From: SAR324 cluster bacterium
GTDB lineage: Bacteria > SAR324 > NAC60-12
Assembly (NCBI GenBank): GCA_016764995.1
Contig: JAESQU010000043.1
Location: 1-35,502 of the forward strand
Length of the DNA stretch: 35,502 bases
Reading direction: 5' to 3'
A program made the translations under genes and the position numbers. The notes under the pieces were generated by a model, which saw nothing but the letters and a program-made list of their open reading frames with translations, was not told the DNA's origin and searched no databases. This document shows positions 1 to 35,502 of the stretch, piece by piece. Within the stretch, counting starts at the first letter, position 1, and each line of letters starts with the position of its first letter.

Positions 1-368
1 TTCTCGATGCGCGCCATGTGCGCGCGGTCCTTGACCAGATAAGGCATGTCGAACAGCCCCGCCTCATCGGCGACCGAAGCCATTACCGAAGACGGCAGCG
101 CGAAGTCGATGGTGCCGAGCTTGAGCTTTTTCAGCAGCTCCTTGTCCTTGCCGAGCTGGCTCGAACCGAAGCCGATCACTTTCGCCTTGCCGGCGAGTTT
201 CGCATTGGCGCGCGTGACAAACTCGTTGACCGAGGCTTCGAACAGCGATCCCGGCTTGCCGACGTGGCCGAATTTGAGTTCGATCATCTGGGCCACGGCC
301 GTGCTCGCCACCAGCGCGGTGAATGCGAACGAGAGCGTGAACATTTTACTAATTTTATGATATTCCAT
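1..368 (-). CDS. TRAP transporter solute-binding protein (DctP family), N-terminal part, runs off window
   Basis: The minus strand from ATG 368 is open to the window edge (122 codons), so only the N-terminal third is present. It starts with a signal peptide (hydrophobic core about residues 9-24, ending ASTAVAQ) followed by a DctP-type mature N-terminus: LKFGHVGKPGS, an SSQLGKDKELL segment, LKLGTIDFALPSS, and GLFDMPYLVKD. Such proteins bind carboxylates or related solutes in the periplasm and deliver them to a DctQM permease, which would lie outside the window. A good ribosome-binding site (AAGGAG) sits 5-6 bases before the ATG. Base composition is GC-rich from the signal peptide onward, whereas the first eight codons and upstream DNA are AT-rich. 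Substrate cannot be told. Family assignment is firm. Confidence 0.88.
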   Translation of the reverse strand, partial: MEYHKISKMFTLSFAFTALVASTAVAQMIELKFGHVGKPGSLFEASVNEFVTRANAKLAGKAKVIGFGSSQLGKDKELLKKLKLGTIDFALPSSVMASVADEAGLFDMPYLVKDRAHMARIE

Positions 369-684
369 GATTCTCCTTCTTTGCAACGATCATATTGTCC
401 TTCGTTCATACGAAGCTTCTGCAAGCACCTTCAGGGTACGCCTGTAAAGGTTGCTGACCGGTGCGGCACGGGATTGTGCCGATGCACAATTAAACCAGCT
501 CTCTTGATATTCAAGTTAAATTAAGGTACTATTCAAATAATGTCAAGCTTAATTGTTGAAAAATTTAAAAAATAAGATGCGCGAGCTACGTGCATAACAT
601 ACCAAATCCTTGTATATTTTACCAATGTTTGGTTATAGATAGATGTATCCTCAAATTTATTTTACTTTTGTTATTGAAGAAAAT
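369..684. other. AT-rich gene-free stretch upstream of the TRAP gene
   Basis: No convincing gene is seen. The part nearest the TRAP gene (369-490) should hold its promoter. It contains an imperfect hairpin at 461-487: CGGCAC pairs with GTGCCG around a 6-base loop, extended by outer GTGC/GCAC after a 3-base bulge. This could be an operator or a leader structure. From about 500 on the DNA becomes strongly AT-rich and shows nothing further. Confidence 0.4.
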
Positions 685-833
685 ATGAAAAAGATTTTTT
701 CCTTTTTCTATCTACATTTTTAACTCTTACTATCATCTCCTGTGTTGATGAAAAGGAGGTGTTTACTGCTACTACCACAACTACCAATGACAACACAACC
801 ACCACCGAAAACGTCACCCTTCAGTCGAGATGA
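685..833 (+). pseudogene. small Thr-rich lipoprotein, broken by a frameshift in a T run
   Basis: From ATG 685 the frame begins MKKIFSFF and stops after 12 codons. If one base is added to the six-T run at 695-700, the frame becomes a textbook lipoprotein: MKKIFFLFLSTFL signal peptide, lipobox TIISC, then VDEKEVFTA, a threonine-rich linker with two runs of T, and a stop at 831-833. The product would be about 49 residues. The signal peptide and lipobox in the shifted frame are too well formed to be chance. The 3' end (GTCGAGATGACAAGT) resembles the end of the dispersed repeat at 7657-7735, so the gene may also be truncated there. It may be a real lesion, a phase-variable homopolymer, or a sequencing error. 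Function is unknown. Confidence 0.6.
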
Positions 834-1030
834 CAAGTCTTAGACAATAATATTAGTATCTTATGAGAACTTGTGACTCACGAGATATTCAAAAGTGTTT
901 AAGTGAAAAGCTAAAATTATAATTAAACAGGTTGTTCTAATTACCCCTGACTCCTGAATAAGATATACTATTACGAGTCTGGTTCAAGAACCGCCTGCAA
1001 ACCATCCACAACATCAGCCAAGAGGACTTG

Positions 1031-2206
1031 ATGCAACGACTCCAGAGCGGCCGCCATTTTTTGCAGATTCCCGGCCCCACCAATGTGCCTGACCGGATTC
1101 TCCGTGCCATTGAACGTCCCACAATAGACCATCGGGGTCCGGAGTTCAAGGGGCTGGGTTTCGAAGTGCTGGAAGGTATCAAGGAGATTTTCCAGACGAA
1201 ACAGCCTGTGATCATCTACCCCGCTTCCGGAACCGGCGCGTGGGAAGCCGCGCTTGTCAACACGCTCTCCCCCGGAGATCGGGTGCTGATGTACGACACA
1301 GGGCACTTTTCCAGCACATGGCACAAACTGGCCACCAAGCTGGGACTTGATGCCGAACTGCTCCTCGGAAACTGGCGGGAAGGGGCCAAGCCGGAAGCCA
1401 TCGAACAGGCGTTGTCTGAAGACGAAAACCGCGCCATCCAAGCCGTCTGTGTGGTCCACAACGACACCGCCACCGGCATCACTTCCGATATCCCCGCAAT
1501 CCGAAACGCCATCAACCGCGCAGGGCATCCCGCGCTTTTCCTAGTGGACACGATTTCCTCGCTTGGTTCCATGGACTACCGCCACGACGAGTGGGGCGTG
1601 GACGTGACCGTGGGCGGCTCGCAGAAGGGCTTGATGCTGCCGCCGGGCTTGAGCTTCAACGCGATTAGCAAAAAGGCACTTGCCGCTTCCAGTGAGGCGA
1701 AGCTGCCGCGTTCCTACTGGGATTGGCAGGACATGCTCAACGTCAACAAGCAGGGAGTGTTTCCCTACACGCCTGCGACCAACCTGCTATACGGCCTGCG
1801 GGAATCCATCCGGATGCTGCTTGAGGAAGGACTCGATCAGGTTTTTTCCAGACACCACCGACTTGCCGAAGCCACCCGCACCGCCGTGCAGGCTTGGGGG
1901 CTGGAACTCAATGCGATCAATCCGAGCGAATACAGCAACTCCCTCACTGCCGTCGTGCTGCCGCCGGGACACGACGCGGATGCGTTCAGGAAGGGGGTGC
2001 TGGAGTGCTTCAACGTCTCGCTCGGCAGCGGGCTGGGTCGTCTCAACGGAAAGGTCTTTCGCATCGGGCACTTGGGTGATTTCAACGAACCCATGCTGCT
2101 CGGCACCTTGGGGGCCATCGAAATGGGGCTGGACCTCGCTGAAATTCCGCATCTTCCTGAAGGCGTCCGTGCAGCGATGAGTAACCTCGTCGAAAACAAA
2201 CGCTGA
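1031..2206 (+). CDS. sgaA: serine-glyoxylate aminotransferase (PLP class V)
   Basis: A 391-residue class V aminotransferase. It opens with SGRHFLQIPGPTNVPDRIL, the hallmark N-terminus of serine-glyoxylate/alanine-glyoxylate aminotransferases, followed by DHRGPEF, YPASGTGAWEA and a VGGSQKGLMLPPG segment whose lysine (residue 199) should hold pyridoxal phosphate. The likely reaction is transfer of the serine amino group to glyoxylate, giving hydroxypyruvate and glycine, as in the serine cycle and C2 metabolism; aspartate or purine-linked activities in the family cannot be excluded. Start chosen at ATG 1031 because AAGAGGA lies 4 bases upstream; TTG 1028 is possible. The same frame stays open back to 962, with C/G-ending codons from about 974, hinting at truncation or a joined gene. 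GC-rich, unlike most neighbours. Confidence 0.87.
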   Translation: MQRLQSGRHFLQIPGPTNVPDRILRAIERPTIDHRGPEFKGLGFEVLEGIKEIFQTKQPVIIYPASGTGAWEAALVNTLSPGDRVLMYDTGHFSSTWHKLATKLGLDAELLLGNWREGAKPEAIEQALSEDENRAIQAVCVVHNDTATGITSDIPAIRNAINRAGHPALFLVDTISSLGSMDYRHDEWGVDVTVGGSQKGLMLPPGLSFNAISKKALAASSEAKLPRSYWDWQDMLNVNKQGVFPYTPATNLLYGLRESIRMLLEEGLDQVFSRHHRLAEATRTAVQAWGLELNAINPSEYSNSLTAVVLPPGHDADAFRKGVLECFNVSLGSGLGRLNGKVFRIGHLGDFNEPMLLGTLGAIEMGLDLAEIPHLPEGVRAAMSNLVENKR

Positions 2207-2245
2207 GACCTGAATGACATGCAGCTGGAGTGCGGCATCGGCAAC

Positions 2246-2907
2246 TTACTGGCGGTAGTTGAAAGAGGAATCGAATCGCGACAAAACGTAATCGCCGCAG
2301 TTCACTGGAGGGTACAGGGGCTGTTCTCCATTTTGACAGACTACTGTCGGATCCACCACCGTCTCAAAATTTGGATCCCAAGCAATAACCATTGAATAAC
2401 GTTCCACCCCCTTGCGGTTTACCACACGGTGCGGGGTGGATTTGAAACCGTCGTTTGTCCAGCGCATCAGCAAATCACCGACGGTGACTACAAGCGTCCC
2501 CTCAATCGGATGGGCAGTTACCCATTCGCCCTCAAGGGTCTGTACCTCCAGCCCACCTAGCTGATCCTGCCGAGCGTGAGGCAGCCGGAGTACGTGTGCG
2601 GTGCCACACCAAACTGAGTTTCTCCTAAATCCGGAAGTTGTGGTGGGTAGTAGATGATCGAACTATGGGCGATTGGTTCATCGGTGGTCTTCAGAAACGA
2701 GTCTGCTGGGAGTGTCATTCCCAGTGCAAAGGACCGCATCAAGTTGCGTCCGCACTGCAAGCCCGCCTCAAAAAAAGGATAAACCGCCTCTTGCAATTCC
2801 GGCATATCCTCGGGCCACTGATTGCGTCCCAAGAACGGGTTTCCCATCGTGACCGAAGGATGATTGTCCGGAAGATCTAAGCCCCACACGAAGCCTTGAT
2901 CCAGCAA
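2246..2907 (-). pseudogene. 2-oxoglutarate/Fe(II)-dependent (isopenicillin N synthase-like) oxygenase, truncated and frameshifted
   Basis: Two minus-strand pieces in different frames make up the C-terminal two-thirds of an IPNS-family oxygenase. The first (2907 down to 2557) holds GLDLPDNHPSV, the central fold and GVAPHTYSGCLTL. The second, open from about 2575 to 2246, continues RQDQLGGLEVQTLEGEW, GTLVVTVGDLLMRWTND, the STPHRVVN motif (third iron histidine and 2OG arginine region) and a normal C-terminus ending near FNYRQ. The shift lies around 2566-2578. Three lesions are visible: roughly 100 N-terminal residues are missing, with a stop directly before the first codon; a frameshift; and the iron-binding HxD motif reads H-T-Y. 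The gene is surely dead. It is convergent with sgaA and shares its GC-rich composition, which falls off sharply beyond 2907. Confidence 0.85.
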
Positions 2908-3014
2908 TTAGATGACTAATAAACGTGAAATGTCAATACAGTCAAATGTTAAAATTACAGGATATTGTTCTGAAGTTATTGAAAAATTCTCTTGTTGTTG
3001 TTGAACGTATTTTC

Positions 3015-5000
3015 TTAAGCTTCTTCTGCGGAACTGTTTTGGCTCGTACAGGTCAATTGGAAAAAAGTTTCGCGTGCGCTGTCTATCCCAATTATTGCTG
3101 CACGGTCATTTGCTTCAAAGCGAAAATTAGCATCCGGGTTCGGTACCAACTTGTCATTCCGAATCACTCCAACTACTGAAGTATCTGTTTTTGTTCTTAT
3201 TTCAGCCTCACCGATTGTTTTTCCAACAAGTATGCTTCCGGGTTTTATCAACATCCACTGAAGGTCATATTGCTTTTCTGCATCTTTAAGTTGCTCCAGG
3301 ATTTTGTCTTCCTCATTTTCGCTGTAAAGAGAGGAAAACAAATCTTGCCGTAATGATTCGGTATAATGTTGTATTTTCGCGGCAGGAATATGTAAATGAA
3401 CCAGTGCCTTTCGTGCCATTTCAAGTCCTGCCTCAAATTCAGGAATCACCACCTCAGAAATATTTAGTTTTTTGAATTCTTCCAAAAACTCAATACCAGG
3501 CGCACGCGCCACCACCTGAATTTCTGCATTGGCTTTTCGCGCTTGTTCAACAATCGCTTGTGCAATCAGGACTTCCGGAGTAGTAATAATTAACAGCCGT
3601 GCTGAAGCGGTCTCGGCTGCCTCTAAAACTATTTCGTGACTGGCGTCTCCATAAATAACAGTAATTTCAGAATTTTTGGCTCTTTCAACTCGAAGTTGAT
3701 CCAATTCAATAATCAGCATGGGAACGTGAAGGCGTTTCAGAACCTGGGCAATTCTGAAACCAACCCGACCGCCGCCCACAATAATTACATGATTCTTTAA
3801 TCCGGATTTTGGATAATTGATAGTGTCCAACGGTTCATGCTTGAACCAGCGTTTTCGGAGAGCGTACAGCCGAGAGGTTTGTCCGGAAATAATAGGAGTT
3901 AAAAACATTGTTATTATCGCAGTGCTCAAAACTAGTGAATAAACTTCATGGCTGATGGAGTTTGTTGAGACTCCAACTTGTGCCAGTACGAACGAAAATT
4001 CGCCAACCTGAAAGAGTCCCAAACCCACTGCTAAAGGCACCACATTTCCATATTTGAAAATCCGGGCCAGCAGTGCGAAAATAATTCCCTTACCTAGACT
4101 TACTATCAACACAAGCATCAGAACCTGCTGCCAGTGATCCAGCAAAAATGCAGGATTGAGCAACATTCCCACTGATGCGAAAAATAACAATCCGAAAAGA
4201 TCACGAACCGGAATAATGTCGCTTAACGCTTGATGCCCATAATCGGATTCGCTCAAAACCATTCCTGCGACAAACGCTCCAAAGGCAAAGGAAAGTCCCA
4301 CCAAATATGTCAGGTAACCTACGCCCAAACCAATCGCAGTAATGGCGAGTAGAAATAATTCTCGTGATCCTAAATGGGCGATGTAGCGCATTATCATGGG
4401 TAATAAACGGGTGCCAAAAAAAATCATTCCTGCCAAAAAAACAACTGTTTTCAGCATTGCTATTTCCAGCGAAATCCAGCCCAGAGAGGGATCATTCAGC
4501 ATCGGCAACAACACAATGAGGGGAACAACTGCCAAATCCTGTACGATCAACATTCCAACCATGACTTTGCTGGAAAGCGTTCCGAGCCAACCTTGATTCA
4601 TCAGAGTTTTGAGCAGGACCATTGTGCTTGAAAGAGAAACAAGCGCCCCAAGCCAAAGCGAGGATTTCGCGTCCCAGCCCATAAACTGTCCGATTCCGTA
4701 ACCCATTGCAATGGTTAGTAATATTTGAATTGGTGTGCCGATCAGCGCGATCATTTTGACGGGTTTCAGATCTTTGAGAGAAAACTCAAGTCCAAGCGCA
4801 AACAGCAAAAGCGCGACTCCGATTTCCGCCAGTAGTTCTATTTCGTGAACACTGGTCAGGGCAAAACCAAAGGTGTAAGGACCAAACGCAATTCCGGTTA
4901 GAATATATCCTAAAATCAACGGTTGTCCGAGCCTCTGCATCAAGAGGCCACTGAAAAACGCACTGACTACAAGAAGGATGAGGTCTGTGGCGATGCCCAT
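3015..5000 (-). CDS. CPA2-family cation:proton antiporter with TrkA domains (KefB/KefC/YbaL type)
   Basis: A 661-residue inner-membrane protein. Residues 1 to about 375 form the Na+/H+ exchanger domain with a dozen hydrophobic segments, including [12 protein letters not shown] near the start and the conserved FALGLEFSL and [18 protein letters not shown] segments. A cytoplasmic RCK/TrkA-N domain follows from about 405 ([17 protein letters not shown] nucleotide-binding loop, acidic LIIELD, GDAS), then a TrkA-C domain from about 575 ([10 protein letters not shown], then VGVIRN). Such proteins exchange K+ or Na+ for protons under control of bound nucleotide. No glutathione-specific KefC features were identified, so the symbol is withheld. 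It is divergent from hutF, with a 99-base shared promoter region. ATG 5000 opens directly with a membrane helix. Confidence 0.9.
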
Positions 5001-5099
5001 GCTTAAATGAGGAAGGTGTCTATTTATGAGTTTAATTTTTTCTTGCTTTTATTTATGCTTATATAAACTTTTTTATCAATACAAAATCATGGGAATGCG

Positions 5100-6470
5100 A
5101 TGAATCTTTTTGCAGAACTTGCCCTTACGCCGGAAGGTTGGTCCAAAAATGTCCGAGTGACTTTGGATCAGTTTGGACGAATTACAACAGTAGAATCCGA
5201 AGTTGAACCGAATCCGGACGATCAATATTTGCGAAACCGCATCCTTCTTCCAGCATTGTCGAATCTTCATAGTCACTCTTTTCAACGTGCGATGTCCGGA
5301 CTAACTGAAAAGCGTTTGGAAAAGCGGGACAGCTTTTGGAGTTGGCGGGAGTTGATGTACAGTTTTCTGGAACGCCTGAATCCGGAACAGATTGAAGCAA
5401 TTGCGGCACTTGTTTTTATGGAAATGCTGGAATGCGGTTATGCTTCGGTCGGTGAATTCCATTATGTCCACCATCAGCGCGGCGGACAACATTATGAAAA
5501 CATTGCGGAAACGTCATGCCGTATTATCAGCGCCGCTCAAAAAGCGGGAATCGGTTTGACTCATTTGCCTGTTTATTACATGCAGGGTGGATTGAACGGA
5601 AAAAAACTCGCTGAAGGTCAACTTCGTTTTGGCAATGAGCATGAGCACTTTTTAGCAATACTTACAGAAGCACAAGTTGCTCTCCAAGATGCTCCTGAGG
5701 ATTATGCACTTGGCATGGCTCCGCATTCTTTAAGAGCGGTTTCTCCGGATGCTTTGCAGGAAATAGTTGAGGCTGTTTCGACCGGCCCGGTTCATATTCA
5801 CATTGCGGAACAGTTGAAAGAAGTTGAGGATATTCAAGCAAATTACAATGCGCGTCCAGTGGAATGGTTACTACAAAATGTTGCGGTTGATTCACGCTGG
5901 TGTTTGATTCATGCCACTCACATGACTCCGGAAGAAACACAGAATCTTGCAAAATCCGGAGCGGTAGTTGGACTTTGTCCAATCACAGAAGCAAATCTTG
6001 GTGACGGAATTTTCGATGGAACAGAATTGCTTTTGTCCGGAGGAAAATACGGAATCGGTTCTGACTCAAATGTTTTCATCGCATTGACAGAAGAATTGCG
6101 TTTGCTCGAATACAGTCAGCGGCTCGTCAGGAAGGAGCGTAACGTGATGACAAACAAAACCGGATCTATCGGCAGGGCACTCTACAACGACGCTTTAGCT
6201 GGTGGCGCACAAGCTTTGGGACGTAAATCCGGAAGTATAACTCCTGGAAATTGGGCTGATTTGCTGACGCTTGATGCGGATGCCTTGACCTTGTGGGGTT
6301 GTGCTGATGACGAATTTCTGGATCGCTGGATTTTCACCGGAGACGATTCACTTGTGCGTGAAGTATGGTCCGCTGGAAGACAAATGGTGTCAGACGGACA
6401 ACACATCCAGCACCATGAAATTGAACAGCGTTATCGCACTGTGATTCAGGAAATAAGGCGGGAAAAATAA
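5100..6470 (+). CDS. hutF: formimidoylglutamate deiminase (HutF)
   Basis: A 456-residue amidohydrolase-superfamily enzyme. It hydrolyses N-formimidoyl-L-glutamate to N-formyl-L-glutamate and ammonia in histidine breakdown. The metal site is visible: NLHSHSFQ (H57, H59), HIHIAEQ (H232/H234), the IHATHM histidine and the GIGSDSN aspartate. The LLPALSNLHSHSFQRAMSGL block and the FWSWRELMY segment are characteristic of HutF rather than of guanine or chlorohydrolase relatives. Length fits the family. No hutH, hutU or hutI lies nearby, so the rest of the pathway would be elsewhere. The Shine-Dalgarno is weak (GGGA before ATG 5100). It is convergent with msrAB; an AT-rich imperfect stem (AGTTTTGTT/AACAAACT) lies between them at about 6471-6493. 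Confidence 0.9.
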   Translation: MNLFAELALTPEGWSKNVRVTLDQFGRITTVESEVEPNPDDQYLRNRILLPALSNLHSHSFQRAMSGLTEKRLEKRDSFWSWRELMYSFLERLNPEQIEAIAALVFMEMLECGYASVGEFHYVHHQRGGQHYENIAETSCRIISAAQKAGIGLTHLPVYYMQGGLNGKKLAEGQLRFGNEHEHFLAILTEAQVALQDAPEDYALGMAPHSLRAVSPDALQEIVEAVSTGPVHIHIAEQLKEVEDIQANYNARPVEWLLQNVAVDSRWCLIHATHMTPEETQNLAKSGAVVGLCPITEANLGDGIFDGTELLLSGGKYGIGSDSNVFIALTEELRLLEYSQRLVRKERNVMTNKTGSIGRALYNDALAGGAQALGRKSGSITPGNWADLLTLDADALTLWGCADDEFLDRWIFTGDDSLVREVWSAGRQMVSDGQHIQHHEIEQRYRTVIQEIRREK

Positions 6471-6513
6471 AGTTTTGTTCAGAGTTAACAAACTCCTAAA
6501 AAACTGTCTTTTA

Positions 6514-7581
6514 TCAATTTTGAAACAAATCCTGATAATCGAGATAACCCTCTTTTGCCAAGTCATTTTTTGCGACAAATCTCAGTGCAGCCGAGTTGAT
6601 GCAATAACGTAATCCATCTGGTTTGGGGCCATCATTAAACAAGTGTCCCAGGTGAGAATCTCCAAATTTGCTTCGGAGTTCGGTTCTCACGGAAAACCAG
6701 CTTTTGTCTTCTTTCATGACAATATTTTCTTCTGCGAGAGGTTTAGTAAAACTGGGCCAGCCTGTACCGGATTTATATTTGTCAACGGAACTGAAGAGAG
6801 GCTCTCCTGAAACAATATCAACATAAATTCCTGCCTTTTTATTATCCCAATATTTGTTTCTGAAAGGCGGTTCAGTAGCATCGTTTTGAGTAACGTCAAA
6901 CTGCAATGGTGTCAGCTTTTCTTCAAGTTGGCGCAAATCAGGTTTTTGATATTTTGCGATTAATTTGCCATCATTTTCGCCGCTAATTTTTTCGCCCCAA
7001 AGTTCCTTAAGCCGACTGTCGCGTCCACATCGATAGCGATAGTACGTGTATTTTAAGAAGCTCTTTTTGTAGTAATTCTGGTGGTAATCTTCTGCCGGAA
7101 AAAATTCTTTTGCCATAATTATTGGAGTTAAGACAGTATCTTCGAGGATTCCGGAATTTTCTAGCATAGTTTTTGATTTTGCAGCGAGCTGCTTTTGTTC
7201 AGCAGTCTGATAAAAAACTGCGGTTGAGTACTCATGCCCGCGGTCACAAAATTGTCCATCTTTGTCAAGAGGATCGATATTGATCCAAAATATGTCCAGC
7301 AACTCCGTATAAGAAATCACAGACGGTTCGTAATAAATCTGGACTGCTTCAATATGACCCGTTTTTCCGTAATTCTGATAACTGGGATTCTTGCCCGTTC
7401 CACCGATATATCCGGAAACGACTTCTTTTATTCCGGGAATTTTTTCAAAATCGGCTTCCATGCACCAAAAACAACCGCCGGCAAAAACTGCGGTTTCAAC
7501 TTTTTCCTGTGCAGAAGAATCAAGTACAGTAAACCAAATCAGCAGGAAAAATGAGCCAAGAAGTATGATTGTTTTTCGCAT
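6514..7581 (-). CDS. msrAB: exported bifunctional methionine sulfoxide reductase MsrA-MsrB
   Basis: A 355-residue fusion. Residues 1-24 form a signal peptide (hydrophobic core, then SSAQ), so it should act outside the cytoplasm. The MsrA domain follows, with [12 protein letters not shown] (catalytic C37), [14 protein letters not shown] and [12 protein letters not shown]; it reduces methionine-S-sulfoxide. The MsrB domain fills the C-terminus, with [25 protein letters not shown] and the catalytic cysteine in [11 protein letters not shown] (C327); it reduces the R isomer. The zinc CxxC pairs of many MsrBs are absent, and threonine replaces cysteine in SGxGWPSF, as in other MsrAB fusions. ATG 7581 was chosen over GTG 7590 because it gives a cleaner signal peptide. 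No dedicated electron donor is nearby. Confidence 0.92.
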
Positions 7582-7656
7582 GTTACCCACTTGAATTTTA
7601 AAGAATTGATTTGTTAAATATTGCTGCTTTCGTAAAAACTTTAAAACACATAAATT

Positions 7657-7735
7657 GTCATTGCTTACAAAGCGAGAAATCTATTTTATGTTAAGCACTG
7701 ATATTATTAAGATATCTCTCTTAGTTCGAGATGAC
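7657..7735 (+). repeat. dispersed repeat family A, full copy
   Basis: The left arm GTCATTGCTTACAAAGCGAG and the right arm ending GATATCTCTCTTAGTTCGAGATGAC form an imperfect inverted repeat about 80 bases long. It aligns end to end with the reverse complement of 24651-24730 (GTCATTGCTTACGAAGCGAG as left arm). A half copy lies at 8862-8902. It sits in the 208-base gap between msrAB and the nitronate monooxygenase gene. Confidence 0.7.
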
Positions 7736-7789
7736 AAATAATTAGTTTAGGAGTTTTTACGAAGTCATCATTCTTAGTGAAGCTAATTT

Positions 7790-8827
7790 TTAAAGTTCAG
7801 CAGCAAGTTTCAGTGTTAATTCGGCAGCAGGAATTTCCAGGCAACCGCTGACATTTTGTCCACACCAAAGCGGTGAAAAATCTCCGGAACCGACAGCTTC
7901 CGCTTTTTTTCGAATTGCCATGACTGCGGCAGAAGCCAAGGGAAATTCCGGTGCGTCCGCGTTAATTGGACCAATTTCTCTAATGAAACGGTTAATTAGT
8001 CCTCGCGCCGGTCTGCCGCTGAAAATGTTGGTCAGCACGGTTTCTTTTACGTCTTCGCTTTTCAAGGCAGCCCGATGTATCGGACTGGTTTTTGTTTCCG
8101 GACAAAGCAAATATGCCGTTCCGATCTGCACTGCCGATGCACCCAACGAAATGGCTTCTGCCACATCCTTTGCAGATGAAATTCCTCCGGCAGCAATTAT
8201 CGGTAACTTCATTTGCTCAATTAGTCGTGTTACAAGAGATAATCTTTCAATTTGAGTTGAAAGATCAGTTGACAAAAACATTCCTCGGTGACCTCCAGCT
8301 TCTATTCCCTGCGCAATGATTGCGTCAGCGCCATTTGTTTCCAGCCATTTTGCCTCTTCAATGGTGGTTGCGCTAGCCAATATGGTTGCGCCCCAGTCCT
8401 TGACTCGTTTGAGCAAATTTCTTGCAGGCAAACCGAAATGGAAACTAACGAATGAAGGTTTAAATTCAGCTAAAATTTCAGCGGTTTCCACACTAAATGG
8501 TTCACGTCCGGCGTCTTTTGTGATGTCTGCGGAATTAAGCTTAAACTCCTTGAAATAAGGATTCAGTATTTCCAGCCATTTTTGTCCTCGCTCAATGTTC
8601 GGTTCAGGAGGAGTATGACAGAAAAAATTGACGTTAAAAGGTTTCACGGTTTGGGATTTTAATGCCTTCAGTTCTACACGAAGTGTTTCTGGAGCGAGCA
8701 TAGCACAGGGAAGGGAGCCCAAACCACCGGCATTTGAAACAGCAATTGCTAAAGCACTGTCCTGAACTCCGACCATCGGCGCCTGGATGATGGGGAATTT
8801 TGTGCCTAAAAAGTTTTTGGTTTCCAT
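7790..8827 (-). CDS. nitronate monooxygenase (2-nitropropane dioxygenase family)
   Basis: A 345-residue FMN-dependent TIM-barrel protein. It starts with FPIIQAPMVGVQDSALAIAV and NAGGLGSLP, the family's FMN-binding N-terminus. It continues with FNVNFFCHTPPEPN, the motif AIIAQGIEAGGHRGMF typical of class I nitronate monooxygenases, and the phosphate-binding AAGGISSAKDVAEAISLGA followed by QIGTAYLLCPE. The enzyme oxidises alkyl nitronates such as propionate-3-nitronate to the carbonyl compound and nitrite, using oxygen; it is cytoplasmic and usually a detoxifier. Length matches the family. It is transcribed in the same direction as the two small genes upstream, but repeat family A lies at both ends of the gene (7657-7735 and 8862-8902), so it may be its own unit. 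Confidence 0.88.
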   Translation of the reverse strand: METKNFLGTKFPIIQAPMVGVQDSALAIAVSNAGGLGSLPCAMLAPETLRVELKALKSQTVKPFNVNFFCHTPPEPNIERGQKWLEILNPYFKEFKLNSADITKDAGREPFSVETAEILAEFKPSFVSFHFGLPARNLLKRVKDWGATILASATTIEEAKWLETNGADAIIAQGIEAGGHRGMFLSTDLSTQIERLSLVTRLIEQMKLPIIAAGGISSAKDVAEAISLGASAVQIGTAYLLCPETKTSPIHRAALKSEDVKETVLTNIFSGRPARGLINRFIREIGPINADAPEFPLASAAVMAIRKKAEAVGSGDFSPLWCGQNVSGCLEIPAAELTLKLAAEL

Positions 8828-8861
8828 GGCTTTATCATATTTGTTGCTGTCCTATAAAAAA

Positions 8862-8902
8862 CCTAAAACCGTGTCAATTCGAGCAAAGCGAGAAATCTTG
8901 TA
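8862..8902 (+). repeat. dispersed repeat family A, half copy
   Basis: The stretch CCTAAAACCGTGTCA, then a variable few bases, then AAAGCGAGAAATCTTGTA matches the outer flank and left arm of the copy at 24651-24741 read on the minus strand. The right arm is missing. The copy directly abuts the stop codon of the small gene at 8903-9148. Confidence 0.65.
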
Positions 8903-9148
8903 TTAGCGGCCACCCTGAAAGACACGGAATTTCTTTTTTTGTTTGTAAAGTGTTTTTTCTGCCTTATTATTGGCCAGATAAGCACCGACTCCCCAGCCGA
9001 TGAATCCGAAAATAATTGCATTTGTCGCGGCTTCACCCTGCAAAATTTCCGGACTCCAAAATCCGGCCAGTGCGCCGAGCAAGGCGCCATAGCGCACATA
9101 ATTGTCCTGAAATAAAGTCAATAACAAAAGCAGCAAATGTCGTAGCAT
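8903..9148 (-). CDS. small membrane protein, unknown function
   Basis: An 81-residue protein. Residues 1-15 are hydrophobic (LLLLLLT), followed by a glycine/alanine-rich segment (YGALLGALAGFW) and a third hydrophobic segment (about 44-60, AIIFGFIGWGVGAYL), then a basic tail (KTLYKQKKKFR). It looks like an inner-membrane protein with two or three short helices. No family was recognised and no clear Shine-Dalgarno precedes ATG 9148. It lies 8 bases downstream of another small membrane protein on the same strand, so the two probably share a message. Coding is inferred from the membrane-protein pattern and tight packing. Confidence 0.55.
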   Translation of the reverse strand: MLRHLLLLLLTLFQDNYVRYGALLGALAGFWSPEILQGEAATNAIIFGFIGWGVGAYLANNKAEKTLYKQKKKFRVFQGGR

Positions 9149-9156
9149 ATTGACAA

Positions 9157-9378
9157 CTAAAAAACTGATCTTAAGGTTTGAAATAATGTCAAAAAAACTC
9201 TGGAAGAAAAATATATGACTAGCACTCCACCAATAAACAAATCTCCTTCTCCCTGCATTGGATTAAAAAACATGACAAAATTTGAGGGCGGCTCCAATTT
9301 TTCGTCAGGTGGTTTCTTCATGCGAAACGCAACCATCACCAAGATTGTTACCACTGTTAAAGCGAGCCAGTTTGCCAT
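9157..9378 (-). CDS. small membrane protein, unknown function
   Basis: A 73-residue protein with one clear N-terminal helix (about residues 2-19, NWLALTVVTILVMVAF), a charged, proline-rich linker (RMKKPPDEKLEPPSNF), a central FFNPMQGEGDLFIGG segment and a second hydrophobic stretch (VLVIYFSSRVFLTLF). The likely topology is two helices joined by a short loop. No family was recognised. The start has only a purine-rich upstream (AGAAAAAA). It is the first gene of a probable two-gene unit with the next small membrane gene, divergent from the SDR gene across a 204-base gap. Confidence 0.5.
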   Translation of the reverse strand: MANWLALTVVTILVMVAFRMKKPPDEKLEPPSNFVMFFNPMQGEGDLFIGGVLVIYFSSRVFLTLFQTLRSVF

Positions 9379-9582
9379 TTTTTTCTAAAAACTATTAGAG
9401 AAAATTTTTATTACTTTTTGATATTAGCGTCAAAGTATCATTTCAATTAGTCTATAAAAAATGATTTCAAGTGGCAACGCAAATTCCATGCAAGCCTTTT
9501 CAGGCATTATGTCTTGTTCAGAACCGCATTGCGTCTTCAAACAGCAAACGCTAATATGCTAAACACTTAAAAAGGAGCTTAT

Positions 9583-10362
9583 ATGGAAATACCATCGATG
9601 TTTAATTTGACGGACAAAGTCGCTTTAGTTTCCGGTGCAAGCCGCGGGATTGGCGCTGCGATTGCGCAGATTTTGGCTGAGTTTGGCGCACATGTCATTT
9701 TGACCAGCCGCAAGGCAGAAAATATTAAGCAAGTTGAAGCACTTATCAACAATGCTGGAAATAAGGCGTCCGGAATGGTTTGTCATAATGGAGATTTAGC
9801 GCAGATTGAAACTCTTTTTGATAACATTCGTAAGACACACGGCAGACTGGATATACTGGTGAATAACGCGGCAACCAATCCTTTCTTTGGTTCAGTTCTG
9901 GACGCGGAAGAAAAGGCGTGGGATAAAACACTGGATGTGAATTTGAAGGGGCCGTTTTTCATGAGTCAGCATGCGGCAAAATTAATGCGGGAAAAGCGAG
10001 CCTTACACGAAGGAGGAAGCATTGTTAATGTTTCTTCAATCAACGGTCGCATTCCGATGCATAACCAAAGTATTTATTCCATTACCAAGGCAGCACTCAT
10101 TTCAATGACACAAGCTTTTGCCAAAGAACTTGGTCGCGACAAAATTCGTGTGAACGCTCTGCTGCCCGGACTGACTGATACTAAATTCGCCTCTAAATTG
10201 ACACAGAATAAAGAGATGATGAAAGATGTTCTCCAGCAAATTCCTTTGGGAAGAATTGCACAGCCGAGTGAAATGTCCGGAATGGTGTTATTTTTAGTTT
10301 CTGATGCGGCGTCATACGTCACAGGCAGCACCTTCACTGTTGACGGTGGAGTGCTGGCCTAA
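9583..10362 (+). CDS. short-chain dehydrogenase/reductase (classical SDR)
   Basis: A 259-residue classical SDR with a Rossmann fold. It shows the cofactor loop SGASRGIG (residues 18-25), the NNAA motif, a VSSINGR strand with the catalytic serine, and YSITK (Y165, K169). SRK after the second strand (TSRKAEN) carries basic residues, suggesting NADP(H). The C-terminus has the usual SYVTGSTFTVDGGVLA block. It resembles the DHRS4/FabG-like oxidoreductases; the substrate cannot be predicted. A strong ribosome-binding site (AAAGGAG) sits before ATG 9583. It lies 135 bases upstream of fumC on the same strand, possibly in one transcript, though each has its own Shine-Dalgarno. Confidence 0.87.
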   Translation: MEIPSMFNLTDKVALVSGASRGIGAAIAQILAEFGAHVILTSRKAENIKQVEALINNAGNKASGMVCHNGDLAQIETLFDNIRKTHGRLDILVNNAATNPFFGSVLDAEEKAWDKTLDVNLKGPFFMSQHAAKLMREKRALHEGGSIVNVSSINGRIPMHNQSIYSITKAALISMTQAFAKELGRDKIRVNALLPGLTDTKFASKLTQNKEMMKDVLQQIPLGRIAQPSEMSGMVLFLVSDAASYVTGSTFTVDGGVLA

Positions 10363-10497
10363 AAAAATACAATTAGAATTTCAAAAAATCAAACATGATG
10401 GTTTCCTTATAACTCTGAAACACAACTTTAGGACATTTTAACGATTCCATCAAAAACTAAAATAAATTTCTACTAACATACAAATAAGAAGGAACAA

Positions 10498-11892
10498 ATG
10501 AGCAGCGAATATCGCATCGAAAAAGATTCGATGGGGGAAGTCAAGGTTCCTCAGGAAGCACTTTATGGGGCGCAAACCCAAAGAGCGGTTGACAATTTTC
10601 CAGTCAGCGGAATCTGTATCAGCCGTCCGTTGATACATGCCTTGGGTGTGATCAAACAGGGTGCGGCAAAAGTTAACGCAGAACTGGACAATATTCCAAA
10701 AGATGTAGCGCACGCAATTCAATTGGCGGCACAGGAAGTAATTGACGGCAAGCTGGACGAACACTTTCCAATCGATATATATCAAACTGGTTCCGGAACG
10801 TCGAGTAATATGAATGCGAACGAAGTGATTGCGCACCGTGCGATGGAACTGGTTCCGGAGTTGTCGGTCAAGGTTCATCCGAATGATCACATAAATTTTG
10901 GCCAAAGTTCAAATGACACTTTCCCGACTGCCATCAGGATTGCGGGTTATCTTGAGGCCAAAAATTCTTTGATTCCGGCACTTAAAATTTTACGCGAAAC
11001 ATTTTTGAAAAAAGGAGCCGAGTATGGGCATGTGGTCAAGACCGGCCGTACTCATTTGATGGATGCCATGCCGCTTACTTTTGAGCAGGAATTCGGAGGT
11101 TACGCACGTCAAATTGAATTAGGCATTAAACGTATCGAATCAGCTTTGGTGCAAATGGCAGAGTTGCCGATGGGCGGAACGGCGGTCGGCACCGGGATTA
11201 ATACTGATCCGGAATTTCCGCCTAAATTTGCGGCAGAGATGTCAAAACTTTGCGGAGAGTATTTTCGTGAAGCGGAAAATCATTTTGAAGCACAATCAAC
11301 CGTGGACGCACCGGTTGCTTTGGGAGCACAATTAAAAACTCTGGCGGTCAGTCTGCTGAAAATTGTCAATGATTTGCGTTGGATGAATTCCGGACCAAAT
11401 GGCGGTCTCGGAGAAATTAAACTTGCCGCACTTCAACCTGGATCTTCGATCATGCCCGGAAAAGTAAATCCGGTGATTGAAGAATCAATGGCGATGGTTT
11501 GCGCGCAGGTAATCGGTTATGATGCCGCGATCAGTGTCGGCGGTCTTTCCGGAAATTTTGAATTGAATGTGATGCTGCCGATGGTTGCACACAGTTTGCT
11601 GGAATCAATCCGACTTTTGGCCAATGCTTCACGTAATTTGGCAGAACGCTCAGTTTCGCGTTTGGTGGTACGAGAGGATCACATCAAGGGTCTTGTAGGC
11701 AAAAATCCGATTTTGGTTACAACTCTAAATCCACTAATCGGTTATGACCTTGCGGCCAAAATTGCTAAAAAAGCCTTTGCGGAAAATCGCGCTCTCAAGG
11801 AAGTTGCTTTGGAAATGTGTGATTTGTCGGCAGAAGAACTAGACAGTGCGTTGGATCCGGTCAAGATGACTAAAGGCGGATTTGTAGAGTGA
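10498..11892 (+). CDS. fumC: class II fumarate hydratase (FumC)
   Basis: A 464-residue fumarase/aspartase-superfamily enzyme that interconverts fumarate and L-malate in the citric acid cycle. Diagnostic stretches in order: DSMGEVKVPQEALYGAQTQRA at the N-terminus, TGSGTSSNMNANEVIA and HPNDHINFGQSSNDTFPTA in the first conserved regions, VKTGRTHLMDAMPLTFEQEF with the active-site histidine, GGTAVGTGIN, and the superfamily signature GSSIMPGKVNP around residues 320-330. Near the end, LVTTLNPLIGYD fits FumC rather than aspartase. Length matches FumC (about 460-470). The RBS AAGGA lies 4 bases before ATG 10498. It ends 14 bases from the convergent histidine kinase gene, with no obvious terminator between. 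Confidence 0.95.
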   Translation: MSSEYRIEKDSMGEVKVPQEALYGAQTQRAVDNFPVSGICISRPLIHALGVIKQGAAKVNAELDNIPKDVAHAIQLAAQEVIDGKLDEHFPIDIYQTGSGTSSNMNANEVIAHRAMELVPELSVKVHPNDHINFGQSSNDTFPTAIRIAGYLEAKNSLIPALKILRETFLKKGAEYGHVVKTGRTHLMDAMPLTFEQEFGGYARQIELGIKRIESALVQMAELPMGGTAVGTGINTDPEFPPKFAAEMSKLCGEYFREAENHFEAQSTVDAPVALGAQLKTLAVSLLKIVNDLRWMNSGPNGGLGEIKLAALQPGSSIMPGKVNPVIEESMAMVCAQVIGYDAAISVGGLSGNFELNVMLPMVAHSLLESIRLLANASRNLAERSVSRLVVREDHIKGLVGKNPILVTTLNPLIGYDLAAKIAKKAFAENRALKEVALEMCDLSAEELDSALDPVKMTKGGFVE

Positions 11893-11906
11893 ATGGTTTG
11901 CCTCCT

Positions 11907-13775
11907 TCAAACTCTATTATCTTTCAGTGGTAAAAAAACACGGAAAAGCGCACCCTGTCCGGAACCTTTGCTTTTGCACTCGATGCTGCCGTCGTGTGTC
12001 AGGATAATTTTTTTTGAGATTGAAAGACCGAGCCCTGTTCCTTTGCCGAGAGGTTTGGTGGAGAAAAACGGTTCAAATATATTCGGCAAAAATTTTGGAG
12101 CAATACCTTCACCGTTATCCTCTATTTCAAAAATCGCTTTTCCTTTACGACGTTTTATGCGGAACTCAATTTTCCTTGTGGAAGAGCCTTTCACAGCATC
12201 CTTTGCGTTGCTTGCCAGATTGTAAAAGACCTGCTGCAACTGTGTTGTGTTACCATAAACGGGCAATTTACCCCTACCCAGTTGGATTCCAATTTCAATT
12301 CCAGCGGCCTCAAGTTGCCGTTTCAGCATGAGAAAAATCTGCTCCATGACTCTACGCAGATCCATGATCTCCCACTTGTCCTGTTCAGCATTGCGGCTGA
12401 AATTTAGCATTTGCCGGATGATCGTTGAAGTACGGTTCACTTCATCGTCAATTAAATCCAGATTCTTTTTGAGTTCAGTATAATTTTTAGTTTCCCATGC
12501 TTGCTGAACATTATGGGAAGAGAGTCGAATAGTCGCCAGAGGTGTGTTGATTTCATGGGCCACACCTGCGCTCATCTCTCCGAGTGTCGCCATTTTTGAG
12601 GCTTGGATCAACTGCGCCTGTGCGATGCGCCGTTCAGTGATGTCCACATAAGTGGCAATCAAGGCCGCTTCACCGGAATAGTTTAAAGTGGATGCGGAAA
12701 ACAGCACCCAAAAATGCTCACCATTGGGCCGCACCAATTCCATTTCCCAGTCATAAACATGACCCTGCTTCCGTAATTCTGCAATTACTTTTAGACGCTC
12801 TTTCGGATGCGCGTAATAGTCAGTTGTAGGTTTTCCAACCAAATCCACGTTTTTCAGTTTGAGTGCGTCGTAAAGCCGTTGATTAGCATATAAAATATTC
12901 CCGTCACTTAAGCGGCTGATCAGCACCGGATTGCTTATTGCTTCAGCAATTGAACGGAAACGCGATTCGCTCTCCTGAATTAGTTTTTGTGACTCCTTTT
13001 GAGTGCTTACATTGCGCACAATGGACACAACCTCCTCCGTACCGTTCGGCACAATACGGGCTTCAAAATAACGCAGCCCTTCAGGAAATTCTAAAACATA
13101 TTCAGTCGTTTGTAATTTTCCGCTTTCCAGGGCTTGATGAATAGCTTTCCTCCATTTTGTCAGGGCGCCGTAGTCATCATTCAAATGATCTTCAAGACGA
13201 GAACCTATCAGTTTCTTCTGGGACGCAATCAAATCTTCATGTTGCGGAATCCGGAAGTCCAGATAGACTTCGTCCTTCGAAATCCGAAAAACCAAATCCG
13301 GAATTGCTTCCCACAAAACCTCAGATTCCCGGAGCAGTTCTTTGTAGTTTTGCTGTGCTTTTTGCTCTTGCCTCACAAAATCCGTCACGTCCCGAATGAT
13401 AACAAAGGCACCGGTGATTTCCCCTTTTTCATTTCTGATAGTGTGACCTGTTGTATCTGAGTAATAGCCTTCCGGCCGAGCGGCACTGCGTAAAAACCAG
13501 CGTTTTTTCTGTGTTTTCTCGCCAACTAATGCCCTGGAAATCATCAATTCTGCAACGGCGGCAGGTGTATTTTTTCCAACGCTAAAGCGCTCTATGGCTT
13601 TGGCATATTCTGAAATATGCATTCCTTTAAAATTGATGCAATGAATCTTAATTGAGGCCTCGTTTACCTCATTGATTATTCCGTCTTTGTCCACAATTAC
13701 CAAACCATCATCCGTACTTTCCCAAAGCGTTTCCCAGAGCAGATCGGTCGAAAAACCGTAGTCTTTTTTTGCCAT
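11907..13775 (-). CDS. soluble sensor histidine kinase with three PAS domains
   Basis: A 622-residue kinase without membrane segments, so it senses a cytoplasmic signal. PAS-like domains lie at about 10-135 (STDDGLVIVDKDGIINEVN through VIIRDVTDF), 145-260 (EVLWEAIPDLVFRIS) and 265-385 (SRFRSIAEAISNPVLIS to YVDITERRIAQ). The HisKA dimerisation helix follows, with the phospho-acceptor in GEMSAGVAHEINTPL (H407). The C-terminal ATPase shows the N box YNLASNAKDAVKG, G1 EDNGEGIAP, the F box and G2 GKGTGLGLSISKK. The H box is of the NtrB/ZraS-like group. It is divergent from the response regulator at 14191, which is probably its partner. ATG 13775 is preceded by a weak GAAGA. Confidence 0.88.
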   Translation of the reverse strand: MAKKDYGFSTDLLWETLWESTDDGLVIVDKDGIINEVNEASIKIHCINFKGMHISEYAKAIERFSVGKNTPAAVAELMISRALVGEKTQKKRWFLRSAARPEGYYSDTTGHTIRNEKGEITGAFVIIRDVTDFVRQEQKAQQNYKELLRESEVLWEAIPDLVFRISKDEVYLDFRIPQHEDLIASQKKLIGSRLEDHLNDDYGALTKWRKAIHQALESGKLQTTEYVLEFPEGLRYFEARIVPNGTEEVVSIVRNVSTQKESQKLIQESESRFRSIAEAISNPVLISRLSDGNILYANQRLYDALKLKNVDLVGKPTTDYYAHPKERLKVIAELRKQGHVYDWEMELVRPNGEHFWVLFSASTLNYSGEAALIATYVDITERRIAQAQLIQASKMATLGEMSAGVAHEINTPLATIRLSSHNVQQAWETKNYTELKKNLDLIDDEVNRTSTIIRQMLNFSRNAEQDKWEIMDLRRVMEQIFLMLKRQLEAAGIEIGIQLGRGKLPVYGNTTQLQQVFYNLASNAKDAVKGSSTRKIEFRIKRRKGKAIFEIEDNGEGIAPKFLPNIFEPFFSTKPLGKGTGLGLSISKKIILTHDGSIECKSKGSGQGALFRVFLPLKDNRV

Positions 13776-14190
13776 TTTTTCTTCTATATGTCTGCTAAAT
13801 GCGTTTTTTTGTAAAAAAATGCAACAAAAATTTTTCCATTTTTTACCAAAAAGCCTCTATTTTTTACCAGTGCTGGTAAAAAATGAAGAGTCTTGTTTTT
13901 TAAAACTTAATAAATTCAGTAATATAAAAAATATAAGATTGACCTGACCAAATTAACAATTAGTAAAATCAACTATAAAATACTGAAATAAATACTATTT
14001 ATATAAATCTGCGGGAGGGATTATTTTTTTACCAGAAAAAAAGTTGTACTCCTGAAAAAAAGTGTTAAATTTAAGCACAATTAAAAACTGACACAGAGTT
14101 TTTCTTTTCGCAAGTTTTGAGTTTAAGAGCTTGCTTTGAGAGCATCACTTTCGCAGCACGGATTAATTATTAAAGTTCAGGAAAAATTAC
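13776..14190. other. 415-base divergent control region between kinase and response regulator
   Basis: This very AT-rich stretch separates two genes reading away from each other and must hold both promoters. No ORF is convincing. It contains three occurrences of a TTTTTTACCA element: 13838-13848, the palindrome at 13859-13884, and TTTTTTTACCAG at about 14026-14037. Confidence 0.6.
13859..13884. promoter_or_regulatory. perfect 12-bp-arm palindrome, candidate operator
   Basis: ATTTTTTACCAG and CTGGTAAAAAAT are exact reverse complements separated by TG. The site lies 84 bases upstream of the kinase start. Partial copies of the same half-site lie on both sides. The response regulator encoded at 14191 is the natural candidate to bind here, but that is an inference from position. 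Confidence 0.5.
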
Positions 14191-15012
14191 ATGAAGTTAC
14201 TGATCATTGATGACGATCCGAATTATGGGCAGGCCATGACCTCGTTTCTGTTAGCACTTAATCACGAGGTACAGAGCATTATGGATCCCAAAATTGCCTG
14301 GAAAATAATTGAGGAAGATCCAACTCAGTTTGATGCCATTTTGCTGGACTTGATAATGCCCGGTATGAACGGGCTTGAACTACTTCGTAAGATACGTGAC
14401 GCAGGGATCCCCCTTCCTGTCGTACTCGTTTCCGGATTTGCAGACTTGGAAGCTTCTGCTGAAGCTGTCCATTGGGGCATTTCCGGACTTGCGCTCAAGC
14501 CCTTTGTGCCGGGACAATTGACCAGGATATTAAGCAAAGTTGAAAAAGAATTAGGCTTTACACCACCGTCACAAGTCAAAGTGAAACTGGAAAATGAGGA
14601 AGAAGACGCGTTGACTATAAGTCAAGAAGTGAAAGTGCAAATCACGCAGTTGATGAATGATACAATTGATTGCTGGTACTCTTTCAGCGGAGGAAACAAG
14701 GCAAACCTGGCGGAACGTTCCGGAGTCTGGAAAATTAACATTGATGGAACAAGTCTGCGTACACGAACACTCGACCGTTACTTGAAAGCGGAAACTCTGC
14801 CCAACCGCCCAAAAGTGAAGAAAGTTTTAGACACTGCAAATTTTGTGATTGACACCAGTCCACCTTCTTCACGGCGCTACAGACTGGATACCAAATTACG
14901 CTTGCTTGAATTAACGCTGGACGCAATAGGATTCTGGAATCCGAGGAAGAAAATCAAAAAAAGTATTATCCGGAAAATGCGAAGAAAGTCGGCATTTAAA
15001 AAGGAACAATGA
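14191..15012 (+). CDS. response regulator with receiver domain and atypical, probably DNA-binding C-terminus
   Basis: A 273-residue protein. Residues 1-122 are a receiver domain: LLIIDDDPNYGQ acidic pocket, LLDLIMPGMNG with phospho-acceptor D53, VLVSGF and the LALKPF lysine. After an acidic linker comes a C-terminal domain (about 150-250) not belonging to the usual NarL, OmpR or NtrC outputs. It reads NKANLAERSGVWKINIDG, then SLRTRTLDRYLKAETLPNRP, then a helix KVKKVLDTANFVI, and ends in a strongly basic tail (RKKIKKSIIRKMRRKSAFKK). The LAERSG...RTRTLDRYL block looks like a helix-turn-helix. A decayed relative lies just downstream (15054-15425). The likely partner kinase is divergent at 11907-13775. 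No strong Shine-Dalgarno is visible. Confidence 0.85.
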   Translation: MKLLIIDDDPNYGQAMTSFLLALNHEVQSIMDPKIAWKIIEEDPTQFDAILLDLIMPGMNGLELLRKIRDAGIPLPVVLVSGFADLEASAEAVHWGISGLALKPFVPGQLTRILSKVEKELGFTPPSQVKVKLENEEEDALTISQEVKVQITQLMNDTIDCWYSFSGGNKANLAERSGVWKINIDGTSLRTRTLDRYLKAETLPNRPKVKKVLDTANFVIDTSPPSSRRYRLDTKLRLLELTLDAIGFWNPRKKIKKSIIRKMRRKSAFKKEQ

Positions 15013-15053
15013 AAAACCCTGATTCTTGACAAACAGCAACGCAATCAGCAGGA

Positions 15054-15425
15054 ATGACTCCCGGAAATCCAACTATTTCCGATGTTAGACCATTGTTGGT
15101 GCAGTTGATGATCCGCTCAGTCTAGTATTGGCAGCAGTGTACATTTCTCTCCAAAATTGAGCTGGCAATTGAATCTGAGATTTGGACTGTTAATCTGGAT
15201 AACAGCATCCCTCAATCTCGTACTAAGGATAAATATCTCCATATTGACTCCATTCCAAAACGCCCCAAAATTGAAGAAGTTGTCAGGACTGCTCATTATG
15301 TGCTTTTTCATGGTGAGAGAAATACTGATCTGCGCAAATCTCTCGAAACCGGATTCAAGTCCGAAAAATCACTTCGACTCCCCTTCGACAGGCTCAGGAC
15401 ATCGTGCTCAGGAAACGGTTTTTAG
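15054..15425 (+). pseudogene. decayed paralogue of the response-regulator C-terminal domain
   Basis: One plus-strand frame reads PLLVQLMIRSV, a TAG stop at 15123-15125, then YWQQCTFLSKIELAIESEIW, TVNLDNSIPQSRTKDKYL, HIDSIPKRPKIEEVVRTAHYVLF, and stays open to a TAG at 15423-15425. It aligns along its length with the C-terminal domain of the preceding regulator: NKANLAERSGVWKINID matches SKIELAIESEIWTVNLD, and RTRTLDRYLKAETLPNRP matches SRTKDKYLHIDSIPKRP. No receiver domain precedes it, and a stop codon interrupts it. It is therefore a remnant of a second gene with this domain. Its last codons run into a common dispersed sequence (CTTCGACAGGCTCAGG, about 15384-15400). Start ATG 15054 is only nominal. 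Confidence 0.7.
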
Positions 15426-15445
15426 AGATACCCTTAAACACTTAT

Positions 15446-15652
15446 GACAAACAAATGAGTCATTATTACTTTTACGTGACCTACAAAACTAAAAGCATAA
15501 TTTTGTCATCCCGGACTTGATACGGGATCCAGCGGAAATTTTTAATAACTTTCTCACCAGCTGATCGGAAAGCTGTTCCCCAATCACATCAAAAACAAGC
15601 ATTTCAAATTCTTACAAGTTTCTGGATTCCCACTTCTGCGGGAATGACAACT
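15446..15652 (+). repeat. ~207-base direct repeat B, copy 1 (MITE-like)
   Basis: It begins GACAAACAAATGAGTCATT and carries TTTTACGTGACCTACAAAAC and a CATCCCGGACTTGATACGGG end. The other end reads CTGGATTCCCACTTCTGCGG followed by GAATGACA. These inner ends are inverted relative to each other, as in a small non-autonomous element. Copy 2 is at 16767-16973, in the same orientation, nearly identical over the first 80 bases and diverged in the middle. The TA genes lie between them. The gap from here to 15825 holds only another common dispersed motif (CACTACAGAGCCACAGAG). Confidence 0.8.
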
Positions 15653-15825
15653 ATTGATGTTTTAGGAAAAAGTACAGAATTGTAAATAAATCACTACAGA
15701 GCCACAGAGTAAATTATAATAAAACAGTAGTCTGTGCTTTCGGTGGCTTTGTGCTTAAACACCTTTTGCGCAGTTTTTGACTTTTTGAAGGTTCTTCAAG
15801 ATTGGAGAAGTATTAAAAAAATGGT

Positions 15826-16317
15826 CTACAAAATGTTCCTCACGTCTGCAACTGTAATGAATAACTTATCAGGGGTATCCAAAAAAGAGCTAAAGCCGAA
15901 TTTTTCATAAAATGGCGCCATGCCTTCTTTAGAATCCACAATGATGAAAGGGAACGCTACGGTTTCACTGGCAGTCAGCAGTTTTGCTAATGCGTCAACG
16001 AGCAACCATTCGCCAAAACCTTTTCTCGAGTAACGCCGATCTACCGCAAGTCGTGCGATCAAACCTGCTGAATTAGCGTTTTGATGTTTTTTTCGCAAGC
16101 GGGGAGGCAAAGCATTAAGGTCAATAGTCGTCATGGTCAAGGAATAATAACCCTTGATAAATTGGGGATGTTGTTCATCTTCCAAAATGAAGGTTCTGGT
16201 ATTATCCTTTTTTAGCTGTTGACTTGCCATCAACTGTAAATAATTGTTTAACGCTTTTACTCCGCAATCAAAACGCTTTCTGTCATGCCTGGATTTATCC
16301 AGTAACACAGATTTCAT
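15826..16317 (-). CDS. GNAT-family acetyltransferase toxin (TacT/AtaT type)
   Basis: A 163-residue GNAT acetyltransferase. It begins LLDKSRHDRKRFDCGVKALNNYL, the characteristic N-terminus of the TacT/AtaT/ItaT toxins (DRxxFDCGxxxLNxYL). It then shows the TFILED strand, GYYSLTMTTID, the acetyl-CoA loop in IARLAVDRRYSRKGFGEWLL, and FIIVDSKEGMAPFYEKFGFS near the end. In the family it acetylates the amino group of charged aminoacyl-tRNA and blocks translation. The start overlaps the antitoxin stop by 4 bases (ATGA), so the two are translationally coupled. Length and all key blocks look intact. It is bracketed, with its antitoxin, by two direct copies of repeat B. The tRNA target cannot be predicted. 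Confidence 0.9.
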   Translation of the reverse strand: MKSVLLDKSRHDRKRFDCGVKALNNYLQLMASQQLKKDNTRTFILEDEQHPQFIKGYYSLTMTTIDLNALPPRLRKKHQNANSAGLIARLAVDRRYSRKGFGEWLLVDALAKLLTASETVAFPFIIVDSKEGMAPFYEKFGFSSFLDTPDKLFITVADVRNIL

Positions 16318-16589
16318 TCTTGGATTTTTGTCGCATAACGTTGTGTGGCTTCTTTTAGTCGATTAAGCTCTTTTGTTGGTTGATCCAAAGCTTTAACCAG
16401 CAGCAGGGCATCACGATGACTGAGTTTTAATGATTGCTCCTGATCGATAATTATTATTGCTTTCTCGACTGCGGCATTTAAGACAAATGAATTAAGGCTG
16501 GAAATTCCAGAAAGCGCAGCGGCCTTTGCTAATAAAGCCTGAGTTTCAGTGTCAACTCTAGCAGTAATACGTGGGGACATTGTGGACAT
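16314..16589 (-). CDS. DUF1778 antitoxin (TacA type), ribbon-helix-helix
   Basis: A 91-residue DUF1778 protein. The N-terminus SPRITARVDTETQALLAKAAALSGISSLNSFVLNAAVEKA is the ribbon-helix-helix DNA-binding domain, and the C-terminal half (SHRDALLLVKALDQPTKELNRLKEA) is the toxin-wrapping tail found in TacA-like antitoxins. It neutralises the GNAT toxin encoded by the next gene and, with it, represses the operon. ATG 16589 was used; ATG 16580 is a second possible start. A TTGACA -35 and inverted repeats lie upstream at 16625-16659, suitable for autorepression. Confidence 0.9.
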   Translation of the reverse strand: MSTMSPRITARVDTETQALLAKAAALSGISSLNSFVLNAAVEKAIIIIDQEQSLKLSHRDALLLVKALDQPTKELNRLKEATQRYATKIQE

Positions 16590-16624
16590 ATCTATCTTTC
16601 ATATAAGTGTCAAAATGGCACATT

Positions 16625-16659
16625 AAGTATAGTATCACATTTATACTTTTCCCTGTCAA
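16625..16659 (-). promoter_or_regulatory. promoter/operator of the toxin-antitoxin operon
   Basis: On the minus strand TTGACA (16659-16654) is followed after 17-19 bases by GATACT/TACTAT. Within the promoter AAGTATA and TATACTT form a perfect 7-base inverted repeat with a 10-base spacer (16625-16631 and 16642-16648). This position fits binding by the ribbon-helix-helix antitoxin; that role is inferred. Confidence 0.5.
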
Positions 16660-16766
16660 GATCAATTAATTATAATTTTGAAACAGTTTTTGAGGATTTG
16701 ATTTATTTGGGTTTGTTAGTTTTTGATGTATTCTTAATTAGTGGTCATTCTGACTTTTACGGGAAT

Positions 16767-16973
16767 GACAAACAAATGAGTCATTCTGACTTTTACGTGA
16801 CCTACAAAACTAAAAGCATAATTTTGTCATCCCGGACTTGATACGGAATCCAGTGAAAATGTTTAATAACTTTATCACCAGTGGATCGCACATCTATTCT
16901 CCAATCAAGTCTGGAACAAGCATTTTAGGATTTTATAAGTTCCTGGATTCCCGATTTCGCGGGAATGATAACT
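16767..16973 (+). repeat. ~207-base direct repeat B, copy 2 (MITE-like)
   Basis: Second copy of the element at 15446-15652, in the same orientation and 1321 bases away. It starts GACAAACAAATGAGTCATT and ends with the palindromic ATTCCCGATTTCGCGGGAAT. The 16-base segment TCATTCTGACTTTTAC also occurs just before it (16745-16760), a short internal duplication. Confidence 0.8.
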
Positions 16974-17207
16974 TTTTACTTCTGTGTAAGGAATGAATAA
17001 TGCGGAATTATTTAACTGTTAATCTTGTCTGCAGAAAACTTCAAAAAAACCTTTAGTGTTTCTAAGTGAACTTAGCGGCTAAAAATCCCAGTAGAGCCCC
17101 ATTTCTTGAATCTTGAAAAGCAGCTGAAACGCCTTGCGACAACTATAATTTAATTTCTCCACCGGGCAAAAATTTGTCAATTTTTTGTTTGTATTTATTT
17201 AGGGACT
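16974..17207. other. gene-free spacer between repeat B and the DUF4143 gene
   Basis: No ORF or RNA gene was recognised. A stretch around 17052-17084 (CTTTAGTGTTTCTAAGTGAA) resembles degraded dispersed sequence. The last 30 bases lead into the palindrome at 17208. Confidence 0.4.
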
Positions 17208-17237
17208 ATCGTAAAATAGTTATAACTGTTTTACGAT
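17208..17237. promoter_or_regulatory. inverted repeat at the start of the DUF4143 gene
   Basis: ATCGTAAAA (17208-17216) and TTTTACGAT (17229-17237) are exact reverse complements with a 12-base spacer. The site ends 10 bases before the chosen start codon, suiting a repressor site or a translation-controlling hairpin. Confidence 0.4.
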
Positions 17238-17247
17238 GGAGATAAAA

Positions 17248-18459
17248 ATGGAAAGATCATGGATGCAACCTTTAGCGCAATTACTGCGGGATAACAGGCA
17301 AATTGCCTTGGTTAGCGGAGCAAGACAGGTTGGAAAAACAACCTTGGCGCGACAACTGTTACTGGAGTTTAATTCAAAAGGCAACTATCTGAATTGGGAT
17401 GATGTAGATCATCGGGAAATGATTTTGAAGGGGCCGGACGCGATAATTCAATATTTGGGACTAGATCAAATTTTTCCGGAAAAACCTTTGCTGGTTCTGG
17501 ATGAACTCCACAAATACAAAGACTGGAAAATTTTTCTTAAAGGTTTTTTTGACCGTTATGAAAATGAGTTCAGTTTTCTTGTGACAGGAAGCGCGAGTCT
17601 CGATCAATACAGGAAAGGTGGCGACAGTTTGATGGGGCGTTATTTTTCTTATCGTCTGCATCCGCTTTCTATCCGTGAGTTAGCTGGAGAAGTGGATTCT
17701 GGAAAACTGTTGCAGTCTCCGATGCCATTGGATGCTGAAAAATTGAAAACACTCTGGCGTTTCGGAGGATTTCCGGAACCATTTTTACGGGGAAATGACC
17801 GTTTTATTAAACGCTGGCAGAATCTTCGTCAAGATCAGTTGCTGCGTGAAGATATACGTGACGCAACCTATATTCAGGAAATTCAACAGGTTCAACTTTT
17901 AGCAGTCCTACTCTGTAAACAAGCAGGAAAGGAAACAAAATACAGTACGTTGGCCCGTTCAATCAGGGTTTCTGTGGATAGTATCCGGCGTTGGTTGGAT
18001 GTTTTGGAAGCCTTTTATTATTGTTTTCGCATCCGTCCATGGCATAAAAATATCGCCACGTCACTTCGCAAAGAACCACGTACCTACCTGTGCGACTGGT
18101 CGATGATTCCGGACGCGGGACAAAGAGCGGAAAATTATGTAGCCTGCCATCTACTTAAAGCCACCCAATGGTGGAGTGATTTAGGACACGGTAATTTCGA
18201 TTTATTCTATCTTCGTACCAAAGAAGGAAAAGAAATTGATTTTTTGGTGACACGAGATCAAGTCCCGTGGTTTTTGCTGGAAGTTAAAAGTTCAAAGAAT
18301 GCTCCACTAAATCCAAATCTGAAATGGTTTCAGCAAAAAACTGGAGCAGAATTTGCGGTTCAAATTTATTTTGACGGAGAAGGAGAAAATGTAGATTGTT
18401 TTTCAGTGCATAAACCTGTTAAGGTCTCAGCAGTTTCACTATTGGGACAATTGGTTTGA
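17248..18459 (+). CDS. AAA_14/DUF4143 ATPase
   Basis: A 403-residue protein of the two-domain AAA_14 plus DUF4143 family. The N-terminal P-loop is VSGARQVGKTTLARQLL; Walker B is LLVLDELHKYKDWK; a TGSASLDQYRKGGDSLMGRY segment (sensor region) and the LHPLSIREL motif follow. The DUF4143 C-terminus has RVSVDSIRRWLDVLEAFYY (a winged-helix-like part) and a nuclease-like core, GKEIDFLVTRD with LLEVKSS. The catalytic-looking E/D...E-x-K pattern is intact. The role of this family is not settled; genes often behave as mobile accessory cargo. ATG 17248 is preceded by GGAG at a 6-base spacing and is preferred to ATG 17236, which lacks a site. A second family member is at 25051-26193. Confidence 0.87.
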   Translation: MERSWMQPLAQLLRDNRQIALVSGARQVGKTTLARQLLLEFNSKGNYLNWDDVDHREMILKGPDAIIQYLGLDQIFPEKPLLVLDELHKYKDWKIFLKGFFDRYENEFSFLVTGSASLDQYRKGGDSLMGRYFSYRLHPLSIRELAGEVDSGKLLQSPMPLDAEKLKTLWRFGGFPEPFLRGNDRFIKRWQNLRQDQLLREDIRDATYIQEIQQVQLLAVLLCKQAGKETKYSTLARSIRVSVDSIRRWLDVLEAFYYCFRIRPWHKNIATSLRKEPRTYLCDWSMIPDAGQRAENYVACHLLKATQWWSDLGHGNFDLFYLRTKEGKEIDFLVTRDQVPWFLLEVKSSKNAPLNPNLKWFQQKTGAEFAVQIYFDGEGENVDCFSVHKPVKVSAVSLLGQLV

Positions 18460-18607
18460 AAAATGGGACACTAAATTTGATTTGGTGCTTGAGGTATTAA
18501 GTGTAGAGAAAATTGAAGAGTTTACAAGGTGAAGTGATTAAAGTATGACAAAACACTCTGCAAAAATCAATTAAACCGCTTAGATCAACTTTAAGAAAAT
18601 GATTTTA

Positions 18608-19615
18608 CTAAATCAAAGGCAGGCGGTCGGTAGGATTCTTTTCTAAAAGTTGTCGGTCATGAAAGTAACGGATTGTGGTATTGGCGGAAGCATGGCGCGC
18701 GTAGGACTGAACTTTCTGTAAAGGTTCGCCCAACTCCAGTGCAAGTGTGATTGCGGTGTGCCGCAGATAATGCGCTGAAATATCTAAACCGACTGCTTTT
18801 CCCAATCGTGAGACAATGTCATTGATTCCTTTTCCTGACATTTGATGGCCGAGTGTACGGAAACCGAGTGAAGGAAAAACATGTGGAGAATCGATGTCGC
18901 TGCCCTGGAGTAACGTCCACCAGTCAGTTAATTCTTGATACAATTCCTGTCTTAGTTTGATCCTTTGCTCTTTACCACTTTTCGTCTGGCGTAGAACGGC
19001 GACGTGAAACGCACCATCCTGTACGATATCATCCCAACGCAAATCCGCCGCTTCGCCACGTCGCGCCGCGGTTAGATAAAGAAATTTCAGTACAAGTCCA
19101 TTTCGAAATCGCAGCAACCGCGCGGTGCGTACGTCGTATTCCATAACCTGATTTGCCTCTATCATGGCATTGAGCTGCGAAACCTGGAGCGCCCCTTTAC
19201 TGGTTGCCGTGTCAATTTTTTCCGCACGGATGATTGAGGCTTTGAAAGGATTTTGTTTAAGATAGCCAAACTCTGTCAGCACCTTGCAGACTTTACGCAA
19301 GGCACTCATGGTTTGGTTTATTGTGGATGCTTTTTTGCCCTGGGATTTCAAGTGGTTTTTGAATTCGAGCATCCGGAGAGGTTCGAAGTTCTCCATTTCT
19401 CGCAGCTCCTTGAGCTCTGCCCATTCCTGCAAATTTCGGAACGCACGCGCATAAGCACGTTGAGTATTGGCCGCATATTCGCCAAAAACTAGATTCAAAG
19501 CCTCACCTGGAGCAAGAGATGGTTTTTTAACAGCAACGGCTCCTGCTTCAGGATTTAGCGTTTCAGAATTTTGTTCTTCCACAGAAATAATTTTCATTCT
19601 ACTGTTTTTATTCAA
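18608..19615 (-). CDS. tyrosine recombinase/integrase (Xer-like)
   Basis: A 335-residue phage-integrase-family protein. Residues about 40-125 form the SAM-like core-binding domain (YAANTQRAYARAFRNLQEW, KKASTINQTMSALRKV). The catalytic domain carries the expected residues: R185 in TAARRGEAADLRW, a lysine at 212/215 in RQTKSGKEQRIKL, H282 and R285 in AHYLRHTAIT, H308 in YARHAS and Y317 in TTIRYFHD. It should therefore be active. It cuts and rejoins DNA through a 3'-phosphotyrosine. A charged N-terminal extension of about 35 residues precedes the core, so initiation at ATG 19597 is also possible. Its start overlaps the stop of the upstream TonB-like gene by 4 bases. No att site, integron attC or phage genes were found nearby. 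Confidence 0.88.
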   Translation of the reverse strand: MNKNSRMKIISVEEQNSETLNPEAGAVAVKKPSLAPGEALNLVFGEYAANTQRAYARAFRNLQEWAELKELREMENFEPLRMLEFKNHLKSQGKKASTINQTMSALRKVCKVLTEFGYLKQNPFKASIIRAEKIDTATSKGALQVSQLNAMIEANQVMEYDVRTARLLRFRNGLVLKFLYLTAARRGEAADLRWDDIVQDGAFHVAVLRQTKSGKEQRIKLRQELYQELTDWWTLLQGSDIDSPHVFPSLGFRTLGHQMSGKGINDIVSRLGKAVGLDISAHYLRHTAITLALELGEPLQKVQSYARHASANTTIRYFHDRQLLEKNPTDRLPLI

Positions 19616-20688
19616 GGCTGAATCAGTATTGTAACCACATAAGGTGGATGACGTATCAAAAGCTCCATCGGCGGAGGCAGTTTCAGCAAATCAACCGAAT
19701 TAAGAATTGAATGATCAAAATTTTCGGAACCGCTTGCTGTTAATAAACGTCTTTCAATCACCTTGCCAAATTTATCAATCTGCAGCCGTAATCGTGCTTT
19801 TAAGTTCTTGATGGAGCGATTACGGTTCTTTTGCCGAAAAAACATTAAATCTTTTTTGATTGTTTTCCAAATCAACTTATTGTAGCGTCTTTGGGCAATT
19901 TTGAATTGCAACTCTTCCAGCGGTAATTTGTCTTTCTGTTTCAGAATTACAGCGCTTTTGCTCAGCTCAGGTTTAGGCAAAATCTTTTTTGCGCTACTTT
20001 TTGCTTTTGGAGTGTCAGCAGTCATGCTTGCTGATTTCAAAGCAGCTAACTTTGAAAACGGCTGCGGATTTGTGTTCTCCACTGCCATTGGCGGCCGCAC
20101 GTAACTTTCCATCCTGAGCACGACATTTGTCAACCTTTCTTCCGGAGTCAATCCACAAAGTATGCAATCTTCATGTTTGACTCGCCACCGTCGATTTTCT
20201 CCAATCATGACCAGTGTCAGTCGTTGAATTTCCGGCCTGCTTGCTAATAAAAACAAACTTGTCCGTGGAAATGTGGAGTGTACTTTCAGCATACATTTTA
20301 GTTGCAAACAAGAACGTTGTTCAGCAGTCTGTTCCATTTTGTGCAACGCTATTTCAAAAGCGCTTTGACGGCTCAAATCAAAGTTTCGTGCTAATTCGTT
20401 CCGTAAATTTTGAAGCAAGATTTGTTCCGAAAATCCTGGTGCAGAAGCTGAGTTTAATCCCATAACCACCGCACGTGGTTTGAAATCTTGTGGCCAAACT
20501 AATGTTGTTTGTGAAATGAAAAACAGCGCGCTCAGTATTGAAAAGATAGAGAACTGAAAAGAACGACTAGGGAAGTTAGCAGTGCACACAGAAAAGCCAA
20601 AATATTGAGAAAGGTAATCAACGAGACGGCCTTTTGTTATACAGTTGTGCAACAAATATGGCAAGAAGATGCAGAAAATTAGTAACAA
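19612..20688 (-). CDS. exported protein with TonB C-terminal domain
   Basis: Up to 358 residues. The C-terminal 65 residues (RLRLQIDKFGKVIERRLLTASGS, FDHSILNSVDLLKLPPPMEL, YVVTILIQP) form a TonB/TolA-type domain. The middle carries two cysteine pairs (SCLQLKC and DCILC), likely disulfides in a periplasmic domain, followed by a lysine/proline-rich linker (about 215-255). The open frame starts at TTG 20688, but the more likely start is GTG 20589, which gives a basic then hydrophobic signal sequence (SIFSILSALFFISQTTLVW). No Shine-Dalgarno resolves this. TonB-C domains transmit force or contact outer-membrane proteins; no ExbBD is adjacent, and the stator-like genes at 30781 are distant. It is coupled to the recombinase gene by a 4-base overlap. 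Specific function unknown. Confidence 0.72.
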   Translation of the reverse strand: MLLIFCIFLPYLLHNCITKGRLVDYLSQYFGFSVCTANFPSRSFQFSIFSILSALFFISQTTLVWPQDFKPRAVVMGLNSASAPGFSEQILLQNLRNELARNFDLSRQSAFEIALHKMEQTAEQRSCLQLKCMLKVHSTFPRTSLFLLASRPEIQRLTLVMIGENRRWRVKHEDCILCGLTPEERLTNVVLRMESYVRPPMAVENTNPQPFSKLAALKSASMTADTPKAKSSAKKILPKPELSKSAVILKQKDKLPLEELQFKIAQRRYNKLIWKTIKKDLMFFRQKNRNRSIKNLKARLRLQIDKFGKVIERRLLTASGSENFDHSILNSVDLLKLPPPMELLIRHPPYVVTILIQP

Positions 20689-20711
20689 CTTAGCATCCTA
20701 TTTAGGGCTTA

Positions 20712-20763
20712 CTGAAAATATTTTTCTATTGTCATCCAGGACTTGATCCGGGATCCAGATTTC
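20712..20763 (+). repeat. inverted repeat C bracketing the ynj operon, left copy
   Basis: It reads CTGAAAATATTTTTCTATTG, TCATCCAGGACTTGATCCGG and GATCCAGATTTC. The right copy at 24990-25040 has nearly the same sequence on the opposite strand. The core GTCATCC-GGACTTGAT-C-GGGATCCAG is shared with repeat B. The copy runs into the stop codon of the ATPase gene. Confidence 0.75.
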
Positions 20764-21394
20764 AAAGCCGGTTGAGTGCAAGAATATCTCCGCCCGCAGC
20801 CTCCGCATCAATCGGATCATGGGTTACGAGTAAGGTAGGAAGTTGTTTTTTTTCTGCATGAGCAAAAACCAAATTTCGGAAGCGCCCACGCAGTTCCTGA
20901 TCAAGTTTGGAAAAGGGTTCGTCGAGCAGCAAGGCTTCCGGTTCAGCCAGCAAGGTGCGCATCAACGCAACTCTTGCCCGTTGTCCGCCGGATAGACTTG
21001 CGGGATCTCTTGCGGACATTCCGGACAGTTCAATTTCTTCCAGCGCTAGTTCTATTTTTTCTCCACGTTCCGTCCGCTTAATCTTTTGAGGCAGGGCAAA
21101 AGCCAGATTTTCTCCTACAGACAAATGCGGAAATAGCAGATCATCTTGAAACAAAATCCCCAGTTTTCGTTCATGTGGACTGACTTCATTCAACTCCCTT
21201 CCGTTCAACCAAATCTTTCCGGAAGTTTGAAAAATGGCCGGAAGTGTTCCGCACAAATGGGACAGCAAACTGGATTTTCCACATCCACTGGGTCCCATCA
21301 TAGTCGTAACATGTCCCCCCTTCACTTCAAGGTTGAGTGCGCGGAACAGCGGTTTGCCGTCTATTTTCAGAGAAATGTTTTCTAGTTTTAACAT
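20762..21394 (-). CDS. ynjD: ABC transporter ATP-binding protein (YnjD)
   Basis: A 210-residue ABC ATPase with all motifs: Walker A MGPSGCGKSSLL, Q-loop LFQDDLLFPHLSVGENLAFAL, signature LSGGQRARVALMR, Walker B ALLLDEPFSKLD and the switch histidine in LLVTHDP. It energises the permease encoded immediately upstream (8-base gap). Length is short, as in E. coli YnjD and ThiQ-like proteins, with no regulatory C-terminal domain. The surrounding binding protein and two-module permease support YnjD over ThiQ. The stop codon overlaps repeat C. Confidence 0.87.
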   Translation of the reverse strand: MLKLENISLKIDGKPLFRALNLEVKGGHVTTMMGPSGCGKSSLLSHLCGTLPAIFQTSGKIWLNGRELNEVSPHERKLGILFQDDLLFPHLSVGENLAFALPQKIKRTERGEKIELALEEIELSGMSARDPASLSGGQRARVALMRTLLAEPEALLLDEPFSKLDQELRGRFRNLVFAHAEKKQLPTLLVTHDPIDAEAAGGDILALNRL

Positions 21395-21402
21395 TTTTTA
21401 AT

Positions 21403-23133
21403 TTATGTCAGAGCAGCGCGGTTCCGGAAACGCCAGCGTGGAATGGCTAAGGCCATCAAAAGCGCGATCCACGGAAACAGAGCCTGCAAGAATCCGTAAA
21501 CACCAATCACACGCCGGTCTGCGCCCGCGGCATAACTCACGGCTTCAGTGGTGAGTGTGACGAAGCGTCCTCCTCCTGCGAACAGAGTTGGCAAATACTG
21601 TGCGACGCTGACGGCAAATCCGATAGCCGACGCAACGAGCAGTGGTTTCAAAAGCAAAGGCAGTTTTATACGGAACAAAATCCTCAACGGAGAAGCGCCC
21701 AAACATTGTCCGATCTGTGGAAAACGCGCATCCAGGTTACGCCATGGATCTGCCAGTGTAAGAAAAATATATGGTAAAACAAACAGTAAATGACTCCAAA
21801 CGAGCAACAGAAATGTGCCGTCCATTTCAAGTCGTACCGCTAAAATTTGGATGCCGAGTAAAAATGTTGCCTGCGGAATCAACAAGGGCAAATAAAGCAG
21901 CCACTGCGAACGAAATGAAAATCTGACCCGCCGCCACTGCTCATTTTCCAAACAACCCACTACTAAAAAAAGTGCAATCACTGCCGCAATCACCCCAACT
22001 TCCAGAGTCGTGAACGCGGTTTCACGCAAACTGTTCCAGTGCCTTTCCCAATTCCGCTGTGTCCAAATCTGCGGCAAAACATGAGGATACGGCCAACGCA
22101 AACTTAAAGACCAAAATGCCAAACCCAACACACTGAAAAATGCTGTTCCGAGTAAAAGAAAACCGCTCATTGCCGCAAGTTTGTTTGCTTCGTTTCCGGA
22201 ACCACGTTTGCCGTTTGAAAGCCAGTTCCGCCATTTAATTAAGAGCAACCACTCTGAAACACGCCAAAAAATCAGTGATGCCATTGTGAGTCCCAAAAGC
22301 AAAACCGCACCAGCTGATGCCAAAAAACGAAATGACAAATCCGGATTGTCGATCCAGCGTAAAATCAGCACCGCAAGCGTTGGTGGTGTGGTGGGCCCCA
22401 GGATCAATGCCACATCAACGACAGACAGAGAAAACGCCAGTACCGCAAAAACAGGTAACCGAATCAAGGGATAAACCTGCGGCAAAACCAGTTTCAGCCA
22501 ACTGCGGAAATTCCCATAACCCAGAGATTGTCCGATGCGAAGGTATTCCCGCGCACGGATTTGAGGCAAGGCGGCAAGAATCATCAGCAGCAAATATGGT
22601 GTTTCTTTTAAGACTAATCCGAAAATCAAACTCAGACCAAAAGGATCTTGTACTGTCACCAATTCAGGTGGTGTTTCCCATCCCAGCACCAGCAGAGAAA
22701 ACCAGCGAATAATCCAACCGCTTGGTGCAATTAAAAACGCCAACCCCAAGGCAATTGCCGCATGAGGTACCGCGATCAAAGGAATCAAACCTCGTCGCAC
22801 AATTACAAATAAACGGTTTATTTTATTATTATTATTTCCGGAAAGACTTTCGCGCGAAAGCATTGCGGCCAGTAGAATTGCCAAAGACAAGGAAATTAAT
22901 GTTGCGGCAATTCCAGAAAAAAGAGTCAGCCAGACTGAATACGGAAGCGCCGGATGTTCGAGCAATTGGCGGAAAATATCAAAATGAAATTGATTTCCGC
23001 CCAGGTCAGGAAAGTAGCCCAGGGCCGGAAGCAGGACGCCGAATAGTCCTGCCGAAATGGGAAGCAGAAACAGAAGTTTGGTGAGAATGGGGAAAGCAGG
23101 AAGGAAACTCACTGCCCGTAGCGTCGTTGCCAT
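21403..23133 (-). CDS. ynjC: ABC transporter permease, two fused modules (YnjC)
   Basis: A 576-residue membrane protein with about 12 helices in two homologous halves, split near residue 310 by a basic linker (NWLSNGKRGSGNEANK). Each half carries an EAA-type cytoplasmic loop for docking the ATPase: EYLRIGQSLGYGNFRSWLKLVLPQ in the first and GQCLGASPLRILFRIKLPL in the second. This is the arrangement of E. coli YnjC and of ThiP. Its first 25 bases overlap the end of the binding-protein gene, so the two are translationally coupled. The substrate of YnjBCD systems is not established. Confidence 0.87.
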   Translation of the reverse strand: MATTLRAVSFLPAFPILTKLLFLLPISAGLFGVLLPALGYFPDLGGNQFHFDIFRQLLEHPALPYSVWLTLFSGIAATLISLSLAILLAAMLSRESLSGNNNNKINRLFVIVRRGLIPLIAVPHAAIALGLAFLIAPSGWIIRWFSLLVLGWETPPELVTVQDPFGLSLIFGLVLKETPYLLLMILAALPQIRAREYLRIGQSLGYGNFRSWLKLVLPQVYPLIRLPVFAVLAFSLSVVDVALILGPTTPPTLAVLILRWIDNPDLSFRFLASAGAVLLLGLTMASLIFWRVSEWLLLIKWRNWLSNGKRGSGNEANKLAAMSGFLLLGTAFFSVLGLAFWSLSLRWPYPHVLPQIWTQRNWERHWNSLRETAFTTLEVGVIAAVIALFLVVGCLENEQWRRVRFSFRSQWLLYLPLLIPQATFLLGIQILAVRLEMDGTFLLLVWSHLLFVLPYIFLTLADPWRNLDARFPQIGQCLGASPLRILFRIKLPLLLKPLLVASAIGFAVSVAQYLPTLFAGGGRFVTLTTEAVSYAAGADRRVIGVYGFLQALFPWIALLMALAIPRWRFRNRAALT

Positions 23134-24359
23134 TCTGCGTCAAGTTGGTTTTTCCAATCCGGATGCGGATTCGGCTGAGTTGGTCCGAGTTTTTCCGGTG
23201 CTAAAGTTGCAATTCCGAGCGGCAACGATTTGAATTTTTGCTGATCCTGCGCAGCAAGTTTTGCGATTGACAGAACCGTACTGTCCCCCCAGATTTGCGG
23301 ATTTTGTTTTTGCATTTGTGCTTCCGGACTCAAAAGGAAATTTGCCACAATCATCGCACCTTCACTTGATCCGGAATTGAAAGGAATTGCGACAAAGTGT
23401 GTGTTACCGATCGTACCTTTTTTCAGCACAAAAGTTCGGGCGCTTTCCGGAAGAGAACCATTGGCAATGGCCGCAGAAGTCGCGGATGGATTAAACGAAA
23501 GCGCGATGTCGAGTTCACTGTCGTTGAGCATTTGCTGCTGAACGGAACTGCTGGCAGGAAAACTTTTTCCGGAACGCCAAAGCAGCGGATGCAGCTGATT
23601 CAGATAATTCCAAAGCTGAGCAGTGGTTTTGGTAAACGCCGCTTTGCTTTTTACGGAATGATTCAGTACTTCCGGATTTTCAGTCAACTCAATCAGCGCC
23701 TGCATAAGAAAAGTAGAACCGAGAAAATCAGTCACGTGCGGATAGCTAAAGCGTCCCGGATGCCTTTCGGACCACTGCAGCAGTTCCGGAATACTTTTTG
23801 GCGTTTCGGAAACTCGTGCTGAGTCATAAACAAAGTTGAATTTAGCCATCCCCCACGGCGCCTCGTAACCGTCAACTGGCACATGAAAATCAATCAGCGT
23901 CGTTGGTTTTCCTTTGAAATCAACCAATTTGAAATTTGGGAGATTTTCCGTAAATGGTCCGTAAAGCAATTCGTTTTCCTTCATTTTGGCGAAATTCTCA
24001 CCATTGATCCAGATCAAATCAACCGAACCATTGTTGGTGCGTCCCGCAGCTTTTTCCGCTAAAACCCTTGAAACTGCGTCAGCGGTGCTTGCAAGTTTGA
24101 CGTGTTTGAGAATCACGCCGTGATCGTCTTTGACTCTACTTCCTACCCAGCTGATATAGGCATTGATTTCTTCGGAACCGCCCCAGGCGTTCCAGTAAAC
24201 GGTTTGTCCTTTGGCTTTTTTGGTGATGTCCTCCCACGAATTCCCGTAGGCGGAAAAACTAGTGAGTAGCAAAAAAATTATTGTAATAATTAAATAATAT
24301 AGCGGTTTTGCAGTAGTTCCGGATTTGGTGGAAGAAATTGTATTGAAATTAATATTCAT
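23109..24359 (-). CDS. ynjB: ABC transporter periplasmic binding protein (YnjB)
   Basis: A 416-residue exported binding protein. A long N-terminal region ends in a hydrophobic signal segment (about 22-40, YYLIITIIFLLLTSFSAYG). The mature part begins SWEDITKKAKGQTVYWNAWGGSEEINAYI, the hallmark of YnjB, followed by VDLIWINGENFAKMKENELLYGPF, APWGMAKFNFVYDS, FSYPHVTDFLGSTFLMQAL and a C-terminal WKNQLDAEWQRRY. It captures an unknown solute for the downstream permease and ATPase. No clear Shine-Dalgarno precedes ATG 24359. A 54-codon membrane-protein gene lies 47 bases upstream on the same strand and may be the first gene of the operon. Confidence 0.87.
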   Translation of the reverse strand: MNINFNTISSTKSGTTAKPLYYLIITIIFLLLTSFSAYGNSWEDITKKAKGQTVYWNAWGGSEEINAYISWVGSRVKDDHGVILKHVKLASTADAVSRVLAEKAAGRTNNGSVDLIWINGENFAKMKENELLYGPFTENLPNFKLVDFKGKPTTLIDFHVPVDGYEAPWGMAKFNFVYDSARVSETPKSIPELLQWSERHPGRFSYPHVTDFLGSTFLMQALIELTENPEVLNHSVKSKAAFTKTTAQLWNYLNQLHPLLWRSGKSFPASSSVQQQMLNDSELDIALSFNPSATSAAIANGSLPESARTFVLKKGTIGNTHFVAIPFNSGSSEGAMIVANFLLSPEAQMQKQNPQIWGDSTVLSIAKLAAQDQQKFKSLPLGIATLAPEKLGPTQPNPHPDWKNQLDAEWQRRYGQ

Positions 24360-24406
24360 CTGAGTTTTGAATGAGAAAAGTTAAAAAGGAAATGAACTGC
24401 AAAGCA

Positions 24407-24571
24407 TTATTGCATAAGCGAGTCTCGACTCTTTTGAGATAAAGGCGAAACGCTTTTAAGTAAAATATTTTCATAGGATTCTCTGTCAAGAGTACTCCAG
24501 ATATAAGCCGGAAGTGTAACTGCAACAAAGATTATCAAGACCCACATAATTGCTTTAAGCAGTCCATGCAT
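24407..24571 (-). CDS. 54-residue single-pass membrane protein
   Basis: The minus strand from ATG 24571 encodes 54 residues: MHGLLKAIMWVLIIFVAVTL (a membrane helix at about 4-20), PAYIWSTLDRES and a polar tail KSVSPLSQKSRDSLMQ. The pattern of one helix, aromatic border and charged tail looks like a genuine small protein. No strong Shine-Dalgarno is visible. It lies 47 bases upstream of ynjB in the same direction, inside the inverted repeats that bracket the ynj operon, so it may be a transporter-associated small protein; that link is inferred. No family was recognised. Confidence 0.5.
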   Translation of the reverse strand: MHGLLKAIMWVLIIFVAVTLPAYIWSTLDRESYENILLKSVSPLSQKSRDSLMQ

Positions 24572-24650
24572 GTTAATCTTTCAGCAAAGGTTCATCCGGA
24601 AATTGCTAGATAATCTTGACGGCATCACAAAAGTCTGTAATCCGCGATTT

Positions 24651-24741
24651 GTCATTTCGACCGTAGGGAGAAATCTTAATGATATTATAGTGGTAACTTT
24701 TACAAGATTTCTCGCTTCGTAAGCAATGACACGGTTTTAGG
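24651..24741 (-). repeat. dispersed repeat family A, full copy
   Basis: GTCATTTCGACCGTAGGGAG at the left and CGCTTCGTAAGCAATGAC at the right form imperfect inverted arms. The outer flank ACGGTTTTAGG also occurs, inverted, at 8862. It aligns with 7657-7735 on the opposite strand. The two arms could fold into a long hairpin if transcribed. Confidence 0.7.
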
Positions 24742-24989
24742 ACTTTCCATATCGGCATCGATCTTCAGCAGATTGGCAGCATGTGAGTTGCGTTTCCACT
24801 GATTTTGTAGTCGAACACTAGAGATAATTATTACAAAACTGAATGGCCAATATGTTGAATGAAAATGAAGTAAAAGAAAAGATTATAACTCTGCTTTCCG
24901 GAATGCAGTGCGCAACTCTCTGCCTTCCTGCAAAAGCGTAGTAACTGAATCCAGGTGAATGTCCGCAATTCTTGTTCTCAACAGGATTC
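24742..24989. other. gene-free stretch upstream of the ynj operon
   Basis: No gene can be supported. A short plus-strand frame (24843-24944, MLNENEVKEKIITLLSGMQC) looks faintly protein-like but ends after 33 residues and lacks a ribosome-binding site; it could be a fragment. The operon promoter was not located with confidence. Confidence 0.35.
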
Positions 24990-25040
24990 GAAATCTGGAT
25001 CCCAGATCAAGTCCGGGATGAGAAAAGAAAATATTTTCAG
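24990..25040 (-). repeat. inverted repeat C bracketing the ynj operon, right copy
   Basis: On the minus strand it reads CTGAAAATATTTTCTTTTCT, CATCCCGGACTTGATCTGGG and ATCCAGATTTC, matching the copy at 20712-20763 in opposite orientation. It ends 11 bases before the stop of the DUF4143 gene at 25051. Confidence 0.75.
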
Positions 25041-25050
25041 GGATCAAAGT

Positions 25051-26193
25051 TTATTCGTTATTGTCCATGTTGTTCAAAAAACTTTCGTAATTATCTGGTG
25101 TGATAATATCGGATATGGCCTGCGGATAGTTGTTGATAAACGTTTTCGGAATCTTGGCTCGCCCCGAAGATTTCCACTTAAATTCCCAAGCACGAAGTTG
25201 TCCATCATACTCCTCCAGGTAGTCAATTTTCTGCTGTGCGTGTGTGCGCCAGAAATAGTGATTGGCCTTAATGTTTGCGTGGCTTCGGGACTTCATTCGT
25301 TCGGTGATGAGATAATTTTCCCAAAGCGCGCCTACATCATTACGCAATATGAGCGGATTAAAATTATTGATAATCGCGTTACGTATTCCATTGTCATAAA
25401 AATAAATTTTACGACTTTTCTTCAACTCATTTCTTAAATTACGGCTAAAAGTTCTAAGTCGGTAAATTATGAAAGATTTTTCCAACAATAGAATGTAACG
25501 CTCGACTGTGCTGTTATCAAGTCCTGTCATTCTAGCCAGTTCATTGTATGAGACCTGTTGACCCAATTGCAGTGCAATTGCCTGTAACAGTCGCTCCAGT
25601 CGATCTGGTTTCTTGATTTGTTCCCATGTCAGTATATCTTTATAAAGATAGCTGTCAGCGAGTTGCTGGAGACGTGCTTTACGATCTCCCGGATGAGTCA
25701 CTATTTCGGGATAACTTCCGAAAATCAGTCGATCTTCAAGCAATCTTCGTTCATCGATTGCGCCATAATGCGACTGCAGTTCTTGCCAGGAGAGGGGATA
25801 TAGATGAAATTCCCATTTTCGTCCTGTAAGCGGCTCGTTGATTCGATTGGCCAACTCAAACGCAGATGATCCAGAAGCAAAGACCTTCACACCCTCCAGA
25901 TTGTCCACAATCAACTTGATGGTCAAACCGATGTTTTCGATTCTTTGAGCTTCATCAATGACAATTATTTTGTGATGACCAATCAGATTTCTTAAGCGTG
26001 TAGATGTAGTGTTAGAAAGTTGCTCGCGTGTGTCCACCTCATCCCCGTTAAGCCATAGGGGGGGCGGATTTGTGTCCTTAAACAGAGTTTGCAATAATGT
26101 CGTCTTGCCCACCTGCCGCGGACCCACAAGGATAATAGCCTTGTTGTCATCCGCCCTTTGTAATATCAGAGGGGTAATATTTCTATAAATCAT
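25051..26193 (-). CDS. AAA_14/DUF4143 ATPase, second copy
   Basis: A 380-residue ATPase. The P-loop is LVGPRQVGKTTLLQTLF; Walker B is IIVIDEAQRIENIG; then ASGSSAFELANRINEPLTGRKWEFHLYPLSW. The C-terminal DUF4143 domain shows YNELARMTGLDNSTVERYILLLEKSFIIYRLRTF and a nuclease-like core (HAQQKIDYLEEYDGQLRAWEFKWKSS). It is clearly in the same family as 17248-18459 but only distantly similar, so the two were acquired separately rather than duplicated locally. An imperfect inverted repeat (AACCCAAAA and TTTTTGGTT, 26200-26230) lies just before the start, similar in position to the one at the other copy. Biological role unknown. Confidence 0.87.
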   Translation of the reverse strand: MIYRNITPLILQRADDNKAIILVGPRQVGKTTLLQTLFKDTNPPPLWLNGDEVDTREQLSNTTSTRLRNLIGHHKIIVIDEAQRIENIGLTIKLIVDNLEGVKVFASGSSAFELANRINEPLTGRKWEFHLYPLSWQELQSHYGAIDERRLLEDRLIFGSYPEIVTHPGDRKARLQQLADSYLYKDILTWEQIKKPDRLERLLQAIALQLGQQVSYNELARMTGLDNSTVERYILLLEKSFIIYRLRTFSRNLRNELKKSRKIYFYDNGIRNAIINNFNPLILRNDVGALWENYLITERMKSRSHANIKANHYFWRTHAQQKIDYLEEYDGQLRAWEFKWKSSGRAKIPKTFINNYPQAISDIITPDNYESFLNNMDNNE

Positions 26194-26389
26194 AGAGCTA
26201 ACCCAAAATATTTATATTAAATTTTTGGTTTTAACCGATTAATTTAGATAATAGCCCTGTTAATTCAAAATGTCAACTCTATTTGATTTCTATAATTATG
26301 AATCATTTTCCGATTCAAATGCATTGAGAAATTGCTACAAAAACCATAATAGTTTTTTGATTTTAATTTTTATTCATGTGTTGCCGAAA

Positions 26390-27826
26390 TTAACGTCTCC
26401 AGGAGTGAAATTTTTCCAGCCAGCGTAAAACGCCGGCGGGAGCGTGATTTTTACGCCAGGCACCAGCCAGCATTTTGTTTGCTTCTGACATGGTGGGATA
26501 GGGGTGAATTGTACCCAAAATTTTGTTGAGTCCGATTCCGTGTTTCATGGCCAAAGTAAATTCGGCCAGCAAATCACCGGCGTGAACTCCGCAAATTGCC
26601 GCGCCCAGGATTTTATCTTTCCCGGGCGGAGTAATGACTTTGACTTTGCCGTAATCCGCACGGTCGGTGATTGCACGATCCAAATCGTCGATGCCATAAG
26701 TTGTGACTTCGTGCGGAATGTTGTTTGCTTTTGCTTCATCCTCGCTGAGTCCAACCCTTGCCAGTTCCGGATCGGTGTAGGTACACCACGGAACAACAGA
26801 ATAATCCACCGCAAATTTTTTGAAAGGCGCAAAAAGGGCGTTGACGGTGGCATACCACGCCTGGTGTCCGGCCATGTGAGTGAATTGATATGGTCCCGCC
26901 ACATCCCCGCAAGCGAAAATGTTAGGAATGCTGGAGCGCAAATACTTGTCGACTTTGATAGTTTTGTTTTTATTCAGTTTCACTCCCAGATTCTCCAATC
27001 CAAAGCCGGAAGTGTTTGGAACACGTCCGACGGCAACCAAAATATTATCCACATCCAAATGTTGTTTATCGCCGTGTCTTGAAAAATGAATTCGTGATGT
27101 GTCTCCAAGTTTTTCGATACGCTCAATGCTTGTTTCATCCAGCAAATTAATGCCGTCTTTTTCAAAAGAATCACGGATGAACTGCACCATATCCAAGTCT
27201 TCGCGCGGTAAAATTCCGCGATCAAGATTAATAATTGTTACTTCAGATCCGAGTCTCCGGAAAGCCTGTCCCAATTCTGAACCGATTGGACCGCCGCCGA
27301 TCACAGCCAGATGTTTTGGTTGTTTACGGAGTTGCCAGAGATTGTCTGAATGTGAAAACGGAACATCTTCCAAGCCCGGAATAGGCGGAATAAAAGGACT
27401 TGCGCCGGTTGCCACCACGATGTTTTTTGTCGTCAATACACGACCATTGACTTCAACTTCATGCGGGGTGCGAATGGTGGCTTCGCCGAGATGACATTCT
27501 ACACCAAGTGAGGTAAAACGCTCCACGCTGTCATGGGGTTCGATTTTAGCGATGATGTCCTGTACCCGTTCCATCACTTGAGCAAAATCGATTTCGTAAC
27601 TTACATTTTTCAAACCGTAGAGGGAATGTTTTTTCATCAGCTGAACAGCCTTTGCGCTGCTGATGAGAGCCTTGCTGGGAACACAGCCGGTGTTGAGGCA
27701 ATCGCCTCCCATTTTGTGTTTTTCAATCAAGGCAACTTTGGCTTTGACTGCGGCTCCGATAAAAGAACTGATTAGTCCACCGGAACCCGCGCCGATGCAA
27801 ATAAGGTTATAATCTGTTTTAGGCAT
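26390..27826 (-). CDS. FAD-dependent pyridine nucleotide-disulfide oxidoreductase (mercuric reductase-like)
   Basis: A 478-residue class I flavoprotein disulfide reductase. It shows an FAD-binding GAGSGG loop (residues 12-17), the redox pair in GGDCLNTGCVPSKAL (C43, C48), ATGASPFIPPIPG, the NAD(P)H-binding VIGGGPIGSELGQAFRRLG, ACGDVAGPYQFTHMAGHQA and the C-terminal dimer interface HPYPTMSEANKM, where the acid-base His-Glu pair sits. The mercuric-reductase C-terminal cysteine pair and N-terminal HMA domain are absent, so mercury is not the likely substrate. ATG 27826 was chosen over TTG 27850: it has GGGGA upstream and overlaps the TVP38 stop by 8 bases. These two genes occur adjacent or fused in other bacteria. 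The electron acceptor is unknown. Confidence 0.88.
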   Translation of the reverse strand: MPKTDYNLICIGAGSGGLISSFIGAAVKAKVALIEKHKMGGDCLNTGCVPSKALISSAKAVQLMKKHSLYGLKNVSYEIDFAQVMERVQDIIAKIEPHDSVERFTSLGVECHLGEATIRTPHEVEVNGRVLTTKNIVVATGASPFIPPIPGLEDVPFSHSDNLWQLRKQPKHLAVIGGGPIGSELGQAFRRLGSEVTIINLDRGILPREDLDMVQFIRDSFEKDGINLLDETSIERIEKLGDTSRIHFSRHGDKQHLDVDNILVAVGRVPNTSGFGLENLGVKLNKNKTIKVDKYLRSSIPNIFACGDVAGPYQFTHMAGHQAWYATVNALFAPFKKFAVDYSVVPWCTYTDPELARVGLSEDEAKANNIPHEVTTYGIDDLDRAITDRADYGKVKVITPPGKDKILGAAICGVHAGDLLAEFTLAMKHGIGLNKILGTIHPYPTMSEANKMLAGAWRKNHAPAGVLRWLEKFHSWRR

Positions 27827-28526
27827 TTGCTTTTCCCCGCTTTGTTTCAATGAATGAAATTAGTTTTTTTACCAGTAACGGAAATATTCCCAGCAGGACG
27901 AATGAGCCAATTAGTGTCGGTGAAAGTATGTCGCCTAAAGATTCAATTTTTGCGAGTTCTGAACCGGCGTTGATATAAACCAGGGTTCCCGGAAGCATTC
28001 CCAACTGGCTCACCCAGTAAAAGGTGAAAGCGCGTAGCGGAGTCAAACCCATGCCCATGTTGATCACAAAAAATGGTACAACCGGTAAAAGGCGCAAAGT
28101 AAATAAATAAAATCCACCGTCCTTTTCTATGCCGGAATTTATGGTTTGCATTTGTTGCTTAAAACGACCCTGAACCCAATCCCGCAACAAAAATCTGGAA
28201 ATTAACATGGCGAGTGTCGCGCCTATTGTGCTGGCGAATGAAACTACTATTGTGCCGCTCAGCAAGCCGAAAAATGCGCCGCCGCCCAAAGTCATCCAGA
28301 CCGCGCCTGGAAGTGAAAAGGCGGTCATGATTACGTAAATCATAAAAAAACCGCCCAGCATCAAAAGGGGGTTATTCATGTAATATGAAGAAAATAATGC
28401 TTTTGAAGATTTTAGATATTCGAGAGAAAAATACTGTTGGAAATCGAAGGCGAAGAAGAATACAACGGCAATGGAAAAAATTGCAATCAACAAAATAAAT
28501 TTGATCTGCTTTTTATTAACAGTCAT
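27819..28526 (-). CDS. TVP38/TMEM64 (SNARE-associated/DedA-like) membrane protein
   Basis: A 235-residue inner-membrane protein with five or six helices. The family core is clear: FSLPGAVWMTLGGGAFFGLLSGTIVVSFASTIGATLAMLISRFLLRD, then FYLFTLRLLPVVPFFVINMGMGLTPLRAFTFYWVSQLGMLPGTLVYINAGSELA. This holds the glycine-rich re-entrant region and the R-x-x-P-x-x-P motif typical of the superfamily. Such proteins are implicated in lipid scrambling or transport across the membrane. It is coupled to the downstream flavoprotein by an 8-base overlap, suggesting that the two act together at the membrane. Confidence 0.88.
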   Translation of the reverse strand: MTVNKKQIKFILLIAIFSIAVVFFFAFDFQQYFSLEYLKSSKALFSSYYMNNPLLMLGGFFMIYVIMTAFSLPGAVWMTLGGGAFFGLLSGTIVVSFASTIGATLAMLISRFLLRDWVQGRFKQQMQTINSGIEKDGGFYLFTLRLLPVVPFFVINMGMGLTPLRAFTFYWVSQLGMLPGTLVYINAGSELAKIESLGDILSPTLIGSFVLLGIFPLLVKKLISFIETKRGKANA

Positions 28527-28591
28527 ATTTTTGAAATTATTCCAATGTGACAGGAAAGGAAATTATAAGGAGAGAACAAATTAATTAAAAT

Positions 28592-28834
28592 TTACTGCTC
28601 GCGCAATGTTTGTTTGATACGTTCTCTCGATTCATCCGGCAATTTAATTTCCTCATTTGCAGAAGCATCGTCCAGACCTAGGAAAATTTTACGCAGTGCA
28701 AGCATTTGTTCTTTAACGGCAGTGCATTTGCGACACATCAGCAGATGAGTCTGCAGGAGCAAGCGTTTTATCGGCGAAAGCGAAACATCCATTTTTTCTG
28801 ACAAAAGCAACGAGGCTTCTTCACAAGTAAGCAT
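28592..28834 (-). CDS. zinc-finger anti-sigma factor (ZAS type)
   Basis: An 80-residue soluble protein. It begins MLTCEEASLLLSEKMD and holds the HLLMCRKC motif, the H-x3-C-x2-C zinc-binding signature of anti-sigma domains, after a helix SPIKRLLLQTHL. No membrane helix follows; the tail (PDESRERIKQTLREQ) is charged and soluble, so it would act in the cytoplasm, perhaps sensing thiol or metal stress through zinc release. The open frame runs further upstream to 28993, but that part is not protein-like. AAGGAGG lies 13 bases before ATG 28834 and 4 bases before TTG 28843, so TTG 28843 is a possible true start. The ECF sigma gene lies 116 bases upstream on the same strand and is the likely partner. 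Confidence 0.8.
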   Translation of the reverse strand: MLTCEEASLLLSEKMDVSLSPIKRLLLQTHLLMCRKCTAVKEQMLALRKIFLGLDDASANEEIKLPDESRERIKQTLREQ

Positions 28835-28950
28835 AAATTTCAAAATTCCTCCTTGTATTTTGGAGTTGGCAGTGGTTGATCCGGAAGGCGAATACTGCAC
28901 TGAAAATAATGTCGAATGCAGATTGGGTTTCTTACAATGTCCATTAGTAT

Positions 28951-29550
28951 TTATTTTAGAGAAAGTGAGGGAAAGCCTTTTTTCAAAAAACAATCCTTCA
29001 GTAGTGAACGTGCCCGGAACATCAACACGCTGAAATTAGAGGCACTTATATCCAGTTCCCTGCATATCGTTTCTGTTGATTCATTTTCAATATCCCGCAT
29101 CACAAAAACTTGTCTAAATCGCTCAGGCAAGGCATCCAGACATTCTCGGAGAGTAAGGCGTAATTCTTTTTGCTCCAGAATTTCTTCCGGATTAAGTCGA
29201 ATTGATTCTGTATCCTGAACCATCTCTGTTGATTCAATGGCGGATTGCGTTACAACTTCACCGCCATCAGGATAATCTTCGAGTGATTCCGGTTTTTTCC
29301 TACGGTAATGATCAATGATTTTGTGACGCAGAATACTCACAAGCCATGTTTTTGCTGAAGATTCACGCCTGAAACACTCCCAGTCTTTCAATGCGGAAAT
29401 GAAAGTAATTTGTACCAAATCTTCCGCAAGTTCGTGGCTGTTAACTCGGTTGCGTGCAAAACGATAAAGCAAATCACCATGTTCCTCCACCAACTCTGAT
29501 ATTTCCTCAAGTGGACTTTCCGACTCAGCGGTCTTGTTTAAATCAGCCAT
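28951..29550 (-). CDS. ECF sigma-70 family RNA polymerase sigma factor
   Basis: A 199-residue ECF sigma factor. Region 2 spans about residues 25-90 (DLLYRFARNRVNSHELAEDLVQITFISAL, then FRRESSAKTWLVSILRHKIIDHYRRKK). An acidic linker of about 45 residues follows. Region 4 spans about 135-190 (CLDALPERFRQVFVMRDIENESTETICRELDISASNFSVLMFRARSLLKDCF), including the helix-turn-helix for the -35 element. ATG 29550 overlaps the rlmN stop (TGATG), so translation is coupled to the methyltransferase gene. The downstream zinc-finger gene encodes the probable anti-sigma. Target promoters cannot be read from this window. Confidence 0.9.
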   Translation of the reverse strand: MADLNKTAESESPLEEISELVEEHGDLLYRFARNRVNSHELAEDLVQITFISALKDWECFRRESSAKTWLVSILRHKIIDHYRRKKPESLEDYPDGGEVVTQSAIESTEMVQDTESIRLNPEEILEQKELRLTLRECLDALPERFRQVFVMRDIENESTETICRELDISASNFSVLMFRARSLLKDCFLKKGFPSLSLK

Positions 29551-30656
29551 CAAGTTGCCATCTCAGTTGCAAGAAGTTTATTTTTATCAAAAATTAATTC
29601 TGTCTGTTGATTTTCAGCAACTACAAGTTGTCCGCACGCGCCTTGAATATCCTGCCCTTTCGAAATTCGCAGAGGCGCCACCACATTATGATCAAGCAGA
29701 TACTTTTGAAACTTCCGGGATTGTTTTTCAGTCGGCGCTTGGTATTTGTTTGCCGGATCAGAGTTGTATGGAATCAGGTTTATTTTGAATTTAAGTCCGT
29801 GCAACAAACGAATCAAACCTTTCGCGTCTTCAATTGAATCAGTCAGATCGCGAATCAGAATGTATTCAAATGTGATACGTCTGCGTGATTCCAGTGGGAA
29901 TTCACTGCAAACCTTCATCAGTTTTTCCAAATTGTATGCAGTGTTTACAGGCATCAGTTTTGAGCGCACTTCGTCTGTGACTCCATTCAGGGAAATTGCC
30001 AGATTGGCTTTTATTTTTTCATTACCGAATCTCCGGATCTTCGGTAAGAGTCCGGAAGTGGAAACGGTGATACGGCGCTGCGAAAAATTAAATCCGTGCT
30101 CATCAGTCAGAATTTCCAGAGCCTGCATTAGATTTTGATAATTATGAAAGGGCTCGCCCATTCCCATAAAAACGAGATTCCGCAATTTTTGTTCTGCCGG
30201 AATATCATGATAAACTGCCAATACCTGATCAATAATTTCTGCTGTTGTTAAATTACGGATCAAGCCCATCGTACCGGTCATGCAGAAATCACAACCCATA
30301 CCGCATCCTACCTGAGATGAAACGCAGATCGTATTGTGGTTCGTGTGGGGCATAAAAACCGCTTCAATGCTTTTTCCGTCTTCCAGCAACAAACGGTACT
30401 TGATTGAACCATCCCGAGAATGTTGTTCCTCTGCCTTTTTGAGTGAACTTATCCAAAAATTCTCTTCGAGCATTTTCCGAGTTTCTTTGCCAAGATTCAG
30501 CATTTCGGAGAAGCTTCCAACCCTCTGTTGATAAAGCCAATAAAAAACCTGATCCGCGCGGTATGCTTGTACCTTACTCTGTGTCTTGGCTTTTTCCACC
30601 ATCCACTCGCGCAGATTTTGACGTGTCCAGTTTTTTATATTGTCCAGTTTTGGCAT
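29550..30656 (-). CDS. rlmN: 23S rRNA (adenine2503-C2)-methyltransferase RlmN
   Basis: A 368-residue radical-SAM enzyme. The 4Fe-4S-binding motif is GCGMGCDFCMTGTMG (C118, C122, C125). Other family marks are YRADQVFYWLYQQ near the N-terminus, SIEAVFMPHTNHNTICVSSQVG, NLVFMGMGEPFHNYQNL, RRITVSTSGLLPKI, LAISLNG, FEYILIRDLTDS, and the C-terminal DIQGACGQLVV containing the second catalytic cysteine. It methylates C2 of A2503 in 23S rRNA and, in some species, A37 of tRNA. It heads a unit with the ECF sigma and anti-sigma genes; the stop overlaps the sigma start by one base. A promoter (TTGACC, 17 bases, TATCAT) lies at 30702-30730. Confidence 0.93.
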   Translation of the reverse strand: MPKLDNIKNWTRQNLREWMVEKAKTQSKVQAYRADQVFYWLYQQRVGSFSEMLNLGKETRKMLEENFWISSLKKAEEQHSRDGSIKYRLLLEDGKSIEAVFMPHTNHNTICVSSQVGCGMGCDFCMTGTMGLIRNLTTAEIIDQVLAVYHDIPAEQKLRNLVFMGMGEPFHNYQNLMQALEILTDEHGFNFSQRRITVSTSGLLPKIRRFGNEKIKANLAISLNGVTDEVRSKLMPVNTAYNLEKLMKVCSEFPLESRRRITFEYILIRDLTDSIEDAKGLIRLLHGLKFKINLIPYNSDPANKYQAPTEKQSRKFQKYLLDHNVVAPLRISKGQDIQGACGQLVVAENQQTELIFDKNKLLATEMAT

Positions 30657-30701
30657 TTGGAATTTGGAAATATAACTATTTTTTTGAATATGTTATTCTT
30701 C

Positions 30702-30730
30702 ATGATAAATAAATGCTTGAGTCTGGTCAA
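30702..30730 (-). promoter_or_regulatory. sigma70-type promoter for rlmN
   Basis: On the minus strand TTGACC (30730-30725) and TATCAT (30707-30702) are separated by exactly 17 bases. The -10 box lies 45 bases upstream of the rlmN start. Confidence 0.5.
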
Positions 30731-30780
30731 GTAGGAGTAGTTTCAATTCAAAAAAACTCATTTCAGAAATTGGTCAACAA

Positions 30781-31962
30781 ATGAAATGTCTAAAATGCGG
30801 ATGGTCCAATTCAGACACCGCGGCATATTGTCAAAATTGCCATGCATATTTGGCGGAACCGCCCGGAATGGAATCGTTAAATACCTTCAAGGCACTAATT
30901 TTAAGTCTGTTATTCACCGGAATATTCTATCTGGTTTTTCCGATGCCCATAATTCGCAGCGAATATTGGCATCAATTGTTTTCCGGACGCATCTCAGAAA
31001 CAATTTTTGCACTTATACTTTGGTCTTTATTTTTGATTTTTTTCAAGTGGCATCAGTTTCGCCAACAGCATCGGGCCTATGTGGCTTTCAGGAATCAAGT
31101 TCTGCATGACTCTTTGTCAAAGGGAATTTACGTAAAGGATGTTGATGAACGGATTTTGGAAATCAGCCAGTTTATGCAGGAGCAAAAAGTAAAAAGATTT
31201 CAGGACAGCATCATTTTCCGGAGAGTGCGCCGTACCTTAAGGCATCTGAAAGCCATTCCAAAAAAGGAGGAAATAACTTCGATTTTGAATTACCAGGCAG
31301 AGATCGACCACAACCGTATGCAAAGCGGCTATGCACTTTTAAATGTGTTTATCTGGGCAATTCCAATTCTTGGATTTATCGGCACAGTTTTTGGAATTGG
31401 ACAATCAATCGGCGAATTTTCAGATTTCATTCGCAGTACCAGCGGTACAGATTTGAACACGCAAATGCGTTCAGCCCTCGGCGGAGTTACAAGCGGTTTG
31501 TCGGTCGCGTTCAGCACCACATTCATTGCGCTTGTCGGTGTTGTACCAATTATGATGCTCGCGTCTTCTTTGCGCAAAAATGAGGATGATTTGCTGCTCA
31601 GTGTCGAAGAATACTGTCTGGAAGATTTGCTGCCTAATTTACATGTACGTCCCGGAGATGATCTGCTGGATGACGCTGTTAGTGAACATCTGGAGCAAAT
31701 GGCGGAATTTTCCGAAAATTGGCGAAAACAAGTTTCACCTGTGCTTGAATCCGTGGAACAGCATTCAAGAGGTTTGGCTGCACAAGTTAGCGGATTGCAA
31801 CCTTTGATACAAAATTTCAGCGAAACGTTATTTGACGCGAAAGTTGAAATGAGTAACAGCAAAAAAGAAGAAAGTGAGAAAGAAAAGTCCGCTAAAATGA
31901 AGAAAGAAGTCATGCAGGACAAGCAAGATCAAACGGCCAACCACCCATCGTCAAATCAATGA
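30781..31962 (+). CDS. MotA/TolQ/ExbB-family channel protein with N-terminal zinc ribbon
   Basis: A 393-residue protein. It opens with a zinc ribbon (C3, C6, C17, C20). Two hydrophobic segments follow (about 36-57 and 72-90), then a basic cytoplasmic stretch, and a MotA/ExbB core with helices at about 184-206 (ALLNVFIWAIPILGFIGTVFGIG) and 238-260 (GLSVAFSTTFIALVGVVPIMM). The last 130 residues are a heptad-like helix ending in a highly charged tail (KKEESEKEKSAKMKKE). In this family pairs of proteins form ion-driven stators that do mechanical work across the envelope. The next gene, overlapping by 4 bases, encodes the short partner. The zinc ribbon is unusual for the family. The substrate and purpose are unknown. 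Confidence 0.8.
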   Translation: MKCLKCGWSNSDTAAYCQNCHAYLAEPPGMESLNTFKALILSLLFTGIFYLVFPMPIIRSEYWHQLFSGRISETIFALILWSLFLIFFKWHQFRQQHRAYVAFRNQVLHDSLSKGIYVKDVDERILEISQFMQEQKVKRFQDSIIFRRVRRTLRHLKAIPKKEEITSILNYQAEIDHNRMQSGYALLNVFIWAIPILGFIGTVFGIGQSIGEFSDFIRSTSGTDLNTQMRSALGGVTSGLSVAFSTTFIALVGVVPIMMLASSLRKNEDDLLLSVEEYCLEDLLPNLHVRPGDDLLDDAVSEHLEQMAEFSENWRKQVSPVLESVEQHSRGLAAQVSGLQPLIQNFSETLFDAKVEMSNSKKEESEKEKSAKMKKEVMQDKQDQTANHPSSNQ

Positions 31963-32483
31963 GGCATGTCTCTCAATCACCCAGAGTGACTCTTTTTCCA
32001 TTTCTGAGTGTCCTGCTCAGCACAATGGGGATATTGGCTTTTCTTTCCATCAGTTTTTTACTTGTAGTTCCACAAGACGCAGATTCACCCTCAACACCAA
32101 AACGCATACAGTTTGAATGGGTGGGCGCACCAGGTTATGTCAAACCAATTTTCATACGCTGTTACGCGGATCGTGTTGAATATTATAATATGTTTGAAAA
32201 TGAGGATTACAGCCTTAGTCTTGATGAATTGTTGGATCAACTTCAGGGAGAAAATCCGAAACTGCTTACGTATTTGTTTCAACTCTTGCAACTAAATATA
32301 AGAATAAAAAAACAGTTTGGAAAAACAGAATATTACCCACTTTTATTGGTATATCCTGAGGGTGTATTAACTTCAGAGTTATTGATGGTTGTGATTGAAA
32401 AGATAGGAGGATTGAATTTCGGACTGGAACCTATGCTGCCAAACTGGGAGGTTCCATACCAGGGACTAAAATCTGCGGGATGA
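31959..32483 (+). CDS. single-TM partner protein (ExbD/TolR/MotB-like position), unknown function
   Basis: A 174-residue protein with a short cytoplasmic N-terminus (RHVSQSPRVTLF), one membrane helix (about 13-37, PFLSVLLSTMGILAFLSISFLLVV) and a periplasmic domain of about 135 residues (RIQFEWVGAPGYVKPIFIRCYADRV, YYPLLLVYPEGVL). Topology and gene order match ExbD/TolR/MotB partners of the preceding channel protein. However, the helix lacks the protonatable aspartate that those partners use, and no peptidoglycan-binding motif is visible. Overlaps of 4 bases on both sides show tight translational coupling. It may be a divergent stator subunit or one that gates rather than conducts. Sequence family not recognised. 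Confidence 0.65.
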   Translation: MRHVSQSPRVTLFPFLSVLLSTMGILAFLSISFLLVVPQDADSPSTPKRIQFEWVGAPGYVKPIFIRCYADRVEYYNMFENEDYSLSLDELLDQLQGENPKLLTYLFQLLQLNIRIKKQFGKTEYYPLLLVYPEGVLTSELLMVVIEKIGGLNFGLEPMLPNWEVPYQGLKSAG

Positions 32484-35176
32484 TAAATGTTTGTATGAGA
32501 AACCGTATAGTATTTGGTCTATTTATTTTTTGGATATTTTGGTTTTCCTCAGGTTGCCAGGGATTTTTAATTCCCCCTCGAGATGCACAGGAAAGTAGAT
32601 TACGCAGTGCAATCCGGATTCATCCCGGACATGAATTAGGTTACGTCCGACTGGCCAAATATCTTGAAAGTCAGCGACGTTACACCGAAACTTTTTCGGT
32701 GCTCCGTATAGGCCAGAAGCAGATTCCGGATTCGATCGCACTCATCCGATTGGAGGGCGGGCTTTTTCAAGGTCTAGGTTATTTTAGTGATTCCGAAAAA
32801 TATTACTCCACGCAAATTCGCAAACATCCTGACGAAGCACTGCTTCATTTAGATCGTGCCCAACTATACTGGCGCATGGAAAAACCGGAGAGTGCCCTTA
32901 ATGATATACAAAAAGCACTCGCTTTAATGCCGGATTTATTTGAAGCTCTTTTTTTTAAAGGAGTGATTTTAGACCGGAAGACTGCTCCAAATCTTCCGGA
33001 TCATTCTGAACAGGCACTTGCCGCGTTTATTGCCGCCAGTGAAATCAATAACCGGAACCCCGAACTTTGGTTGCGAATTTCTGCTTTGTGGGAAAGACGC
33101 GCTGATATGAACAAGGCAAAACTGGCGATGCTGCGCGCAGTTGAGCTTTCTCCGGAATCAAAACTATACCTCCGTCGACTTACTGTTTTACAGGAAAAAG
33201 AGCTGGATCATGCAAGTCAGGAAAACTCAGTAAAAATTTCGGAAGCTCTTCGGCAAACTCTTTTACATATGCTCATATTGTTTCCGGAAAATAGCTGGGT
33301 ACAGGCGCATTATGGAAATTGGGCCTGGACACAGAATCAGTTTGTTTTGGCAGAAAAACACCTTGGACGCGCACTTGAATTAAACTCGAATTATCCCTGG
33401 GCCAGTTTCCGTTTGGGAGTTGTTTTCCTCTCCCAGGAAAAATGGGAGTCCGCGCTGTTCTCTTTTGAAGAAGGATTAAAAAATGATCCGAAAAACGAAT
33501 GGGCACTTCAGCAGGTCGGACACGTACTTGAAATGCTCGAAAGAAATGAAGAGGCAATTGTACGTTATGAATGGCTGATGAAAAATTTTCCGGTAAACCT
33601 GCTGGTCATCAATCGCCTGAACAGCTTGTATTGGAAAGAGTTTTTGTTTGAAAAAGGTGAGGATACTCTTTTACGTGGACTGGAAGAATTTCCGACAGAA
33701 ACCAAGTTAATTGAGAAACTGGTTTCTTACTATGAATCACACAGGCTTTTTGAAAAAGCCGCAAATGTTTTGTCGTCCTTTGTTCAGTTGGAACCCAACA
33801 ATTCCGCTGCGCTTGCTAAAATAGGTTATTATGAAAATAACTTAAAACGACCAGAAAAAGCCTTGATTTGGTTTGAAAAAGCGTTGGCTGTTTCACCTGA
33901 TTTTGAATGGGCACATATTCAAAAAATTGGTTTACTACTGAAAACAGAAAATGTAGAAAAAGCGGAAAAAGAACTTAAAAACTTCCTCAAGCAAAAACCT
34001 GATTCTGAATGGGCACTCCTCGAGTTATCCCAACTGAAATTGAAACAGGAGCAATTTTCAGAGGCGGAGGACTTACTCAATAAAGGTCTCGAACTTCACA
34101 AAGATTCCCCGGGCTTATTGCAAACTCAAGGTCGTTTGTACAAACTGCAGGAACGTTGGCAGGAGGCGGAACAAGTTTTTTTAAAACTGGTGAAATTGCG
34201 TCCAAATAATTCTATGCTGCTGACACATTTGGGATTTACTCAATGGAAATTGAACAAAATTGAAGAAGCACGGCTGAACATAACACAAGCGCTGTATGAA
34301 AATCCCGGCAGTCTCTGGGCCTGGAATCTCCATTTGCTTTTGCAGCCTGAAGTTCAACAGCGCCGCTGGATCGGTGAAGAACTTTCTGTGCTGATCCCTG
34401 TTTTAAAAGCACTTGTGAGTCAAACTCCTGATAAAGCCTGGCAGAAAATCACTGCGGTTCGAACCGATCCTTTTACTCGGCAGGTTTTGAAAAATTTACA
34501 CTACTTGTTAGAAGGCGCTCCGGCAGAAATTATCATGGAACCACAGGATTTGACATCAAAACATCTTCCACCATGGATGCATGAACAGTGGGGCTACTTT
34601 CATGAAATGCTGGGTAATAGAGAGTTGGCGGCAAAACATTTTGAAGTCGTTTCAAAAGCACTTCCGGACAACGCCTGGATTCATGCCCGTTTGGGATGGG
34701 TCAATGAGAGACTGGAAAATTTTGAAAAAAGCCGTAAGCACTACAGCAAATTTTTACAGAAACATCCTCAGGCGTTTGATGTCAGTTTTCGCCTGGCCAA
34801 CATTCAAACTTTATTAGGCAACGAAGCCGCAACTATTGAGCTTTATGAAAATATAATTGCTATGCGTCCAGACGACGATTTGGTACTGAACAACCTCGCC
34901 TGGATCTATCTAACGGCGCAAGACAGGCCGTTGCGTAATATTGAGAAGGGTATGGGCTTAGCCCAAAAATCGGTGGAACTGTTGCCTACAATAGATAATT
35001 TAGATACTTTGGCCGAAGCCTATTTTCAGTCCGGTGAAATAAAGAAAGCGATTGAGATTATCCGTAAGGCAGCCAGTGATGTCGATTATCCTCCTAAACG
35101 TCATTCCTATTTGCGCAAGCAGTTGCTCCGTTTCCGCAAAGGCGATACTGACGCAAACCCTCCGACTTTATCATGA
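32480..35176 (+). CDS. large TPR-repeat lipoprotein
   Basis: An 898-residue protein. A signal peptide with a lipobox (FSSGC, C26) predicts a lipid-anchored envelope protein. Nearly the whole mature chain is tetratricopeptide repeats, recognisable by repeated W-L/A-G-Y-F-A-P spacing, for example YFSDSEKYYSTQIRKHPDEALLHL, ALNDIQKALALMPDLFEALF, KPEKALIWFEKALAVSP-like units and NLAWIYLTAQDRPLRN near the end; twenty or more units could fit. ATG 32480 overlaps the previous stop by 4 bases; ATG 32495 would give a cleaner signal peptide. As third gene of the stator-like unit it may be the load or scaffold on which the channel complex acts. No enzyme domain is visible. Confidence 0.8.
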   Translation: MINVCMRNRIVFGLFIFWIFWFSSGCQGFLIPPRDAQESRLRSAIRIHPGHELGYVRLAKYLESQRRYTETFSVLRIGQKQIPDSIALIRLEGGLFQGLGYFSDSEKYYSTQIRKHPDEALLHLDRAQLYWRMEKPESALNDIQKALALMPDLFEALFFKGVILDRKTAPNLPDHSEQALAAFIAASEINNRNPELWLRISALWERRADMNKAKLAMLRAVELSPESKLYLRRLTVLQEKELDHASQENSVKISEALRQTLLHMLILFPENSWVQAHYGNWAWTQNQFVLAEKHLGRALELNSNYPWASFRLGVVFLSQEKWESALFSFEEGLKNDPKNEWALQQVGHVLEMLERNEEAIVRYEWLMKNFPVNLLVINRLNSLYWKEFLFEKGEDTLLRGLEEFPTETKLIEKLVSYYESHRLFEKAANVLSSFVQLEPNNSAALAKIGYYENNLKRPEKALIWFEKALAVSPDFEWAHIQKIGLLLKTENVEKAEKELKNFLKQKPDSEWALLELSQLKLKQEQFSEAEDLLNKGLELHKDSPGLLQTQGRLYKLQERWQEAEQVFLKLVKLRPNNSMLLTHLGFTQWKLNKIEEARLNITQALYENPGSLWAWNLHLLLQPEVQQRRWIGEELSVLIPVLKALVSQTPDKAWQKITAVRTDPFTRQVLKNLHYLLEGAPAEIIMEPQDLTSKHLPPWMHEQWGYFHEMLGNRELAAKHFEVVSKALPDNAWIHARLGWVNERLENFEKSRKHYSKFLQKHPQAFDVSFRLANIQTLLGNEAATIELYENIIAMRPDDDLVLNNLAWIYLTAQDRPLRNIEKGMGLAQKSVELLPTIDNLDTLAEAYFQSGEIKKAIEIIRKAASDVDYPPKRHSYLRKQLLRFRKGDTDANPPTLS

Positions 35177-35502
35177 AAATAATTTTCAGCACAGTTTTGC
35201 AAAAAAATTGTTGACAAAATTTTGATTTAGGTCTAGGCTCGTATCCTTTAGCTAAGAAAGTTCATCAAAAAGTATTGTTTGAGTAGCGTTCATGGGTAGC
35301 CATGGTTTTATGAATTTTCTTGGACATGACTTGGTAATCTGTATTCTCATCTTTTTTTGTAGGGAAAGAATCTGGCATTTATACCAAGTTTTTTGGTAAC
35401 AGAAGGACAAGCTTTTAAAGAATTATTAGTTTTGTCTAGCTGTTGTAATTCGATTTAATTTATTTTGGCATTCATGTTTGCACTTGCAAACAAAGTTTCC
35501 AA
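35177..35502. other. gene-free structured leader region at window end
   Basis: No ORF or recognisable tRNA/16S start. After the promoter at 35211-35239 the region has two possible RNA hairpins: a long one pairing AAGAAAGTTCAT (35254-35265) with ATGAATTTTCTT (35310-35321), and TACCAA/TTGGTA (35382-35398). A stable-RNA operon or a gene with a long leader may follow outside the window. Confidence 0.4.
35211..35239 (+). promoter_or_regulatory. strong sigma70-type promoter
   Basis: A perfect TTGACA (35211-35216), a 17-base spacer and TAGGCT (35234-35239). It reads away from the TPR gene into the gene-free leader. Confidence 0.55.

Follow-up and report, generated by a model that had tools for sequence, protein, structure and literature searches.

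The locus at 30781-35176 of the window (the whole stretch of DNA analysed, 35,502 nucleotides, which is an entire contig of a 2.65-Mb, 85% complete SAR324 MAG) encodes an ExbB-type channel subunit followed by a single-TM partner of 174 amino acids, which lacks the proton-carrying aspartate and has an Asp-bearing paralogue on a different contig of the same genome. These proteins probably form a 5:2-type ion motor, with an ExbB ring around an axle that would be a heterodimer of the two paralogues, only one of which would carry the proton; the stoichiometry, ion and function of the motor are what we infer here. A heterodimeric axle is favoured because the partner is found in the genome itself, the two axle genes co-occur and are adjacent elsewhere, the paralogy is full-length and places a serine on the aspartate, and the channel threonines are kept.

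Three co-directional open reading frames are present where an earlier note on this DNA had placed them, and the features of the locus are the following:

30781-31962, + strand: MotA/TolQ/ExbB-family channel subunit of 393 amino acids with four TM segments (Pfam MotA_ExbB, channel threonines, hydropathy)
30787-30840, + strand: N-terminal zinc ribbon of the ExbB protein, CxxC-x10-CxxC (Zn_Ribbon_1, E 6e-5; family conservation)
31959-32483, + strand: putative aspartate-less ExbD-like axle subunit of 174 amino acids (AF2 model, family alignments, paralogy to the Asp-bearing subunit)
31995-32066, + strand: TM helix, residues 13-36 of the aspartate-less subunit (AF2 helix; invariant LFPFL and Gly24)
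32007-32009, + strand: Ser17 codon, at the position of the Asp in the paralogue and in ExbD (hhalign registers; S, A or T in strong relatives)
32480-35176 (or from 32495), + strand: TPR-repeat lipoprotein of 898 amino acids, accessory in two genera (TPR families, lipobox-like motif, distribution)

The three genes had been described as joined by 4-base overlaps, which is true for the first junction, an ATGA overlap at 31959-31962. An ATGA can also be read at the second (32480-32483), but this overlap is doubtful, as the start in several relatives corresponds to a later ATG at 32495, about 12 bases downstream. Promoter and terminator scans gave no excess over shuffled sequences, and a search of a plasmid collection gave no match. 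Elsewhere in the window, an AAA_14/DUF4143 ATPase (25051-26193, - strand) and a phage-type integrase (18608-19615, - strand) flank an ABC-transporter cluster, and the region around it is possibly mobile or variable.

The product of the first gene is, as the earlier note had it, a channel-type protein with an N-terminal zinc ribbon. It matches PF01618 (MotA_ExbB) over residues 145-276 with an E-value of 7.5e-12 and 45.6 bits against a cut-off of 22.9, and hydropathy analysis places its four hydrophobic segments at about residues 33-59, 69-93, 182-211 and 236-266. The Zn_Ribbon_1 match covers residues 2-22 and lies slightly below the family cut-off, and the CxxC-x10-CxxC pattern is kept in all 19 full-length ExbB relatives of SAR324 family f1. 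Zinc ribbons are also found in several ExbBs of Planctomycetota and Hydrogenedentota and are absent from those of SAR324 family f2; the ribbon is a variable part of the system across lineages, and with a MotA-like four-TM topology it would be cytoplasmic.

With regard to the channel itself, the conserved threonines of the last two TM segments are present, one in GFIGT and one in AFSTT, and AFSTT lies opposite ALLATA of E. coli ExbB in the alignment. The motifs GF[IL]GT and AF[D/N/S/E]TT are kept across the ExbB family, the second being aligned with the channel threonine of both E. coli ExbB and TolQ. In many non-SAR324 ExbBs of this family the last TM segment contains an acidic residue (AFDTT), at a position where SAR324 has N or S; a ring of the AFDTT type would place five acidic residues near one axle. 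In the ExbB tree, E. coli ExbB and TolQ and the TolQ of the genome itself lie together on a long separate branch, and the tree does not resolve a single from a repeated loss of the aspartate.

The 174-amino-acid protein has one TM helix at residues 13-36 in an AF2 model with a mean pLDDT of 81, and residues 9-38 do not contain any D or E, so that an aspartate elsewhere in the helix is ruled out and the description of this protein as a single-TM partner without the proton-carrying residue stands. The position of that residue, at the start of the helix, is occupied by Ser17. The protein has no Pfam, NCBIfam or PADLOC family; PF02472 (ExbD/TolR) gave no match up to an E-value of 10, and no OmpA-like peptidoglycan-binding domain was found in the Pfam search. 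After the helix, the modelled strands and helices follow a TolR-like order as judged by eye, and Foldseek searches of PDB with the models of both axle proteins gave no match at E <= 1e-3. The LFPFL of the motif LFPFL[S/A]VL and a glycine, Gly24, are invariant in the aligned sets of the family.

The reading frame is not a chance one: 15 more species of the genus have it at 67-87% identity, and its relatives can be recognised in other families and phyla. The protein is present in 37 of the 145 genomes searched, which include these 15 species, most of family f1 and 10 of 10 sampled genomes of family f2, and the closest relatives with a name are SAR324 cluster MAGs. A contig labelled Actinomycetota (L121), probably from SAR324 and mis-binned, also contains a fragment with 62% identity to the protein.

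In family f2 and in three other genera of f1, the gene directly after that of the 174-amino-acid protein encodes another single-TM protein, with the motif LDSLVDIVSNNVGILIIL. A profile of this Asp-bearing family finds one copy in the genome of the window, on a different contig (G000:C201:40645-41262), where the sequence with the Asp is LDSLVDIISNNVG. The motif D...D...N..G is invariant in the aligned sets of the family, which, like the Asp-less one, is named by neither Pfam nor NCBIfam, and PF02472 gave no match to the Asp-bearing partner up to an E-value of 1. The two families align over their full length in hhalign (E 2.9e-6), and a broader set gives an E-value of 3e-11 with a probability of 97% over 170 columns. 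In these alignments the second Asp of LDSLVD, which is nearly invariant in the paralogue, stands opposite Ser17 of the window protein. When both families are compared with a profile of 16 ExbD/TolR proteins, the Asp-bearing one gives an E-value of 2e-4, with its switch Asp on the Asp of ExbD, and the Asp-less one an E-value of 0.008, which is not significant; its register is the same, with LFPFLSVL opposite ITPLIDVI. A direct profile link of the 174-amino-acid protein to ExbD was thus rejected, although the alignment is collinear. Since the Ser and Asp registers agree in the hhalign alignments, the proton-carrying aspartate, present at the start of the helix in the paralogue, is missing from the 174-amino-acid protein by substitution and not by misalignment.

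Among the Asp-less loci, the switch position is Ser in 49, Ala in 7 and Thr in 1, a count that is biased, as some loci were fetched with a pattern containing Ser, while the protein-based search and a second pattern do not need it. Every strong Asp-less relative carries one of S, A and T at this position, and more distant relatives have an Asp in both axle proteins. In three loci of the Planctomycetota sample (L209, L210 and L213) the first axle protein has an Asp at the switch (e.g. LFAFQDV) beside a second Asp-bearing protein; these pairs may be doubly charged ancestors or cousins of the Asp-less type. In Myxococcales loci L212 and L249 the second protein has Asn for the usual Asp, and neither helix has the canonical carboxylate. 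The wider family does not always have one Asp per motor, given the Asn in one Myxococcota pair and the Asp in both proteins of the distant relatives.

Both axle genes are present in 35 of the 145 genomes, the Asp-less gene only in 2, the Asp-bearing gene only in 7 and neither in 101, including 11 genomes of the same class. The Fisher p-value of 3e-24 for this co-occurrence is overstated because the relatives share ancestry. Several of the exceptions are incomplete MAGs, and one genome (G141) has both genes adjacent by profile search. In the genus of the window the two axle genes are unlinked, and the ExbB gene lies beside the Asp-less gene only. The order ExbB, Asp-less, Asp-bearing is found in family f2 and three f1 genera, as well as in Planctomycetota, Myxococcota, Hydrogenedentota and WOR-3, so that homologues of the 174-amino-acid protein have an ExbB gene upstream and the Asp-bearing paralogue downstream in other genera, in the sister family and in other phyla.

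A contig scan retrieved relatives from records labelled Delongbacteria, Hydrogenedentota, Myxococcales, WOR-3 and Planctomycetota, and the Asp-bearing family is also present in all eight such other-phylum genomes tested. In a sample of 149 Planctomycetota-centred genomes the Asp-less profile matches 18; the ExbB gene is adjacent in 14 of 14 strong loci and the Asp-bearing gene in 12, with no Asp partner detectable nearby in the other two. Similarly, 8 of 141 genomes sampled from the phylum of the Myxococcales record match, all eight with ExbB upstream and a second axle gene downstream. Of 10 genomes of family f2, 8 have fliP (and fliQ) of the flagellar export operon just upstream of the motor genes (L122-L124, L127-L129, L131 and L132), and fliN, fliP and fliQ were confirmed in one locus. 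In one genus (L038, 9786-12662), TolB-like and TonB/TolA-like genes are found beside the ExbB/Asp-less pair.

The third gene of the window encodes a TPR lipoprotein, in agreement with its earlier description, with 12 TPR_14 stretches in Pfam and a lipobox-like SSGC at the N-terminus, similar motifs being present in the 13 relatives examined. All three genes are found together in 15 loci of two genera, and contig ends truncate a further two loci; the trio is therefore conserved beyond this genome, and the possibility that it is unique to it was rejected. Other genera keep the ExbB and 174-amino-acid genes and do not have the lipoprotein gene, which was demoted from a core part to an accessory one and is a lineage-specific add-on. 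The earlier note had suggested that the trio could be a new envelope machine; the channel, the Asp-less partner and the lipoprotein stand as its parts, but the set is not self-contained, as the Asp-bearing paralogue is encoded on C201 and its gene adjoins that of the 174-amino-acid protein in other genera and phyla. On C201, a gene for a TPR protein with no signal peptide and a long acidic insert lies directly upstream of the Asp-bearing gene (L140, 9299-11209, G000:C201), an arrangement common to several related f1 genera. TPR-like genes, recognised by eye, are also found near the motor genes in f2, Delongbacteria and WOR-3.

The separation of the two axle genes in the window genus, with the Asp-bearing gene beside a TPR gene on another contig, together with the other ExbB/TolQ-type genes of the genome, would also suit an Asp-less homodimer in the ExbB ring, as a non-conducting scaffold or as a channel working via other polar residues (Ser17 and the ring threonines), with the Asp paralogue joining another ExbB. 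Such a homodimer seems unlikely, given the tight co-occurrence of the two axle genes and the single ExbB gene followed by both of them in f2, Planctomycetota and Myxococcota. The position of the f2 genes downstream of fliP and the presence of MotAB in the genome would instead suit a flagellum-associated motor or regulator, that is, an auxiliary stator or stator modulator and not an envelope machine. This too is improbable: no flagellar genes adjoin the locus in the window genus or in the Planctomycetota loci examined, the operon neighbours vary by lineage, and the MotB-like OmpA domain is absent. Of the two, an envelope force transducer is preferred to a flagellar accessory, though with low confidence.

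The MotA_ExbB domain, the best NCBIfam match of the channel protein (TolQ, far below the cut-off) and the TolB-like and TonB/TolA-like neighbours in one genus would agree with a divergent SAR324 Tol or Ton system. The canonical pal-tolQ-tolR of the genome itself (with the Asp), the lack of any ExbD model match for the axle proteins, the separate branch of E. coli ExbB and TolQ and of its own TolQ, and the absence of standard TolA/TonB partners beside ExbB in most genera make it very unlikely, and a canonical Tol or Ton system was rejected, with pal-tolQ-tolR encoded elsewhere in the genome.

In the heterodimeric motor that is preferred here, the window ExbB would form a MotA/TolQ-like ring around two single-TM axle proteins, the 174-amino-acid protein (Ser17) and the C201 protein (Asp) sharing one pore, probably as 5:1:1. 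Only the Asp-bearing helix would bind a proton, and with a single Asp the ion-binding steps per turn would number about five instead of ten. The periplasmic domains may pass force or rotation outward, the receiver in the window genus probably being the TPR lipoprotein at the outer membrane, while docking or regulation of the ring may be the role of the cytoplasmic zinc ribbon and of the TPR protein without a signal peptide. In models of the 5:2 motors the axle carries a pair of equivalent aspartates. A broader proposal, which is held tentatively and with a slight leaning against it, is that of a widespread, unnamed class of ion-driven motors whose axle is an obligate heterodimer (5:1:1) with only one proton-carrying residue, in which each ion would drive a step of about 72 degrees rather than 36. 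If true, the Mot/Exb motor would have a naturally occurring half-stroke version, and a natural one-Asp system across several phyla would make the sufficiency of one proton site directly testable. Furthermore, an axle pair with recognisable motifs offers an annotation for unnamed proteins of SAR324, Planctomycetota and Myxococcota.

The earlier statement that the set fits no Exb, Tol, Mot or Zorya operon is borne out. As judged from the sequences, the genome has pal-tolQ-tolR and two MotAB pairs elsewhere, so the window system is an additional one. It shares with ExbBD and TolQR, the 5:2 motors of Ton and Tol, the MotA/ExbB-domain channel with conserved threonines in GxxGT and in the last TM segment, a single-TM partner with a predicted small periplasmic domain and the register of ITPLIDVI of ExbD with LFPFLSVL; it differs in having two axle genes and not one, one of them without the Asp, an ExbB with four TM segments and a zinc ribbon, and axle proteins that PF02472 does not recognise. 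Because it has neither the Asp nor a PF02472 match, the 174-amino-acid protein is not classed as a member of ExbD/TolR. The flagellar stator MotAB also has a four-TM channel subunit, but the window partner has no OmpA domain. Zorya was rejected, since the channel subunit is only weakly similar to ZorA (PADLOC, E 2.6e-5), the 174-amino-acid partner has no PADLOC match, and the TPR gene has only weak, repeat-type ones.

In MotAB and ExbBD, two axle helices lie inside the pentamer, with the Asp as proton carrier (PMC9389320). A search of an open-access literature library gave no account of an axle pair in which one member has the Asp and the other lacks it. Among systems with two unlike axle proteins, AglRQS and the TolQ-linked TPH-vWA pairs come closest. 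The latter are non-identical axle proteins encoded next to a TolQ-like gene, with vWA domains and one Asp per monomer (PMC12204202), whereas in the window system no vWA domain was found and the Asp is in one partner only. AglRQS, of Myxococcus gliding motility, likewise has a single MotA-type protein and two MotB/ExbD-type ones that differ from each other; compared by description, AglQ and AglS both have the conserved aspartate (PMC9389320), while one partner of the window system has Ser.
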